Below, in pieces: positions 1-64,000 of a DNA stretch of 64,000 nt (positions within the stretch are counted from its first letter, which is position 1; each line of letters begins with the position of its first letter). The notes under the pieces are model-generated. The model did not search any database and was not told the DNA's origin. It saw only the letters and a program-made list of their open reading frames with translations. Location: positions 1-64,000 of the forward strand of contig JACZWL010000012.1 in NCBI GenBank assembly GCA_022572185.1. The letters are read 5' to 3'. Origin of the DNA: Pseudomonadota bacterium (lineage in GTDB: Bacteria > Pseudomonadota > Gammaproteobacteria > Steroidobacterales > Woeseiaceae). The translations under genes and the position numbers were made by a program.

Positions 1-81
1 GCACTGGAGGCGGAGTACAGCGCCATAGTCAGCTGTGCTTCGAACGAAGTCTTTGCAGTGACCGCTAGCGGGAGCGACTAG
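1..81 (+). CDS. C-terminal end of an unidentified protein (partial)
   Basis: Frame 1 is open from the window edge to a TAG at 79-81 and encodes a 26-residue tail (ALEAEYSAIVSC...TASGSD). A strong intrinsic terminator follows 22 bp later, which supports this being the real end of a plus-strand gene. The fragment is too short to identify a family. Confidence 0.5.
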   Translation, partial: ALEAEYSAIVSCASNEVFAVTASGSD

Positions 82-103
82 CTCGACGCCAGCTTGATCC
101 CAG

Positions 104-128
104 AAACCCCGCTTCGGCGGGGTTTTTT
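104..128 (+). terminator. Rho-independent terminator
   Basis: CCCCGC (107-112) and GCGGGG (117-122) form a stem around a TTCG tetraloop. It is extended by AAA/TTT pairs and followed by a run of T (123-128). It lies just after the stop of the partial plus-strand gene. Confidence 0.9.
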
Positions 129-139
129 GTTGCACCGCA

Positions 140-335
140 TGAGTCCGCTTTGGGTCGTTAGCGGACCTTTCAGCCAATATTAGCCCAATGTCCGCTTCCG
201 GGCGTAAAGCGGTCGTTCCCCAACGACTTTTCAAACAGAAAAATCTGAACGTCTGCTTTTCCCGGTAGCGGTCGTTCGATTCTGGCGAAGCGGCATGAAT
301 TCAAGGGCGGCAGTCGGCCACAAGCGGACCTTGAT
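140..335. repeat. Cluster of degenerate ~30-bp intergenic repeats
   Basis: At least four imperfect copies of a unit of the form GTCCGCTTnnGGnCGnnAGCGGnCnTT start near 143, 190, 250 and 310. Each has a GTCCGC-type left side and an AGCGG(A/T)C-type right side, so each can form a weak hairpin. Two further copies lie at 1355-1440 beyond the next gene. The gene-free stretch 129-401 holds nothing else that I can support. Confidence 0.6.
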
Positions 336-401
336 GATTCTATAAACTAGTGGCTGCGTCGATTACCGAGTCTGATCGCCGGTGTTCAATGTCTTAGCAC
401 A

Positions 402-1142
402 CTATTCGCTTTGATCGTCAGGCCCGTCGCTCTGATCGGCTGGCGCATCACTTTGATCGGCAAGCTCATCGCTCTGACCGGTTATCGCAACCTCGTCCTT
501 CTGCTCCTCGTCTAGCACCGCATCAATCCGCGCAAACAATTCGTCCGCCATGCCATTTAGCTCCTGTGCGGGCCCTTGCAATGCGCTCATCGCTGCGGGG
601 CTCAGATCAAATCCCATCATTTTGACTTGGTCGTTCAGCGAACTAACTAACGGATGATAGGCTTCGCCTGTTAACGTCATTCTTTCAATCATCCCATCGT
701 ATCGTTGCTTTGACGCATCCATTCGCTGCATGCCTAGCTCTTTAAGCGATTCGTTCTCGAAAGATTCGAGTCCTTCCGCCCATGCATTGAATACCTTGTC
801 TGCTTGCTTCTGCATTTTCTTAACGCGATCACCGGTTTTCTCGGCGACTTTTTCGCTTTTCTCGAGAGCCTTAACGAGCTTTTTGTACGTTGATTCCGGT
901 TTCTTGGCCTCGCCAGCTATCAGCATGTTATACAGAGCTACGGTTGATTCGAGCTCAGATCTCGCATCAGTGAGTGAATCCCTGGCATCCTGACTATAGT
1001 CGAGGAACTTCTTTGACTCTTTTGAGCCCGCCTGTGCCATAGCGTTACTGAAACACAGGAGCAAAACAGTTCCAATCAAGGCAAATAATGCCGGCTTTGG
1101 TCGAGCCTGAAATACGGGTAACCCTTGGATTAATTTATTCAT
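402..1142 (-). CDS. Secreted DUF2959-family coiled-coil protein with acidic repeat tail
   Basis: Protein of 246 aa. Residues ~17-37 form a signal peptide ending in AMA-QA, so export to the periplasm is likely. Residues ~45-205 are almost entirely helical and match the layout I know for DUF2959: an N-terminal DARDxxxxARSE-type helix, a central KxEK-rich helix, then ALQGPAQELNG near the end. The last ~30 residues are a near-repeat of DQSD(E/A/G)(L/P)(A/D). A strong SD (GGAGGT) precedes the ATG. The function of the family is unknown. Similar small helical exported proteins are encoded at 54.9-55.7 kb beside a broken phospholipase D gene. Confidence 0.8.
   Translation of the reverse strand: MNKLIQGLPVFQARPKPALFALIGTVLLLCFSNAMAQAGSKESKKFLDYSQDARDSLTDARSELESTVALYNMLIAGEAKKPESTYKKLVKALEKSEKVAEKTGDRVKKMQKQADKVFNAWAEGLESFENESLKELGMQRMDASKQRYDGMIERMTLTGEAYHPLVSSLNDQVKMMGFDLSPAAMSALQGPAQELNGMADELFARIDAVLDEEQKDEVAITGQSDELADQSDAPADQSDGPDDQSE
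405..482 (-). repeat. 21-bp in-frame tandem repeat in the C-terminus of the DUF2959 gene
   Basis: About 3.5 units of 21 bp encode the heptad (D/G)QSD(E/A/G)(L/P)(A/D). Units differ by a few bases, mostly around the GATCAAAG/GATCAGAG core. Copy number could change by slippage without breaking the frame. Confidence 0.75.
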
Positions 1143-1354
1143 TGTTTTACCTCCATACGTGGGTCGCGGCTCAATTGACGCCGTGACTCAGACGCGAATT
1201 ATACAGTTAATCTTTATTGACGGTGCTCAACTATCGTATTCGGAATTGGCAGTAGGACTCGCGCCGTTTTGCCGTGTAATCCGACTCGAGCACCGAAGCG
1301 CCGATAAGTACTGCGGGAGTCAAGCCAATTTCTCAAATCCTGCCATCATCCGAA

Positions 1355-1440
1355 CGTCCGCAATGGGTCGTCAGCGGCCCCTCAGAACTGTACCACCCCA
1401 ATGGCCGCTATTGAGCGCAAAGCGGACGTTCCAGCTGATT
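1355..1440. repeat. Two further copies of the ~30-bp intergenic repeat
   Basis: ACGTCCGCAATGGGTCG...AGCGG near 1357 and TGGCCGCTATTGAGCG...AAAGCGGACGTTCC near 1404 share the CCGC(t/a)nn-GGGTCG/GAGCG-AGCGG core with the cluster at 140-335. Together they bracket the DUF2959 gene. Confidence 0.55.
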
Positions 1441-1701
1441 CGTCGTGTAAGTCACTGGTCCTTGGTGTCACAGTGGGTTAATTTTCGACGCTGATTCACA
1501 AGCAATCGCACGGAACGATTTCACGCGATGATGAATCGTTTCGGGGCTCCCAAGTTTGCGGAAACTGACGGATAGTGAATGCGCGGTAAACCTTAGGGGA
1601 ATGGTCGTGGTGGTGCACTGGGCTTGGACTTACTGTGGACTTACATGGGGTCGAGAGCTGACTTTCTGATCCTGAATCTCGTGCTAAGTGATTGATATTA
1701 T

Positions 1702-1758
1702 TGGTCGGGGTGAGAAGATTCGAACTTCCGGCCCCTGCCTCCCGAACACAGAGCGCGA
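1702..1758 (-). pseudogene. tRNA-Pro-like 3' half (relic, possible attachment-site remnant)
   Basis: Read on the minus strand, this ends in CACCCCGACCA (acceptor 3' strand plus CCA), preceded by an intact T-arm (GGAAG-TTCGAAT-CTTCT). Further 5' is an anticodon-loop-like TTCGGGA, giving a CGG anticodon. The anticodon stem is imperfect, and the upstream sequence lacks a matching 5' acceptor strand (CGGGGTG) or D-arm, so it is not a functional tRNA. Such 3' fragments are typical of tRNA-targeted integration events, though ordinary decay is also possible. Confidence 0.65.
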
Positions 1759-1955
1759 CTCCTTCAATGCCTTGTCACGACGCTGGAAAGTGAATATGAG
1801 GGTAACTTGGAGCAATTGTGGCTAGATGAAGCGGCAGGACGCCTGTCACACCTCTTGTAAAGTGGGCAACAGGAGCGCCGGGCGCTCAGTTGCCAGTGAG
1901 CGAAGTCGTTCTGCGGTAAGCTAGCCCGAATGTATCAGACAGGATGGAGGCCTGC

Positions 1956-2387
1956 ATGGATAAGACCGGTCTGGAAAGCATTCTGGCGAATCCAACACAT
2001 TACGAGGGTACCTATCTCGAATTTCTGGGCTTTCGACTGACAGCCTGGCGAGAGGGCTTCGCGAGACTCGAGATGCCGGTCCGGCCGGACCACCGCAATA
2101 CCGTTGGCTTTCTGCACGGCGGCGTCATCGCCTCGCTGCTTGATATCGCCGGCGCAGTCGCAGGTAGCCACGGCATTGCAGATGAGTTCGTCTCGATTAC
2201 AATCAATCTCAGCTGTAACTACATGGCGCCGCACCGAGGCGATACGGTGATCGCCGAGGGCGAGTTGGTTAGAACCACAACATCTCTGTTCTTTGCCCAG
2301 GCGAAGCTCCTGGATCCCGAGCACAATCTTCTATGCGCCACGGCGACAGGAACGTACAAGGCCAAGCCAAGGGAGCCCGTACAATGA
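1956..2387 (+). CDS. PaaI-type hotdog-fold acyl-CoA thioesterase
   Basis: Protein of 143 aa from the ATG at 1956, chosen over 1944 because GGAGG (1946-1950) sits 5 bp upstream. The hotdog family signature HGGVIASLLDIAGA (H54-G-G, D63) is present, as is the NLSCNYMAP strand. The family hydrolyses acyl- or aryl-acyl-CoA in the cytoplasm. The stop overlaps the start of the next gene (ATGA at 2384-2387), indicating translational coupling in a CoA-ester catabolic operon. The exact acyl substrate cannot be read from the sequence. Confidence 0.85.
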   Translation: MDKTGLESILANPTHYEGTYLEFLGFRLTAWREGFARLEMPVRPDHRNTVGFLHGGVIASLLDIAGAVAGSHGIADEFVSITINLSCNYMAPHRGDTVIAEGELVRTTTSLFFAQAKLLDPEHNLLCATATGTYKAKPREPVQ

Positions 2388-3157
2388 CAGTCGCGGATCG
2401 GTTCAATCTGGATGGGCGGGTGGCTCTGGTCACGGGGGCCGGTTCCGGCCTTGGCCGGCAGTTCGCCGAAACGCTGGCGGACGCGGGTGCCACCGTTATT
2501 CTTGCAGCGCGGCGACGGGAAAAACTCGAGGAGGCCGCTCAATCAATTGCAGACAAGGGCGGCAACGCGATCTGTGTCGATCTCGATGTCACCGATTCTG
2601 CCTCGGTACGAGACTGTTTTGCAGAGGTCGAGTCAACCACCGGCATCGCCGATATCCTGGTGAACAACGCGGGCATCAATCGCGCGGGATTTCTTGTCGA
2701 CTTGAGTGAGGAAGACTGGGATGTCGTGATCGATACCAATCTCAAAGGCGTGTTCCTGGTTGCACAGGCTGCGGCGAAGGCAATGATCAGAGCTGAGAAG
2801 CCGGGCAGTATCATCAATATCGCGTCCATACTCGGATTTCGTGTCGCCAAAATGCTCGGTTCCTATATTGCGGCCAAGAGCGGTGTCGTGAATCTAACCA
2901 GGACAATGGCGCTCGAATGGGCGAGATACGGCATCCGGGTCAATGCGATCGCGCCGGGTTACTTTCTGACAGAGATGAACGAGGACTTTTTTAAGACAGA
3001 CGTCGCCAGGAAAATGCTTGTGCAGGTCCCGATGCGGCGAATCGGTGAACTCGGGGAATTGTCCGGTCCGCTGCTGCTTCTTGCATCAGACGCCGGCAGT
3101 TTTATGACCGGCAGCACGATAGAAGTGGACGGTGGGCAACTCTGTAGTTCCTTGTAG
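2384..3157 (+). CDS. SDR-family NAD(P)-dependent oxidoreductase
   Basis: Protein of 257 aa. The Rossmann motif TGAGSGLG spans residues 17-24, NNAG is at 94-97, and the catalytic Ser148-Tyr161-xxx-Lys165 triad follows. C-terminal VDGG is typical of classical SDRs such as FabG-like 3-ketoacyl reductases. GGGAG lies just upstream, and the ATG overlaps the thioesterase stop. In this context it probably reduces or oxidises a 3-hydroxy/3-keto acyl intermediate; this is inferred from the neighbours. Confidence 0.88.
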   Translation: MTVADRFNLDGRVALVTGAGSGLGRQFAETLADAGATVILAARRREKLEEAAQSIADKGGNAICVDLDVTDSASVRDCFAEVESTTGIADILVNNAGINRAGFLVDLSEEDWDVVIDTNLKGVFLVAQAAAKAMIRAEKPGSIINIASILGFRVAKMLGSYIAAKSGVVNLTRTMALEWARYGIRVNAIAPGYFLTEMNEDFFKTDVARKMLVQVPMRRIGELGELSGPLLLLASDAGSFMTGSTIEVDGGQLCSSL

Positions 3158-3193
3158 TCCGGTATTCCGAAACAAAGAAGCAGGATCGAAACC

Positions 3194-4351
3194 ATGGGCC
3201 CGCTCCAAGGCTTCAAAATCATAGAAATTGCCGGCATTGGTCCTGGCCAGTTTTGCGGCATGTTGCTCGCCGACATGGGCGCCCAGGTCATTCGCATAGA
3301 TCGCCTGTCCGACGCGGATCTCGGTATCCCCCTGCCGGCGAAATACAACCTGATGAATCGAAGCCGGCCGACGATCGCGATTGATCTGAAGCATGCGGAC
3401 GGTGTCGAACTTGTACTTCGTTTGTGCGCGGATGCCGACGCGCTGTTCGAAGGTTTTCGACCCGGGGTGATGGAACGGCTTGGGATCGGGCCAACGGAGT
3501 GTCTGGGCCGAAATAAACGTCTGGTCTATGGACGCATGACCGGCTGGGGTCAAGACGGGCCACTGGCGGACTCGGTCGGACATGATGGCAATTACATTGC
3601 TCTGGCAGGCCCGCTTGCGGCCATCGGGACAAAAGACGGACAACCCGTCATGCCTCTGAATCTCGTTGCGGATTTCGGCGGTGGTGGAGTCTATCTCGCC
3701 ATGGGGATGCTTGCTGCCATGCTCGAAGCCGGTCGGTCCGGCGAGGGACAGATCATTGATGCCGCGATGGTCGATGGCGCGGCTTCGCTAATGACTCTGT
3801 TTTATGGACTGCGCGCCGGCGGCATGTGGTGCGAGGATCGGGGCAGCAACTTATTGGACGGGGGCGCGCCGTTCTACCGGACCTATGCGACCAAAGACAG
3901 GAAAAGCGTTGTGGTTTGCGCGATAGAGAGGCGATTTTTTCACGCGTTGCTTGAAGTACTGTCGATAGACGAGATTGATCCAAACGATCAGTTCGACACC
4001 GCCAGGTGGCCAGAGCACGCCGCTTGTTTCGAGGCCGTGTTTGTCACCAAGACACGGGACGAGTGGAGCAAATTGCTGGAAGGCAGCGATGCGTGTTTCG
4101 CGCCGGTGCTTTCAATGACAGAAGCGCCGAACCATCCACACAACAAGGCCCGAAAAACATTCGTGGAGTGCGACGGAATCGTCCAGCCTGGTCCGGCGCC
4201 GCGCTTTTCTCGTACCCGCTCAGAAATAAAAAGTCCGCCAGCGGAGCCCGGCACCGCCGGCAACGAGGCCCTCAGTGAATGGGGCTTATCGGAGGTCGAA
4301 ATCGAGAGGCTGCAGAAGGCCGGCGTGATCGGCAAGCCCGCCAACGGCTGA
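3194..4351 (+). CDS. CoA-transferase family III protein, alpha-methylacyl-CoA racemase type
   Basis: Protein of 385 aa, the usual length for AMACR/MCR. It matches the CaiB/BaiF fold: LLADMGAQVIRIDR near the N-terminus and FRPGVMERLGIGP at ~88-100. The racemase catalytic residues occupy the expected places (His130 in GHDGNYIALAG, Asp160 in NLVADFGGGG), and NLLDGGAPFY follows. The family epimerises (2R)/(2S)-2-methylacyl-CoA so that branched chains such as pristanoyl-CoA or sterol side chains can enter beta-oxidation. It is third in the operon, 36 bp after the SDR gene. Racemase rather than transferase activity is inferred from the conserved His/Asp pair. Confidence 0.85.
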   Translation: MGPLQGFKIIEIAGIGPGQFCGMLLADMGAQVIRIDRLSDADLGIPLPAKYNLMNRSRPTIAIDLKHADGVELVLRLCADADALFEGFRPGVMERLGIGPTECLGRNKRLVYGRMTGWGQDGPLADSVGHDGNYIALAGPLAAIGTKDGQPVMPLNLVADFGGGGVYLAMGMLAAMLEAGRSGEGQIIDAAMVDGAASLMTLFYGLRAGGMWCEDRGSNLLDGGAPFYRTYATKDRKSVVVCAIERRFFHALLEVLSIDEIDPNDQFDTARWPEHAACFEAVFVTKTRDEWSKLLEGSDACFAPVLSMTEAPNHPHNKARKTFVECDGIVQPGPAPRFSRTRSEIKSPPAEPGTAGNEALSEWGLSEVEIERLQKAGVIGKPANG

Positions 4352-4406
4352 GTTTGCGGCTCTTTCGACGCTTGTCGCGCCTTGTCTGTTGCAGTATAAT
4401 CACTTG

Positions 4407-4421
4407 CTTGTTGACAACAAG
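4407..4421. promoter_or_regulatory. Inverted repeat overlapping a -35-like box upstream of the TetR gene
   Basis: CTTGTT-GAC-AACAAG is a perfect 6-bp inverted repeat 65 bp before the TetR start. It contains TTGACA (4411-4416), a consensus -35, with a weak CTGTAT at 4435-4440 as a possible -10. The arrangement suits an autoregulatory TetR operator. Confidence 0.5.
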
Positions 4422-4486
4422 TTTCTTATAAAGTCTGTATTACTTATTGATTAACAAACTCTTTTTAAGTCTTCGAGGCACTCAAT

Positions 4487-5137
4487 TTGTCCACCGATCC
4501 CCAGCCTGTTGCGGAGAATGGCCAGTCCTTGACTCAGGCAGAACGCACCGCGATTTCGGACAAAGCCATGATCGATGCTGCGATCGAGCTGATCCTGGAG
4601 CACGGCACCGACAAGACCACTTTGCAGGCGATCGGCGAAAAGGCAGGCTATAGCCGTGGTCTCGCCACCTACCGTTTCGGATCCAAAGCAGGTCTTTATG
4701 ACGAGGTATGCAAATCAATCTCCAGGGACTGGCTCGGGTACCTGAAAGAAGGGGTCGGTGACAAAGTGGGCATCGACGCCATGTGCACTGCTCTCGATTC
4801 ATTTTTCCAGTTTGTGTCTGATTCGCCGCGCGACGCACGGGTACTGCAAATTCTTTATTGCGGTGCGGCGAGTCCCAGGTCCGAATACCGGCAGACTTCC
4901 ATCAACATACATCGGCGCCAGCAGGACGACGTTGCCGACTGGGTGCGCGCCGGGATGAAAACCGGCGAAATTCGCAAAAATGCAGATCCCAGAAGTATCG
5001 CTGCACATTACATCGCCTACATATCAGGAATGACCTATCTCTGGCTGATCGATCCGAAATCGGTCGATTTCAGGAAGGCCAACGAAGATATGAAAGAGCA
5101 TCTGCAACTTTCACTCGAGAACAGGACAGCAACATGA
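4487..5137 (+). CDS. TetR/AcrR-family transcriptional regulator
   Basis: Protein of 216 aa from a TTG start with a CGAGG-type SD. The N-terminal HTH spans about residues 25-70 ([30 protein letters not shown], the typical TetR motif). A helical ligand-binding domain follows. Its stop overlaps the thiolase ATG (ATGA, 5134-5137). It sits in the middle of the acyl-CoA genes and behind an inverted repeat, so it probably represses this cluster until an acyl-CoA is present; this is inference. Confidence 0.88.
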
Positions 5138-6342
5138 CAGACGCATATATTTTCGATCACGTTCGCAGCCCGCGCGGCCGCGGCAGATCGAACGGCGCAC
5201 TACACGAAGTAAAACCGATCGACCTGGCGGCGCAGGTACTCGCCAGCCTCAGAGATCGCAATGAACTCGATACCAGCAAAGTCGACGATGTCGTATTCGG
5301 CTGCGTCATGCCGGTCGGCGAGCAGGGTTCCTGTGTCACCCGACTCGCGGTATTGAATGCCGATTACGATGAAAGCGTGCCCGGAAAGCAAATCAATCGT
5401 TTTTGCGCATCGGGCCTCGAAGCAATCAACAGTGCGGCAGCCCAGGTCATGTCGGGGCAATCCGATCTCACCATTGGCGGCGGCCTCGAATCCATGTCGA
5501 GAGTACCGATGGGTTCGGATTCCGGTGCCATGCACGCTGATCCCGCGTTCGCCTATAAATCCTATTTCGTGCCTCAGGGAATCGGCGCGGACCTTATTGC
5601 CACCAAGTACGGTTTCTCGCGCGAAGACGTTGACACATATGCCGTTGAGAGCCAGCGACGTGCCACGAATGCCTGGCACAAGGGCTATTTCGATAATTCG
5701 GTGATACCGATCCAGGACCGCATAGGCATGACGTTGCTCGACAAGGATGAGCACATTCGTCCCGGTACGACCATGGAGGACCTCGCAGGGCTCAAGGCAG
5801 CATTCGAGGTGCCGGGTGAACAAGCCGGTTTCGATTCGGTTGCTTTGCAGAAGTACCCCGAGCTTGAGGCCATCAATCACGTGCATACAGGTGGCAATTC
5901 GAGCGGCATTGTCGACGGATCTGCTGCGGTATTAATTGGTTCCAAAGATATGGGTGATGCGCTCGGCCTCAAGCCACGGGTGCGCATCAAGGGCTTTGCG
6001 TCCATCGGAACTGATCCGACAATCATGCTGACAGGACCGGCGCCATCGGCGGAAAAAGTGCTCAAGCGCTGCGGAATGACCACAGACGACATTGACTTGT
6101 TCGAACTCAACGAAGCGTTCGCATCCGTCGTTATGTTGTTCATGCAAAAACTCGGCATCGACCATGACAGGATCAATGTCAACGGCGGTGCGATCGCGAT
6201 GGGGCATCCTTTGGGCGCGACCGGAGCCATGATTTTCGGCACGGTACTGGACGAACTCGAGCGCCGGGATCTGAATACCGCGCTGATTAATTTATGCGTC
6301 GGTGGTGGCATGGGTACCGCGACCATCATCGAACGCGTATAG
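5134..6342 (+). CDS. Acetyl-CoA C-acyltransferase (thiolase)
   Basis: Protein of 402 aa with the full thiolase triad: nucleophile Cys91 ([11 protein letters not shown]), His358 ([15 protein letters not shown]) and Cys388 (CVGGGMGT). It carries out the last step of beta-oxidation, thiolytic release of acetyl-CoA or propionyl-CoA. The ATG overlaps the TetR stop. It is followed by the FadB/FadJ-like protein, which lacks a thiolase domain, so the two probably act as a pair. Confidence 0.92.
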
Positions 6343-6411
6343 CAGTTTCGGCTTGTCAGCCGTTCCTGCAAATCACTACTCCTGAAAATTTCATTGGTTT
6401 TGGATGAAAAA

Positions 6412-8586
6412 ATGAAAACGATTGATTATGAAATTGATAAAGACGGTGTCGTCGTTCTGACGATCGACGTTAAAGACCGGTCGATGAATGTCATGACGCC
6501 GGAGTTTCTGCAGGACCTGTCGGATGCTGTCGACAAGATTGCGGCTGACGACAAAGTCAAAGGTGCTGTTATTACGTCCGCTAAAGATTCTTTCATGGCG
6601 GGTGCCGATTTGTTGGAGCTGGTCGAGACGTTCGAGCAGCGTACCGACGCGGAGGAGGTCTATGGCTGGTGCCGCGGATTGCAGCAGACACTGAGAAAGT
6701 TGGAGACCTGTGGCAAGCCATTCGCTGCGGCGATCAACGGCACGGCGCTTGGCGGCGGTCTCGAAATCTGCCTGGCCTGCCACTACCGAGTGGCCGCAAA
6801 TAACCCGAAATCCGTCCTCGGTCTGCCGGAAGTCACGGTCGGGCTGATGCCCGGCGGCGGCGGTACCCAGCGCCTGCCGAGACTCATTGGCATTGAACCG
6901 GCTTTACAACTGATTACACAAGGCAAGCATTTGAAAGCTACAGAAGCCGTCGAAGCAGGTATCGCAGATCAACTGGTCGAACCCGGCAAGGAAATTGCAG
7001 CTGCCAAAGCCTGGGTGCTCGAGACAGGCGATCCCGAGCAGCCCTGGGACAAGAAGGGCTTCAAAGTGCCGGGCGGTGCGGGGCTCATGAACCCGTCTGC
7101 CATTCAGACATTCATGTTCGGTACGGCATTGTTGCAGAAGATGACCAAGCACAATTACCCGGCGCCAATCGCGATTATGTCGGCCGTCTATGAAGGCACG
7201 GTTCTACCGATAGACAAGGCGCTCGACATTGAATCCAAGTATTTCGCATTGATGCTGATGAGTCCGGTATCGCGCAACATGTCCCGTACTTTGTTCATCA
7301 ACAAGGGGGCTGCTGACAAGCTGGTGCGCAGGCCGAGTGAGCCGGAAAAGCGGCTGGTCAAAAAGCTCGGCATTCTCGGCGCCGGGATGATGGGCGCCGG
7401 TATTGCTTTTGTTTCGGCACGAGCCGGCATGCAGGTTATGCTGCTCGACACGACGAAGGAAAAAACCGAATTTGGCAAAGACTATTCCCGCGACCTCCTG
7501 CAAAAACGAATCGACAAAGGCCGTATGACGTCGGACAAGGCTGCCGACATTCTGGATCGGATTCATACGACGACAGAATTTGATGACCTTGCCGGTTGCG
7601 AGCTCGTCATCGAGGCAGTATTCGAAGACAGGAAGATCAAAGCCGATGTTACCGCGAAGACCGAGGCCATTATTGCTGGCGATGCGATCTTTGCTTCGAA
7701 TACGTCGACATTGCCGATCACGGGACTCGCCGAGGCTTCCAAACGGCCGCAACACTTCATCGGCATCCACTTCTTCTCGCCGGTAGAAAAGATGCCGCTG
7801 ATCGAGGTCATCGTTGGCAAGAAAACCAACGATGTCGCGATTGCACAGGCGCTTGATTACATTCAGCAACTGCGGAAGACGCCGATCGTTGTCAACGACA
7901 GCCGGGGCTTTTACACCAGCCGCGTTTTCAGCGTATTTAGCCGCGAGGGCATTAACATGCTGTGCGAAGGCGTCAACCCGGCGCTGATCGAGAACGTCGC
8001 GAAACACGCGGGAATGCCGGTCGGCCCGCTTGCTGTCACGGACGAGGTTTCGCTCGAGTTGAGCTACCACGTGATGAAGCAGACAAAACTGGATCTCGGT
8101 GAACTTTACGTCTCCTCGCCAGCCGATGCGGTGATCAGCAAGTTCGTCGAGGAACTCGACCGCCGGGGCAAGCGCTTCGGCAAAGGATTTTATGACTATC
8201 CTGAGGACGGCAAAAAACACCTGTGGTCGGGCTTGAAGGAACTCTATCCATTGGCTGACGAACAACCATCGGCAGATGAAGTCAGAAAGCGCATCCTCTA
8301 TTCGCAGGCGATAGAGACGGTACGCTGCATGGACGAAGGGGTTGTCACACATCCGGCCGATGCCGACATCGGATCTGTTTTCGGCTGGGGTTTTCCGCCT
8401 TACACAGGCGGCACGATCTCTTTCATCGAGACGGAGGGCCTCAAGAACTTTGTCGCGGAGGCCGATCGCCTGGCTGCGGTATACGGCGAACGTTTCGCCG
8501 TGCCCGGCAGCCTGCGGTCGATGGCTGTTAAGGGCGAGACGTTCTACCAGCTTGCCGATGTGCAAGCGCATCGTTCGGCAGCCTGA
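6412..8586 (+). CDS. Bifunctional enoyl-CoA hydratase / 3-hydroxyacyl-CoA dehydrogenase (FadB/FadJ-like)
   Basis: Protein of 724 aa from the ATG at 6412 (SD-like TGGATG upstream; a TTG at 6394 is an alternative). Residues ~1-190 are a crotonase domain retaining both glutamates (GGGLEICLA and GLPEVTVGLMPGGGG). From ~315 an NAD-binding domain follows (GILGAGMMGAGIAF), then GIHFFSPVEKMPL and two C-terminal 3HCDH helical domains. The order and length match the alpha subunit of the fatty-acid oxidation complex. Assignment to fadB versus fadJ cannot be settled here. Confidence 0.92.
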   Translation: MKTIDYEIDKDGVVVLTIDVKDRSMNVMTPEFLQDLSDAVDKIAADDKVKGAVITSAKDSFMAGADLLELVETFEQRTDAEEVYGWCRGLQQTLRKLETCGKPFAAAINGTALGGGLEICLACHYRVAANNPKSVLGLPEVTVGLMPGGGGTQRLPRLIGIEPALQLITQGKHLKATEAVEAGIADQLVEPGKEIAAAKAWVLETGDPEQPWDKKGFKVPGGAGLMNPSAIQTFMFGTALLQKMTKHNYPAPIAIMSAVYEGTVLPIDKALDIESKYFALMLMSPVSRNMSRTLFINKGAADKLVRRPSEPEKRLVKKLGILGAGMMGAGIAFVSARAGMQVMLLDTTKEKTEFGKDYSRDLLQKRIDKGRMTSDKAADILDRIHTTTEFDDLAGCELVIEAVFEDRKIKADVTAKTEAIIAGDAIFASNTSTLPITGLAEASKRPQHFIGIHFFSPVEKMPLIEVIVGKKTNDVAIAQALDYIQQLRKTPIVVNDSRGFYTSRVFSVFSREGINMLCEGVNPALIENVAKHAGMPVGPLAVTDEVSLELSYHVMKQTKLDLGELYVSSPADAVISKFVEELDRRGKRFGKGFYDYPEDGKKHLWSGLKELYPLADEQPSADEVRKRILYSQAIETVRCMDEGVVTHPADADIGSVFGWGFPPYTGGTISFIETEGLKNFVAEADRLAAVYGERFAVPGSLRSMAVKGETFYQLADVQAHRSAA

Positions 8587-8596
8587 GGAGAGCTGG

Positions 8597-9379
8597 ATGG
8601 GCGACTACGAGACAGTGAAATACAGCCAGGACGCTGCGGTAGCGATCATCACAATTTTCCGCCCCGACGCGATGAACTCGTTCAACACCGAACTTCGCCG
8701 GGACCTGTTGACAGCCTTCGAAAGAGCCGCAGGCGACGATTCGGTTCGGGTGGTCATTCTGACTGGCGAGGGCCGTTCGTTCAGCGCCGGCGCTGACTTG
8801 AAGGATAGTCTTTCTACTGATCGGTCGGTCGAGCAACAACTCCAGGAGGAGTACCGACCGGTACTCGAATGTATTGCCGAAATGAGGCAGCCGGTTATCG
8901 CCGCCGTGGGCGGATCCGCAGCTGGTATCGGTGTGTCATATGCGCTGACCTGCGATCTTCTCATAATGGCGGACAACGCGTTCCTGCTGTCACCGTTTAC
9001 GACCATCTCCCTGGTGCCGGACGGCGGGCTGAGCTGGCTGCTGGTGCACCAGCTCGGCTACCGCAGGGCGTTTCAGTTGAGCATCGAGTCCGAGCGAATC
9101 AGTGCGGAGCGCTGCGTCGAACTGGGTCTGGCCAATAAGTCGGTACCGGCGGATGCTCTCATGGATGAAACGTTGAAATGGGCACATGCGCTTGCCAAGC
9201 GCGCGCCTCTGTCACTTGCTGCAACCAAAAAAACCATGCGTCATGCGGCGAGTCACGGCTGGGCAAGCACGTTCGATGTCGAGGCCTCGTTACAAAATGC
9301 GCTGCGAGCCAGCGAAGACTGCGAAGAGGGCATCAATGCGTTTTTCGAAAAGCGTAAAGCAACTTTCAAGGGCCGCTAA
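8597..9379 (+). CDS. Enoyl-CoA hydratase/isomerase-family protein lacking the hydratase glutamates
   Basis: Protein of 260 aa with a GAGGAG SD 10 bp after the previous stop. It has the crotonase fold (FSAGADLKDS oxyanion strand, AAVGGSAAGIGVSYALTCD). The first catalytic Glu of hydratases is replaced (GIGVS instead of GGGxE). At the second site it reads SPFTTISLVPDGG, with an Asp in the PDGG position seen in PaaG/ECI-type isomerases. Delta3-delta2-enoyl-CoA isomerase activity is therefore more likely than hydration, which would suit unsaturated or branched substrates. This is inferred from the residues only. Confidence 0.8.
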   Translation: MGDYETVKYSQDAAVAIITIFRPDAMNSFNTELRRDLLTAFERAAGDDSVRVVILTGEGRSFSAGADLKDSLSTDRSVEQQLQEEYRPVLECIAEMRQPVIAAVGGSAAGIGVSYALTCDLLIMADNAFLLSPFTTISLVPDGGLSWLLVHQLGYRRAFQLSIESERISAERCVELGLANKSVPADALMDETLKWAHALAKRAPLSLAATKKTMRHAASHGWASTFDVEASLQNALRASEDCEEGINAFFEKRKATFKGR

Positions 9380-9426
9380 TCAGGCGATATATCGGTAATC
9401 AATTTTCCAGTTTCAGGACACAGGCT

Positions 9427-10617
9427 ATGAGCCGCAAGATATTTGATAGCGAACACGAGATGTTTCGTGATTCAGTACGCAACTTCATGCAGAAGGAGGT
9501 CCTGCCTTATCGCGATAAATGGCACGAGCAGGGCATCGTCGATCGCGAGGCTTTCTTGAAAGCCGGGCAACAGGGCCTTCTGCTGATGTGGGCCGATGAA
9601 AAATACGGTGGCGCCGGCATAGCGGATTTCCGTTACGAACAGGTTCTTATCGAAGAAAACGCACGTTATGGCGATGCCGGATTTTTCATGACACTGCATA
9701 GCCGCCTGGTCGGGCCTTATATTGGCGAACTCGGTACCGAAGAGCAGAAAGCACGCTGGCTGCCGAAATGCGTTACCGGCGAACACATTCTGGCCTTCGC
9801 AATCACCGAACCCGGCGCCGGCAGCGATGTGGCCGGCATAAGAACGAAAGCTGAAGACAAGGGCGATCATTACTTGCTGAACGGTTCGAAGACCTATATT
9901 TCGAACGGCATCCTAGCCGATCTTGTGGTAGTCGTCGCGAGGACAGACCAGAGCAGCCGTCATGGACTGAGTCTTTTCGTCGTCGAACGCGGCATGGAAG
10001 GATTCGAGCGGGGCCGCAATCTCAAGAAGATGGGCTTGAAGAGTCAGGACACGGCCGAGTTGTTTTTTGATAACGTCAAAGTACCGAAGGAAAACCTTCT
10101 GGGTGAGCTGAACCGTGGTTTCTATCAGCTGATGCACTTCCTTGCGGAAGAGCGTCTGCTCGGTGCAGTCGGCTACCTGGCTGCCGCCGATGCGGCATTC
10201 GATATCACGATGGATTACATCAAGGAGAGAAAAGCGTTCGGCCAGACAATAGCCGATTTTCAGAACTCGCGGTTCAAGATGGCGGACATGCGCATGAACA
10301 TCGATGTTGCACAGGCGTTCATCGACCAGTGTGTGGAAGAACACGACCGAGGTGAGTTGAGTGCCGACGCGGCAGCAAAGGCAAAACTTTTCACGAGCGA
10401 ACTGGAGTGCCGTGTCATAGACGACTGCGTGCAGCTGCATGGTGGCGCAGGCTACATGGATGAGTACCCGATTTGCCGCATGTACCTGAATGCACGCGTC
10501 TCGACAATCTATGCGGGCAGTTCGGAGGTGATGCGCGAAATCATCGCGCGTTCCGTCGGCCTCGACCCGCGCAAGAAGAAAAAGGAGGCCGGTGAGATCC
10601 AGGCCAGCGCAGCATAG
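9427..10617 (+). CDS. Acyl-CoA dehydrogenase (long-chain/isovaleryl-type active site)
   Basis: Protein of 396 aa with ACAD signatures FAITEPGAGSDVAGI (~124-138) and HGGAGYMDEYP near the C-terminus. The usual EGT glutamate near the C-terminus is replaced (IYAGSSEVM). A glutamate instead precedes Arg243 (AEERLLGA, Glu242). That relocation is characteristic of long-chain and isovaleryl-CoA dehydrogenases, which accept branched acyl groups. FAD-dependent alpha,beta-oxidation feeds the hydratase/dehydrogenase upstream. It is followed by a 37-bp palindrome rather than a classic terminator. Confidence 0.9.
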   Translation: MSRKIFDSEHEMFRDSVRNFMQKEVLPYRDKWHEQGIVDREAFLKAGQQGLLLMWADEKYGGAGIADFRYEQVLIEENARYGDAGFFMTLHSRLVGPYIGELGTEEQKARWLPKCVTGEHILAFAITEPGAGSDVAGIRTKAEDKGDHYLLNGSKTYISNGILADLVVVVARTDQSSRHGLSLFVVERGMEGFERGRNLKKMGLKSQDTAELFFDNVKVPKENLLGELNRGFYQLMHFLAEERLLGAVGYLAAADAAFDITMDYIKERKAFGQTIADFQNSRFKMADMRMNIDVAQAFIDQCVEEHDRGELSADAAAKAKLFTSELECRVIDDCVQLHGGAGYMDEYPICRMYLNARVSTIYAGSSEVMREIIARSVGLDPRKKKKEAGEIQASAA

Positions 10618-10625
10618 GATTGCTG

Positions 10626-10662
10626 CTAGTGGTCCATCGATATAGCCTTGTTGGACCACTAG
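10626..10662. repeat. 37-bp palindromic element A (related to MITE termini)
   Basis: CTAGTGGTCCA (10626-10636) and TGGACCACTAG (10652-10662) form perfect 11-bp arms around a 15-nt loop, TCGATATAGCCTTGT. The right half is nearly identical to the right terminal repeat of the element at 37.9-38.2 kb. Other copies lie at 22778 and 43429. Confidence 0.85.
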
Positions 10663-10682
10663 TTCATTACTGGGGCTAAGAA

Positions 10683-11546
10683 ATGCGTATTGCGTTCGTT
10701 GGGTTGGGTGTCATGGGCTACCCGATGGCTGGTTTCCTTGCAGGCGCCGGCCACGAAGTTACGGTCTACAACAGGACAAGAGCGAAAGCCGAGGCATGGC
10801 AGAAGAACCATGGCGGGGCAACAGCCAATACACCTGCCGCCGCCGCCGCTGTCGCGGAAATCGTATTCTGCTGTGTTGGTGATGATCCCGATGTCAGGGT
10901 CGTGATTCTCGGCGATGAGGGCGTCCTGGAAGGCATCAGTGACGGCGCAGTCGTCGTCGATCACACGACGGCCTCGGCAAAGGTAGCGCGCGAAGTCTAT
11001 CAGGCCGCTAAAGAAAAAAATGTCGGCTTTCTGGATGCGCCATTGTCGGGTGGTGAGGCCGGCGCGCAAAGCGGCCAGCTGAGCATAATGGTCGGCGGCG
11101 ACGCCGACATCTATGAACGTGTGCTACCGGTCATGCAGTGTTACGCCAAAGCATGCACACATATCGGTCCTGCCGGTTCAGGGCAGCTCGCCAAAATGGC
11201 CAATCAAATCTGTATTGCGGGCGTTGTCCAGGGACTGTCCGAGGCATTGCATTTCGTCAAACGTGCCGGCCTCGACCCTGCCGCCGTCATTGACGCGATC
11301 TCCAAAGGTGCCGCGCAATCCTGGCAAATGGAGAATCGCTGGGAAACGATGGTCAACAACTATTTCGATTTCGGTTTCGCTGTGGAGTGGATGCGCAAGG
11401 ACCTGAGAATTGCCCTGGAGGAAGCTGATGCAAACGGCGCGACACTTGAGATGACCAGGCTCGTTGACGGTTTTTACGAGGAAGTTCAGAAACTTGGCGG
11501 GAATCGTTGGGACACGTCGAGCTTGATCGCCCGCCTGGAGAAATAA
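10683..11546 (+). CDS. 3-hydroxyisobutyrate dehydrogenase-family oxidoreductase
   Basis: Protein of 287 aa. N-terminal Rossmann motif VGLGVMGYPMAGFLAGAGH, the substrate loop DAPLSGGEAGAQSGQL (~118-133), and catalytic Lys171 with Asn174 (GSGQLAKMANQ) are all in place for the beta-hydroxyacid dehydrogenase family. Members oxidise 3-hydroxyisobutyrate, tartronate semialdehyde or similar. It follows the acyl-CoA cluster but is separated by a palindrome. A role in branched-chain breakdown is plausible, though substrate identity is uncertain. Confidence 0.87.
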   Translation: MRIAFVGLGVMGYPMAGFLAGAGHEVTVYNRTRAKAEAWQKNHGGATANTPAAAAAVAEIVFCCVGDDPDVRVVILGDEGVLEGISDGAVVVDHTTASAKVAREVYQAAKEKNVGFLDAPLSGGEAGAQSGQLSIMVGGDADIYERVLPVMQCYAKACTHIGPAGSGQLAKMANQICIAGVVQGLSEALHFVKRAGLDPAAVIDAISKGAAQSWQMENRWETMVNNYFDFGFAVEWMRKDLRIALEEADANGATLEMTRLVDGFYEEVQKLGGNRWDTSSLIARLEK

Positions 11547-11567
11547 ACGCGAATAAAACATCTGAAA

Positions 11568-11589
11568 ATCGCCCGTCCTGACGGGCGAT
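11568..11589. terminator. Hairpin after the hydroxyisobutyrate dehydrogenase gene
   Basis: ATCGCCCGT (11568-11576), loop CCTG, then ACGGGCGAT (11581-11589) form a perfect 9-bp stem 21 bp after the stop. There is no U-tract on the plus strand, so it is a weak or Rho-assisted terminator at best. Confidence 0.5.
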
Positions 11590-11602
11590 ACGCATATTGG
11601 GC

Positions 11603-11608
11603 TATAAT
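11603..11608 (+). promoter_or_regulatory. Probable -10 box for the thiamine operon
   Basis: A consensus TATAAT lies 12 bp before the riboswitch aptamer. I see no convincing -35 at the right distance, so the promoter is inferred mainly from position. Confidence 0.45.
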
Positions 11609-11614
11609 TAACGC

Positions 11615-11722
11615 TATCGCAGGGGTGGCCTGTCCGGCCTGAGATCCGTGGCGCTGCATGAGGCGGCGTCGATACGGGAACCCTTAGAACCTGACCCGGT
11701 TAATGCCGGCGTAGGAAGAGGA
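11615..11722 (+). promoter_or_regulatory. TPP riboswitch (THI element)
   Basis: The conserved THI-box blocks occur in order: AGGGGTGGCC (11621-11630), GGCCTGAGAT (11636-11645), ACCCTTAGAACCTGA (around 11680-11694), then CCGGTTAATGCCGGCGTAGG (11696-11715). The variable arm lies between CTGAGAT and ACCCTT. The closing-stem strand runs into GGAAGAGG, which is the SD of the TonB receptor gene. Binding of thiamine pyrophosphate would therefore mask translation start. Negative control by TPP is established for this class; the translational mode here is inferred. Confidence 0.96.
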
Positions 11723-11729
11723 TTCTCAA

Positions 11730-13856
11730 ATGCTGCCAATTTCATTTTTCCAGCGACGCCCTGTCGGCGCTGTCGTTATTTTTTTCCTGCCCGTAACACT
11801 ACTGCCAGATTTTTCGGCCGCAGAAGAAATACTGGAGGAGATTATCGTTACTGCGGATTTCCGCGGGCGTACCGCGGCGGAGTTGCCCGCAAGCATTACT
11901 GTCCTTGACCGCAAGATGATTGAGCAGGCGGCCGTGCAGCACTTCGAAGAACTGGTCTTCATCGTGCCGAATTTCAACTGGTCAGGCGACGGAAACCGGG
12001 CACGGTATTTTCAGATTCGCGGCGTGGGCGAACTCGAACAATACGAGGGCGCACCAAACCCATCCGTTGGTTTCCTGATCGATGATATCGATTTCAGCGG
12101 GATAGGAACGATCGCGACGCTGTTCGATGTGCAACAGATAGAAGTACTGCGAGGGCCGCAGGGGACGCGCTTTGGCGCAAACGCGTTGGCCGGTCTCGTG
12201 TATGTGCAGAGTGCTGAACCGAGCGACGAGTGGTCCGGCAATATTCGCTTCGGCCTTGCCGATGATGACGCATTTTCGGGTGGTGTCGCATTCGGCGGCC
12301 CAATTGCGTCGCCTGGTGGAAACACAAGCTTTAGATTCAGCGTGCACCATTATCAAAGCAACGGTTTCCGCCATAACGCGTTCCTGGGAAGGGACGACAC
12401 GAACGGCCGTCATGAAACCACCGTCCGCGGCAAATTGCTTTGGCAGACCGATGCCAACTGGACTGTCAAGTTGACCATGATGTACACCGACATAGACGAT
12501 GGTTACGACGCGTTTGCCGTGGATAACAGTTTTACCGTGCTTTCCGACCGGCCCGGGAAGGACGCGCAGGAGAGTGTTGGATCGTCGTTGAAAGCAGTGT
12601 GGCATGGCGCTGATCATTTCAGCCTGACGTCGATTACTTCTTTCGCAAAGTCAGATATCGATTTCAGCTTTGACGCAGATTGGGGTAACCCGGACGCGTG
12701 GGCTCCGTTCACGTATGACTTCATTTCAGTCAACGACAGGGAGCGCAGTACGTTGAGCCAGGAATTTCGACTGACGTCGAGTGACGGCGGGCGAATCTTC
12801 AATGCATCCACGGACTGGTTGGTCGGCGTGTATGTCACCAGGCTTACCGATGACCTGGAGACGCTCAACCAGGGCTTTTACTTTGATCCGTTCTTCGATT
12901 TTTCGCTTGGTCTCGATGACTCGTTCAGCAGCGCTTATGAAGCGATCAACGCAGCTTTGTTCGGCCAGCTCGACTTTAATTTCGGAGATTCCAGTCAGCT
13001 TACGCTCGGGGTTCGTCTCGAAGAGCGTTCGACAGATTATGCCGATTCCTCCGGACTGTCATTGGGTCCCGGGGAGACGATGGTCGGTGGCCAGCTGACA
13101 GTTAGTCACGGCTTCTCCGAGGCACTGACTGGCTTCGTCAGCCTGTCGAAAGGCTATAAAGCCGGCGGCTTCAACCTGGGGCTGGTGCCGGATGACCGGC
13201 GCGAGTTTGAGCAGGAAGCGCTGTGGAATCTGGAAGCCGGGATCAAGTCCTACTGGCTCGATAATGCCCTGGTTTTCAATGCTTCGGTTTTCTACAGCGA
13301 ACGCAGCGACCAACAGGTCAGGACCTCGTTCCAGTTGGTTCCGAATGATCCCGCGTCATTTGTCTTTTTCACGGATAATGCGGCCAAAGGGCAGACTGTC
13401 GGGTTCGAGGCGGATCTCCGCTGGCAACTGAACGAAGCATGGCAGTTTTACGCAAACGCAGGACTCCTGAAGGCCGAGTTCGAAGAGTTCTCGACGCCAC
13501 AAGTAGACCTAAGCGGGCGCAGGCAGGCGCACGCACCGGATTACACGGTCGCACTTGGCGGCGTTTATCGTCACCCGAGCGGTCTGTTTGCACGGCTGGA
13601 TTATTCTGCCCGTGACGAGTTTTACTTCGACGTGAGCCATGATCAGTTGTCCCTGGCCGCCGAAATAGTCAATGCACGCATTGGATATGATGCCGACCGC
13701 TGGTCAGCACAGCTCTGGGCCCGGAACTTGTTTAACGAACAGCATGCCGTCCGGGGCTTCTATTTCGGCAACGAACCGCCAGACTTCCCGGACAAGCTCT
13801 ATTTGCGTTACGGTGATCCCCGTCAGATCGGCATTACTTTTGATATGAGGTTTTGA
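11730..13856 (+). CDS. TonB-dependent outer-membrane receptor, predicted thiamine/precursor uptake
   Basis: Protein of 708 aa with a signal peptide (~1-31), a TonB box-like EEIIVTAD (36-43), a plug domain (LPASITVL...LRGPQGTRFGANALAG) and a 22-strand barrel ending in a terminal Phe (FDMRF). It lies directly under the TPP riboswitch, whose 3' side contains its SD. It is followed at 1 bp by the YkoF-like gene and then the PnuC-type permease. By context it imports thiamine, its phosphates or a pyrimidine precursor across the outer membrane. The family assignment is firm; the substrate comes from regulation and neighbours. Confidence 0.9.
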   Translation: MLPISFFQRRPVGAVVIFFLPVTLLPDFSAAEEILEEIIVTADFRGRTAAELPASITVLDRKMIEQAAVQHFEELVFIVPNFNWSGDGNRARYFQIRGVGELEQYEGAPNPSVGFLIDDIDFSGIGTIATLFDVQQIEVLRGPQGTRFGANALAGLVYVQSAEPSDEWSGNIRFGLADDDAFSGGVAFGGPIASPGGNTSFRFSVHHYQSNGFRHNAFLGRDDTNGRHETTVRGKLLWQTDANWTVKLTMMYTDIDDGYDAFAVDNSFTVLSDRPGKDAQESVGSSLKAVWHGADHFSLTSITSFAKSDIDFSFDADWGNPDAWAPFTYDFISVNDRERSTLSQEFRLTSSDGGRIFNASTDWLVGVYVTRLTDDLETLNQGFYFDPFFDFSLGLDDSFSSAYEAINAALFGQLDFNFGDSSQLTLGVRLEERSTDYADSSGLSLGPGETMVGGQLTVSHGFSEALTGFVSLSKGYKAGGFNLGLVPDDRREFEQEALWNLEAGIKSYWLDNALVFNASVFYSERSDQQVRTSFQLVPNDPASFVFFTDNAAKGQTVGFEADLRWQLNEAWQFYANAGLLKAEFEEFSTPQVDLSGRRQAHAPDYTVALGGVYRHPSGLFARLDYSARDEFYFDVSHDQLSLAAEIVNARIGYDADRWSAQLWARNLFNEQHAVRGFYFGNEPPDFPDKLYLRYGDPRQIGITFDMRF

Positions 13857-13857
13857 C

Positions 13858-14106
13858 ATGCGCGTTGCTGTTGATATCAGTCTTTATCCCCTGGCGGACG
13901 ATTTTATTCCAGCTATCAAGGATGTCATCGAACGCCTGAATGCATGCGAGTCGCTCGAGGTCATTACGAATCCGATGAGTACCCAGATTCGCGGAGAGTA
14001 CGACGACGTCATGGCGGCAATCAGCCGCGAGATAAAGACGACTTTCGAGTCATCGCCAAAGGCAGTATTTGCTATCAAGATCCTGAATAACCCGATCGCG
14101 GGATAG
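13858..14106 (+). CDS. YkoF/thiamine-binding-like small protein
   Basis: Protein of 82 aa beginning RVAVDISLYPL and containing the FIPAIKDVIERLN helix and VFAIKILN strand, the ferredoxin-like ACT-type fold of the YkoF/MTH1187 thiamine-binding family. It starts 1 bp after the receptor stop and precedes the permease by 9 bp. No signal peptide is seen, so it is cytoplasmic. YkoF homologues bind thiamine or HMP, and here it may buffer or deliver the imported vitamin. Confidence 0.75.
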   Translation: MRVAVDISLYPLADDFIPAIKDVIERLNACESLEVITNPMSTQIRGEYDDVMAAISREIKTTFESSPKAVFAIKILNNPIAG

Positions 14107-14115
14107 GCGTCGGGA

Positions 14116-14742
14116 ATGGAATCTCTCGTTTCTGTCGTTTCCAGGCAATATCAGGCGCTGTCGCCAGCAGAACTTCTCGCTGTCCTGCTTGCCGTCGGCT
14201 ACCTGTTGCTGGCGATTCGACAGAACATCTGGTGCTGGTTTTGTGCTGCCATCAGTACTGCGATTTTCGTAACTCTCTTTCTGCAGGCGAAGCTCTACAT
14301 GGAGTCACTCCTCAATATTTTCTATTTCGCGATGGCGCTTTATGGCTGGTACATCTGGTATTTTGGCAGGGTCGGGAACGCCGAACTCCCGGTATCAGTC
14401 TGGTCACGGTCCATTCATGCGGTCGCGTTGCTGGTGATTGCCGCGATCAGTCTAACGACCGGCTACTTGCTTGACCGGTTTACCGACGCGGCGTTTCCTT
14501 ACATCGATTCAATGACGACCTGGGCTGCGGTCTGGGCGACATTCCTGGTGACGCGAAAAGTACTGGAAAACTGGTGGTACTGGCTCGTCATCGATGCCAT
14601 GTCGGTAATCATATACTGGGCACGCGATCTTCAACTGACGTCGCTGTTGTTCGTCATTTACGTAGTGCTCGTTCCGGTCGGCCTGGTGAGCTGGACGCGT
14701 TCGTATCGCGAAGATAAGCGGGCCGTGCCAGTGGTGCCGTGA
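14116..14742 (+). CDS. PnuC-family vitamin transporter, probably thiamine (PnuT)
   Basis: Protein of 208 aa with about seven membrane segments and the PnuC hallmarks: IRQNIWCWFCAAIS, the KLYMESLLNIFYFAMALYGWY stretch, and WYWLVIDAMSVIIYWA near the end. PnuC proteins import nicotinamide riboside, and PnuT variants under TPP riboswitches import thiamine. The riboswitch and the downstream kinase favour thiamine. Its stop overlaps the kinase start (GTGA, 14739-14742). Confidence 0.85.
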   Translation: MESLVSVVSRQYQALSPAELLAVLLAVGYLLLAIRQNIWCWFCAAISTAIFVTLFLQAKLYMESLLNIFYFAMALYGWYIWYFGRVGNAELPVSVWSRSIHAVALLVIAAISLTTGYLLDRFTDAAFPYIDSMTTWAAVWATFLVTRKVLENWWYWLVIDAMSVIIYWARDLQLTSLLFVIYVVLVPVGLVSWTRSYREDKRAVPVVP

Positions 14743-15572
14743 GCAGCACAGTTTCGCCGGCAGAAGCTCTGTCCAGAATTCCCGGCTGGAACGGCAAGCC
14801 TGCGACCTGGCGGCAACTAAAGGGCGGTCTGACCAACAGAACCTATCTTGTTGAATGCGCCGATGAGTCTTTTGTCCTGCGGCTCGATGCGGCGCACACG
14901 AGCGCCTTCAATCCGGACCGAATCGGCGAGATTGAGATCCAGAAACAGGCTGCGGCAGCAGGACTGGCGCCGGAGCTGATCTTTGCCGCTGCGGATTCCG
15001 GAATTTTATTGAGCCGCTATGTGCCCGGCCGGGCTTGGGACACTTCTGACCTCGACGACAACAAGAATCTGGAGGCCTTGGCGGATCTGTTGCGCCGGGT
15101 TCATGATCTTCCCGCGTCGGGTATCCTGTTCGACCCGAACAGCGTCGCGAAACGTTATGCGGGGAACCTCGGGCCGCATCACGGCCTGCACGTATTTGCA
15201 TTGCGCTGCGAAGAAATCATTGCGGAGTTATCCATGAGCGGAATGCTTCGCTGTTGCCACAATGATGTGGTGGCCGCAAATATTATTGCTGATCCAGCGC
15301 TCAAACTTCTGGATTGGGAGTATGCCTGTGACAACGATCCAATGTTCGACCTGGCATCACTAATCGGTTTTCACAATCTGGTAGATGACAGGCAGTCCGT
15401 GCTGCTCAACGCTTATGCTGGCGGCAACGATCTCGTGCTGAAAGAACGATTGGACGTTCAGGTTCGTCTGTACGATGCCATTCAATGGCTGTGGCTTGCC
15501 AACCGGCAGGTGGTCACGCCGACTTCCGCACAGGCAGCGCGACTCGAAGAATTGCAACGGCGGTTGCTGTGA
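14739..15572 (+). CDS. Choline/aminoglycoside kinase-fold protein, predicted thiamine kinase
   Basis: Protein of 277 aa from a GTG that overlaps the permease stop. It has the APH-fold catalytic loop His174-Asn-Asp176 with Asn181 (CCHNDVVAANI) and the metal-binding DWE at 192-194. A glycine-rich KGGLTNRTYLV loop and VLRLD strand lie near the N-terminus. ThiK-type enzymes phosphorylate imported thiamine and so trap it. PnuT-type facilitated transport needs such a kinase, which the operon supplies. The alternative is another small-molecule kinase of the same fold. Confidence 0.8.
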   Translation: MSSTVSPAEALSRIPGWNGKPATWRQLKGGLTNRTYLVECADESFVLRLDAAHTSAFNPDRIGEIEIQKQAAAAGLAPELIFAAADSGILLSRYVPGRAWDTSDLDDNKNLEALADLLRRVHDLPASGILFDPNSVAKRYAGNLGPHHGLHVFALRCEEIIAELSMSGMLRCCHNDVVAANIIADPALKLLDWEYACDNDPMFDLASLIGFHNLVDDRQSVLLNAYAGGNDLVLKERLDVQVRLYDAIQWLWLANRQVVTPTSAQAARLEELQRRLL

Positions 15573-15576
15573 CTAC

Positions 15577-16371
15577 TCACCAGCGATTACGAAGCTCGCG
15601 CAGCTTCAGGAACACGGTGCGCGGATCCGGGTCATCACCGATTTCAGGAAACGATTCTCTCAGTCTCGCGATGACGGAAGCGCTTTGCAAGCGAAAGAAC
15701 GTATTGACTTGCCGTTCCTGTGCGAGTGTCGTGACGAGTGCGTCGTCCGGATCCTGGTCCTCGTATTTGGCGATCATATCTGCGGCAACCGTGTTGTCAG
15801 GCTCGCGATCGAGCGTGAACTTCAGGTTGTTGACGAGATAATCGTGCCCCGGATAGATGAGCGTGTCGTCTGGCAGCCTTTCAAGCTGGTTCGAGAACGT
15901 CTCGTACAGCTCGCTGGGATGGCCTCCGTGATGACAGTTGCCTGCGCCGGCGTTGAACAGGGTATCGCCGCTGAAAAATGCCGGTTGATCTGTGTGTGAC
16001 AGCAAGCAAATGTGACTCATCGTGTGGCCGGGCGTATCGAGGCATTCGAGTTCAACGGATTTTCCCACGCTGACAATATCCCCGGCACCGACGCCGCGAT
16101 CCATATTCGGAATACTGTTAGCGGCATTTACGTGCGCGATGATTTTCGCACCCGTTGCTTTGACCATCGCCTTGTTGCCGCCTGTGTGATCGCCATGTTC
16201 ATGGGTATTCAGGATCTGGGTAATCGTCCAGCCATGGTCTTTTGCTGCAGCCAGACACTTTTCATAATCCAGCGGATCAATCGCCAGCGCATCCCCTGTC
16301 TCGGGGCAGGCGATCAGATAATTGAAATTTCTGTAGGCGTTGCCCGTCCAGACCTGCTCAACAATCATCAC
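15577..16371 (-). CDS. gloB: Metallo-beta-lactamase-fold hydrolase, hydroxyacylglutathione hydrolase (glyoxalase II) type
   Basis: Protein of 264 aa, close to the ~255 typical of GloB. The binuclear metal motif T-H57-E-H59-G-D61-H62 is present, with GHTMSHI, SGDTLFNAGAGNCHHGG and PGHDYLVNNLKFT further on, all matching GloB. It hydrolyses S-lactoylglutathione in methylglyoxal detoxification. It is convergent with the thiamine kinase gene (4 bp between stops) and 23 bp after the amidohydrolase gene. Confidence 0.88.
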   Translation of the reverse strand: MMIVEQVWTGNAYRNFNYLIACPETGDALAIDPLDYEKCLAAAKDHGWTITQILNTHEHGDHTGGNKAMVKATGAKIIAHVNAANSIPNMDRGVGAGDIVSVGKSVELECLDTPGHTMSHICLLSHTDQPAFFSGDTLFNAGAGNCHHGGHPSELYETFSNQLERLPDDTLIYPGHDYLVNNLKFTLDREPDNTVAADMIAKYEDQDPDDALVTTLAQERQVNTFFRLQSASVIARLRESFPEIGDDPDPRTVFLKLRELRNRW

Positions 16372-16394
16372 GTAAACTCCGTCAATATTGCCCG

Positions 16395-18080
16395 TCAGTG
16401 GGCGCAGTCCGCCTGCATCTCGTCCGCGCAGCTCTCGTAAACCAGATCGCCGCCGACCCAGGTCTGAAAAACCTGAATATCGTCGATCTCACTCTCCGGG
16501 ATCTCAAAGAAATCGCGATCGACCACGATGAAGTCAGCCCACTTGCCGGCTTCGAGGCTGCCGAGGCGATCTTCCTGATGTGCGGCATAGGCCGGGGCCC
16601 AGGTAAATGAGTGCAGCGCCTCCTCGCGCGTCAGTGCCTCGCCGGCATACCAGCCGCCCTCCGGCAGGCCGGCGCGGCTCTTGCGGGTGACTGACGCGTA
16701 CAGCCCATGCATCGGGTTTGCCAGTTCGACCGGGAAATCCGAGCCGTTGGCAATGATGACGCCGGCGTCGAGGAACTTGCGCCAGGCGTATGCGCCCTTG
16801 ATTCTTTCCGGGCCCACGCGGTCTTCAGCCATGTTCATATCGCTGGTTGCGTGAGTCGCCTGCATCGATGCAATGACGCCGAGCTCTGCGAAGCGGGGAA
16901 TATCCTCGAGTCGTACGACCTGTACGTGTTCGATACGATTGCGCAGCTGAGAGGGCTTGCCACCCTGAGCCTTGTCAAAGGCATCAAGTGCCATCTTGTT
17001 GCCGAGATCGCCAATTGCATGAATAGCGACCTGGAATCCCATGTCGTTCGCTTTCCTGACAAATCCGTCCAGCTCTTCCTGAGACCAGTACGGCAGGCCT
17101 CGGTTCTCGACATCATCGTCATAGGGTTCGAACATTGCGGCGCCACGGCTGCCGAACGCCCCGTCGACCATGAGCTTGACAGCCGCAATTACCAGGTGGT
17201 CGTTGCCATAGGAAGAAATCGGTTTGCCAATGGCGTCGAGATTTTCGCCAGCCCCCATCACCATGGCGTAAATACGCATGTTCATTTCCTGGTCATCCGC
17301 CATCGACATATAGGTTTCGGCTTCCGTGATATTGATCCCGGCATCGTGCACGCTGGTCAGGCCAAGCGAGGTCAGTTGTCTGAACGCTGCCAGAAACGCC
17401 TTCCTGTAGTCTTCCTTTGTCGGCGGCGGGATCTTGCTGAAAACCAGATTCATCGCCTTGTCGACCAGCGTGCCCGTCGCATGCCCGTCGGAATCACGGA
17501 TAATCTTGCCGCCGAACGGATCCGGCGTGTCGTCATCAATGCCGGCGATCGCCAGCGCCTTGCTGTTTGCCCAGCCGGCGTGGCCGTCAATACGCCGCAG
17601 CCATACCGGGCGGTCGGCAACGACGGCATCGATGCGGGCTGCCGTCGGGAACTCCTTTACCGGCCAGAGCACCTGGTTCCAGCCGCGGCCCTTGATCCAG
17701 GCGGAGCCAGGATTCGCTTTGTCGTAGGCAGCAATACGTTCAACTGCGTGTTCGACGCTCGGCGTCCCGGCGAGGTTCAGTTGTACATTCAGGAATCCCT
17801 GATTCGCAACATGCGCGTGCGAATCAACAAGTCCGGGCAACACGAACCGGCCGCGGCCGTCGATCTGCCTCGCATCCGCGTGCCCGGCGAGCAGCTCGTC
17901 TGTACCCGTGGCGACGATGCGGCCTTCGTCGTCAAAAATCAGAACACTGAACTGCCTGATGTCGTCATTGGCCGTGGATGTATAGCCGGTCACCGAATGC
18001 AGCAGCGTATCGGCTCCCGCCGACGCACAAAGGCCCGTGAGGCATGCAAGATAAACAATGGTTCCTAAAATCGAATTCAA
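16395..18080 (-). CDS. Exported amidohydrolase (YtcJ-like, amidohydrolase 3 family)
   Basis: Protein of 561 aa from a TTG at 18080, chosen because AAGGA lies 8 bp upstream and a signal peptide follows immediately (NSILGTIVYLACLTGLCASAGA). An ATG at 18137 is an alternative. It contains GLVDSHAHV (first metal-binding HxH), WIKGRGWNQ, HAIGDLGNKMALDAF and NGSDFPVELANP, all typical of YtcJ-like metal-dependent hydrolases. The substrate is unknown. An internal tail CADEMQADCAH ends the protein. Confidence 0.85.
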   Translation of the reverse strand: MNSILGTIVYLACLTGLCASAGADTLLHSVTGYTSTANDDIRQFSVLIFDDEGRIVATGTDELLAGHADARQIDGRGRFVLPGLVDSHAHVANQGFLNVQLNLAGTPSVEHAVERIAAYDKANPGSAWIKGRGWNQVLWPVKEFPTAARIDAVVADRPVWLRRIDGHAGWANSKALAIAGIDDDTPDPFGGKIIRDSDGHATGTLVDKAMNLVFSKIPPPTKEDYRKAFLAAFRQLTSLGLTSVHDAGINITEAETYMSMADDQEMNMRIYAMVMGAGENLDAIGKPISSYGNDHLVIAAVKLMVDGAFGSRGAAMFEPYDDDVENRGLPYWSQEELDGFVRKANDMGFQVAIHAIGDLGNKMALDAFDKAQGGKPSQLRNRIEHVQVVRLEDIPRFAELGVIASMQATHATSDMNMAEDRVGPERIKGAYAWRKFLDAGVIIANGSDFPVELANPMHGLYASVTRKSRAGLPEGGWYAGEALTREEALHSFTWAPAYAAHQEDRLGSLEAGKWADFIVVDRDFFEIPESEIDDIQVFQTWVGGDLVYESCADEMQADCAH

Positions 18081-18260
18081 AACATGATTCCTTGATATCG
18101 ATCCGGCTTGGCTGCGTCCTGTTCTTTTGCCCGACATTGTATGCAGTGACGGGCCTGAATAGCTAATATTGCCCCTTTGCGCCGGCGGCACATAATGTGG
18201 GGTGTGTTTTGATGAGAAGTCTCCTTATGAGCAGCAATTGCACCAGCTGAACCGCGGCGA

Positions 18261-18979
18261 ATGAGTACCTTGCTACTTGTACGGCATGGCCAGGCCAGGC
18301 TCTTTACCGGCAAAATGATCGGCTGTCCGATCTCGGCCTGAGCCAGGCCGAGGCCCTGGCCGATTTCTGGCTGGAACGGGGAATCCGGCCGGACAGCGTC
18401 TTTTCAGGCTCCATGATTCGACAGCGGCAGACGGCGGACGCGGTCGGCAAACTGTTCATGACGCATGGCGAGGCGTGGCCGGACCTGCAGGAGAATACTG
18501 GTCTGAACGAGTATCCGGCGAAGGAGATTACCGAATCACTGGTGAGTGCGCTGCGCCATACGGATTCTACCCTTGATCGGCTGGCAGCCGATCTCGAGTC
18601 ATCGGAGACTCATGCCGACAAATACCGGCACCTGCATCGCTTGCTTGAAGCCGTCATGGCCCGATGGGTTTCGAACGATTATGGCGATGCCGACGTGCCG
18701 CTCAGCTGGCAGACATTCAGCGGCAGCGTAAGGACGGCGCTTCGCGATGTCATGTCGAACGCAGGGCGCGGCAAGACTATTGCGGTATTTACCTCTGGTG
18801 GTCCTGTCGCGATCAGCGTGCAAACGATTTTGCAGGCGCCCGAGATCAAGGCGGCGGAGTTAAACTGGCGCGTGTACAACTGTTCCGTGACCCGATACAC
18901 GTTCAGCGGCGAGCGAGTGTCGCTCGACTCGTTCAACGATGTGTCGCATCTGCCGGTCGATATGCAGTCATATCGTTGA
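18261..18979 (+). pseudogene. Histidine phosphatase-family gene, frameshifted by a 5-bp tandem duplication
   Basis: The ATG at 18261 starts STLLLVRHGQA, the phosphohistidine motif of the PGM-like family. The downstream frame then reads NDRLSDLGLSQAEALADFW and later VFTSGGPVAISVQT, giving a full ~237-aa protein. The two frames are joined only if one copy of a duplicated pentamer is removed: GGCCAGGCCAGG (~18288-18299) would become GGCCAGG and restore RHGQALYRQNDRLS. As it stands, translation stops at a TGA near 18338. The rest of the gene looks intact, so this is a recent mutation, a contingency-type slip or an assembly error. Confidence 0.8.
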
Positions 18980-19146
18980 GTGCGCCAGGGCACCGAGGCT
19001 AATCAGGGCGCGGAGAGCAGATCGCCCTGGCCTCGATTGCCGCGCAAATCGTTCCAGGCCGGATGAATCTGGCCAGTTGTCGTGTCATGTCTGACCGGTA
19101 CCGGCGTGCGGCTGTAAGTGAGGATTCCGGCCCAAGTTGTTGATTC

Positions 19147-19164
19147 CTCGGCAGTGGTGCCGAG
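19147..19164. repeat. 7-bp stem-loop
   Basis: CTCGGCA-GTGG-TGCCGAG is a perfect stem with a 4-nt loop and no T-run afterwards. Its function is unknown. Confidence 0.5.
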
Positions 19165-19246
19165 ACAACAAGAAGGATTTGTGGCTAATTTACCACAATA
19201 GTCGATGTAAAATCTGGGTATGGTTTCAATCTACCTAAGAAATTGA

Positions 19247-19381
19247 CATAAGACGGTATTTCTGCGAAGTTCAGACCCTGAATTTAGTCGTCTTTCAACA
19301 ACAGCAAGGCGGCTGACAGATTTCGACGACACCTTCAGGTACGACTTGGCGGGGGGCCGCAAGGCCAAGACCAAGTACTGA
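19247..19381 (+). pseudogene. Possible C-terminal relic of a plus-strand gene
   Basis: An open frame of 44 codons after an in-frame TGA (19244) encodes ...TDFDDTFRYDLAGG-RKAKTKY and ends in TGA-TGA. A textbook terminator begins 8 bp later, which argues that this was once a real gene end. No start codon or family is visible, so it is only tentative. Confidence 0.3.
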
Positions 19382-19388
19382 TGATGGT

Positions 19389-19419
19389 AAAGCGGCTCCC
19401 ACAGGGAGTCGCTTTTTTT
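19389..19419 (+). terminator. Rho-independent terminator
   Basis: AAAGCGGCTCCC and GGGAGTCGCTTT pair around an ACA loop with one G-U pair, followed by seven T. It serves the gene or relic ending at 19381, or read-through from the histidine phosphatase. Confidence 0.85.
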
Positions 19420-19434
19420 GGACCTTCTTTTCTC

Positions 19435-19474
19435 AGGGGTCGAACCGCTAAGCCGGCTTAGCGGTTCGACCCCT
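19435..19474. repeat. 40-bp perfect palindrome
   Basis: Arms of 20 bp (AGGGGTCGAACCGCTAAGCC and its exact complement) meet with no spacer. With one mismatch the symmetry extends to about 19429-19480. It overlaps the stop codon of the minus-strand CoxL-like gene and lies 15 bp after a plus-strand terminator. It lacks a U-tract in either direction. Confidence 0.9.
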
Positions 19475-21788
19475 AAGAAACATGCAGAAGCTTCCAGATC
19501 TTGTGCGGCGTCAATGGCATGTCGATGTGATCGATTCCACGGGGTGACAATGCGTCCAGGACGGCACTCACGAGGGCGGGCGCCGCGCCGATCGTGCCGG
19601 CCTCGCCCGCACCCTTGATGCCGAGCGGGTTGCGCGGCGACTCGATTTCCTGGTAATGAAATTCGACATCGGGGACCCAGTCGGCGCGTGGCATGGTGTA
19701 GTCGATGAATGAGCCTGTAAGCAACTGACCGCTGTCCGGATCGTAAATCGCTTCTTCGCACAGGGCCTGGCCGAGTCCCTGTGCAGTACCCCCTACGATC
19801 TGACCTTCAAGAATGAGTGGATTGACGACCGTGCCAACGTCGTCCTCGATCGTGTAGCGAAGGATTTCGACGACGCCGGTATCGGGGTCTATTTCGACTT
19901 CGCAGATGTGGCAGCCATTGGGAAAAGTTCCGCCTTCGGGTGCAAATCTCGCCGTGCTCGAGAGTCCGGGTTCCACGTCTTCGGGTGTATGCGCATCGTC
20001 GAAAGAAGCCACTGCGACTTCTGCCAACAATACCGACCTGTCCGTACCGGCGATCCGATACGCTCCCTTATGGAATTCGATATCGGTTACCGCGGCCTCC
20101 AGTACCTCGGCCGCCATCTTTCGACCGCTGTCGATTAATTTTTTTACGGTCCCGAACAGTGCCGAGCCACCGATCACCATGGAGCGCGAGCCACCTGTGC
20201 CTTCGCCCGTCGGAATCCTCTGGCTGTCACCCTGTATCACATCGATTTGATCCAGGTCGATGCCGAGGCCGGCCGCTACCATCTGGCCGAAACTGGTTTC
20301 ATGGCCCTGACCGGATGACTGCGTGCCCACCAGCACCGTGACTCGCCCGTCCCGTTCGAAATTGATGACTGTATCTTCGCCGCCGAATGCGGAGCAGATT
20401 TCGACGTAATAACTCAGGCCAATACCACGTAGCTTGCCGTTGCCGGCGCTCTGCGCCTGTCGATCCCCGCATCCCGACCAGTCGGCCCGCGCCAGGGCTG
20501 AGTCGAGCAGCCCTTGATACTCTCCTGAGTCGTACACCCGGCCGGTAAACGTTTTGTACGGAAATTGCTCGGGTGAAATGAAGTTGCGGCGTCGTATGTC
20601 ATCCCTCGGAATATCGAGTTCACCAGCTGCTTTGTCGACCAGCCGCTCGATCAGATAGGTAGCTTCAGGCCGGCCTGCGCCGCGATATGCATCGACCGGT
20701 ACGGTATTGGTCATGACCGTGCTTATGTCGACGTAACCGGTCGGAATGTCATAGCATCCGGGCGCCATGCTGGCCCCGAACCACGGCAGGATCGGGCCGG
20801 CCTGCGAACAGTAGGCACCGGTATTGCCGGTAATCGATGCCCGCATCGCGAGGAATTGCCCGTTATTATCGAGAGCGAGTTCCGCATGGCTGACGTGGTC
20901 ACGACCATGCAAATCGCTCAAAAAACTCTCGGTCCGGTCGGCGATCCACTTGATGGGACGGCTGAGCACTCTCGCCGCATGCAGAGCAACTACAGTTTCG
21001 CACTGCAGAAAGAATTTGAGGCCGAATGCACCGCCAACATCGGGCGAAATAACATGCAGCATCTCCGGTGCGATATCGATGCAATGAAGAACGCGATCGT
21101 GTAGTACGTGTACACTCTGGCAGCCCTGATAGAGCGTAATTTTTCCGCTCGTTGAGTCAAAATCCACGACGCAGCCACGTGGTTCCATCGCGGTAGGCGC
21201 CAGACGATTGTTGACGATGTCGATCGATACAACGTGGTCGGCTTGTTCGAAAACTGCGTCCGTCGCTTTTCTGTCGCCGTGTTCCAGAACGCCAAGCAGG
21301 TTTCCTGCCAGGTCTGCGTGAATGATTTTCGCACTGTCGCGGAGTGCGTCCGCAATGGTTACCGCGGCGTCGATCTCGTCGACGTCGAATTCGATCAGCT
21401 CGGCCGCATCTTTCGCCGCGGCGAGCGATTCGGCAACGATGCCTGCAACGGGCTCGCCCACATAGCGAACACGGTCTCGCGCCAACGGTGGTTGTTCCAG
21501 TGCGTCTCTGGGCTCGGCCAGCGTACTTCCCGGCATGTCAGCGCCGGGCAAATCCCTGACGCCGGCATCGGTCAGGTCCCGGGACGTGAAAACTGCGACA
21601 ACACCGGGCGACCGACGGGCCTCACTGACATCGAGCTGCGCAATGGTGCCGTGGGAGAATGGTGATCGGAGCAAATACAGATACGCCTGGCCGCCAATCG
21701 AGATGTCGCCGGTGTATTGGCCGTGTCCCGTTAGGAATCGCTGATCTTCGACACGCCTGATGGCCTGACCGGTTCCGAATTTGCCCAC
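19473..21788 (-). CDS. Molybdopterin-dependent hydroxylase large subunit, form-II CoxL-like
   Basis: Protein of 771 aa matching the xanthine oxidase/CO dehydrogenase large-subunit family from start (GTGQAIRRVEDQRFLTG) to end. The active-site loop is AYRGAGR (367-373), the form-II signature, not the AYXCSFR of true CO dehydrogenase. The catalytic Glu729 lies in GAGEAGTIG. Such enzymes hydroxylate aldehydes or N-heterocycles and normally need a 2Fe-2S subunit and an FAD subunit. Neither is encoded nearby, so partners must come from elsewhere. No Tat signal is visible, so it is cytoplasmic. It ends inside a 40-bp palindrome. Confidence 0.88.
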   Translation of the reverse strand: MGKFGTGQAIRRVEDQRFLTGHGQYTGDISIGGQAYLYLLRSPFSHGTIAQLDVSEARRSPGVVAVFTSRDLTDAGVRDLPGADMPGSTLAEPRDALEQPPLARDRVRYVGEPVAGIVAESLAAAKDAAELIEFDVDEIDAAVTIADALRDSAKIIHADLAGNLLGVLEHGDRKATDAVFEQADHVVSIDIVNNRLAPTAMEPRGCVVDFDSTSGKITLYQGCQSVHVLHDRVLHCIDIAPEMLHVISPDVGGAFGLKFFLQCETVVALHAARVLSRPIKWIADRTESFLSDLHGRDHVSHAELALDNNGQFLAMRASITGNTGAYCSQAGPILPWFGASMAPGCYDIPTGYVDISTVMTNTVPVDAYRGAGRPEATYLIERLVDKAAGELDIPRDDIRRRNFISPEQFPYKTFTGRVYDSGEYQGLLDSALARADWSGCGDRQAQSAGNGKLRGIGLSYYVEICSAFGGEDTVINFERDGRVTVLVGTQSSGQGHETSFGQMVAAGLGIDLDQIDVIQGDSQRIPTGEGTGGSRSMVIGGSALFGTVKKLIDSGRKMAAEVLEAAVTDIEFHKGAYRIAGTDRSVLLAEVAVASFDDAHTPEDVEPGLSSTARFAPEGGTFPNGCHICEVEIDPDTGVVEILRYTIEDDVGTVVNPLILEGQIVGGTAQGLGQALCEEAIYDPDSGQLLTGSFIDYTMPRADWVPDVEFHYQEIESPRNPLGIKGAGEAGTIGAAPALVSAVLDALSPRGIDHIDMPLTPHKIWKLLHVS

Positions 21789-21866
21789 GTTGTAACTCTA
21801 CCCGTTGGATTCTTGTTCAAGCCCGCATTTTGCGGCTGGCAATTGCTGTTTTCAAACCGTTGCGAT

Positions 21867-22745
21867 TCAAAGGAGCTTGTTTCTCCATTCTGCAATCGCT
21901 TTGCCGATTTCGTCCGGCGAATCCTCCTGCAGGAAGTGGTTGCCTTTGACGGTCACTTCCTGTTGATTCTTCCAGGCTCGGCAAAACTCGCGCTGTGGCC
22001 CGACCAGAATCGCACCCGGTTCCGCATTGATAAACAGCTTCGGAATGTCCGAGCTGCATATCCAATCCGAATATCCGGCGACGATGTCGTGGACATCCTG
22101 TGGCTCGCCTTCGATCGGGATCTGCCGTGGCCAGGTCAGGGTCGGGCGCCGGTCCTCTCCCGGGTTCAGGAACGGCCGCCGATAAACATTCATCTCGTCT
22201 TCAGTCAAATCACGCAGCACGGACCCTGGCAGCACCCGTTCGACGAACATGTTCTTGTCCAGCACCATGGCCTCACCGGCTGCGGATCGAAAACCCTGGA
22301 AAACAGCCCTTGCCGCCTCGGGCCACTCGTCCCAGGTGACCGGCCTGACGATCGCTTCCATGTAAGCGATACCCAATACCGCATCCGGGTGCTGCTGCGC
22401 CCAGTCAAAGCCGAGTGCGGAACCCCAGTCGTGTATGACCAGGGTGACCCGGTCGCTGACGCCCAGCGCTTGCCAGGCTGCAAACAAATACTCACGATGC
22501 TCGACGTAGCGATAGCTGTCCGGGCCCGGATTATCCAGCTTGTCCGAATCGCCCATGCCGATGAGATCGACCGCAATGCAGCGTCCCTGGTCCGCCAGGT
22601 GGGGCATGATATTACGCCAGAGATAGGACGAGGTCGGATTGCCGTGCTGAAACACGATAGGATCGCCCTTGCCCATTTCGACATACGCCATTCTCTTGCC
22701 CTGCACGTCGATAAATTGCTTTGTCGGTTCTTCGGCGCTCAACAT
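21867..22745 (-). CDS. dhaA: Haloalkane dehalogenase (HLD-II type)
   Basis: Protein of 292 aa, matching DhaA length. The ATG at 22745 has a GAGGAA SD; an upstream ATG at 22811 lies inside a palindromic repeat and is rejected. Catalytic residues fit the HLD-II subfamily: nucleophile Asp106 with Trp107 (HDWGSALGF), acid Glu130 (AYMEA), His270 (GNHFLQED), and halide-binding Asn36 (HGNPTSS). It hydrolyses carbon-halogen bonds in haloalkanes to alcohols. It is a single gene with no dehalogenation operon around it. Natural substrates in marine bacteria are uncertain. Confidence 0.9.
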
Positions 22746-22777
22746 AAAGAGATTCCTCGTGGCTTGATCAATGACAG

Positions 22778-22814
22778 CTGGTGGTCCATCAACATAACCT
22801 TGTTGGACCACCAG
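22778..22814. repeat. 37-bp palindromic element B (related to MITE termini)
   Basis: CTGGTGGTCCA (22778-22788) and TGGACCACCAG (22804-22814) flank the 15-nt loop TCAACATAACCTTGT. It has the same architecture as element A and lies in the 5' region of the dehalogenase gene, between it and a divergent symporter operon. Confidence 0.85.
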
Positions 22815-22893
22815 GATTGAGCCGTGAATATTGGATTATGCTCTGTTAGATTGTGCGCTAACAAATTACAGGCAATATTCACAAGGGACGCTA

Positions 22894-23151
22894 ATGACAC
22901 CGGCAAACCGTTCGGCCTACTGGCGCGCCAACCTGAGGCTTGTCGGCGCATGTCTCGTCATCTGGTTCGCATGCTCCTATGGTTTCGGCATCCTGCTCGT
23001 CGAGCAGCTTAACCGTATTCGTGTCGGCGGCTTCCAACTGGGATTCTGGTTCGCGCAACAGGGCTCGATATACATATTCGTGCTGCTGATCTTTTTCTAT
23101 GCCTGGCGCATGAACAAGATTGACCAGAAATTCGACGTTCACGAAGACTGA
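22894..23151 (+). CDS. Small subunit of a sodium/solute symporter (DUF4212)
   Basis: Protein of 85 aa from the ATG at 22894 (AAGGGA SD). Two membrane helices (~15-40 and ~52-72) and the motifs NRSAYWRANLRL and FWFAQQGSIYIFVLLIFFYAWRMN are diagnostic of DUF4212. It is always found just upstream of an SSS-family symporter, here at 9 bp. Its role is probably assembly or regulation of that carrier. Confidence 0.88.
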   Translation: MTPANRSAYWRANLRLVGACLVIWFACSYGFGILLVEQLNRIRVGGFQLGFWFAQQGSIYIFVLLIFFYAWRMNKIDQKFDVHED

Positions 23152-23160
23152 GTCAGGCGC

Positions 23161-24921
23161 GTGGAACTCAAGGCACTGACTTATCTGGTCGTTGGCGCAA
23201 GCTTTGCGCTCTATATCGGCATTGCAATCTGGTCTCGTGCGCACAGCACCAGCGACTTCTACATAGCGGGCAAGGGCGTGTCCCCCGTGGCAAACGGCAT
23301 GGCGACGGCCGCCGACTGGATGAGCGCGGCTTCGTTCATCTCAATGGCAGGACTCATCGCTTTCCTCGGGTATGACGGTTCCGTTTATCTGATGGGCTGG
23401 ACCGGCGGTTATGTCCTGCTCGCTTTGTTTCTCGCCCCTTACCTGCGCAAGTTCGGCAAGTTCACCGTGCCTGAGTTCATCGCCGAACGATATTATTCGA
23501 AAACAGCGCGCATCGTTGCCGTCATTTGCCTGATCTTTATTTCCTTTACCTATGTCGCCGGCCAGATGCGCGGAGTCGGCATCGTTTTCTCTCGATTTCT
23601 GGAAGTCGATGTGACTATCGGTCTCATTATCGGCATGGGTGTCGTCTTCATTTATGCCGTATTGGGCGGCATGAAGGGTATTACCTATACACAGGTCGCC
23701 CAGTATTGCGTATTGATCTTTGCTTATACAGTGCCGGCGATCTTCATCGCGATTCAGATCACAGGCAATGCAATTCCACAACTCGCTTTTGGCAGTGAAA
23801 TTACAGGCTCGGGGGTCAGTCTCCTCGACAAACTTGACGACATCGTCACATCGCTGGGTTTCGATCAATATACGAGCGGAACGAAGAGCCGGATTGATGT
23901 TTTCTGCATTACCCTGGCCCTGATGGCGGGCACGGCGGGCCTGCCGCATGTGATCGTCAGGTTCTTCACCGTACCGAAGGTGCGTGATGCGCGTACCTCC
24001 GCCGGCTATGCCTTGCTCTTTATTGCGATCCTGTACACGACCGCCCCGGCCGTCGGCGCCATGGCCAGATACAACCTCATCAACACCATGCAGCCGGGCG
24101 AGATCGGTGCTGTCGATGGCAACCTCCTGTATGCGGACCGGCCGGCCTGGTTTGACACCTGGCAGCAGACCGGCCTGGTACAGTTCGAGGACAAGAATGG
24201 CGATGGGCGCATCCAGTATTACAACGACGCCAATGCCGAGTTCGCCGAAACCGCGAAAGCGTATGGCTGGCAGGGCAATGAACTCAGTGTCGACCGCGAC
24301 ATCATGGTGCTTGCGAACCCCGAGATTGCGGGATTGCCGACGTGGGTCATCGCGCTGGTCGCCGCCGGCGGCATTGCCGCGGCACTCTCGACCGCAGCAG
24401 GCCTCCTGCTCGTTATTTCCGCCGCCGTGTCACACGACCTGATCAAGGGTATTTTCCTGCCCGACATCTCGGAGAAAAAAGAGCTGCTGGCAGGCCGCAT
24501 TGCCGCGGCGTTCGCCATCATGGTGGCCGGCTACCTCGGATTCGATCCGCCGGGATGGGTCGCTCAAGTCGTTGCATTCGCTTTTGGCCTTGCCGCAGCG
24601 TCATTATTCCCCGTGATCCTGCTCGGCATCTTTTTCAAGCGTGCGAACAAACAGGGTGCGATCGCCGGTATGCTGACCGGGCTGTTCTTCACCTACGGCT
24701 ACATTGAGTACTTCAAGGGCCTGTTCCTGAAGTGGGCCGGTTCTCCATGGGGCGAGAACGTTACGGAACACTGGCTGTTCGGCATTTCTCCGGAAGGCAT
24801 AGGCGTCGTCGGCATGGTCCTGAATTTTTTCGTCATCGTCGCAGTCAGCTACATGACGCCGGCACCGCCGGAACGCATCCAGCACCTGGTCGAAGATATT
24901 CGCGTACCCAGATCACTCTAA
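23161..24921 (+). CDS. Sodium:solute symporter, VC_2705/ActP-like subfamily
   Basis: Protein of 586 aa from a GTG. It has about 13 membrane segments and the SSS motifs SDFYIAGKGVSPVANGMATAADWMSAASF and TAGLPHVIVRFFTV. A soluble insertion with acidic residues (FEDKNGDGRIQYYNDANAEF, an EF-hand-like DxNxDGxI loop) lies at ~340-370. The family takes up acetate and other monocarboxylates with Na+. It pairs with the DUF4212 subunit and is followed at 11 bp by a peptidase gene. Confidence 0.9.
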   Translation: MELKALTYLVVGASFALYIGIAIWSRAHSTSDFYIAGKGVSPVANGMATAADWMSAASFISMAGLIAFLGYDGSVYLMGWTGGYVLLALFLAPYLRKFGKFTVPEFIAERYYSKTARIVAVICLIFISFTYVAGQMRGVGIVFSRFLEVDVTIGLIIGMGVVFIYAVLGGMKGITYTQVAQYCVLIFAYTVPAIFIAIQITGNAIPQLAFGSEITGSGVSLLDKLDDIVTSLGFDQYTSGTKSRIDVFCITLALMAGTAGLPHVIVRFFTVPKVRDARTSAGYALLFIAILYTTAPAVGAMARYNLINTMQPGEIGAVDGNLLYADRPAWFDTWQQTGLVQFEDKNGDGRIQYYNDANAEFAETAKAYGWQGNELSVDRDIMVLANPEIAGLPTWVIALVAAGGIAAALSTAAGLLLVISAAVSHDLIKGIFLPDISEKKELLAGRIAAAFAIMVAGYLGFDPPGWVAQVVAFAFGLAAASLFPVILLGIFFKRANKQGAIAGMLTGLFFTYGYIEYFKGLFLKWAGSPWGENVTEHWLFGISPEGIGVVGMVLNFFVIVAVSYMTPAPPERIQHLVEDIRVPRSL

Positions 24922-24932
24922 AGGACGAACAG

Positions 24933-26255
24933 ATGAATTACTTTGTCAATACGCTGCCGCTCGCTCTGGTCTCGGTGTTCTGCGCAGCGATTTTTTCTGC
25001 ACCAGTCTCTGCCGAGTTCAACGTCGAAGAGCAGGCAATGATCGGCTGGATTGACGAACACTCGGAGGACGCCATCGATCTTCTCGAGCAACTCGTCAAC
25101 ATCAGCAGCGGCACGATGAATCACGAAGGTGTGCGCAGGGTTGGTAAGGTGCTGCGCGCTGAGCTGGACGATCTTGGCCTCGAGACAGAATGGATCGAAC
25201 TCCCCGCGGAGACGCAACGCGCCGGTCACCTCGTCGGCAGACTCCAGGGTACGCGGGGCCGGAAAATGCTGTTGATCGGCCATCTCGACACCGTGTTCGA
25301 GGCTGCCGATGAATTTCAGGCTTATTCGCGCGAAGGCAACATCGGCAAAGGGCCGGGCATCGATGATATGAAGTCAGGCGACGTCATCATCATCTATGCC
25401 CTCAAAGCGCTGCGTGAAATCGGCGCGCTCGACGATGCGCAGATTGTCGCTTTCTACACGGGAGACGAGGAAAAGACGGGAAAGCCCTTGTCGGTGTCCC
25501 GCAAGGACCTGATTGAGGCAGGGCAATGGGCCGATGTCGCGCTCGGCTTCGAAGCGGCGGTGCACTACGACGGCAGCGACTGGGCAACGATAGCCAGGCG
25601 AAGCTCGAGCGAATGGCGCCTGGAGGTGACCGGCAAACAGGCGCATTCCTCGCGGGTCTTCAGCGAAGACGTCGGCGCGGGTGCGATATATGAGGCCGCC
25701 AGAATCATTTCGGCTTTCTATGACGAGCTGCGCGGCGAGGAGCACCTGACCTTCAATGCCGGCACCATTCTCGGCGGAACCGATGTTCAATACGATTTCG
25801 AACAGAACAGGGGCTCGACATTCGGCAAGACGAATGTGGTGCCCCGCAAGGCGATCGTTCACGGCGGCATACGTACTATTTCACTGGAACAGCTGCAACG
25901 AGCCAAAGAAGCGATGCGTGCCGTTGTCGCCCAACACCTTCCCCATACCGATGCCTCGATATCGTTTATCGACGGCTATCCGCCGATGTTTCCGACAGAA
26001 GGCAACAAGCGGCTGCAGGAAAAATTCTCGCGGATCAATGAGCAGTTGGGCAGGGGATCGATGCCCGCCCTGGATCCGTCAAGACGTGGTGCCGCCGATG
26101 TCTCTTTTGTCGCGCCGTACACCGATGCGCTGGCCGGGCTCGGTGCGATCGGTGAGGGTGGTCATACGCCGAATGAAAGCCTTGAACTCGACTCAATGGC
26201 GCTGGCTACCAAACGCGCTGCGATCCTTATTTACAGACTCAGTCGCAGGCAATAA
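24933..26255 (+). CDS. Exported M20-family metallopeptidase (glutamate carboxypeptidase-like)
   Basis: Protein of 440 aa from the ATG at 24933 (AAGGACG SD). It has a signal peptide (NTLPLALVSVFCAAIFSAPVSA) and the M20 zinc ligands in order: LLIGHLDTVFE, GPGIDDMKSG, YTGDEEKTG, and C-terminal HTPNESLELD. It probably cleaves C-terminal glutamate or dipeptides in the periplasm. It follows the symporter by 11 bp, suggesting hydrolysis and uptake of the product, though the carrier's substrate is not known. Confidence 0.87.
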   Translation: MNYFVNTLPLALVSVFCAAIFSAPVSAEFNVEEQAMIGWIDEHSEDAIDLLEQLVNISSGTMNHEGVRRVGKVLRAELDDLGLETEWIELPAETQRAGHLVGRLQGTRGRKMLLIGHLDTVFEAADEFQAYSREGNIGKGPGIDDMKSGDVIIIYALKALREIGALDDAQIVAFYTGDEEKTGKPLSVSRKDLIEAGQWADVALGFEAAVHYDGSDWATIARRSSSEWRLEVTGKQAHSSRVFSEDVGAGAIYEAARIISAFYDELRGEEHLTFNAGTILGGTDVQYDFEQNRGSTFGKTNVVPRKAIVHGGIRTISLEQLQRAKEAMRAVVAQHLPHTDASISFIDGYPPMFPTEGNKRLQEKFSRINEQLGRGSMPALDPSRRGAADVSFVAPYTDALAGLGAIGEGGHTPNESLELDSMALATKRAAILIYRLSRRQ

Positions 26256-26342
26256 TTGATGGATCGGTGACGGAGCACGACTGGTTTGATCGCGATTAAG
26301 GTAATCTTGGTCTGTAACTGCCGGTAAGCGGAGGTATTATTT

Positions 26343-27176
26343 ATGCTATCCGAAATCCTGATCAACGTGCTCGCCTCGGCGATACTACTCGTATTCGGCT
26401 ATTTCGGCGGGCAATACCGCGAACGCAGATCACACCAGGGTAAGAATCTGGAGGAATACGAGTCCTATCCGTTTGCTCTGGACGAGAAAAAAATTCTGTA
26501 TTTTGATCTGAGAAAGTTTTGTTCGGGTGTCCGCTATTTCCTGAGACATCGCGACTATTTTGCAGCTCGGCAACTAATTCTCGTCGGAGAGCAAAACGAT
26601 GTCGACAACAGCCTGACAGGCGACGATAAAGCGCAGTATCGGAAGTTGTACCACAAGTTTGGCGGAGACAAGATCCTTGACGATACTGCGAAGTACCTCG
26701 AAAATTATAAACGCATCGTGCGCTTGATCGGTGACAGTTTCCCGGACACGGGGATGGAAATTCTTCTGCACAATCTGACGAATCCCGCGAAAGCGCTTTA
26801 CCAGATCAAGAATAATGTTACCGGTCGAAGCGTAGAAGCTCCTGCAACGAATCTGGTGCTCGATCTGAAAACGCGCCGACTGCAGAACCAGGACAAGCTG
26901 AATTACGAGCTGAATATTGGCGCGCGAAAATTCAAATGCACGACCATACCCATATATCGGGAAAACTATGGCCTTGTCGGAGCAATTTGCATCAACCTGG
27001 ACGTGAATTACCTTAAAGAAGAGATTCTAAGTAGTACGGAAAAGGTGAATGCTTTCATCAAAGCTCTGTGCAAAACGGACATGGTTCTGGACGAGAACAT
27101 ACTCAGTAAGGATGAGTACGAAAAGGCACTGGCGGGCAAACGACATTTTCGTGATTTCACGACGGTTGCCGGATGA
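26343..27176 (+). CDS. Membrane-anchored YheO-type PAS (PAS_6) sensor protein without HTH
   Basis: Protein of 277 aa. An N-terminal helix (~5-22) is followed by a cytoplasmic region. Residues ~128-225 (GDSFPDTGMEILLHNLTNP, NNVTGRSVEAPATNL, CTTIPIYRENYGLVGAICINLDV) fit the YheO/DauR PAS-like domain. DauR-type regulators carry a C-terminal HTH. Here the C-terminus is a short basic helix (KDEYEKALAGKRHFRDF) with no HTH. It may be a membrane sensor that signals by protein contact. The middle segment (~40-125) is unassigned. Confidence 0.65.
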   Translation: MLSEILINVLASAILLVFGYFGGQYRERRSHQGKNLEEYESYPFALDEKKILYFDLRKFCSGVRYFLRHRDYFAARQLILVGEQNDVDNSLTGDDKAQYRKLYHKFGGDKILDDTAKYLENYKRIVRLIGDSFPDTGMEILLHNLTNPAKALYQIKNNVTGRSVEAPATNLVLDLKTRRLQNQDKLNYELNIGARKFKCTTIPIYRENYGLVGAICINLDVNYLKEEILSSTEKVNAFIKALCKTDMVLDENILSKDEYEKALAGKRHFRDFTTVAG

Positions 27177-27182
27177 TTTCGG

Positions 27183-28076
27183 ATGACTGCCGCAGGTGCT
27201 ATGAACGCAGAACACTCAAATAACGACGACAAAAGACGCGTCCAGATTGCCCTGGTGCTGACGGCGACGTTCATGGTCGTCGAGGTCATCGGCGGCATCC
27301 TGTCCGGCTCACTGGCGTTACTGGCGGATGCGGGCCACATGCTGACCGATACGATGGCATTGACACTTGCCGCAGTCGCATTCGGCGTCAGCGCCAGGCC
27401 TGCAGACTCCAAAAGGAGTTACGGGTACCACCGCTTTCAAATTCTGGCCGCCTTTGTTAACGGGCTGAGCCTTCTGCTTGTCGTCGGGTGGATTCTGATC
27501 GAGGCAATGCGGCGCTTGATGTCTCCCCAGGATGTCATGGGGACAACGATGCTGATAGTGGCCAGCGCGGGTTTGCTGGTCAATATTATTGCATTCATCG
27601 TCCTGCACGGCGGCGATCGCGAGAACCTGAATATTCGCGGCGCGGCCTTACATGTTGCAGGCGATCTTCTGGGATCTATTGCGGCAATCGTCGCAGCCAT
27701 CGTGATTATCTTCACAGCCTGGATGCCGATCGACCCGATTCTCTCGGTCGTAGTCGCGTTGCTGATCCTGCGCAGCGCCTGGTATCTCGTCAAACGAAGT
27801 GCGCACATCCTGCTCGAAGGTGCGCCGGAATGGCTTGATCAGGACAGCATGCAAAACCGGCTGGTCGAACGGATACCCGCCATTAACAGTATCCACCATG
27901 TGCACGTGTGGGGACTGACGCCGCAGCATCTGATGCTGACCATGCATGTTGCGCTGAAAGACAGCCCCACTGATGCGACCGCTGTTGTCCGCAGAGTCAA
28001 GGCGATCCTGCGTGAGGACTTTGGTATCAGGCACTCGACGATCGAAATAGAAACCGAGGATTGTGCCGATCACTGA
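27183..28076 (+). CDS. Cation diffusion facilitator (ZitB/CzcD-type metal exporter)
   Basis: Protein of 297 aa. Six membrane helices carry the CDF metal sites: ADAGHMLTD in TM2 and ALHVAGD in TM5 (two HxxxD pairs, as in zinc exporters). A cytoplasmic C-terminal domain (HHVHVWGLTPQHLMLTMHV) follows. It starts 6 bp after the PAS gene, so it may be co-expressed with that sensor. Its last 7 bp overlap the convergent phosphoribosyltransferase gene. Confidence 0.9.
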   Translation: MTAAGAMNAEHSNNDDKRRVQIALVLTATFMVVEVIGGILSGSLALLADAGHMLTDTMALTLAAVAFGVSARPADSKRSYGYHRFQILAAFVNGLSLLLVVGWILIEAMRRLMSPQDVMGTTMLIVASAGLLVNIIAFIVLHGGDRENLNIRGAALHVAGDLLGSIAAIVAAIVIIFTAWMPIDPILSVVVALLILRSAWYLVKRSAHILLEGAPEWLDQDSMQNRLVERIPAINSIHHVHVWGLTPQHLMLTMHVALKDSPTDATAVVRRVKAILREDFGIRHSTIEIETEDCADH

Positions 28077-28609
28077 GGTTTGACGACGCCGATATAGGGA
28101 AGCGTGCGGTCCTGTTCGGCATAGTCCAGCCCGTAGCCAACGACCCATTCGTCGCCGATGGTGAAGCCGAGGTAGTCGATGTCCAGCTCGACCTCCGTGC
28201 TGTGTTCCTTGTGAAGGAGGACGCAGGTTCGAATTGATGCCGGCTCTCTCGATTTCAACATGTCGATCAGATAGTGCAAGGTATGACCGGTATCGACGAT
28301 GTCCTCGACGATAAGTACATGCTTGCCTTCGATACTGCCACGTACGTCCATCACGAGGCGCACGGCGCCACTCGGCATGCTGCCATCCTCATAGCTGGAA
28401 ACCGCGATAAATTCGATTGACCGTGGGATAGTCAGGCGACGTGAAAGATCTGCAAGGAGAATAAATGCGCCTTTCAGTACGCCGAGCAGCACGATCTCTC
28501 CCTTGCCTGCATAGTCAGCGGAAATCTCGGCGGCGAGTTCGTCCACTCGGCGGCTGATATCATCTTCGCTGATCAGTATTTTGGGAGCGTGATTCTCCAA
28601 GGAGGGCAC
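28070..28609 (-). CDS. hpt: Hypoxanthine phosphoribosyltransferase
   Basis: Protein of 179 aa, the normal length for Hpt. The PRPP-binding loop VLIVEDIVDTGHTL and the flexible-loop region FIAVSSYEDG are present, and VVGYGLDYAEQDRTLPYIG closes the protein as in bacterial Hpt. It salvages hypoxanthine/guanine to IMP/GMP. It is transcribed against the CDF gene and overlaps its end. Confidence 0.93.
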   Translation of the reverse strand: MPSLENHAPKILISEDDISRRVDELAAEISADYAGKGEIVLLGVLKGAFILLADLSRRLTIPRSIEFIAVSSYEDGSMPSGAVRLVMDVRGSIEGKHVLIVEDIVDTGHTLHYLIDMLKSREPASIRTCVLLHKEHSTEVELDIDYLGFTIGDEWVVGYGLDYAEQDRTLPYIGVVKPQ

Positions 28610-28841
28610 CGTGTCTGCAGAAACCGGGTTAAGGTAGCCTGAGGGAATCCCCGGTGCAATAGCAAGCTTTGACGATTATTTTTGCTCGGGCGAACGCGGT
28701 CAATCAAATCGTGTCCAATCAAGAGGATAGATCACGGTCGTCGCTCGATTCAGTGTTGACAGGCGCCTGACGGCGGCAGGTCCTCGCGTTATTCGACGGT
28801 TTGCAGGAGAATAAGAGCCCGACCGGAAAGAACGATTCGAA

Positions 28842-29636
28842 ATGAGAGACGGACCAGGGAAAATCCTGTTGACAGCCAGTGTGCTGGCCGTTGTGCTCGC
28901 CGTACTCGGCGGCTGTGTGACCACGACACGGTCGGCCCTGGTGACATCCGCGGACAGCAGCGATTGCGTGGTTCTGTTACATGGTCTCAACCGAAGTTGG
29001 CACGCCATGTCGAAAATGGCGACGGAATTGCAGGCGGCGGGCTTTACAACAGTAAACGTCGACTATCCGTCCCAGACTGGCCCGATCGAAGAGCTCGCCC
29101 CGATGGCCGTCAACGAGGGTCTCGAAAAGTGCCGCGAGGCCGATGCAGTGCAAATTCACTTCGTGACCCACTCCATGGGCGGCATTCTGCTTCGCTACGC
29201 ACACAATGAATCGCCGATTCCCGAACTGGGCAGGGTTGTCATGCTTGCCCCGCCCAACCAGGGCAGCGAAATCGTCGACGTGACGAAAGACTGGCCGGGT
29301 GCCGAGTTGCTATCCGGGGAAGCCGGCCTGCAAATTGGCACTGATGAAAACAGTATTCCGGCTCAACTCGGTCCGGTTGATTTCGAACTGGGCATCATCG
29401 CGGGGACCGGGACGATAAGCCCCTTTCTCTCCATGATGTTACCGAATCCTAATGATGGAAAGGTGTCTGTCGCGAGCACAAGAGTCGAAGGAATGGACGA
29501 CTTTCTCATCGTCAAAAATTCTCACCACTTTATTGTGACGAACGACCACGTCATCGAGAACACGATACAGTTTCTGCGCAGCGGAAACTTCCTGGAATCA
29601 GACGCGCCGGTCAGGTTCGTCCCGTCGTCACAGTGA
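28842..29636 (+). CDS. Lipoprotein alpha/beta-hydrolase, lipase-like
   Basis: Protein of 264 aa. A lipobox VLGG-C25 follows an N-terminal hydrophobic stretch, so it is membrane-anchored. The lipase landmarks are VVLLHGLNRSWHAMSKM (oxyanion region) and THSMGGI (nucleophile Ser111 in GxSxG). The catalytic His may be in the SHHFIVTNDHV segment near the C-terminus. It probably acts on lipid or ester substrates in the periplasm. It stands alone and is convergent with the next gene. Confidence 0.82.
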   Translation: MRDGPGKILLTASVLAVVLAVLGGCVTTTRSALVTSADSSDCVVLLHGLNRSWHAMSKMATELQAAGFTTVNVDYPSQTGPIEELAPMAVNEGLEKCREADAVQIHFVTHSMGGILLRYAHNESPIPELGRVVMLAPPNQGSEIVDVTKDWPGAELLSGEAGLQIGTDENSIPAQLGPVDFELGIIAGTGTISPFLSMMLPNPNDGKVSVASTRVEGMDDFLIVKNSHHFIVTNDHVIENTIQFLRSGNFLESDAPVRFVPSSQ

Positions 29637-29645
29637 CGGATGCAG

Positions 29646-31307
29646 CTAGTTTTCTGATTCGCCATCGAGACGATCGATGGTTGCGATTGGCATCGGCCCC
29701 GGTGGAATACCATCGGCTTCTTTCGCATCCCGGACCATCTTGCGAACCTGGGCCCGGAGTTCTCGCGCGTCGTAGATGATACCGTCCTTGATTGTCCATT
29801 TGACGCCGCCGATGCGCTCAACTTCGCCACTGTCATCATTCAGCCGAATCGTGCCGGTCCCGAAAAGTACTTTCAGGTTTTCGATGGGGTTATGCTCGAC
29901 GATAGCGAAGTCAGCTTTCTTGCCGACTTGAATACTGCCGACATCGGCCTCTTTCCCCAGAATCTGGGCGCCGACCAGAGTCGCAGCATTGATTACTTCC
30001 AACGGATGAAACCCGGCTTCACGCATAAGTTCCATCTCCTGCACATAGCCGAAGCCGTACAAGTTGTACAAATATCCGGTATCACTGCCCAAACCAACCT
30101 TTCCGCCGCGATTTTTGTATTCATTGACGAACGTCATCCATAGCCGCATGTTCTCTTTCCATGCCATTTCGTCCTCTGTCGTCCAGTAGAACCAAAAGGA
30201 TCCGTGTGCGTTGCGATTGGGCCGATAGAATCGCCACAGCGCTGGCAGCGTGTATTCGTCATGCCATACCGCCCGGCTCATGCGCATGAAATCGCGGCTC
30301 GTGAGATAAGCAGTAAAGGTGGGCACCAAAGCAAAGTCCCGCTCCAGGAGCGTGTTCATGACCTCGTTCCATTTGTCGCTGTAAGGCGGAGCGGTGTCCT
30401 TCCACAATCGCCCGGCTTCGCCGAAGCGGTCTTGCTCATTGTGATAGATATAATCGACGGGATAGTTCTGGATTTTCTTATCCGTGAACATCGCTTCCGG
30501 AAGCCCGTACCAGTGTTCCATGGATCCGAGCCCGTGAGACGAGGTATCGAGAACGTTTGCGTGCACGACATCCAGTTGCGCATGGTGCATCGTGGTACGA
30601 AGCTCGAGTTTGTTGGCCTCATCCAGTGCAGCCCACAGAATCTCGGCTGGAGCACCAAAGAACTTGATGCCTTCAGCGCCGCCTTTCGCGAGACGCCTGA
30701 TTTCGTTTCTTGCCCCTTGCGGTGAATCGATACCTTTATCGTTCGTCAGGCGGAAAAACGGGTACGGGGTGATCCGGGGCGCTACGATTTCATTCAGATT
30801 GCTGCGCCGCTTGAGATCGGAGATCCATTCGACGGGACGGTCGTTGCCCAATTCCCTGATCGTTGTCGTGCCATGCGCCATCTGTAGCTTGAAGATGTAC
30901 TCGGGCGGAACATTCTGATCGGTTTCGAGTGAATGTATGTGTGAGTGAAGATCGATGAATCCAGGCAAGATGTAATGACCTTCGAGATTCAACTCATAGT
31001 CGCCTTTTTCCGGCCGATCGTCCGGAGCGATAGCTAAACCCGGCACGCCGACAACTTTTATCTCGGCGATGCGATCCTTCTCGATAACTATATCTACCGG
31101 TCCCTGCGGCGGTGCGCCGGTTCCATCGATCAGGTAGCCGCCCCGCAAGACGAGTCGCTCGAATTGCCCCACGCCCTCGCCATCAGCCCGGTCGGGCACG
31201 TCTTCGCTTTGTGCGTAGGCGAAAGAACCACCAAGAACGATGCAGACAGCAAAAATCGAGGTTGAACTTCGACCGAGAAATCGATTAGCGATTGCACAAA
31301 TCATCAA
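29646..31307 (-). CDS. Exported amidohydrolase-family protein
   Basis: Protein of 553 aa with a signal peptide ending in SFAYA-QS. It has the metal-binding GFIDLHSHIHS motif, a mid-domain TTMHHAQLDVVH, and GLGSDTGYLYNLYGFGYVQEMELM near the end. C-terminal VGKKADFAIVEHNP is the returning beta-strand of the composite amidohydrolase domain. The substrate is unknown. It is unrelated in detail to the YtcJ-like enzyme at 16.4 kb. Confidence 0.85.
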   Translation of the reverse strand: MMICAIANRFLGRSSTSIFAVCIVLGGSFAYAQSEDVPDRADGEGVGQFERLVLRGGYLIDGTGAPPQGPVDIVIEKDRIAEIKVVGVPGLAIAPDDRPEKGDYELNLEGHYILPGFIDLHSHIHSLETDQNVPPEYIFKLQMAHGTTTIRELGNDRPVEWISDLKRRSNLNEIVAPRITPYPFFRLTNDKGIDSPQGARNEIRRLAKGGAEGIKFFGAPAEILWAALDEANKLELRTTMHHAQLDVVHANVLDTSSHGLGSMEHWYGLPEAMFTDKKIQNYPVDYIYHNEQDRFGEAGRLWKDTAPPYSDKWNEVMNTLLERDFALVPTFTAYLTSRDFMRMSRAVWHDEYTLPALWRFYRPNRNAHGSFWFYWTTEDEMAWKENMRLWMTFVNEYKNRGGKVGLGSDTGYLYNLYGFGYVQEMELMREAGFHPLEVINAATLVGAQILGKEADVGSIQVGKKADFAIVEHNPIENLKVLFGTGTIRLNDDSGEVERIGGVKWTIKDGIIYDARELRAQVRKMVRDAKEADGIPPGPMPIATIDRLDGESEN

Positions 31308-31353
31308 AATTCGCTCCGTTTATTAGTTCGCAATCGGTACGCCTTGGCCGGTG

Positions 31354-32361
31354 TCACGTTCGAGACTCATCAGCCGTGTGCGTAACCGGGTACTCGGATC
31401 TCACGGCTTCATGGATAGCCATCCAGTCGTGGTAACGCGTATTGAGCACTTGGAAATCCTCTTCATCATCCACATCCAGGCTGAGGCCGCCAAAGGGCGT
31501 CGTGACGAACCGCAACCGACCGCCGATTATCGTGCTGGTAGACGCCTCAATCTTCTCCCGGGTGTTGCCCCGGCGCAGCCAGCGGTACAGACGACCGCCG
31601 TGGCGTGCGGCCAGGAGCGTCACCTGCAGGCGCAGGCCTAACCACGCGGCGTGCCAGCCGCCTTTCTGGCTCAGGACCCTGAACACCAGAGTCACCACGT
31701 TTCTCCAGTCGACAGCTTTGCGGTGACTAAAGCCGGTTTGCAGAAATTCCTCGTGGGCCAGCTGCCGTGGTCTGACAACGTAAATATTTGCGAGACGTAT
31801 GCGCGCGAAGTCGAGTTCCACGAGAGGCCTGATGATCCCCGGTTTTTCGCCGTCCGGATAGAACGGGGTAAGCCCAGCCTCGTCAGCCACGCCGACCATC
31901 AGCCCATAGGGTTCATCCGATGCCTGGTCCTCGGCCGCACAGCGAGCGACGTAGTCGTCTACTGAAATTGACGATATCAGTGGCAAGTCGCTGGAAATAA
32001 GCAAATAAGGCCGCATCAGCGGATCCTCTTTAGCATCCGTGGCTTGCCGTTCTTCGCTGGCACGGGCGCCGGCCCAGCAATTCGCCAGCATATTACCTTC
32101 CTGTTGCACCAGGTGAACCTCGGCCGGCACGCTTTGCAGTGCCTTGCTCACTTCTCCTACGGGTCCGACCACGAAAATATCGCCGATAGATTGTGCGCCG
32201 AGTAACGCGTCAACCACATGCCGTAACAGCGGCCGGCCATCCAGGATCAGGAATGCCTTGTTTTGCCCCTTGATCCTCCGCGTCGAATCACGGTGCATTC
32301 CGGCCAGCACGATCGCATCGAGCGGATGGGAAAAAGACGGCAGGTACTCTTCTTGGTTCAT
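31354..32361 (-). CDS. MobA-like NTP-transferase domain protein
   Basis: Protein of 335 aa. Residues ~15-140 resemble a nucleotidyltransferase of the MobA/IspD type (DAIVLAGMHRDSTRRIKGQNKAFLIL for the LAGG-K loop, then LLISSDLPLIS with the metal Asp). The C-terminal half is unassigned. It lies downstream of the phospholipid-type operon in the same direction, separated by 273 bp. A role in making an activated head group is possible but only inferred. True MobA is shorter (~200 aa). Confidence 0.65.
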   Translation of the reverse strand: MNQEEYLPSFSHPLDAIVLAGMHRDSTRRIKGQNKAFLILDGRPLLRHVVDALLGAQSIGDIFVVGPVGEVSKALQSVPAEVHLVQQEGNMLANCWAGARASEERQATDAKEDPLMRPYLLISSDLPLISSISVDDYVARCAAEDQASDEPYGLMVGVADEAGLTPFYPDGEKPGIIRPLVELDFARIRLANIYVVRPRQLAHEEFLQTGFSHRKAVDWRNVVTLVFRVLSQKGGWHAAWLGLRLQVTLLAARHGGRLYRWLRRGNTREKIEASTSTIIGGRLRFVTTPFGGLSLDVDDEEDFQVLNTRYHDWMAIHEAVRSEYPVTHTADESRT

Positions 32362-32634
32362 CGCTGTATGAGTCTGGTGATTTTACCCTTGGCGCGTATG
32401 GTTTCCGCCAGGGCCAATGCGAATCATTATTACCAATAGACGAAAAAAGCAATTAGCAATCCAAGGATAAGATCGATTGGCTATTTGTCAACTTTTCGGA
32501 ACGGGCATTTCGGCTGCGCAGACTCCTGGCCTGATCTTTAACCAGGAGCACAGTTTCAAGGACGTCGAGGACCTGAGTGGGCCGATGTTGCTTGCCAACG
32601 CGACGCGATGACCCCTAATCTTTCGGTGCTGGTC

Positions 32635-33078
32635 CTACTGCCTGGAGCGGCGGTGGGAGTCGTAGTAAACGAACCGCTTAAGCAGGAACAGGTTGATGGT
32701 AGCGGCGGTAGCAATGCAGATTACCCAGGCGAGGCGGTGATGCAGCTGCATGTATTCGACAAGCAGGTAATTAAGGAGGGTTGTCAATACCGCGACCGAG
32801 GAATAAAGAAGATAGGCGCGCCCGAGGCTGGCCCAATACGGTGTGCGATCGATATATGTGAGCCAGCGATGCAGTGCATGCTGCCGTGGTACCGCGATCA
32901 TGATCGAGACTAACCAACTGGTGGTGGCACGCGGTGTGAAGGGATTAAGATAGTAAACGATTTCATACACAACGAGTCCGATCAGTCCACCGGACAGGGC
33001 CACAAGGATCAGTCGCGGCGTTTCCGGTAGCTGGTGCAACATGCGCTGGAGGGCACTGTGCTGAGCGTCGTCAATCAT
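32635..33078 (-). CDS. GtrA-family membrane protein
   Basis: Protein of 147 aa with four membrane segments and the GtrA pattern (LVALSGGLIGLVVYEIVYYLN, RAYLLYSSVAVLTTLLNYLLVEY, CIATAATINLFLLKRFVY). GtrA proteins are thought to flip or handle polyprenyl- or lipid-linked sugars. It is the last gene of the CDP-lipid operon, 90 bp after the CdsA-like gene. The 273 bp between it and the NTP-transferase gene holds no clear feature. Confidence 0.8.
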   Translation of the reverse strand: MIDDAQHSALQRMLHQLPETPRLILVALSGGLIGLVVYEIVYYLNPFTPRATTSWLVSIMIAVPRQHALHRWLTYIDRTPYWASLGRAYLLYSSVAVLTTLLNYLLVEYMQLHHRLAWVICIATAATINLFLLKRFVYYDSHRRSRQ

Positions 33079-33168
33079 CGATTTTCTGGCCCACTGGCGG
33101 CGCAGATATCATCAGGCAAGGTCATGATTTCTTGAGTCGCATCGCTGAAAGTGGAGTTGATCCGCCGC

Positions 33169-33903
33169 TTAAGCGAGACCGGCAAAGTAAATGATGGGTC
33201 CGACCATTGCGCTCGCGGCGAGAAAGCTGTCGAAGCGGTCCAGAACGCCCCCCTGGCCGGGAAGGGCGGTGCCGTAATCTTTGATCCCCGCTCGCCGCTT
33301 GACCCAGGATGCTGCAAGATCGCCGCTCAAACCTGCCGCTGCAATGGCGATAGCAAGCAGCAGTGCGGCGCCGGGATCCGGCCAAACGAGTTCGCGGAAC
33401 AACAGGCCCACCAGCAGTGCGGCAACCAGGCCACCGATCGTACCCTCAACGGTTTTCCCCGGGCTTAGCCGGGGAGCCAGCGGGTGGCGCCCCACCAGCT
33501 GACCAACGACCTGGCTGAAACCGTCAAACACGGCAACCAGCAAGTAGAGGTAGATCCAGCTTGCGGACGACAGCATCGGGACCATGGCGATCGCTACCGC
33601 TGCGATCACGGTAAAGGTCAGCCAGGTCGCAATCCTGTACCGGCCTGGTCCGAATGCAGGAGGTGCAGAAGCTCGCCATAGTTCGAATGCAGCCTGCGTA
33701 ACTATCACAACGACGAATATGAACATGCTAACGGAACCGCCGGCAGCGCAGGCAAGTGCGGTATGCACGATCAGGAAGTACACCACAAGCTTTTTCCAGC
33801 GCTCGCGGGCGACCGGTGCCGGTATGTTTCGGTTGCTCAGCGCCATTAACAACGAGCCCATCGCGAAACCGGACAATGTCGTGATAAAAATATTCTCGAT
33901 CAT
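33169..33903 (-). CDS. CdsA-like phosphatidate (CTP) cytidylyltransferase
   Basis: Protein of 244 aa from the ATG at 33903, which overlaps the stop of the kinase gene (ATGA, 33900-33903). It has about seven membrane helices and the C-terminal CTP-transferase signature S-x-V-K-R-x4-K-D-x-G-x2-L-P-x-x-G-G-x-x-D-R. One common residue, His of the PxHGG stretch, is Gln here. It would convert phosphatidate or a related lipid phosphate to the CDP-lipid. Its coupling to a lipid kinase and a CDP-alcohol transferase fits a dedicated lipid pathway. Confidence 0.87.
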   Translation of the reverse strand: MIENIFITTLSGFAMGSLLMALSNRNIPAPVARERWKKLVVYFLIVHTALACAAGGSVSMFIFVVVIVTQAAFELWRASAPPAFGPGRYRIATWLTFTVIAAVAIAMVPMLSSASWIYLYLLVAVFDGFSQVVGQLVGRHPLAPRLSPGKTVEGTIGGLVAALLVGLLFRELVWPDPGAALLLAIAIAAAGLSGDLAASWVKRRAGIKDYGTALPGQGGVLDRFDSFLAASAMVGPIIYFAGLA

Positions 33904-34781
33904 GCCGGCCCGTTCTGGAGACACCAAAGTGCCGCAGGCAGGCTCTCAACGGACAGTCCTACGACGCCCGGAAATAACTGTCCGTCAATCATCAGGGTCT
34001 GCGGCGAAGAAAGTGAAAGCCTGGCAGTTGCCGACTGGTTGTGTTCACTCGGGTCATAAATCTTCAACCCGGACAGGATGGACAGGTTGTGCAATGTCTG
34101 GCGCAGCCAGCCGACATTAAGGGCCATCACATCCAACAGGCCATCCTGTAAATGTGCGTCGGCAAAGGCCGGAAAGTTTGCAAGGTGTACGGTGTTGTTG
34201 ATGACAATACCTGTACATGATCGTTCGCCGTCGTCGCGGTCTGCCGTGGTAAACCGACACGAGAACGAATTCGGCCGGGTCATAAGCGTCGCCAACGCAT
34301 ACCCGTATGAGCCGACAGCAGAAAAATAGGCTGCGCGATCAACAACGCTGACGACGTATCCCAGAGCAATAGTGCTTGCAGACAGGTAACTTGCCTGCCC
34401 GCCATCGCTGATGTCAATGTCGGCCTGCATGAGGTCCATACATTTACTGGTGCCACTCTGAAGCGCACGGAACCCGTCAGCAATGCTTCTAATGCCGAGG
34501 TCCCGTGCCAGACAATTGCCGCGACCGGTCGGAATCAATCCGAGGTGCTGGCGTTCGCGTTCCAAACCAGCGATAACTTCGAAGATCGTGCCGTCGCCAC
34601 CCACGACCAGGATGCCATCGAAGTCTTTTGATTGCCTGGCGATTCGGGTAGCAGCACCCGCAGCATCGGTCCGGACAACGCTGTCGACAAGCTGCCGGAG
34701 CTCTGGCATCCATTGCCGGTCGAAACCGGACGACTTGTATCGGCCGGAGCAGGGATTAACAATCGCCAGCCACTTGCTCAC
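33900..34781 (-). CDS. Diacylglycerol/lipid kinase catalytic-domain protein
   Basis: Protein of 293 aa with the DAGK catalytic glycine motif VVGGDGTIFEVIAGL (~58-72) and IPTGRGNCLARDLGI next to it, as in YegS/DagK-like lipid kinases. It would phosphorylate a diacylglycerol or similar lipid. Both ends overlap neighbours by 4 bp (ATGA), indicating tight translational coupling with the CDP-alcohol transferase upstream and the CdsA-like enzyme downstream. Confidence 0.87.
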   Translation of the reverse strand: MSKWLAIVNPCSGRYKSSGFDRQWMPELRQLVDSVVRTDAAGAATRIARQSKDFDGILVVGGDGTIFEVIAGLERERQHLGLIPTGRGNCLARDLGIRSIADGFRALQSGTSKCMDLMQADIDISDGGQASYLSASTIALGYVVSVVDRAAYFSAVGSYGYALATLMTRPNSFSCRFTTADRDDGERSCTGIVINNTVHLANFPAFADAHLQDGLLDVMALNVGWLRQTLHNLSILSGLKIYDPSEHNQSATARLSLSSPQTLMIDGQLFPGVVGLSVESLPAALWCLQNGPA

Positions 34782-35407
34782 TCAGTCCCAACTTTGCGCT
34801 GCTGGAGCACCCAGTAAAGCCCACGCACGTTGGGGGTCCACTCCGGAAGCAGGGCCATGATGATCAATGATTCCACGTTGCCCAGAATGTTGAAGGCCGA
34901 CGCGACGTAAAACAGCCACGGCTGCAGGCCCCATAGGAACAAACTCATGATGAATATGCCGAATCCGTAAACGCTCACCCGAATCGTGTAGGCGTGAAAG
35001 CTGGTCAGCTTGCCGTAACGCAGCCAGGCCACAACCATCTCGATTGCCCACAGCCCGAGAACCAGCACGATAACAAGCCAGTACTCTGTCATAACCTCGG
35101 GGTGAAAAATCCAAATTCCAAAGATTGCGGTTGGCCATAGCAGGGTGTCCGCCAGCGTGTCGAGGCGCGAGCCGAGTTCGGAAATAATCGAGAAAGTCCT
35201 GGCAATCAGGCCGTCGACGATGTCACTGATCAATGCCGCAAGCAAAAGCCATTTGAAAGCTTCTTCCCGATTGCTCAGCGCCAGGAAAATGAGGACCGGT
35301 GTCGCGACGATGCGCGCCACTGATATGACGTTCGGAACGTGCCGGAAGACGGATGCGTTCTCTGCCAAACTTATCCCCGGAAAATGTAAGCGATCCGAAA
35401 ACCGCAC
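34778..35407 (-). CDS. CDP-alcohol phosphatidyltransferase-family protein
   Basis: Protein of 209 aa with the family motif DIVDGLIARTF...GSRLDTLAD (D-x2-D-G-x2-A-R-x8-G-x3-D-x3-D) at ~68-95 and about six membrane helices. It would join a CDP-lipid to an alcohol acceptor such as glycerol phosphate or inositol phosphate. It is first in the operon. The acceptor cannot be deduced. The ~150 bp upstream (35408-35559) holds no gene and is the likely promoter region. Confidence 0.87.
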   Translation of the reverse strand: MRFSDRLHFPGISLAENASVFRHVPNVISVARIVATPVLIFLALSNREEAFKWLLLAALISDIVDGLIARTFSIISELGSRLDTLADTLLWPTAIFGIWIFHPEVMTEYWLVIVLVLGLWAIEMVVAWLRYGKLTSFHAYTIRVSVYGFGIFIMSLFLWGLQPWLFYVASAFNILGNVESLIIMALLPEWTPNVRGLYWVLQQRKVGTE

Positions 35408-35559
35408 TTTTCGGATCGCGTGGTTGATTAAGTCATGGATGAGTTTTTCAACATGCTACCAGCATGCGTTCGTTCTTTTTCTATGCGCAAGTATGAGCAG
35501 GCGCCCAGGCATCGTCAATACCGCCATGAACGTTTGCGGAGCGGAGCCGACGGGACGAA

Positions 35560-37857
35560 TCAATCAAAGGGCTCCGTCAGTGTCAGCATTGTCAGATTGG
35601 GGTCTGCAAGAATCTGTTCATCGGTAAACGGAAAATCGATCCATTCGCCCCGTGAATAAAGGTCCGTGAGGTCGGCGTAATGGGCAGACTCCGGTTCCTG
35701 GGATTGTGAATACGTCAATATGCCTGTCGGCTGCAAACGGCCGTCTTTGTCCCAGGAGATAACCTGAATGTAACTGTTGCCGTGCAGAATCGGATTGTAT
35801 CCTTTGCCCTTCGAAAGTCTGGCGGCGATCATGCTGAACATACCTGCCCAGCCCTGAGCGCCGGGAATGGGGATCTTGTTGCCGTTTCGCGTTGCGTACT
35901 GGATGTCGCCCCATCGCGCGTCCATGGCGATGCCGGCGTCCTCCAGAACGAGTTGCCCTTCGGCCAGGGCTTGCCGCACGGACGCCCTGACTTCCGTCTT
36001 GTCGAGGGCAATACCTCTCGGAGTATTGACTGCGTCATCCGGATCGAATGGCACGGCGTAAAGATCTTCGATACTTCTCGCAATCCGCCAGAATTCAGTC
36101 CACACGTGCATGCCCCTGCCATCAATGTTGGCGGTCCTGTCCCAACCGGCAAGGGTCGTACAACTGGGTTCGATATCGACTTGCCTGTCTCCGTGCAAGA
36201 CGACATCGGTGTCGCCTTCACAGACTTTCAGCACATCGTCCAGTAATAGTTCGGCGCCGTAGTTGCGGTGCTTGTACAACAGCTCGCGCATATCGTCGGC
36301 CGTAAGCTTGTCACCTTTCGCAAGCTGTTCGCGGATGAAAACGAGTCCTGCACGGGTACGCAAGGACCGTGCCGTGCGCTCTGGTCCAATGATCGGAGAA
36401 TAGCCTTCCAGGGGCGATTCCGGATTCGCCAGCCAGTAGCTGTCGTTGGAATTGGTGACGTAATCGTCCCGCCTGATCCGCGGCATTGCTTCGGCGGGCA
36501 AGGTGCCCGGGACATTACTGCGGGGATCGGACTTCCATTCGCATTCGCTTCTTGCGCCGTCCAGCACGACAACATATGCCGGGATTGATTCGTGCCTGAT
36601 TCTGCACTCATCGAGGAGCTTCTCGTCGACATTTGGCGTACTGGAAATGTCTGCGTAAAAGGCCGTACCATGCCGGTCCGTGGCGATAGTGTTCGTCCAG
36701 TACACACCTTGCAGGCTGATAGCGGACTCAATGTCGTCGACTGATTCGGCGACACTGAGCGCAGCATAAGTGGCAGGACCGGCGGTATTGTCGATTACGG
36801 CATCCCGGATCGCATACGCGATACTGTTAGTCCAGGGCAATTCATCGCTGACGATAATGGGTCCGTAGTGACTCGAATATACGGTGTGCTGACGAGATTC
36901 GACTCCGCCGTCCGGCTGGCGCACATCGACTGATACCGTGCGCGTCTCGATTGCCCGGTAGTCGTCACCGTAGCGATACTCCAGCGGGTTATGCGGATTC
37001 AAGCTGAGTTCGTACAAGGTAAAACGCAATGCCGTCGACACAGTGTGGGTCCATGCAATGTCTTTATTGAAACCTATCGCAACGGCGTTGGTCGTGTACA
37101 GACTGACGCCCATGGTATCCACAACACCCGGGATCGTTGTGTGTATCAGGTGGAAGCGCGACGATCCGCGCCACGGATAATGCGGATTCCCCAGCAGGAT
37201 GCCGCGCCCCGTTTCTGTCACAGCCCTGCCGAACGCAACGGCATTGCTTCCCAGACCGGCTGCTGGTTGAAACTTCGTATTGCCGGCAGTCACCGGCTCA
37301 CCGGGCGGCTTTGCTCGGGATATATCGTCTTTGAACCGGCCGACTCCGTAGCGAATGCCCAGACCTACCGTGAGTCGGGCAACATCTTCCTGGACCATCG
37401 GCCGCACCCATGGCCGATCATTACAAGACGCCGGTAACCGACCGTCATGATCTTTCAGATACCGGTTGTAACCGGCAACGTATCCTCTGGCGAAACGGCC
37501 ACTATCGCCCGACTGGGCGAGCGCGAAGCGCTGCAATTTGTCTTTCGTCAGGAGTGCGCGGTGAAATACGTCGTTCTCATAGTTGCCGTTTTCGGCGCCC
37601 ATGTAAGCTGACAGGTTGCCGTTGACCATCACGATATCCCGCGCAATAACGCAAACCGCATCAGTTGCCGTCGCATAAGCGAAGCCGTAGCCCAGGCTTT
37701 CCCAGTTATTTGCCTTGACGTGCGGGATGCCGTAACTGGTCCAGCGGATCTCCGTGTCGTATCCAGCGATTGCCGCAGATTCCGCTGCGCTGCGATCGGA
37801 CGAACAACTCAGCAAGCAAATGAGCGCCGGCAGACAGGCGAGACGATGAACTGGCAT
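35560..37857 (-). CDS. Penicillin acylase-family (Ntn) hydrolase, AHL/amide acylase-like
   Basis: Protein of 765 aa. A lipobox-like LLSC18 ends the signal peptide, so it is exported. Residues ~34-70 match the alpha-chain start (IRWTSYGIPHVKANNWESLGYGFAYA). The precursor cleavage site and N-terminal nucleophile of the beta chain are at Ser204 (GLGSNAVAFG), followed by the typical LGNPHYPW. Beta-chain N and R residues follow the family order. Members cleave acyl side chains from amides such as N-acylhomoserine lactones. The specific substrate is unknown. Confidence 0.88.
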   Translation of the reverse strand: MPVHRLACLPALICLLSCSSDRSAAESAAIAGYDTEIRWTSYGIPHVKANNWESLGYGFAYATATDAVCVIARDIVMVNGNLSAYMGAENGNYENDVFHRALLTKDKLQRFALAQSGDSGRFARGYVAGYNRYLKDHDGRLPASCNDRPWVRPMVQEDVARLTVGLGIRYGVGRFKDDISRAKPPGEPVTAGNTKFQPAAGLGSNAVAFGRAVTETGRGILLGNPHYPWRGSSRFHLIHTTIPGVVDTMGVSLYTTNAVAIGFNKDIAWTHTVSTALRFTLYELSLNPHNPLEYRYGDDYRAIETRTVSVDVRQPDGGVESRQHTVYSSHYGPIIVSDELPWTNSIAYAIRDAVIDNTAGPATYAALSVAESVDDIESAISLQGVYWTNTIATDRHGTAFYADISSTPNVDEKLLDECRIRHESIPAYVVVLDGARSECEWKSDPRSNVPGTLPAEAMPRIRRDDYVTNSNDSYWLANPESPLEGYSPIIGPERTARSLRTRAGLVFIREQLAKGDKLTADDMRELLYKHRNYGAELLLDDVLKVCEGDTDVVLHGDRQVDIEPSCTTLAGWDRTANIDGRGMHVWTEFWRIARSIEDLYAVPFDPDDAVNTPRGIALDKTEVRASVRQALAEGQLVLEDAGIAMDARWGDIQYATRNGNKIPIPGAQGWAGMFSMIAARLSKGKGYNPILHGNSYIQVISWDKDGRLQPTGILTYSQSQEPESAHYADLTDLYSRGEWIDFPFTDEQILADPNLTMLTLTEPFD

Positions 37858-37892
37858 GGAATTCTCCTGTTGGTGATTGCTTTGCTAACACT

Positions 37893-38155
37893 AGTGGTCC
37901 AACAAGGTTGTATTGATGGACTCAGAGCTACCCAGATGTTCCAAGACAAGGCGCAGTCCGCAGGGAATGGCATGTCCTTTACAAGGACTGCAACGCCGTA
38001 TTGGATCATCTGGGTAGCTCCCTTCGGGCGAGCCGTGAAGCGGTCGTCCGCGGTGTTGCGCCTCTTGGCAAGGACGCGCCATTACCGGCGGCGCGCCTGG
38101 CGGCCAACCGCTTCACGACTCGCTGAGCCTATCAATACAACCTTGTTGGACCACT
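37893..38155. mobile_element. MITE-like element with 25-bp perfect terminal inverted repeats
   Basis: The first 25 bp (AGTGGTCCAACAAGGTTGTA...) recur exactly inverted at 38131-38155; with mismatches the repeats reach ~36 bp. Inside are two large hairpins: GCTACCCAGATG (37927-37938) with 38007-38018, and CGAGCCGTGAAGCGGT (38029-38044) with 38107-38122 (one mismatch). There is no coding capacity and no obvious target-site duplication. Its right end abuts a truncated MFS gene. The termini are related to palindromes at 10626, 22778 and 43429. Confidence 0.85.
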
Positions 38156-38380
38156 TGGTACAACTATAAAGGAAAGATACGCTGTCTGCGCTGCGCGCAT
38201 GAACGCCTGTTCTGCGCTTGCGGGCAGGATGCTGCGCTCCATGCCGATCATCGCGCCAGCGAACACATTGGCCTTTACCAGAAGCGTAAACCGGGCCGGG
38301 TTGGGTCGCAGCCCGAGTACCGGTTTCCTGCTGCTGTGAGAACTGATTGACATTGTTTCGCCCATAAAACCTAATGTCAT
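38156..38380 (-). pseudogene. N-terminal fragment of an MFS transporter cut off at the MITE-like element
   Basis: From the ATG at 38380 the frame encodes ~74 residues ending ...NVFAGAMIGMERSILP...AYLSFIVV. This resembles the first two membrane helices of MFS permeases of the 'VGxERxxLP' type. The homologous reading stops exactly where the MITE terminal repeat begins (38155). No remaining MFS sequence is found beyond the element, so the 3' portion was lost. Family assignment rests on motif memory. Confidence 0.5.
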
Positions 38381-38425
38381 GCCGGCGTACGGTCGGTACG
38401 CATGTCCTGAATCAGAGTATCCAAA

Positions 38426-39085
38426 ATGAATTCACCGCTGCAGGTTGACTACTATACCGACGTCTTGTGTATCTGGGCGTGGATAGCGCAACGCCGGAAT
38501 GACGAAATTGAGGAAAGCCGGGGAAAGGAAGTCGTCATTCAACACCACTGCCTGAATGTGTTCGGCGATACCGCGAACCGGATTGGCAAGAAATGGTCGG
38601 ATCGCGGTGGTTATGCGGGTTTCGCAAAGCACGTGCGCGAGTCGGCGGCGCCGTATGCGTCTGCGCCGGTCGATCCTCGTGTGTGGCGCTATGTGCGGCC
38701 GCATACTTCGGCAACAGCACATCTGATTTTGAAGGCCGCAGAACTAAGCACAAGCCCGGAGGAGGCCAGAAGTCTGGCAGACACTCTCCGTGCCGGTTTT
38801 TTCGTAGATGCGCTCGACATTGGCAATGTTGGCGTAGTTCTGGATGTTGCCTGCGGCGCTGGATTCGACAGGACTGACCTGCAGTCGGCGATTGAATCCG
38901 GTCAGGCGCACGCGGCCCTGATGGCCGACTACGAGCACGCTCAAGAACTCGGCATCAAAGGCAGTCCGTCCTGGGTATTGAACGATGGTCGCCAGATTCT
39001 GTACGGCAATGTCGGCTACCGCGTGTTGAACGCTAACATAGAAGAACTTCTGAAAAGTCCTGCGCACGAGGCGAGCTGGTGTTAA
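38426..39085 (+). CDS. DsbA/2-hydroxychromene-2-carboxylate isomerase-family protein
   Basis: Protein of 219 aa with a thioredoxin-fold DsbA insertion. It begins VDYYTDVLCIWAWIA, where Cys15 takes the place of the CxxC nucleophile and the second Cys is Trp (C-x-x-W). C-terminal GIKGSPSWVLNDGRQ is the cis-Pro loop. The single cysteine resembles FrnE/HCCA-isomerase-like members, not a classic disulfide oxidase. Cytoplasmic, with no signal. It is followed by a membrane-tethered thioredoxin-like gene 25 bp downstream. Confidence 0.8.
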   Translation: MNSPLQVDYYTDVLCIWAWIAQRRNDEIEESRGKEVVIQHHCLNVFGDTANRIGKKWSDRGGYAGFAKHVRESAAPYASAPVDPRVWRYVRPHTSATAHLILKAAELSTSPEEARSLADTLRAGFFVDALDIGNVGVVLDVACGAGFDRTDLQSAIESGQAHAALMADYEHAQELGIKGSPSWVLNDGRQILYGNVGYRVLNANIEELLKSPAHEASWC

Positions 39086-39110
39086 TCGGTTTCTCGTCGC
39101 GGATTCGGAG

Positions 39111-39629
39111 ATGAAGCCCTGGATCAAATCGCTGTCAAGGCACGGCGCCGAAGCGCTCGGCATCATGCTGATACTGCTTGGTGTCTACACGTATCAATCG
39201 CGCAACTTGCTGCCAGCCGAAATACAGCCCGCACCAGCGCTATCTGCGCCGACGCTCGAAGGAGCGTTTTATGATCTTCGCGAGCACGCTGCGCCGGCAA
39301 CTCTCGTTTATTTCTTTGCGCCGTGGTGTCACGTATGTGCGGCAAGCGCGAGTAACATCAAACACCTCAGGGATTTACGCAGTGATCATGAACTGCGCAT
39401 ACTCATGGTGGCCCTCGACTGGCAGACACGTACCGAAGTACAGGAATATACAGACCGTCATGAAATTGCGGTTCCCGTCTTGCTGGGTGATGCAAGTATT
39501 GCGGGCGACTGGAGTATCTATGCGTTTCCAACGTACTACATACTCGATGGGCATAACCGGATCATTCACCGGGACCTGGGATACAGCACATTGGCCGGCT
39601 TGTGGTGGCGCAGCACGATAATCGACTAG
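39111..39629 (+). CDS. Membrane-anchored thioredoxin-like (TlpA/ScsD-type) protein
   Basis: Protein of 172 aa. One N-terminal membrane helix (~13-28) anchors a periplasmic thioredoxin domain with active site C73-HV-C76 (FFAPWCHVC). The cis-Pro loop is YAFPTYYILD. It probably reduces or isomerises periplasmic disulfides. It lies 25 bp after the DsbA-like gene and converges with the HPPD gene at 14 bp. Confidence 0.85.
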   Translation: MKPWIKSLSRHGAEALGIMLILLGVYTYQSRNLLPAEIQPAPALSAPTLEGAFYDLREHAAPATLVYFFAPWCHVCAASASNIKHLRDLRSDHELRILMVALDWQTRTEVQEYTDRHEIAVPVLLGDASIAGDWSIYAFPTYYILDGHNRIIHRDLGYSTLAGLWWRSTIID

Positions 39630-39643
39630 CAGATCGAAATCTC

Positions 39644-40729
39644 CTATGCGGCATCGCTTGTGCCGACGATACCTCGGGCAACCTGGTCCCGCTCGATAGA
39701 TTCGAACAAAGCTTTGAAATTACCTTCGCCGAAACCTTCATCTTTCTTGCGCTGAATGAATTCGAAAAACACCGGACCGATAAGGTTGGCAGAGAAAATC
39801 TGCAGCAGCAGCCGGGGATCACCGTCTTCGGTTGATCCGTCGAGCAAGATGCCCTTGGATATAAGTTCCTCTATGGGTTCACCATGACCTGGCAGCCGGT
39901 CCTCGAGCATTTCATAGTAGGCGGCGGGTGGCGCGGTCATGAATTCGAGCCCGCTCGCTTTCAAGCGATCCCAGCATGCATACAGGTCATCGCAGATCAG
40001 TGCGATGTGCTGAATGCCCTCGCCGTTGTATGCCATCAGGAATTCTTCGATTTGCCCGGTGCCTTTGGAGGCTTCCTCATTCAAAGGAATGCGGATTTTG
40101 CCGTCCGGCGCGGTCAGTGCCTTGGACAACAGGCCCGTGTACTCACCCTTGATGTCAAAATAACGAATCTCCCGAAAATTGAAAATAGTTTCGTAAAAAT
40201 CGGCCCAGTACTCCATGCGGCCGCGATATACGTTGTGCGTCAGGTGATCGATTGCAGTGAACCCACATCCCTCGGGATGCCGGTCCACGCCCTCGAAGAA
40301 CTCGAAATCGATGTCGTAGATCGTATTGCCTTCCTGGTATCGATCGATGAGATACAGAGGTGCGCCGCCAATGCCCTTGATGGCCGGCAAACGCAGCTCC
40401 ATCGGACCGGTCGGGATGTCGAATGGCTGTGCACCGAGTTCCAGGGCGCGCGAATAAGCCAGGTGGGCGTCCCTGACGCGAAATGCCATGCCACAGGCGG
40501 AGGGACCGTGTTCCTGCGCAAAATAAGCGGCGTAGCTCTCCGGCTCCTCGTTCAGAATGAAATTGATGTCGCCCTGGGCGTAAAGGGTTACTTTCTTGGA
40601 ACGGTGTCTTGCCACGGCCTTGAAACCCAGCACCTCGAATACCGGCTCCAGAACACCCGGCTTCGGTGATGCAAATTCAACAAACTCGAAGCCATTCAGA
40701 CCCATTGGATTTTCAAACAAATCGCCCAT
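39644..40729 (-). CDS. hppD: 4-hydroxyphenylpyruvate dioxygenase
   Basis: Protein of 361 aa from the ATG at 40729; the frame is open further upstream but [19 protein letters not shown] is the typical HPPD start. The iron ligands are in the expected segments: IDHLTHNV (His), GIQHIAL (His) and FFEFIQRK (Glu). It converts 4-hydroxyphenylpyruvate to homogentisate in tyrosine degradation. It is divergent from the Fe-S protein gene, with a 103-bp shared upstream region. No homogentisate dioxygenase is nearby. Confidence 0.94.
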
Positions 40730-40832
40730 CAAATCGTCCTCCAAAGCATGCACGGATTTCCACATTATGCGTGAAATCCCGGTTCGTTCCGGTTTCGACG
40801 TAGAATAGCTTGTCCGCAATCCTGGAGCACAG

Positions 40833-41813
40833 ATGGACAAGTCTCCGTACCGACCGTTCAAGCCAAAACACGAACAGATGGCGCTGGTGCCCGAGACCTC
40901 AGGGAACACCATTAATGGTGTCGGTGAGGAGGGTTTTCGCCGTGCGTCGCCTATCTACTGGCATGATCCGGACACCCTGGTGCATGGGGATTTGCAAAAA
41001 TGGTTTTACACACAGGATCCTGACAATGTGGCCATTGCCAAGGCAAGGGAGGCACGTGAAAAGTTTCTCGACATTGAAGTTCCTCCCGTTTCAAGTGAGC
41101 CCCTGGACCAGTCGGCGGAAGCCTGGAGCAGTGATTTGCGTGCGTTTGCCGCCACTTTGGACATGGAGTTGTTTGGTATTACTGCTTTGCAGGAGAAATG
41201 GCTTTTTGAGCGCCACAACTTGAGTCAGAAGTGGATCATCATGATTGGCGTCGCTCATGACTACGACCAGATCAAGCATGCACCCGAAGATCTGGCAGGA
41301 GCGGAAGTCATTAGACAATACGGCCGCGGTACCAAGGCCGCCAAGGATATCGCTACCTGGATTCGGGAGCGGGGCCGGGATGCCGTGCCCCATGGCGGTC
41401 CTATGGCAGGGTCTTTGTTATTGATCCCACCTGCCATTGAGTGTGGTTTTGGTGAATTGGGTAAACATGGCTCAATTATTAATCGTGAGTTTGGATCGTC
41501 GTTTCGCCTGGCCTGTGTACTCACCGACATACCCCTGGTAGCCACAGAAAAAGAAACCTATGGCGTTGACGATTTTTGCAGTCGCTGTCAGGTTTGCGCC
41601 AATGAATGTCCACCCGAGGCGATCCTGCCGGAAAAAAACTGGGTCCGGGGCGAGCAAAAGTGGTATGTGGATTTCGACAAATGTATCCCGTTCTTCAACG
41701 AAAACTACGGTTGTGCCATTTGTATTGCTGTTTGTCCCTGGAGCATTCCCGGCCGCGGCCCGAGAATCGTCGAACAACTCGCACGTCGGGCCGCTCGCAA
41801 CAAGCAACAATAA
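40833..41813 (+). CDS. Soluble reductive-dehalogenase-like di-[4Fe-4S] protein
   Basis: Protein of 326 aa. The middle ([83 protein letters not shown]) follows the reductive dehalogenase pattern. C249-x2-C252-x2-C255-x3-C259-P and C284...C294-x2-C297-x3-C301-P bind two [4Fe-4S] clusters. There is no Tat signal and no RdhB anchor, and it lacks the reductase module of NpRdhA-type enzymes. Epoxyqueuosine reductase QueG shares the fold and cannot be excluded, but QueG motifs fit less well. Cobalamin use is inferred. Confidence 0.75.
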
Positions 41814-41898
41814 ACAAGATCGGTAGCGGGCATTAGCATGTTGCTACTACGGTGTAAACTTGCCCGGCAGTCAGGCAATTCAGAAGTAAAGTAATGGT

Positions 41899-42010
41899 TA
41901 CGGTTTGCAGGGACTGCAGCCGTAGTCCACCATGTGCGGCCTGAGGCGGAATTCGCCGCACAGGGGCTAGCGCGGTCCGGCCAACTGACAGGCCGGCGGC
42001 TCGAGCCGGC
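41899..42010 (+). promoter_or_regulatory. Structured leader of the NSS transporter gene (three successive hairpins)
   Basis: Three inverted repeats precede the start codon: TACGG...CCGTA with TGCAG/CTGCA inside (41899-41924), GTGCGGC/GCCGCAC (41934-41961), and GCCGGC/GCCGGC (41992-42010). The last sits just before the AAAGGATC SD. No known riboswitch consensus is recognised. Confidence 0.4.
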
Positions 42011-42023
42011 AGAAAGGATCCCT

Positions 42024-43397
42024 ATGCAATCTGAATCTGTACATGAGCACTTTTCGTCACGATGGGGATTCTTGCTTGCCGCAATCGGTGCGGCGGTGGG
42101 TCTCGGCAATATCTGGAAGTTTCCTTACATGCTGGGAAGCAACGGTGGAGCCGCCTTCGTTCTGGTGTACATACTGGCGATCGCCCTCATCGCGACGCCT
42201 GTCATGATCGGTGAAATGCTTCTCGGCCGTCACGGCAGAATGAGTGCGCCGCATACGCTCAAGACGATTGCTATCGAAGTGGGCGCGAGCCCAAACTGGA
42301 AGTACCTGGGTTGGCTCGGCATTGTCGCTCTATTCCTGGTCCTGAGTTTTTTCAGCGTTATTGCCGGCTGGTCGATTGCCTATATTTTCAAAACGGCCAG
42401 TGGCGCTTTTTCCGGATTGACACCTGCAGAAGTGAGTGGCGTATTCGATGAGTTTTTGCATCAGCCAACAGTATTAATCGGATGGCATGCGTTGTTCATG
42501 GCGGCGACGATCTTTATCGTGTCGCGTGGAGTAAAAGCCGGCATCGAAAAAGCGGTTACATACATGATGCCTGCGTTGTTCGCAATGCTAATTGGTCTGG
42601 TCATTTACGGAATGGTTGCCGGCGATTTCTCACAAGCCGTCAGCTATCTCTTCAAGCCCGACTTCTCGAAGCTTACGCCCGAGGTTATATTGTCTGCGTT
42701 CGGTCAGGCATTTTTCTCGGTCAACGTCGGCATCGGTGCATTGCTGACTTATGCAGCATATTTGCCGGACGACGTGGATATCGTGAAATCGTCAGTGATT
42801 ATTGCCGTTGGCGACACGTTGGTTGCGCTGTTAGCCGGACTGATGATCTTTCCGATCGTATTCGCCCACGGTCTCGATCCGGGACAAGGACCCGGGCTGA
42901 TCTTCGTCACTCTCTCGACGGCATTTGGCAGCATGCCCGGAGGTGCGTTTATCGGCGCAATATTTTTTGTTCTCGTATTCCTGGCGGCACTGTCGTCGTC
43001 ACTTTCAATGCTTGAGGTTTCAATTTGTAAGTTGATCGAAAAAGAAGGCCGCAGTCGCTCGAAAATGGCGATGGCGCTTGGTTCTGCAATATTCCTTTTC
43101 GGTTTCCTGACTGTCTGGTCATTCAATCTGCTCGAAGATGCAAGACCGTTGGGATTCACTGAACGATTCAGCGACATGACCCCGTTCGGTTTGATCGACT
43201 TCATCATCACCAGCGTACTGATGCCGGTCGGTGCATTGTTATATGCGGTATTCATCGGCTGGTGGCTGTCGAAAGACATGACCATGCAGGCACTGGGCCT
43301 GCAGGACGGTCTCCTGTTCCGCAGCTGGCGTTTCCTCATGCGCTACGTCGCGCCGGTCGCCATACTCGTGATTTTCGTCTCGAACCTTATTGAGTGA
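42024..43397 (+). CDS. Sodium-dependent neurotransmitter-symporter-family (NSS/LeuT-like) transporter
   Basis: Protein of 457 aa from the ATG at 42024 (AAAGGATC SD). The TM1 signature WGFLLAAIGAAVGLGNIWKFPY with unwound GNIW is diagnostic. About eleven to twelve membrane helices follow (FFSVNVGIGALLTYAAYLPDDV is TM6). It couples Na+ to uptake of amino acids or amines; the substrate is unknown. It ends 32 bp before a palindromic element. Confidence 0.92.
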   Translation: MQSESVHEHFSSRWGFLLAAIGAAVGLGNIWKFPYMLGSNGGAAFVLVYILAIALIATPVMIGEMLLGRHGRMSAPHTLKTIAIEVGASPNWKYLGWLGIVALFLVLSFFSVIAGWSIAYIFKTASGAFSGLTPAEVSGVFDEFLHQPTVLIGWHALFMAATIFIVSRGVKAGIEKAVTYMMPALFAMLIGLVIYGMVAGDFSQAVSYLFKPDFSKLTPEVILSAFGQAFFSVNVGIGALLTYAAYLPDDVDIVKSSVIIAVGDTLVALLAGLMIFPIVFAHGLDPGQGPGLIFVTLSTAFGSMPGGAFIGAIFFVLVFLAALSSSLSMLEVSICKLIEKEGRSRSKMAMALGSAIFLFGFLTVWSFNLLEDARPLGFTERFSDMTPFGLIDFIITSVLMPVGALLYAVFIGWWLSKDMTMQALGLQDGLLFRSWRFLMRYVAPVAILVIFVSNLIE

Positions 43398-43428
43398 CGG
43401 CAAGCGAACGCAACAATCGTGTACCCGC

Positions 43429-43465
43429 CTGGTACTCCATCAATATCACCTTGACGGAGTACTAG
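43429..43465. repeat. 37-bp palindromic element D with compensatory arm changes
   Basis: CTGGTACTCC (43429-43438) pairs with GGAGTACTAG (43456-43465), one G-U, around ATCAATATCACCTTGAC. Compared with element B, the arm bases GG/CC have changed together to AC/GT while the loop is conserved. The gene-free region 43398-43652 holds nothing else I can support. Confidence 0.75.
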
Positions 43466-43652
43466 TTGCCGGGAGGCCACATCCTGTCTCTGGCGAATTA
43501 GTATTCACGTAGCGGCGGGAGCATGGAACGACGCACGACAACCAGTCGAGCAGGACGAAAGGCGTGGCGAACGGCTGTCCAAAAACCGTGGACTTTCGGC
43601 AAATGGATTTTTATTCTTCCTGCACTCAACTAATCAAGAATGATAATACACA

Positions 43653-44762
43653 ATGACCAAACAGAACCCACCGTTTCGAGCTGAGCACATTGGTAGCCTG
43701 CTTCGACCACATGAAGTGAAGGATGCTGCCAAAGCTTACCGGAAAGGCAACATTTCCAGGGACGCTTACTTCGAAACCCTGGATCGGGAAATTGCGCGTG
43801 CGGTCAAACTACAAGAGTCTGTCGGGTTGCGGACCATCACCGACGGCGAATTTGGCCGATCCTCCTGGTTTGGGTTTTTCTTTGAGCGGCTTGAGGGACT
43901 CACGCTCAGGCCGTCACTATTCCGCTTTCATGATGAGCACGGTCATGATTACGAATGGCAGACCTGCTACGCCAGCGGCAAGATGCGCCGCGAGCAGCCG
44001 ATTTGCAGCGATGAATTTGAGCGTCTGCAAGGACTGACCCGGGAAACACCAAAAGCAAATATGCCATCTCCAAGCGCATTTCATTTTTTTCGAGGTGACC
44101 AATGCCGGGATGAAACGATCTATCCCGACATTGAAGAATGGTGGAACGATCTGGTACAAATCTATCAAGCGGAAATTCGGGCCCTGTCCGAGGCGGGTTG
44201 CCACTACTTACAGATGGATGAAGTGCCCCTGGCTATGCTCTGTGACAGCGACGTCAGGCAGCAAATTGCTGGCAGGGGACGAGATCCCGATGATCTGACC
44301 AGGCGCTATGTCGCCACCATAAATAAAGTGCTCGAAGCCCGTCCGGCTGATATGACAGTGGGTATGCATCTGTGTCGTGGCAACTTTCGTTCACGCTGGA
44401 TGGCGCAGGGCGGCTATGAGCCGGTGGCGGAGAGCCTCTTCAGTGACTTGAAAGTCGACGTTTTTTTCCTCGAATACGACTCGCCCAGGGCGGGAGATTT
44501 CTCGCCACTCCGCTTTATGGCCGGGGATAAGAGGGTGGTGCTTGGACTGATTACGAGTAAAACAGCCGAGTTGGAAGACAAGGATGCTCTGAAACGCCGT
44601 ATTGACCAGGCCAGCACCTACGTTCCCCTGGAGCGTCTGGCCATCAGTCCCCAGTGCGGATTTGCCAGCGTGGCCGGCGGTAATGCACTCCGCGAAGATG
44701 AGCAAATGCGCAAGCTGGCGTTGGTCGTCGAAGTCGCTCAGGATGTCTGGGGCGAAGCCTGA
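43653..44762 (+). CDS. Cobalamin-independent methionine synthase-family (MetE C-terminal-like) methyltransferase
   Basis: Protein of 369 aa, corresponding to the catalytic half of MetE only, without the N-terminal duplicate. Zinc ligands are conserved: His239 and Cys241 (GMHLCRGN), Glu274 (FLEYD) and Cys335 (SPQCGF). N-terminal PPFRAEHIGSLLRP is typical of the short stand-alone paralogues. Those act on methyl donors other than the polyglutamyl folate in some species, and the substrate here is unknown. The ~200 bp downstream is featureless. Confidence 0.85.
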   Translation: MTKQNPPFRAEHIGSLLRPHEVKDAAKAYRKGNISRDAYFETLDREIARAVKLQESVGLRTITDGEFGRSSWFGFFFERLEGLTLRPSLFRFHDEHGHDYEWQTCYASGKMRREQPICSDEFERLQGLTRETPKANMPSPSAFHFFRGDQCRDETIYPDIEEWWNDLVQIYQAEIRALSEAGCHYLQMDEVPLAMLCDSDVRQQIAGRGRDPDDLTRRYVATINKVLEARPADMTVGMHLCRGNFRSRWMAQGGYEPVAESLFSDLKVDVFFLEYDSPRAGDFSPLRFMAGDKRVVLGLITSKTAELEDKDALKRRIDQASTYVPLERLAISPQCGFASVAGGNALREDEQMRKLALVVEVAQDVWGEA

Positions 44763-44969
44763 ATTGGCACAGTCGGCAATGTGTCATTGCCAGCGCTGTT
44801 TCAGACAACCCTGTCACGTCAGACGGATGAGAAATAACAACAGATCACGCCGAATCCTGCCGGTCTGCCGGGCGCGCAGCTGTTCGCAACTCCCTGGCTC
44901 TGCCTGGTCTTAAGCCAAGAAATACGAATTCGCTGCCAACAGGAGCATCCTTCTTTTTATTGCTACTGC

Positions 44970-45746
44970 TTATTCCGGCCTCAGACCCTGGCGACCGTTC
45001 AGGTTCCAGTCGTATTTCAGAAAACGGACATCGAATTCGTCATTGTCGAGGGCCTTCGCCACCTCGGCATCCTCGACATAGCTTGCCAGGTATCGCTGCA
45101 CCGATCCCGCTGCACTCTCGAAATCCTTTCTGTACCAGTCGAAAATTTTCGAAACGTAGGCGATTCGCCGGGGCAGATCAAAATGATTCCGGCTGATGTC
45201 ATTGATAAAATGCCGCGCCCCCGCATCGAGTTGTTGCTCCAGGGTCTCGGGCAGGTAGGCGCGACTGGAAAGCCGCGGGCAGGACATCGATGCACACACG
45301 ATGGCAAAATGAATTCTGGGTTCTCTCATGGGAATGAGGATTTTTCGCTCGAGATCGAACAGGTTGATTTTCTTTCCCAGGACAACAAATTTCTTTGACT
45401 TGAAAAACTTGTAGCGTCCCCAGAGACTGGCCGGTGAGTAACCATCCAGAATGCCCTGGATGGCCAGCGCGTTGTAGGCATTAATGTAAAAGGTGAGCTG
45501 ATCGTTGCGCTCCGGCAAACTGCCGGCATCGGTCTCACCAACTTGCTGCACGAAACTGTGGAACTTCGGGTTTGCCTCGATGCCCGCGTAGTTCACGAAC
45601 CCATTGCCAACGTGTTGCAGCAGCAACTCATCGAAAGCGCTGTAGTCGGGGGCGGCCGTACTTGCATTGGTCATGGCCAGTAGCAAAATCGGCACTGCGA
45701 ATCGGCGCAGGGCGGCAGATCGGTGGGGGTTGACGGATTGATTCAT
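44970..45746 (-). CDS. Exported DUF547-domain protein
   Basis: Protein of 258 aa from the ATG at 45746; another ATG at 45776 lies upstream. The signal peptide (LRRFAVPILLLAMTNASTA) precedes DYSAFDELLLQHVGNGFVNYAGI. NDQLTFYINAYNALAIQGIL is the DUF547 core, and HFAIVCASMSCPRLSSRAY is the conserved Cys/His segment. Function is not established for this family. It ends with a short polar tail. Confidence 0.82.
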   Translation of the reverse strand: MNQSVNPHRSAALRRFAVPILLLAMTNASTAAPDYSAFDELLLQHVGNGFVNYAGIEANPKFHSFVQQVGETDAGSLPERNDQLTFYINAYNALAIQGILDGYSPASLWGRYKFFKSKKFVVLGKKINLFDLERKILIPMREPRIHFAIVCASMSCPRLSSRAYLPETLEQQLDAGARHFINDISRNHFDLPRRIAYVSKIFDWYRKDFESAAGSVQRYLASYVEDAEVAKALDNDEFDVRFLKYDWNLNGRQGLRPE

Positions 45747-45889
45747 CGGTCCGGTTCCGGGAGTCAGGTATTCCATATGATCCAGATGCCTCCGCTATGT
45801 TCCCCGACCCGTGGCTGCTTACCGGTAATTAACCCTTATCAAGCTGTGCGTGGAATGCTGCATCATGTGCAGACCGACCCTGGGTTTAC

Positions 45890-46678
45890 TCAGTCAGTGC
45901 GGGATTTCTTTGCCGTGATCAAGGCATAACCCACGCCACCGGAGGCTACAAAATCACGCGCCTCCGCAATCCTGGAGCGGGGCACGCTGAAGCCATCCGG
46001 AAGCCCGAGTTGCTCCTCGCTCAGGAAGTGTTTGACGGTGCTGACGCGGCGTTCAATGCGCGCGATCATGTCGCTGAGTACGCCGCTGACGTCGCGGGTG
46101 CGTATTGCCAGGAAGCCGGCTGCGCCGAGTGCGTTGCGGTAACCGTCAACGGATAAAGCTCCGCTGATGCAGAGAGCGCGTCCAAGGAGGTCCTGAAGCG
46201 ATTCAGGCACTTCCTCGTTCAGCACGACATCGGAAATGCCTGCGCGGCCGCCTGCGCGAAGTACACGCTGAAATTCCCCGAGTGCTGTCGAGAGCTGCGG
46301 AAAAATGCACAGGCTGCACTCACAGATTACTACGTCAAAAGACCCGGCATCGAACGGCAGCTGCTCTGCATCGCCCTGCACGAAATGGACCCGATCCGAT
46401 AGCCCGGCGTCCTCGGTCAGTTCATTTGCCAGGCCGACATTTTTCTCCGAGTAATCGATCCCAACGACGCGACAAGCAAAATGCGTGGCGAGCACTCGCG
46501 CGCTTTCACCACGGCCACAAGCTACATCCAACACTCTGGTGTCGCGCCCGACCAATGTGGCTGCCGCCAGTTTGCGCGTTAGTGCGGCACCACCCGGGTG
46601 CAGCTCGTCGCCAAGTAACAGGGCAACGACCGGCAGCTCGTAAAATCCTGCACAGCAACTTTTGACCCGATCATCCAT
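45890..46678 (-). CDS. Class I SAM-dependent methyltransferase paired with a radical SAM protein
   Basis: Protein of 262 aa from the ATG at 46678, whose first 8 bp overlap the radical SAM gene. The SAM-binding motif VLDVACGRGESARVLA (~48-63) is followed by GIDYSEKNVGLA and FDVVICECSLCIFP. The Cys pair near the N-terminus (KSCCAGFYE) is unusual. It resembles the UbiE/ArsM-like class in layout. Coupling to the radical SAM gene suggests action on the same lipid or pterin-like substrate, which remains unknown. Confidence 0.8.
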   Translation of the reverse strand: MDDRVKSCCAGFYELPVVALLLGDELHPGGAALTRKLAAATLVGRDTRVLDVACGRGESARVLATHFACRVVGIDYSEKNVGLANELTEDAGLSDRVHFVQGDAEQLPFDAGSFDVVICECSLCIFPQLSTALGEFQRVLRAGGRAGISDVVLNEEVPESLQDLLGRALCISGALSVDGYRNALGAAGFLAIRTRDVSGVLSDMIARIERRVSTVKHFLSEEQLGLPDGFSVPRSRIAEARDFVASGGVGYALITAKKSRTD

Positions 46679-48143
46679 TGGTCCGCACGCTCGTCGATAT
46701 CGGACCATTGAGTTTCTGCGACTCCCGCTCCCGACGTATCTCGGCGAGCAATGTGTGTTCCAGTCCATCGCGATAGAGCAGGTTGTAGGTATCGAAAGGT
46801 ATCACGCGTTTGCCGTCGGGATGGACAATATGGACGCAGGTCTTGCGAATCGAACGCAAATCGAAGGAGTGCGCATCGATGAACTGGACAATCAGGAGGC
46901 GAAAAATGTTGGCGTAAGACAGTTTGCTCAATGATTCCGGCGCCGGAACTGCGGCGAGCAGGTCATTCATGGCTCCGGCCTGCGACTCGGGTGAATGGTG
47001 CGTCGAAAACAGATCGAACAGTTTCTCCCTGATGACTTCTTCTTTTTCATAGACGATGGTGTTTCGTCCGCCCTCGACAAGCACTTCGGGATCGATCAAT
47101 CCGGTCAGGGGCACGAATTTGTCGTCGAGCTTGAGTGCGTAGGCCATAGCGATGCTGTCGGCGTGGCAGGGCACCGGAAGAATATCCTCAGGGGCAAACA
47201 AATCACTTTGTTCGAGTATGCGCCGGCGCACTTCCGTGAGCGTAAGCCGGTCGCGCTCGCAGTTGAAGCCTCCCTCGTATTGTTCAAGTCGCCCGGCCGC
47301 CTGAACCGGCTGAAATGTCACGCCGCGCACGCACGCTTGCGCTCGCGCGAATTCAATAATTTCACCGAGTTCGTCATCGTTGACACCGCGGCGTACAGTC
47401 ACGACCAGTGTCGTCGCGATATTCAGTGCGTTGAGCTTGGCCAGGGCGAGTTGGTGCACGCGCCGGGTGTCGGCCGCGCGTAACACTTGCAATGCCTCGC
47501 GACGAAATGAATCGAACTGCAGATAGATCTCCAGATTGGGCTCATACTCCTTAAGACGCTCCGCAAAGCCGGCTTCCCTTGCGATGCGAATGCCGTTGGT
47601 GTTGATCATCAGATGCTGAATCGGCCGGCTCCGCGCTGCATCCATAATCTCGAAAAATTGCGGGTGAATGGTAGGCTCGCCTCCCGAGATCTGGACAATG
47701 CTCGGTTCTTCCTCATTGCGGACAGCGAGATCGAGCATGCGCTCGATCTGCTCAAGGCTGCGATGGGTCTGTCGCTCGGGTCCGCTCATCGCATAGCAGG
47801 TAGGGCAGCGCAGGTTGCACGCGTCTGTGACCTCGATAAGCAGCGTGCAACCGTGTTGCTCGTGGTCTGGGCATACACCACAGTCATACGGACAGCCGTA
47901 GCGGACCGGGGTATTGTACCGGGTCACCTGCTCGGGCGTCTTGACGAAGATTTCTCTTGCGCGCTTGTAATAGTCGATGTCGTCAGCGATCAGTACCCGC
48001 TGCGCACCGTGCTCGGGACATCGTTTCAGCATCCAGACTCCACCGTCCTGGAACACGATCTTGGCGTCGACTCGACGCAGGCAGGTCGCGCATATTGACA
48101 CTGCGGTATCGTAGAACTGGTACGGGCGGAGTTTAGGAGCCAC
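46671..48143 (-). CDS. Tes/MJ0619-like radical SAM protein
   Basis: Protein of 490 aa. An N-terminal CxxC (C18, C21) and C42 may bind zinc. GCPYDCGVCPDHEQH (C84, C88, C91) precedes the radical SAM cluster motif D-A-C109-N-L-R-C113-P-T-C116. This double-cysteine layout is what I know from archaeal tetraether synthase (Tes) and the MJ0619 methanopterin methylase. Later come ISGGEPT and FQPVQAAGR. The C-terminal region (~400-490) is helical. A radical C-C bond or methylation reaction on a lipid or cofactor is inferred. A methyltransferase gene overlaps its end. Confidence 0.8.
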   Translation of the reverse strand: MAPKLRPYQFYDTAVSICATCLRRVDAKIVFQDGGVWMLKRCPEHGAQRVLIADDIDYYKRAREIFVKTPEQVTRYNTPVRYGCPYDCGVCPDHEQHGCTLLIEVTDACNLRCPTCYAMSGPERQTHRSLEQIERMLDLAVRNEEEPSIVQISGGEPTIHPQFFEIMDAARSRPIQHLMINTNGIRIAREAGFAERLKEYEPNLEIYLQFDSFRREALQVLRAADTRRVHQLALAKLNALNIATTLVVTVRRGVNDDELGEIIEFARAQACVRGVTFQPVQAAGRLEQYEGGFNCERDRLTLTEVRRRILEQSDLFAPEDILPVPCHADSIAMAYALKLDDKFVPLTGLIDPEVLVEGGRNTIVYEKEEVIREKLFDLFSTHHSPESQAGAMNDLLAAVPAPESLSKLSYANIFRLLIVQFIDAHSFDLRSIRKTCVHIVHPDGKRVIPFDTYNLLYRDGLEHTLLAEIRRERESQKLNGPISTSVRTNG

Positions 48144-48321
48144 GTCTGAGCGGGCCTGATCTTGATGGATTAATTTGACTCATTATTTCGCTCCGGGCGT
48201 GCTGGTTCGAATCGTGCAAACAGCCTGCCTGTCCATTCTGCAACCCCGTGCGCCGGAAAAGCCCCGTCTGCAAGCCGGCGCTCGTTCCGGCTGCAAGTCC
48301 GATACACATGTATGGCTTTGC

Positions 48322-48600
48322 CTACGGTATCCGGGTCTTGCGCCCTGACCAGTCGGCCGTTTCGGACAGGTCGTCTGTCGGCGCAACTTCTATTGCGCGC
48401 CCGAAAGTCTCTCGTGCCGATTTTCCCTGACTCTTGCCCCAAAGCCATGTTCCAACACCAGCGAGAACAACAGCATAAAACAGACCGGGCGACCGCTCCG
48501 GGCCTGAACCGAAAAACAAAGTCGCAAGCACACCGGCGACGGCTGACAGGAAAAAAATAATTGCCAGGAATTTGATGACGAGTCGGGCGGCCCGATTCAT
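48322..48600 (-). CDS. Small two-helix membrane protein, unknown
   Basis: Protein of 92 aa from the ATG at 48600, with a GAGAAC SD. Two membrane segments (~8-30 and ~40-55: FLAIIFFLSAVAGVLATLFFG, LFYAVVLAGVGTWLWG) are followed by a basic/acidic cytoplasmic tail. I recognise no family. It lies between two methyltransferase genes on the same strand, with 178 bp of gene-free DNA to the radical SAM gene. Confidence 0.55.
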   Translation of the reverse strand: MNRAARLVIKFLAIIFFLSAVAGVLATLFFGSGPERSPGLFYAVVLAGVGTWLWGKSQGKSARETFGRAIEVAPTDDLSETADWSGRKTRIP

Positions 48601-48686
48601 AATGTTCTCAATGTGGACGGGCGCGCGGCAAAAGAACGCGAACGACTTTGGTTTCGGTTCAATAGACCAGCTCATGCCCGAATTTA

Positions 48687-49442
48687 TTACCGAATCTGAC
48701 TGTGAGTGGCGGATTCGATTTGGGTGTGGATACCGCGAAAAAGCGCCAGGGGCGTTTCTCGTCGAGTGAAACCTGGAGCTCTTGCGGCAGTTTTGCGGGA
48801 CGCGGTCATGGGCCGTCCTGCAAGCAGCAACGGGCGTCGGGGGTACCGTGCGACCAGTTGCGCGAGCGCCGCAGAGCGGCCGTCAGGCTCGTTCACGGTA
48901 CCTTCTCGATACGCGATGATGTCCAAGCCGGCGACTGCGTCACGAAGCGCATCGGGGGCCACGCGAAATTGCGGACTCCGCGGCCCGACGACGTCGGCTT
49001 CCGTAACGAGATGCTCTTCGACGATGAGGTACCCGCCCGCCTTGAGGATGCCCTTCAATGTGTCGATCAGCGGCAGGTTGGTGTAGCGGATCATGATGGC
49101 CAGATCGTAGCGATCGGCCACGAAGAGATCCGCGGGTCGATGCGCTGCATCTTCCAGATCCGCCTGGATGCACGTGATGGGCAGGTTTTCCGCGTTTGCC
49201 GTTTCGCTCAGGCGATCGAGCGCGACCTCCGAGACATCGACCGCATCGACCTGCCAACCTCGTCGCGCGAGGTAGATAGCATTGCGTCCGGCGCCGCAGG
49301 CCACGTCGATGGCTCGTGGATGATCCTCCCGAGACTTCAGTTTGGGCAGCCATTCCGCCAACAGCGCGCTTGGATGGCTGCGGGTGGCATAGGCGCCTTC
49401 GCGATACCGCAGGTTCCATTTGTCCTGGTCCGCCCGGCTCAC
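48687..49442 (-). CDS. TehB-like class I SAM methyltransferase
   Basis: Protein of 251 aa. It starts KWNLRYREGAYATRSHPSALLAEWLP and has the SAM motif AIDVACGAGRNAIYLARRGW (~44-63), then DAVDVSEVALDRL and YLIVEEHLV. This layout matches TehB/thiopurine-type methyltransferases that act on small oxyanions or thiols. The C-terminal ~45 residues are Arg-rich and probably disordered. It ends 86 bp before the small membrane gene. Confidence 0.82.
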   Translation of the reverse strand: MSRADQDKWNLRYREGAYATRSHPSALLAEWLPKLKSREDHPRAIDVACGAGRNAIYLARRGWQVDAVDVSEVALDRLSETANAENLPITCIQADLEDAAHRPADLFVADRYDLAIMIRYTNLPLIDTLKGILKAGGYLIVEEHLVTEADVVGPRSPQFRVAPDALRDAVAGLDIIAYREGTVNEPDGRSAALAQLVARYPRRPLLLAGRPMTASRKTAARAPGFTRRETPLALFRGIHTQIESATHSQIR

Positions 49443-49468
49443 CCTGGCGAACCTGTGCCTGCCATCAT

Positions 49469-50503
49469 CTACTCATCCTGCGCCGCAGACTCTTCGCCAG
49501 CATCAGAATCATTTTCTTCGTCGGCGCTTGCGTCGTCATCCTTGCCGTCAGGTTCATCCTCAGGGGGGCCGCTCGACGCTGCCTCTGTCCTGAGCTGCAC
49601 CAGTTTCTCCCGTGTGGTCTCCCTGACGGGATTTACCGTGTATTCGGCCACCCTGAAGTAGTGATCCAGATCAGAGCGTTTCAACACATAATACGAGGCA
49701 TCTTCAGGTTTGGAAAAACGATAGCTCAGGACCTCGCCGTCGTTGCGCGTCATCCTGAGCTCGAGTGTCGGCTCGTCCTGCCGGTATTCAGGCTTCGCTT
49801 CGGTACCAAGCAGGGACTCGATACGCAGTCTGGTCAGCTTGCCAAGCAGGGCGCGGCTTTCTGCACCGTTGGTTTGTTCCTGCTGCCCGAGATCCGCCAG
49901 CTGCAGCTCGCCGTCCTCCCGTTGCAGAATAAGTCCGGGCATCTCGATACGCTCCACCTCGCTCTCATCGAGCGTCAGAACGTCTTTGTCGATCCAGTCG
50001 TCGGCCTTGGGTTCCGCCTCCCAGGTGTTGAAAGCCACCGCGAAAACTTCATTCCCATCCCCGGGCCTGACGTACACCTCGCGGAATCCGGGCGAGGAAC
50101 CAACATAGAGGGTGGCCTGGGCATCGTCGTCCGCGAGCAAGACCAGTTTTCGCTCGAACTGCTCCTCGTCCACCGTGAAGCGCCGGGCAGCGCCGCGGGT
50201 TTTGGCCACGGGCCAGCCCTTCTCCAATGCGGCGAGTTGGTCCAGCAAGCGCTCGACATCGCGTTGACTGGCCGGGAAGTCGCCGCGCTCCGGCAGTAGC
50301 CACTTACCCGCCTGCTTTTTCAGCATCACGCTATCCGTGCCGTCTTCAATACGCAGGCCGTTCACCGTTTGTTTCTCGAAAGACAGCAACTTCTCTTCGG
50401 CCTGGAAGGCCCCATAATCCTCGCCTGTCAGGCTAAGGACTGCGGCCAACAACAGTTGCGCTGCCAACAGGCCACTCAGAATAAAGATCCACTTTTTCAT
50501 CAT
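49469..50503 (-). CDS. DUF4340 protein of a GldG-type ABC system
   Basis: Protein of 344 aa. One N-terminal membrane helix (~5-20) is followed by repeated alpha/beta modules of DUF4340 (GLRIEDGTDSVMLKKQAGKWLLPERGDFPASQRDVERLLDQLAALEKG). The tail is very acidic (EPDGKDDDASADEEND...). It starts immediately after the stop of the permease/GldG gene, with 0 bp between them. DUF4340 proteins are regular partners of Gld-type exporters; the molecular role is unknown. Confidence 0.85.
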   Translation of the reverse strand: MMKKWIFILSGLLAAQLLLAAVLSLTGEDYGAFQAEEKLLSFEKQTVNGLRIEDGTDSVMLKKQAGKWLLPERGDFPASQRDVERLLDQLAALEKGWPVAKTRGAARRFTVDEEQFERKLVLLADDDAQATLYVGSSPGFREVYVRPGDGNEVFAVAFNTWEAEPKADDWIDKDVLTLDESEVERIEMPGLILQREDGELQLADLGQQEQTNGAESRALLGKLTRLRIESLLGTEAKPEYRQDEPTLELRMTRNDGEVLSYRFSKPEDASYYVLKRSDLDHYFRVAEYTVNPVRETTREKLVQLRTEAASSGPPEDEPDGKDDDASADEENDSDAGEESAAQDE

Positions 50504-53395
50504 TTACACTCTTGTCTTTTCTGCCGTGCCGAGAACGGCGGCGTAGCGTGACGCCGCCCGTTTGTTGGTCCGCCTGCGAATGAAGCCGATCAGGAGCAGA
50601 CCGAACAGCGCCAGGCCATAGTTGAGGTACTCCCAGAACAGCTGGGATTCCCTGTCCAGGGGCTTCAGGGTGCGTGAGAAGTGGGCCCGGCCGCGGATGG
50701 CAAGCAGACCGCGATCTTCCAGGGACCAGTCGATGGCGTTCTCCACCAGCTGCACCGGCTTGAGGTAGCGGGTGCCCATCCCGGATGCGGCCAGATCCAG
50801 CATCGTGTCGGTGAGGAAGCTGCTGGATGCGAACAGGATGATGCGCGCCGACTCGGGGGAGCGGTCGATCACCCGGGTGATGCGCGATTCCTTCTCTGCA
50901 TCTTCCGCGGGCTCTCCACCGGCATCCGCCTCCTCTTCGTGGGTGACCAGTGGCGAGGGCTTGTCCTTGAAGTACGAGTCGAAACGGCCCTCTACCGCGA
51001 CCGCCAGCAGTTGCGGGCCCCGCTGATCGCCAACCGGAAAACCGAGTTCGCCATGCATCTGGAAGTCGGGCTGGATCTCCATGCTGTCGGAGGCCCAGGC
51101 CTGGTCCGAGCTTTGCAGCAGGCGAGTCACCTTACGATCCTGGTTCTTCTGCTCGTCCACGGTAATGGGTGACGGCCAGGTCATGGTGACCTGGTCGATG
51201 CCCTCGGTCATGCCGCCTTCCTGCACGATGCCATCACCACGGATATCGGCAAAATACGGGTAGTTCACCATCCGCGTTTCGTTGAACACATAGCCGGCGA
51301 CACGGCGACTGACCGGTATGGGAAAAGACGCATTCAGTGGGTCGAGCACCATCTGTTCTTCCAGCATGATGCCGTGGTGGCTCAGCCAGTCGATCAAAGC
51401 GGATTCAAGTTTGCGGACGGATAACACCTCCCCGTGTTCGATATCGAAGGGTGATGTCGCGATGACCACGGTACCGCCACGCATCAGGAACTGGTCCACG
51501 GCAAACAGCTGTTTAATATCCAGCTTGTCCGGCGATGCCAGCAGCAACAGGTCGGCCTCATCCGGCACCCGGCCGTTCTTCAGGTTGGTGGAGGCGAGGT
51601 TGTGTTCCTCGGCGAGGGTGTTGCTTAGCCAGTCGAAACGCTTGCCGCTTGCCGGCATGCCGAACATGGCCAGTGTCGAGGCAGGCGTGTGGAGCGCCAC
51701 GGTCTTCAGGAAGCCCCTGGAGAAGCGCTTGAGGGCAGCCTGGATGCCTTGCTCCAGACCGGCTTTTTCAAACTGTTCCGGCAGCGGTATCTGCACGATG
51801 CGCCCATTCCCCTCCAGGGTCATGTAAAACCAGAAAGTGTTGGTGTCCGTCAGGCTGGCTACCATGGGGCGAAAGCCGAAATCACTTTTGAGCTGCCTGG
51901 CCAGGATGCCGTCCTGCGCGTCGGGGTCGCGAATATCGATAGTCAGCGTGCCGCCCGAGCGCTCGACCAACTCAGTCAGTACCGCGTCTAACTCTTTGCG
52001 AAATAAGCTGAGCACCTCGGGCAGTCTCTCATCGTCCGAGATGTAGCCCTTGAAGCTGACCGGATGCGGAATATTCTCGAACAGCTCGCCGGTCCCCTGA
52101 TAGGCAAAAAGGATCTTCTTGATCGACTGGGTAAGATCGTACTCGGGGTTGCGCAGTTCCACCTCCAGATCGCCCTCACTCTGCGCCCTGACCTCGATGA
52201 GATCACCAAAATCGAGCACCTGATGCTGGTCACCGTACTGGATCAGGATATTGAAGTAGGAGTTGATCACCGTTGCCTGATACTTGCTGGCGAACTGGAA
52301 TGGCACGGGCTGAATATCGTATTTTTCGTTCGCCTCCTGCTCCAGCTCCGGATGCTCCTGGGGATCGATGAACTCCACCCGCACTCTGCCCTCCGCGGCG
52401 ACCGCGTACTCTTCCAGCAGGTCGCGCAGGCGCGGCACCAGTGGCGCCAGCAGCGGATGAGTCTGGGCGCTGAAATAGCCCCGGATCAGCATCGGCTCTT
52501 GCAGCTGCGCCAGATAACTCCGGGTGGCTTCCGAGATGGAGTAGACATTGCCCCGGGTCAGGTCGGCGCGAACCGAAGCCACCGGCGCCAGCCACAAATT
52601 GGCGGCCAGAAAATTGGCCGCCAGCAGCGCGCTGATGAGCCCCCAGCGCCGATGGTTGGCATTGCTCGCGTTACCGGCCCAGCGCAGCCACTCCAGCGCA
52701 AAGACGTTTAGCGTGAGAAAGACGCCCACCAGGCTCAGGTAGTAGTACAGATCGCGCAGGTCGATCACGCCGCGGGTAATGGAGTCGAAGCGTGAGCCCG
52801 AGCCCAGAAGTTTGAGAAACTCCGAGGCCCGGTTGCCGAACAGTCCGGTCAGCGCATCGGTGCCCAACAGATAGAAGAGGCCGCAGACCACTGCCGTCAG
52901 AATCAGGCTGACAATCTGATTCGCCGAGCGGGCGCTGATGAACAGCCCGATAGCCGCGTAGGCCGCTGCCAGAAACAGGGTGGCGAGATATCCCCCGAAC
53001 ACCGGTCCCCAGTCCAGCGGGCCGAGCAGGCTGACGGTTACCGGCAGGGGGAGGGTCAATAGCAGAGCCACCGCCACCAGGCCAAGGCATGCCATGAATT
53101 TGCCGAGCACCATGTGGTAGCTCTTGACCGGCACGCTGAGCAAAAACTCCAGGGTGCCGGAGCGCCGTTCCTCCGACCACATGCGCATGGTAACGGCCGC
53201 CACCAGGAAGATCAGCAGCAGTGGCATCCATTCGAACAGGGGCCGCACATCGGCGATATTGCGAGCGAAGAAAGTTTCTACCCAGAAGAACACAAACAGG
53301 GTCACGGCCAGGAAGGCGCCGAGAAAGATAAAGGCAATGGGGGAGAAGAAAAAGCCGGCAAACTCCTTGCGCGCGATGCGCAGCATATTATTCAT
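50504..53395 (-). CDS. ABC-2 permease fused to a GldG-like domain
   Basis: Protein of 963 aa. The first ~240 residues form six membrane helices of an ABC-2 permease (RKEFAGFFFSPIAFIFLGAFLAV...). The next ~650 residues form an extracytoplasmic GldG-like region (ADLTRGNVYSISEATRSYLAQLQEPM, PQEHPELEQEANEKYDIQPVPFQF, LLASPDKLDIKQLFAVDQFLMRGGTVVIA). A final membrane helix lies near ~935. It joins the functions of GldF and GldG in one chain. It is transcribed with its ATPase 5 bp upstream. Confidence 0.9.
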   Translation of the reverse strand: MNNMLRIARKEFAGFFFSPIAFIFLGAFLAVTLFVFFWVETFFARNIADVRPLFEWMPLLLIFLVAAVTMRMWSEERRSGTLEFLLSVPVKSYHMVLGKFMACLGLVAVALLLTLPLPVTVSLLGPLDWGPVFGGYLATLFLAAAYAAIGLFISARSANQIVSLILTAVVCGLFYLLGTDALTGLFGNRASEFLKLLGSGSRFDSITRGVIDLRDLYYYLSLVGVFLTLNVFALEWLRWAGNASNANHRRWGLISALLAANFLAANLWLAPVASVRADLTRGNVYSISEATRSYLAQLQEPMLIRGYFSAQTHPLLAPLVPRLRDLLEEYAVAAEGRVRVEFIDPQEHPELEQEANEKYDIQPVPFQFASKYQATVINSYFNILIQYGDQHQVLDFGDLIEVRAQSEGDLEVELRNPEYDLTQSIKKILFAYQGTGELFENIPHPVSFKGYISDDERLPEVLSLFRKELDAVLTELVERSGGTLTIDIRDPDAQDGILARQLKSDFGFRPMVASLTDTNTFWFYMTLEGNGRIVQIPLPEQFEKAGLEQGIQAALKRFSRGFLKTVALHTPASTLAMFGMPASGKRFDWLSNTLAEEHNLASTNLKNGRVPDEADLLLLASPDKLDIKQLFAVDQFLMRGGTVVIATSPFDIEHGEVLSVRKLESALIDWLSHHGIMLEEQMVLDPLNASFPIPVSRRVAGYVFNETRMVNYPYFADIRGDGIVQEGGMTEGIDQVTMTWPSPITVDEQKNQDRKVTRLLQSSDQAWASDSMEIQPDFQMHGELGFPVGDQRGPQLLAVAVEGRFDSYFKDKPSPLVTHEEEADAGGEPAEDAEKESRITRVIDRSPESARIILFASSSFLTDTMLDLAASGMGTRYLKPVQLVENAIDWSLEDRGLLAIRGRAHFSRTLKPLDRESQLFWEYLNYGLALFGLLLIGFIRRRTNKRAASRYAAVLGTAEKTRV

Positions 53396-53400
53396 CTTGA

Positions 53401-54336
53401 TCAGCTACCTCCCTGTGCCGAGATTTCACTGAAGATCTGTTCCAGGTCGTGGCGCTCGGGTTGCAGGGCGTAGAGTTTCCATCCCTCTGTCGCAATGCGG
53501 CTGGCAACGATGTGCGCTGCCTCGGCGGGATCGTCCTCTTCACCCAGGTCAAGAACATAGCGGTGCCCCGGTCCCTGTTTGGCCATTGGCTCTACCGACG
53601 CGATGCCCTCGACTGAATTCAGCAGTTCGAGCGCACGCTCTGGTCCGGCATCGACGGCCACCAGCAGGCGCTTGCCGGCCAGCAACTCGTCCATGGTGGA
53701 GTCCAGCACCTTCCGGCCATCGTGGATGATGATGACCCGGCTGCAGATCGCCTGGACCTCCTGCAGGATATGGGTCGAAAGGATGACGGTGGCGTGTTCC
53801 GCCAGGACGCGGATCAGGTCGCGCATGTGCTGCACCTGGGTCGGATCCAGGCCGTTGGTGGGTTCGTCGAGAATGAGCAGGCGAGGGTGATGCAGAATTG
53901 CCTGTGCCACCCCCACCCGCTGACAGAATCCCCGGGAGAGGGTCCCGATGGTGTCCGTTGCCTTGGACGAGAGTTCTGTTTTGACGATGGCCTCCCGTAT
54001 CCGATCGATCCGTTCGGCATCAGGAACACCGTGCAGCGTGGCAGCGTAATCGAGGTAATCAATCACCGTCATTTCGTAATAGAGGGGGTCATTTTCCGGC
54101 AGATATCCGATGCGCTGCTGGACGGCTTGGCGTTCGGTATTGATATCCAAACCGTCTATCTCAATGGAACCGCCAGTGGGTTCCAGGTAGCCGGTCAGCA
54201 TCTTCATAATGGTGGTCTTGCCCGCACCGTTGTGGCCAAGCAGCCCGACGATCTCTCCCGTGCCGATCTCGAAGGAGACCTGATCGACCGCAGTCAAGTC
54301 GCCGTAGGTTCGGGTCAAAGCTTCAACTCGTATCAT
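53401..54336 (-). CDS. ABC transporter ATP-binding protein (GldA-like)
   Basis: Protein of 311 aa from the ATG at 54336, which overlaps the HTH stop (TGATG). Walker A GLLGHNGAGKTTIMKML, signature LSRGFCQRVGVAQAI and Walker B LLILDEPTNGLDP are all present. A C-terminal ~80 residue domain ends the chain. It energises the GldFG-type permease encoded next. In Flavobacteria this system is linked to gliding, but in gammaproteobacteria the cargo is unknown. Confidence 0.9.
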   Translation of the reverse strand: MIRVEALTRTYGDLTAVDQVSFEIGTGEIVGLLGHNGAGKTTIMKMLTGYLEPTGGSIEIDGLDINTERQAVQQRIGYLPENDPLYYEMTVIDYLDYAATLHGVPDAERIDRIREAIVKTELSSKATDTIGTLSRGFCQRVGVAQAILHHPRLLILDEPTNGLDPTQVQHMRDLIRVLAEHATVILSTHILQEVQAICSRVIIIHDGRKVLDSTMDELLAGKRLLVAVDAGPERALELLNSVEGIASVEPMAKQGPGHRYVLDLGEEDDPAEAAHIVASRIATEGWKLYALQPERHDLEQIFSEISAQGGS

Positions 54337-54575
54337 CAAAAAGATTCCTGTTTTATTTGGCCGTCGTTACCGTTTTTGTTTGCTTGGTAGACGGCACCAC
54401 CAACCCCCTGACTCTTCATCCATATCTCGATGTAGCGCGCGTCAAAACGCCATGGTGACGCGATCCTGCATGCTGGAACGTCGCCATTCTGCACCATACG
54501 GCACAGTTTGCTGTGGCTGAGCTTCGAGTACCCGGCCAATTCACCAAGCGTAAGCCAGCTGTCGCCTGTCATCAT
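54336..54575 (-). CDS. Excisionase-type helix-turn-helix protein
   Basis: Protein of 79 aa. WLTLGELAGYSKLSHSKLCRMVQNGDVPACRIASPWRFDARYIEIWM is a MerR/excisionase-like winged HTH of the 'helix-turn-helix domain-containing' class. In-frame alternatives GTG 54578 and ATG 54572 surround the start chosen here. The stop overlaps the ABC ATPase start, so it is the first gene of the operon and is probably its regulator. A phage excisionase origin is possible, but no integrase is near. Confidence 0.8.
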   Translation of the reverse strand: MMTGDSWLTLGELAGYSKLSHSKLCRMVQNGDVPACRIASPWRFDARYIEIWMKSQGVGGAVYQANKNGNDGQIKQESF

Positions 54576-54578
54576 CAC

Positions 54579-54898
54579 ATTTCCGCAAGGGGAGCTTCAG
54601 CAGACAAAGCGTATGCTAACGAACGCCAACGGACATAGGCGGTATTTTTTGATTTCTGCGGAATAGTTACCTTAATAAACAGTTGTTATTAAGCAGGTGT
54701 ATTGGAGACGCCCGTGGACGCAGGTTCCCAAGAGGTCATCACGGGTCCGGAATGATACTGTCGATTTTCGGCACGCTGAATGCGGCGCTCAGCCTCACCG
54801 TGCCTGGGTCCTGAACTGGCGAACAGCCTTATTGGCGCAGCTTGAGCAGGAATTCGCGACAGACACGCTTTTCCGACCGTGTCGAGCCGCCAGAATAA
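54579..54898. other. Gene-free region upstream of the HTH operon
   Basis: This stretch lies between the HTH gene and the next minus-strand gene. An AT-rich segment near 54640-54695 is the likely promoter region for the HTH-ABC operon. I see no gene, repeat or terminator that I can support. Confidence 0.5.
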
Positions 54899-55267
54899 TC
54901 AGTCCCGGGAAAAAATTGCTGCCCATTCCTCACGGTTGATGTGTTCCTTGAGTTCCCACCTGAGATCGAGCATATCGTGGTCGTATTGATCGATCTCTGC
55001 AAAATAGCCGGTCCAGATCGCGTCGATATCTGCAGTATTTATGTCTTCCTGGCCCAGCGCCTTATTGAGATCCTTCGACGCTCGCTTCACGTGCTTGTTG
55101 CGCGCATTCGTTCGTTTCTTCATCGTTTTGAGCGTACTGAGCGCTCCTTTTTGCCGGCCGTCTTTGACCATGACAGTTTTGACGGTGTCCTGAGTATCGG
55201 CAATATACGCAAGCGTTGCCGTCGAACTTCCGCCGAGAAGTAATATAGTAAAAAGTGCAATTAACAT
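54899..55267 (-). CDS. Small exported helical protein
   Basis: Protein of 122 aa with a signal peptide (LIALFTILLLGGSSTATLAY). The mature part is helical and charged (LKTMKKRTNARNKHVKRASKDLNKAL, then WTGYFAEIDQYDHDMLDLRWELKEHINREEWAAIF). It lies 15 bp after a lipoprotein gene on the same strand, so the two form a pair. I do not recognise a named family. The final NREEWAAIF resembles the end of CpxP-like metal sensors, but this is weak. Confidence 0.6.
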   Translation of the reverse strand: MLIALFTILLLGGSSTATLAYIADTQDTVKTVMVKDGRQKGALSTLKTMKKRTNARNKHVKRASKDLNKALGQEDINTADIDAIWTGYFAEIDQYDHDMLDLRWELKEHINREEWAAIFSRD

Positions 55268-55282
55268 GGCATTCTCTCCCGC

Positions 55283-55747
55283 TCAGATAGCCTGGATGTT
55301 CCTGATGGCGGCATCCCTTGCTTTGGTATGCGTTTTTGATATTGCCGACCGTTCATCTGGCGTCAAAATTGCAAAGAGTGCACGTCGCTTTTCTGACACC
55401 TGCCGCTTGTTCGCCTGAATCTGCCCGTCGACCTGGTCAAAGAAAGCCTCGAAATCGGCGCGGGTTGTGTCGTAATCGGCGTTCAACTCCCTGACCCGTT
55501 GTCTTCTCTCCGAAATTCTCTCTCGAAGAGTATTAAGGTCCGCTGATAACTCGTCCACCAGTGTAATCGCCTCGCGCTCGTTTGCCGGATCGTCGATTAC
55601 TGCACGAATTTCGCTGCGGAGATCCTCGAAGGCCTGCTTTTCTACTTCCATGGGGGACACATCGTCTTTGCTGGCACAGCCGGCAAAGGCACAGGCGATG
55701 GCGACGAAAACCATGGCAGACTTCAGACTGAGAGTTCGTTCGGACAT
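55283..55747 (-). CDS. Coiled-coil lipoprotein
   Basis: Protein of 154 aa with a lipobox FAGC24 and then a long coiled-coil (~45-145: LVDELSADLNTLRERISERRQRVRELNADYDTTRADFEAFF). It is probably anchored in a membrane of the cell envelope. It precedes the small helical protein by 15 bp. A broken phospholipase D gene lies upstream on the opposite strand, an arrangement reminiscent of envelope-lipid loci. No function can be assigned. Confidence 0.65.
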   Translation of the reverse strand: MSERTLSLKSAMVFVAIACAFAGCASKDDVSPMEVEKQAFEDLRSEIRAVIDDPANEREAITLVDELSADLNTLRERISERRQRVRELNADYDTTRADFEAFFDQVDGQIQANKRQVSEKRRALFAILTPDERSAISKTHTKARDAAIRNIQAI

Positions 55748-55871
55748 TCCCCAACTCCTTATTTATTGTTTGGACGGCATTCCTGACGTTCGCCAGAATG
55801 GCGGATTATCACATAGACGGTACACTGCCTGCATTAGCAGATCGCACAGGGTATTAGGTAAGGTGCTGTGA

Positions 55872-56184
55872 CGACCAAGACTCAAAAGAGCGGCCGGCGT
55901 CAGTTTCTATCGCTACCAGGACGGGTTTTCTACACGGAAAAGTCATGTTGATCGACGACAATGTTGCGATGGTCGGCACCGCCAATTTTGATAATCGTTC
56001 TTTCAGGCTGAATTTTGAAATCACCACCGTTGTGTTCGATGCAGATTTCGCAGGCAATGTAGAGCGGATGTTCCAGAACGACCTCTCGGCATCACGACTC
56101 ATGGAGCAGGATGAATACGACAATAAGCCATACTGGTTCAAACTGGCCGTTCGTACGGCAAGACTCGCGGCACCAGTACTGTAA
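55872..56184 (+). pseudogene. C-terminal fragment of a cardiolipin synthase/phospholipase D, frameshifted
   Basis: Frame A reads RLKRAAGVSFYRYQDGF. After one extra T in the TTTT run at ~55925-55929, frame B continues LHGKVMLIDDNVAMVGTANFDNRSFRLNFEITTVVF to a TAA at 56184. HxKxxxxD with GTANFDNRS is the second HKD motif of cardiolipin synthases. The first HKD motif and all upstream sequence are missing, and an in-frame TGA (55869) closes the reading on the left. It is a degraded remnant. Confidence 0.85.
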
Positions 56185-56251
56185 GCGGCGAAGAGTATCC
56201 TGACGAATCCCGTGTTTCCCAGGGTTCTCTGAGCTCGCAGGAGGTACAGCA

Positions 56252-56326
56252 ATGATACAATTCCGCAACGGACCCGGAAGCCGCGCGGCGAAGAGGCGAA
56301 GAATAAGGAATGCACCGCGGGTCTGA
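56252..56326 (+). CDS. Possible 24-residue arginine-rich small ORF
   Basis: ATG preceded at 7 bp by a near-perfect SD (AGGAGG, 56239-56244). It encodes a basic peptide (IQFRNGPGSRAAKRRRIRN...) ending at TGA 56324-56326. There is no homology evidence. It lies 135 bp upstream of the protease gene, so a leader-peptide role is conceivable. Chance is a real alternative. Confidence 0.22.
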   Translation: MIQFRNGPGSRAAKRRRIRNAPRV

Positions 56327-56460
56327 TCGCACAATTGAATCAGCCAGGGAATTCCGGAGTCCCGGTCGCGTTGGTGTAAGCGGGCGGGCAGACCCGGCAT
56401 CGCGTTTCTCTTGCTGACAAATAACGAACGGTCACTGCCGACTGCTAGAGGACAAGTGTT

Positions 56461-59400
56461 ATGAGACAGCTCTCGGTCCAGGACCTGTTTTTCAGTGTCA
56501 TCGCGACAGGGCTGGCAGCACTGGGTTCCGCAGCGGTTGCGGCGGAATATCGACTGGTGGTCGAGCTTCGCCCGGACCAGTCGCAAAGTCACCTGGAACA
56601 AATCACGGCCGAGGTTTTCGGCGCAAAAGCCGAGGTGTCGCCCATGTTCCGGGAGATCGATCCGGAGGACGATCCGTACGCGTTGCGCAATCTCTACACC
56701 GTGTACGCGGCTTCAGGCGATGCCTCCGAAAGTCCGTGGGATACGGCCTACCAGCTGCGTGACCGAGGTGATTTCCTGCGGGTCGAGCCGGACTACGAGG
56801 ATGTGCTCGTCGACCCGACCGCACGCGCGCTATTTTGCTCGAAAAGTATCGACGACGAGAGTACCGCAGATCCCGCCTGGTCATTGCTGGCGGTCAATGC
56901 CGATCAGGCCTGGAAGCTGACACCCCCGGAGAATGGTAAGCGTTTTGGGGAGGGCGTTCGGGTTTGTCATCTGGACACCGGCTGGTCAGAGCATGCAGAC
57001 CTGGACGCAGCGCGTCTCGATCTCGACAACGATTACGATATCCTCGACGAGGATGACAATGCGCAGGACCCGTTGAACTACCGCGGCACCCGGGGTCACG
57101 GGACCTCGACCGGCAGCGTGATCGCAAGCTCGGGAGGTATCGGCGAAAGCGGCGGCACCCTGCCGCCGGGCAAGATTACGGGGATGGCGCCCAAAGCGAC
57201 ACTGGTGCCGATGCGCAGCGTCAAGAGTGTCATTCAGTTTCTTGACAGCGATGTGGCCAAGGCGGTGCGGCGCTCGGTCGAGGCAAGCTGTGATGTCATC
57301 TCAATGAGTATCGGGGGAAGGATATTTTTTGGCCTTGAACGAGCGCTCATGGATGCGCTGCGTCATGAGGTGATACCGATCGCGGCGGCAGGGAATTGCG
57401 TCGGCTTCGTAGTGGCCCCGGCGGTCTATGATGCGACGGTAGCTGCCGCGGCGAGCAATGTCCGTGAGGTCCCATGGAGAGGGTCGTCGCGCGGTCGCTC
57501 GGTAGACATATCGGCTCCCGGAGAACGCGTCCACGTCGCCTGGAAAAAATCGCCCGAAGACCCATCCACCAATACCGCCCGCAGCGACGGAACGTCCTAT
57601 GCCGCAGCTTATACGGCTGGCGCCGCTGCGTTGTGGATCGCGTACCACGGTGAGCAGGCGATTCGTGAAGCCTACGGTTCGGGGACGCGAAAAGACCTGT
57701 TCGTCGAGCATTTGCAGCGCTCAGCCAAAACGCCGGACGGTTGGGATTCCAGCAAGTATGGTGCCGGGATTCTCGACGCTGCCGCCCTGTTGAGGAGCCC
57801 GCTCGGCCGCCCGGACGACAGCGCCCGCACGGCTGTTTCTCCGGTGCCCCATCTCGAGTTGCTGGCACGCGTCACGGGTCGTGACCGGGATCAGCTACGT
57901 GCCCGTCTGCAGGAACTGTTTGGCGCCGACAACTTTTCCGCAGCCATCGATCGATTTGGTCCGGAGCTGATGCACATCGCGGTACATCAGCCGGAATCTA
58001 TGCAAAGCATGCTGAACACCCTCGCGGGCGACGCAGATTCCAGCGCGACAGCGCGGCGAACAGCAAGGTTGGCGCTTGGTCAGCTGGGCTCGAAAACACT
58101 GATGCAGTCACTGAGTGATGCCGAACCCACCGTCGGCCGGCACGACAGCGCTCAGGCCGAGGCGAAGATCACTCAACGCGTGTTGCTCGAAATAGACCGC
58201 ATGCAAGGCACGCAACGGGTCCTGACCGAGCAGACTATCCGCGGCAAGCGCGTGTCATTGGCAGAAATATATCGATCCGCGGGCATTGAGCTGCGCATCG
58301 TCGAAGATCAAATCGACATTCCTCGCGCAGACTCGGTACCCCTTGCAGACCTGCATGCCCTGCTCAATACCAACCGATCGCTGACTGCCGAAGAGGGAGA
58401 GTGGCATGTCTACATGCTTGTGGTCAGCGAGGACGAAGACTCGCCCGACACGCTTGGAATCATGTTCGATTTTGGAGAGAACGATGCGAACGATATGCCA
58501 CGCGAATCTTTCGCCGTGTTTGAAACGGCTCACCGGGGTATGCCGGGTGGTGTAACCCGTGAGGTGCTCTTGACCACCGCGCACGAACTCGCTCATGTAT
58601 TCAATTTGCATCACACGGACTGGGATGGATCGAGCTTTACGCGTCGTGCCACCGTCGAGAGCTATAGCCTTACTGATACGGTCCGGTGGCGGCTCAGCGA
58701 CGCGAGTATTGAACACTTTCATTCTCACCCCAGCCGGTTGGTGATACCCGGGACCGGTAACCTGCCCTTCGGACTGATAACACAGGACCATGCAGATCGA
58801 CATAAGTCGTCACCGCGAGAGAATTATTCCGTCGTTCCGGACGACACGTCGAATCTGAACCGTCGCGCTGCCATTGACGCGTCCGCCGCGGTGAGGACCA
58901 GGCTGGCGGCCGTGAACGACGTTAGCGCCGAATCTCCGCTGCGACTCCGGATCGAGACCGCCAAAGATGTATACATCGTTGGCGAAGCAGTCTCGCTGAC
59001 CGTAGCGGTTGTAAATACCAGCGACACACCGCAGGACGTCATTCCATTGCTGTCTCCGGAATACGGCTTCCTGAACGTGCTGATCCGCGGCCCCAATCAG
59101 GACGAGTTCCAGCCGTTCAAACCGCCGGTCCTGAGAGGGGCGCGCATGGCCAGGTTGAGCAGGACATTGTCGCCCTATGACGTCATGATTGATGACGCGC
59201 GTGTATTCTTCAGCTCCGGGGGCTGGACCTTCGCGGCGCCGGGCGACTACGAGATTCAGGCGACTTTTCCCGCCGACACGGCGTTCTCAAGTGACATCAT
59301 CCGCAGCGAAACGCTACTCGTAACGATCGAGCCCCCGACCACGGAACCGACCAAACGCGCCAGCCGGCTGTTGTTCGAGAAGGGCGGCCTGCGCTTTGGG

Positions 59401-59805
59401 ACCGAGCAAGGTCTTTACTTATATATGGGTGGTGGCGATCACCTGAGCTTTGGAGCGGATCGGCTAAGGCAACTGGTGCGGGATTTCCCGCAGGCCGCGC
59501 AGGCGGATCCGGCAAAAGTCGCGCTGGCCAACGCGGCATTGCGGCCGACGACCGATCAGGCTCGCGGCGGCAAACCCGAGCCTCGTCTCGACGAGGCGCA
59601 GCAGTACCTGCGAGGCTTGCAGGAAACGGAGAATGTGCCCGGTGTGAGCTTGATGCGCGTGCAGCAACGGTTGATCAAGGAGCTGGAAGCCGACGGGCGA
59701 GACGCGGAAGCCAGGTCATTGCGTGAGGATTTCGCCGACGATCTGCAAAAGAGCAAAGACCTGCAATTCATCGATCGGGAAATTCTGGAGAGGGGATTTG
59801 AATAG
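56461..59805 (+). CDS. Secreted S8 subtilase fused to a metzincin-type metalloprotease domain
   Basis: Protein of 1114 aa with a signal peptide (~1-28) and a propeptide-like region (~30-115). The subtilase domain (~140-450) has catalytic Asp172 (HLDTGW), His213 (RGHGTSTG), oxyanion Asn312 (AAAGN) and Ser379 (SDGTSYAA). A helical linker follows. A second catalytic motif lies at 708-718: HELAHVFNLHH, i.e. H708-E709-xx-H712-xx-N-xx-H718, the metzincin zinc pattern with Asn where Gly is usual. A beta-rich domain (~823-960) and a helical module with LYMGGGD complete it. GAGG SD is 8 bp upstream. The next gene encodes a paralogue of the last ~290 residues. Confidence 0.88.
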   Translation: MRQLSVQDLFFSVIATGLAALGSAAVAAEYRLVVELRPDQSQSHLEQITAEVFGAKAEVSPMFREIDPEDDPYALRNLYTVYAASGDASESPWDTAYQLRDRGDFLRVEPDYEDVLVDPTARALFCSKSIDDESTADPAWSLLAVNADQAWKLTPPENGKRFGEGVRVCHLDTGWSEHADLDAARLDLDNDYDILDEDDNAQDPLNYRGTRGHGTSTGSVIASSGGIGESGGTLPPGKITGMAPKATLVPMRSVKSVIQFLDSDVAKAVRRSVEASCDVISMSIGGRIFFGLERALMDALRHEVIPIAAAGNCVGFVVAPAVYDATVAAAASNVREVPWRGSSRGRSVDISAPGERVHVAWKKSPEDPSTNTARSDGTSYAAAYTAGAAALWIAYHGEQAIREAYGSGTRKDLFVEHLQRSAKTPDGWDSSKYGAGILDAAALLRSPLGRPDDSARTAVSPVPHLELLARVTGRDRDQLRARLQELFGADNFSAAIDRFGPELMHIAVHQPESMQSMLNTLAGDADSSATARRTARLALGQLGSKTLMQSLSDAEPTVGRHDSAQAEAKITQRVLLEIDRMQGTQRVLTEQTIRGKRVSLAEIYRSAGIELRIVEDQIDIPRADSVPLADLHALLNTNRSLTAEEGEWHVYMLVVSEDEDSPDTLGIMFDFGENDANDMPRESFAVFETAHRGMPGGVTREVLLTTAHELAHVFNLHHTDWDGSSFTRRATVESYSLTDTVRWRLSDASIEHFHSHPSRLVIPGTGNLPFGLITQDHADRHKSSPRENYSVVPDDTSNLNRRAAIDASAAVRTRLAAVNDVSAESPLRLRIETAKDVYIVGEAVSLTVAVVNTSDTPQDVIPLLSPEYGFLNVLIRGPNQDEFQPFKPPVLRGARMARLSRTLSPYDVMIDDARVFFSSGGWTFAAPGDYEIQATFPADTAFSSDIIRSETLLVTIEPPTTEPTKRASRLLFEKGGLRFGTEQGLYLYMGGGDHLSFGADRLRQLVRDFPQAAQADPAKVALANAALRPTTDQARGGKPEPRLDEAQQYLRGLQETENVPGVSLMRVQQRLIKELEADGRDAEARSLREDFADDLQKSKDLQFIDREILERGFE

Positions 59806-59809
59806 CGTC

Positions 59810-60772
59810 ATGAACCTGTATCGAATCGCTGTTAACGGGAAGAAACGGACAGTCGCCGGGCTGCTGTACTGCCTGTTGCTGGCCATCAGCGCCTGTCAAA
59901 CTGACGGCGCCGGGGATGACGAATCTCCAGTCGGCGAAGCAACGGCCGATTCTGCAAGCGTTGCCGATGGCATGACGGAATCAGGAAAGCCGTTTTGTCT
60001 CGAGCTGGCGAGTGCAAGAGATCGGGTTCTACTCGGTGAGCCGCTCACGCTCATTGTCAGCTTGCGGAATTGCTCCGACGAAATGCGTAAGGTGCGCAAT
60101 CTGCTCGGGCCCGAATATGGTCTGCTGGGCATTGCGATCGGACACCGGGACTATGAGCAGGAGCAAGCATATTACCCCGCGGTGCGCAGGGATGGCCGGG
60201 GTAGAGGAGAGGTCGAACTCGCCCCCGGGAAGATGCTTGCAGCGACGGTGCCGGTCTATTTTGGCCGTGACGGCTGGCAACTTGATACGCCGGGCACCTA
60301 CACATTCCAGGCGGAGTATTTCGTCGATGAAATCTCACTGACGTCGAATGTCGTCATGGTCAACATCGAAAAGCCACAGCGTGAAGCCGATCTTTCGGCG
60401 GCACAAACGCTGATGAACTCCGGCGCAGCCACTTTTTACTATCTCGGTGGCGGCGACGAAAAAGGTGCTGCCGAACTTCGTGGTCTGGTTGCAGAACTGC
60501 CCGATAGCCCGTGGGCGGCATATGCGAGACTGGGGCTTGCGATTGATTCGGCGAACGATAAAGACAGTCTGTCCAGGGTGGAGGCATGCCGTGCGCTCGA
60601 AACATCGCTCGGCGAAATAGACCAGGACTGGATAATCGCGTTACGCGGATTCGAAACCCTGTTGAAATGCTTGCGTGAGAGCGGTCTGGAGTCGGAAATA
60701 CCACGCGTCACTGCCGATTTCGTGAGTCGCCATCCCCGTGCCGAAGCGACACTGCGGGCGCGCGGCAGTTGA
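59810..60772 (+). CDS. Lipoprotein paralogous to the C-terminal half of the preceding protease
   Basis: Protein of 320 aa from the ATG at 59810, 4 bp after the protease stop. Lipobox ISAC21 (LLYCLLLAISAC). Residues ~64-185 are a beta domain matching the protease's (LGEPLTLIVSLRN...LLGPEYGLLGIAI versus VGEAVSLTVAVVN...LLSPEYGFLNVLI). Then AATFYYLGGGDEKGAAELRGLVAELP matches the protease's GGGD module. A short TPR-like tail follows. It has no protease motif. It is probably a membrane-bound partner, inhibitor or substrate-binding unit; the role is inferred. Confidence 0.82.
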   Translation: MNLYRIAVNGKKRTVAGLLYCLLLAISACQTDGAGDDESPVGEATADSASVADGMTESGKPFCLELASARDRVLLGEPLTLIVSLRNCSDEMRKVRNLLGPEYGLLGIAIGHRDYEQEQAYYPAVRRDGRGRGEVELAPGKMLAATVPVYFGRDGWQLDTPGTYTFQAEYFVDEISLTSNVVMVNIEKPQREADLSAAQTLMNSGAATFYYLGGGDEKGAAELRGLVAELPDSPWAAYARLGLAIDSANDKDSLSRVEACRALETSLGEIDQDWIIALRGFETLLKCLRESGLESEIPRVTADFVSRHPRAEATLRARGS

Positions 60773-60838
60773 CTTGCTGAGCATGGACTGAACAGGGGAT
60801 TGATCCCGGCAATTTCCCGGCACCCTGAAAGCCGCGAC

Positions 60839-63800
60839 TCAGTCCGTTGTAGGACCGCGATGCTGTCCCGAAAGGAACAAGTACACGACCGGTACGACAA
60901 ACAGTGTAAACACTGTGCCAAAACTCATACCCCCGGCAATGACCCAGCCAATTTGATGGCGAGCTTCAGCGCCCGCGCCGGTCGCAAACGCGAGTGGCAC
61001 AGCGCCCAATACCATCGCACCCGTCGTCATCAGGATTGGCCGCAGTCGCAGAGAAGCCGACTGCAGCACCGCATCTCGTTTGGCCATGCCTTGTTCGCGC
61101 AATTGGTTTGCAAACTCAACGATTAGAATGCCGTGCTTCGATATCAGGCCGACCAGAGTGACCGCACCGATCTGGGTGTAGATATTCCACGACCCGGTCA
61201 CTGTCCACCAGCCGAGATCATTCCCCTTGTTCAACATCACCAGACACAGGAACGCACCGAACATGGCGAGCGGCACGGCCACCAATATGATCAGAGGATC
61301 TATGAAACTTTCGAATTGTGCGGACAGAACAAGATAGATAAAGATCAGTGCCAGCACCATCAGCGTCATCGCACCCGATGCGGACTCACGATATTCGCGT
61401 GACTGCCCCGACAGATCATAAAACGCGTCCGGCGCCACCTCACGCAATGCGTTTTCCATCCACTCGAGCGCCTCACCTTGCGAGTAACCGGGCGCAAGTC
61501 CGGCACTGATTGTCGCTGCCCGCAATTTATCGAAATGATTCAGCTCTTTTGCGGCAACCGTTTCCGTCACCGTGGCAAGATTCTGCAATTGGATCATCGT
61601 ATCGTTGTTGCCTCTGACGAAAATGTTACTGAGATCGCCCGGTGTCCGTCGTGACTCATCATCGATCTGCACGATTACGTCGTATTGCTCGGTACCCTTC
61701 TTGAAGCGCGTTACGTTTCGGCCGCCGAGCATTGTCTCGAGAGTGCGGCCGACATTATCGACACTGGCACCGACGATAGCGACTTTTTCGCGATTGATAT
61801 CGATCCGTAGCTCTGGCTTGTTGAGTTTGAGATCAGAGTCCGGATTGGTCAGCTGAGAGTTCTCGGCCATCTTCGCCAGGAGTTTCGACACCGTATCGTC
61901 CAGTTCTTCCCAGGTTCCGGTCGACTGCACGACGAAATTAACGGGCTGCCCGAAACGACTCTGCCCGAGCGGAGGCGGCGTAACCGGAAACGCTCTGAGG
62001 CCCGCTATGTCGGTAAATGCCGGAAACAGGCTCTCTGCAATCTGTTGCGCACTGCGCTCACGTTCGTTCCAGGGCTTAAGGCCGATGAAACCGATGACCT
62101 TCGTCACGCCACCGAATCCAATGATCTTGAAGAATCGGTTCTGTTCAGGCACAGCTTCGTAAATGTCCTCCATCTGCTTTGCATAGCGATCCGTATAGTC
62201 GATGGTCGCGCCTTCAGGTGCCGTCCCAAAACCGATAATGATGCCCTGATCCTCGGCCGGTGCGAGTTCCTCCGGCAGTGAAAGAAACAGGCCGACCATA
62301 CCGGCTACGACGGCTGCTGCCACTCCAATCGTCAGCCAGCGCAATCTGAGCACACGATCGAGCAGCGTGCGATAACCGTGATCGAGTCCCTTGAGAACCC
62401 GTTCGCCAAATTCGAAAAAGCGGCCATGCTTCTCATCATGATGCAGCAACTTGGAGCACATCATCGGTGACAGGGTAAGCGCCGTAAATCCTGAGACCAG
62501 CACCGCGCCTGCGAGCGTCAATGCGAACTCTATGAACAACATACCGCTGCGTCCGGTGGAGAACGCGAACGGCAAGTAGACAGCTGCCAGTGTGAGGGTC
62601 ATCGCAATAATAGCGAAACCGATTTCGGAGCTTCCTTTAAGCGCCGCCTGGAAGGGCGGTATGCCTGCCTCGATGTGACGGTAGATGTTTTCCAACATCA
62701 CAATTGCATCGTCGACAACCAGCCCGATCGCCAGCACCATGGCGAGAAGTGATAGTGTGTTGATCGTGAAGCCAAAAAGATTCATCAGCGCAAACGCGCC
62801 AATGAGCGATACCGGGATCGTGACCAACGGTATGATCACGGCACGCCAGTTTCTGAGGAACAGAAAAATTACGAGCATGACGAGGACGACTGCCTCGACC
62901 ACGGTCACATAAACCTCGTCGATCGATTCCCGGATAAAGACGGTCGAGTCGTAGGCCATCTCGACGCGCATGCCTTCGGGCAGTGTTCGTGTAATTTCCG
63001 GCAGCAACACTTTCAACGCGTTCGAGATGTCTAACGGATTTGCAACCGCCTGTTTGATGACGCCGAGAGGCACGGCATTACGCCTGTTGAAACGCGCACG
63101 AAACCGGGCAGAGTCCGCACCGAGTTCGATCCGCGCTACATCGCCTAGTCTGACCAGAAACTCGTCCGTGTTCTTCACGATGATCTGTGCAAACTCTTCC
63201 GGCTCACGCAGGTCGGTCTCCGCCAGCACCGTAAACTCGCGGTCTCTGCTTTCGACACGACCGGCCGGTACTTCAATGTTTTGCTGACGCAGTGCGTTTT
63301 CCACATCCTGTGGCGTGAGTCCGAAACCTGCGAGGCGGTCGGGATTGAGCCATATGCGCATCGCAAAGCGATTGCCGTAGACATCAGCCTGAGCAACGCC
63401 GGGAAGGGTCTGCACGCGGTCCTTCACGAGCCGTGTGGCAATGTCCGCAATCTCCGTCAAATTGTGGCGGTCCGACGAGAAGGCGAGATAGATGATAGGC
63501 TGCGCGTCCGCTTCCTGCTTCTGGACGATCGGTTCGTCGGCTTCCTCTGGCAGGAAACTTCGTGCCTGCGATACACGGTCTCGAACATCGCCGGCCGCAG
63601 CATCAGCATTCCGATCCAGGAGAAAACGCACCGTCACCTGACTCAATTCGGCGCGGCTAACGGAACTGATGAAATCGATGCCCTCGATTCCCGAGAGCGT
63701 ATCTTCGATCGGTTTGGTGATCTGCGACTCGATGACGTGCGCGTTGGCACCGGGATAGACGGTACGTACCGTAACGATCGGGACATCGACGTTCGGGATA

Positions 63801-63907
63801 AGACGCACCGCGAGCCGTTGGTAACTTATTATCCCGATCAGCAGGATAACAAGGTTCAGTACGGTGGCTAGCACCGGTCTGCGTATGGATATACTGGATA
63901 GCTGCAC
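60839..63907 (-). CDS. RND-family efflux permease (HAE1 type)
   Basis: Protein of 1022 aa with the N-terminal start SISIRRPVLATVLNLVILLIGIISYQRLAVRLIPNVDVPIV and PGANAHVIESQITKPIEDTLSGIEG, both typical of MexB/AcrB relatives. Twelve membrane helices are arranged in two halves. GLVVDDAIVMLENIYRHIE carries the Asp pair of TM4. Two large periplasmic loops follow TM1 and TM7. It is the last gene after its adaptor, whose end lies 7 bp upstream on the same strand. The substrates are drugs or envelope lipids; not determined. Confidence 0.93.
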   Translation of the reverse strand: MQLSSISIRRPVLATVLNLVILLIGIISYQRLAVRLIPNVDVPIVTVRTVYPGANAHVIESQITKPIEDTLSGIEGIDFISSVSRAELSQVTVRFLLDRNADAAAGDVRDRVSQARSFLPEEADEPIVQKQEADAQPIIYLAFSSDRHNLTEIADIATRLVKDRVQTLPGVAQADVYGNRFAMRIWLNPDRLAGFGLTPQDVENALRQQNIEVPAGRVESRDREFTVLAETDLREPEEFAQIIVKNTDEFLVRLGDVARIELGADSARFRARFNRRNAVPLGVIKQAVANPLDISNALKVLLPEITRTLPEGMRVEMAYDSTVFIRESIDEVYVTVVEAVVLVMLVIFLFLRNWRAVIIPLVTIPVSLIGAFALMNLFGFTINTLSLLAMVLAIGLVVDDAIVMLENIYRHIEAGIPPFQAALKGSSEIGFAIIAMTLTLAAVYLPFAFSTGRSGMLFIEFALTLAGAVLVSGFTALTLSPMMCSKLLHHDEKHGRFFEFGERVLKGLDHGYRTLLDRVLRLRWLTIGVAAAVVAGMVGLFLSLPEELAPAEDQGIIIGFGTAPEGATIDYTDRYAKQMEDIYEAVPEQNRFFKIIGFGGVTKVIGFIGLKPWNERERSAQQIAESLFPAFTDIAGLRAFPVTPPPLGQSRFGQPVNFVVQSTGTWEELDDTVSKLLAKMAENSQLTNPDSDLKLNKPELRIDINREKVAIVGASVDNVGRTLETMLGGRNVTRFKKGTEQYDVIVQIDDESRRTPGDLSNIFVRGNNDTMIQLQNLATVTETVAAKELNHFDKLRAATISAGLAPGYSQGEALEWMENALREVAPDAFYDLSGQSREYRESASGAMTLMVLALIFIYLVLSAQFESFIDPLIILVAVPLAMFGAFLCLVMLNKGNDLGWWTVTGSWNIYTQIGAVTLVGLISKHGILIVEFANQLREQGMAKRDAVLQSASLRLRPILMTTGAMVLGAVPLAFATGAGAEARHQIGWVIAGGMSFGTVFTLFVVPVVYLFLSGQHRGPTTD

Positions 63908-63914
63908 GGTGTCG

Positions 63915-64000
63915 CTAGTTGTCTATGCCGGTCGCCGGAATCGTCCGCACGGCTGCACCGTCAAATATCTTCATCTGACCCGCAGTGACGATTTCGTCTC
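63915..64000 (-). CDS. C-terminal end of an RND periplasmic adaptor (MFP), partial
   Basis: The minus-strand frame entering from the window edge reads DEIVTAGQMKIFDGAAVRTIPATGIDN and stops at TAG 63915-63917, 7 bp before the RND permease start. 'DEIVTAGQMK...DGAxV' is the conserved end of HlyD/AcrA-type adaptors. The rest of the gene lies outside the window. Confidence 0.85.
   Translation of the reverse strand, partial: DEIVTAGQMKIFDGAAVRTIPATGIDN

Follow-up and report, generated by a model that had tools for sequence, protein, structure and literature searches.

A predicted exported protein joining an S8 subtilase to a metzincin-fold domain, with a paralogous lipoprotein encoded immediately downstream

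A single open reading frame in the window, the 64,000-nucleotide stretch of DNA analysed here, encodes a 1114-residue chain in which an S8 subtilase domain is followed by a metzincin domain, an Ig-like domain and a helical, TPR-like tail. This one chain, exported to judge by its sequence, brings together two peptidase folds with two different active sites, both of them presumably active. The folds themselves are known; what is new is the combination of S8 with metzincin, the Met-poor clade to which the second domain belongs, and a partner lipoprotein derived from the protease itself. The reading that we favor, while putting its chances at about even, is that of an envelope unit in which a metzincin core would be the active element and the lipoprotein its cognate regulator, the subtilase having been added in one bacterial family.

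Layout of the locus and rarity of the fusion

The same order of domains is repeated in two further members of the same bacterial family (G005 and G158, found among 296 genomes of the order), and a scan of a second collection returned these two records again, as L021 and L022. The features of the window to which we refer below are the following.

56461..59805 (+): exported S8-metzincin-Ig-TPR protein, 1114 aa, the whole ORF, with ATG at 56461 and stop at 59803-59805
56461..56544 (+): putative Sec/SPI signal peptide, aa 1-28, ...AAVAA/EY, by eye from sequence
56545..56835 (+): N-terminal segment, aa 29-125, in the place of a subtilase propeptide, judged only by its position and its VEPD..DVL ending
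56947..57810 (+): S8 subtilase domain, aa 163-450 (Pfam PF00082 Peptidase_S8, 2.3e-27, at aa 163-398)
56974..56976 (+): catalytic Asp D172, conserved in L021 and L022
57097..57099 (+): catalytic His H213, conserved in L021 and L022
57394..57396 (+): oxyanion-hole Asn N312
57595..57597 (+): catalytic Ser S379, within GTS in L021 and L022
57811..58164 (+): linker, aa 451-568
58165..58752 (+): metzincin domain, aa 569-764
58582..58614 (+): zinc-site motif HELAHVFNLHH, aa 708-718
58615..58695 (+): expected Met-turn segment, aa 719-745, Met-free in the alignment and of low confidence in the model
58927..59340 (+): Ig-like beta domain of the protease, aa 823-960
59341..59802 (+): helical, TPR-like tail with a GGGD motif, aa 961-1114
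59810..60772 (+): paralogous partner lipoprotein, 320 aa, with ATG at 59810, 4 bp past the protease stop
59894..59896 (+): lipobox Cys C29 (ISA-C, with Gln at +2), by eye from sequence
59987..60379 (+): Ig-like beta domain of the lipoprotein, aa 60-190
60383..60766 (+): TPR-like helical domain of the lipoprotein, aa 192-319

The first catalytic domain carries what defines peptidase family S8, namely the Pfam fold, the Asp, His and Ser of the triad in this order and the oxyanion Asn, all of them kept in three assemblies. Its best NCBIfam profile is that of the T7SS mycosins, which it matches at 5e-32 with 111 bits, under the cutoff of 278.75 bits, and no stand-alone close relative of the domain (E at most 1e-20) was found among 147 genomes of the order. 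The metzincin motif lies 330 residues further toward the C-terminus; on re-reading the ORF, both this motif and the D172/H213/S379 triad fall exactly where the first-pass annotation had placed them.

Among the three fusions, identity to the window is 75-77% in the S8 domain, 73-76% in the zincin, 67-70% in the Ig-like domain and 37-41% in the linker, which is the least conserved part of the chain apart from the signal peptide. Since the two catalytic domains show near-equal identities that are also the highest (73-77%), they are similarly constrained. The segment ahead of the S8 domain, aa 29-125, has no Pfam match and is 46-57% identical between the window and the other fusions.

How common is this architecture? 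No further S8-metzincin fusion was found in 299 genomes of the phylum, and with only two more in the order the fusion is real but rare, and was seen in one family. In the literature, as covered by open-licence papers, we found no description of a chain that joins S8 to a metalloprotease, nor of one with S8 ahead of a metzincin.

Two other parts of the window may be mentioned. A TPP riboswitch lies at 11611-11734 (+) (Rfam RF00059, 65 bits), and a 963-aa protein at 50504-53395 (-), in which an ABC permease is apparently joined to a long extracytoplasmic region that looks Gld-like by eye, adjoins an ABC ATPase at 53401-54339.

The metzincin domain and its Met-turn

No Pfam or NCBIfam model matches the metzincin domain of the window above its cutoff. 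In particular, the score against Pfam Reprolysin_5 is 14.8-18.4 bits, below the cutoff of 27, and Pfam does not in this sense assign the domain to M12B; one relative, L053, does exceed the cutoff of Pfam Reprolysin_4 (27.1 vs 22 bits). An AF2 model of aa 569-1114 (546 aa) has a mean pLDDT of 65. A plain Foldseek search with this model returned mainly GH3 enzymes, via their Ig-like domains; VIA-align then resolved the domains separately and matched aa 569-764 (model residues 1-196) to structures of adamalysins, ADAM and ADAMTS at Z 8.4-10.5 over about 165 residues. As in metzincins, the modelled active-site helix follows a mixed sheet, with aa 717-743, a stretch that includes the third His as well as the segment of the Met-turn, not reliably modelled (pLDDT under 50). 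What is more, the PDB sequences hit by a profile of 16 relatives, at 4e-5 to 5e-4, include those of snake venom metalloproteinases, ADAMTS-1 and adamalysin II. In other words, the helix at 708-718 sits in an adamalysin/ADAM/ADAMTS-like fold rather than in a non-zincin one, and the earlier proposal that the second peptidase is a zincin is borne out.

The motif itself points in the same direction. In a protein of such length and composition, HExxHxxNxxH would be expected 1.9e-5 times by chance, and the metzincin pattern HExxHxx(G/N)xx(H/D) is conserved, with its His and Glu invariant, in 20 of 20 relatives; the ADAMTS consensus likewise admits Asn for Gly (PMC4448532). An alignment of 20 relatives has 169 gap-free columns, seven of which are invariant, and four of these seven are H708, E709, H712 and H718. 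The random chance of finding all four catalytic columns among the seven is about 1e-6 (35 in 32.8 million), a figure that should be taken as an upper bound on the force of the observation, as the relatives were partly found through the same motif.

The methionine of the Met-turn has been called invariant in metzincins, its purpose being unsettled (PMC1266349). From +1 to +32 past the third His, no Met is found in the window, in L021, in L022 or in L077, a relative from a genome of the phylum Acidobacteriota; the stretch leading from the third His to the following helix is Met-free in L077 and in the fusions, for which the initial remark on the lack of an obvious Met-turn was right. The zincin tree is divided into two clades (support 97/98). 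In one of them Met is present at the expected place in nine of nine members (e.g. SLSWMNYP, LTFMAYP), and in the other it is mostly gone. This second clade, of 11 diverged sequences, takes in the fusions together with L077 and the OmpA type; the OmpA-type L026 has a Met at +21, and several have one at +6. In MAFFT alignments the Met of the sister clade falls at about R729 or about S736, varying with the sequences used, and neither of the two is Met; the model is unreliable in this region. Because the Met-turn methionine is lacking, we regard the domain as a metzincin-fold relative rather than as a canonical metzincin. That said, H708, E709, H712 and H718, together with N715, are invariant in all 11 members of the Met-poor clade, and one can argue from the conservation of the catalytic Glu that the clade is still enzymatic.

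Relatives of the metzincin module and the partner lipoprotein

The metzincin-Ig-TPR unit is widespread, and its members differ in what they carry in place of S8. Relatives of the Steroidobacter type begin with a hydrophobic anchor and end in an OmpA domain, those of the Acidobacteria type have a beta-rich region at the N-terminus, and L077 has the unit with only a lipoprotein-like start, presumably a lipid anchor. In L051 (6656-10201, -), an M28 aminopeptidase (Pfam 3.7e-35) stands ahead of the module, and this is a second, independent double-peptidase architecture; the metzincin module has been joined to unrelated peptidases at least twice, to S8 in the window and to M28 in L051. Plasmid records add metzincin relatives from Halocatena, an archaeon, and from Caballeronia and Nonomuraea. 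Besides OmpA, M28 and the one Reprolysin_4 (L053), nothing in the scanned relatives rises above a Pfam or NCBIfam cutoff. Since no other relative has S8, its gain in the family of the window is a simpler explanation than its loss in L077, as judged from four genomes.

Some neighbors of these relatives deserve a note of their own. The Acidobacteria-type metzincins of L025, L028 and L029 have no obvious signal peptide, though their relatives are exported. A small conserved gene (...GFsND.v.v...) adjoins metzincins of this type (L025 11440-11841, L028 11487-11789, L029 6341-6772, L078 4780-5082 (-)) and is possibly a partner of their own. Downstream of the metzincin gene on the Halocatena salina plasmid (L082 5556-6325), Ig-TPR-like fragments are spread over separate frames, only one of them with a match to the profile (E 8e-5); they could represent a partner that has decayed or been split, and are not counted as a partner here. 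Directly upstream of the metzincin-partner pair of L077 there is a second metalloprotease gene, matrixin/astacin-like (4828-6156; HELGHALGFRH...SVMHYP; Pfam M10 1.5e-8), whose product starts in the manner of a lipoprotein.

Aligned with the protease tail, the lipoprotein of the window is 35% identical (E 2e-20), and the order of an Ig-like and then a TPR-like domain is common to both; the first-pass annotation was therefore right in describing a lipoprotein, 4 bp away, that repeats the C-terminal domains of the protease and has no catalytic part. A signal with a lipobox Cys is seen by eye in all three fusion loci, as ISA-C29 in the window, LVA-C in L022 and ITG-C in L021. In its AF2 model a low-confidence stretch (aa 1-56) precedes a part that is confident past residue 60, with pLDDT mostly 82-97 in the Ig-like domain and mostly about 90 or more in the eight consecutive helices that follow. 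The tail of the protease is helical in both AF2 models; we call it TPR-like by its appearance, no library match for it having been found.

The partner gene lies directly downstream of the protease gene in the window, in the other two fusions and in the S8-less L077; the order yielded no other instance of it, and relatives of the OmpA and N-beta types have the Ig-TPR tail with no adjacent partner. In a tree of Ig-TPR regions the four partners fall together in a single clade (99/96) and the protease tails from these genomes group apart, which indicates a single old duplication, with the pair inherited or transferred together ever since. As L077 has the partner but no S8, we attribute this gene to the metzincin unit and not to the subtilase. 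Consequently, the first-pass picture of an S8-metzincin locus with a lipoprotein stands as far as the two folds and the paralogue are concerned, whereas the wider unit turns out to be metzincin-Ig-TPR with its lipoprotein, S8 being a matter of one family only.

Does the fold of the partner suggest what it does? The closest solved folds of its Ig domain, by VIA-align, are RbmA, the N-terminal part of AsaP1 (Z 10.3) and the intracellular proteinase inhibitor IPI of Bacillus (3isy, Z 10.1), the three falling within Z 10.1-10.4. The Ig-like domain of the protease (model residues 256-391) finds the same three, at Z 10.2, 8.5 and 9.8, respectively. However, Ig folds are common and unrelated ones reach Z 8.2-8.8 against the lipoprotein domain, so that the resemblance to the inhibitor exceeds the background by only 1-2 Z. 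Sequence offers no match to PF12690 (BsuPI), either in the lipoprotein (to E 10) or in the protease tails (to E 1). Two of the three closest folds have a connection with peptidases, as would fit a regulatory role, though their margin over other Ig domains is small. IPI inhibits S8 subtilisins and is reported to be inactive on metallopeptidases (PMC3901451).

A proposed mechanism and its relation to known systems

In the envelope reading that we favor, the locus would be a two-gene unit of the cell envelope. The first gene would supply an exported metzincin core, M12B/adamalysin-like, followed by an Ig-like and TPR-like docking tail, with an S8 subtilase placed ahead of the metzincin in this bacterial family only. 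The second would supply a lipoprotein that arose by duplication of this tail and has since diverged; with a probable tether in the outer membrane, it would bind the peptidase via the shared Ig-TPR surface and restrain or switch it at the cell's own envelope. Both the binding and its inhibitory effect are inferred, as is the activity of the two sites; the partner may compete with the protease or regulate it. A more specific version, in which a metzincin lineage active without its Met-turn methionine is checked by a tail-derived lipoprotein and, in one family, has captured a subtilisin to become a double peptidase of two classes, is tentative, and we would sooner expect some part of it to fail.

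Would our conclusions be different if the metzincin domain were a pseudo-enzyme, a zinc-bound scaffold left after the loss of the Met-turn, with S8 as the only working peptidase? The Met-free segment of the fusions and L077, set against nine of nine in the sister clade, speaks for this, as does the PrtC mutant with Met replaced by Ser, which was too unstable for isolation (PMC1266349). That said, the effects of Met-turn mutations elsewhere range from mild to severe, and in another metzincin exchanges of Met for Leu or Ser had only minor effects (both as given in PMC1266349); what is more, E709 is as invariant in the clade as the three His, and a structural zinc site needs no Glu. We consider a pseudo-enzyme improbable, while giving it real weight. 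The lipoprotein, for its part, could be a surface receptor that tethers an otherwise soluble protease by heterotypic Ig-TPR contact, as the first-pass annotation had suggested. Type I-looking signal peptides on the three fusion proteases, lipoboxes on their partners and the Ig-TPR domains common to the two all fit this; the protease of L077, on the other hand, itself begins like a lipoprotein (its lipobox, VICC, being imperfect and judged by eye) and has the partner nevertheless. For this reason tethering is weakened as a general role of the partner, and we think it unlikely.

Gene order and lipoprotein topology also recall the Listeria pair Mtz-Tim, in which Tim, the lipoprotein encoded next to the exported metzincin Mtz, is cut by it and set free (PMC8235301), and by analogy the partner may be a dedicated substrate of the metzincin, whose cleavage would free the Ig-TPR part from the membrane; the low-confidence residues ahead of its folded domain would agree with this. 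The partner is, however, a paralogue of the enzyme's own tail, with which docking or competition agrees at least equally well, and we take a substrate role to be rather doubtful. A further analogy concerns the subtilase. Furin, of S8B, activates ADAM and ADAMTS zymogens in trans, and the S8 domain might act as an activator within the chain, cutting the linker and so freeing or maturing the metzincin. The order of S8, linker and metzincin and the poor conservation of the linker would be expected in this case, whereas the linker has no Cys for a cysteine switch, and the short pre-metzincin segments of L077 and the OmpA type, which have no S8, argue that the metzincin needs no long prodomain; an in-chain activator, too, seems to us distinctly unlikely. 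Finally, each of the three fusions lies in a draft, multi-contig assembly, and one could suspect that an assembly or frameshift artefact has joined two genes. The same continuous frame is present in three separate assemblies, from different genera of one GTDB family, with 64-70% identity in the zincin-tail part, and we discard this explanation as scarcely credible.

If the envelope reading holds, the locus is a peptidase whose probable partner arose by copying its own docking tail. Moreover, a Met-poor clade that keeps its zinc and catalytic residues, standing beside a Met-bearing sister clade, amounts to a natural test of what the methionine does.

How does the locus compare with known systems? 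With the S8A subtilases the window shares the complete triad, the oxyanion Asn, the Pfam Peptidase_S8 match and a mycosin-like profile, and it differs from them in its fusion to metzincin and tail domains and in a mycosin score that stays under the cutoff. The second domain resembles adamalysin, ADAM and ADAMTS (MEROPS M12B) in its predicted fold, its HExxHxx(G/N/S)xxH motif and its PDB profile matches, yet it scores under the Pfam and NCBIfam cutoffs, and the fusions lack the Met-turn Met, no disintegrin or thrombospondin modules having been found either. The zinc endopeptidase AsaP1 (PDB 2x3a), whose N-terminal domain is a propeptide, matches the lipoprotein Ig domain with this part over 114 residues; there the Ig-like domain precedes the catalytic one, unlike the metzincin-Ig-TPR order seen here. 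The likeness to the BsuPI/IPI inhibitor (PDB 3isy, PF12690) lies in an Ig-like fold that aligns at Z about 10 over 112-116 of 117 residues, to which the lipoprotein adds a TPR-like domain and a lipid anchor. Closest in genetic layout is Listeria Mtz-Tim (PMC8235301), with an exported metzincin and a lipoprotein gene immediately after it; Tim, however, is described as TIMP-like in its predicted structure and no second peptidase is described as part of Mtz, whereas the partner in the window is a copy of the Ig-TPR tail of a protease that carries two peptidase folds.
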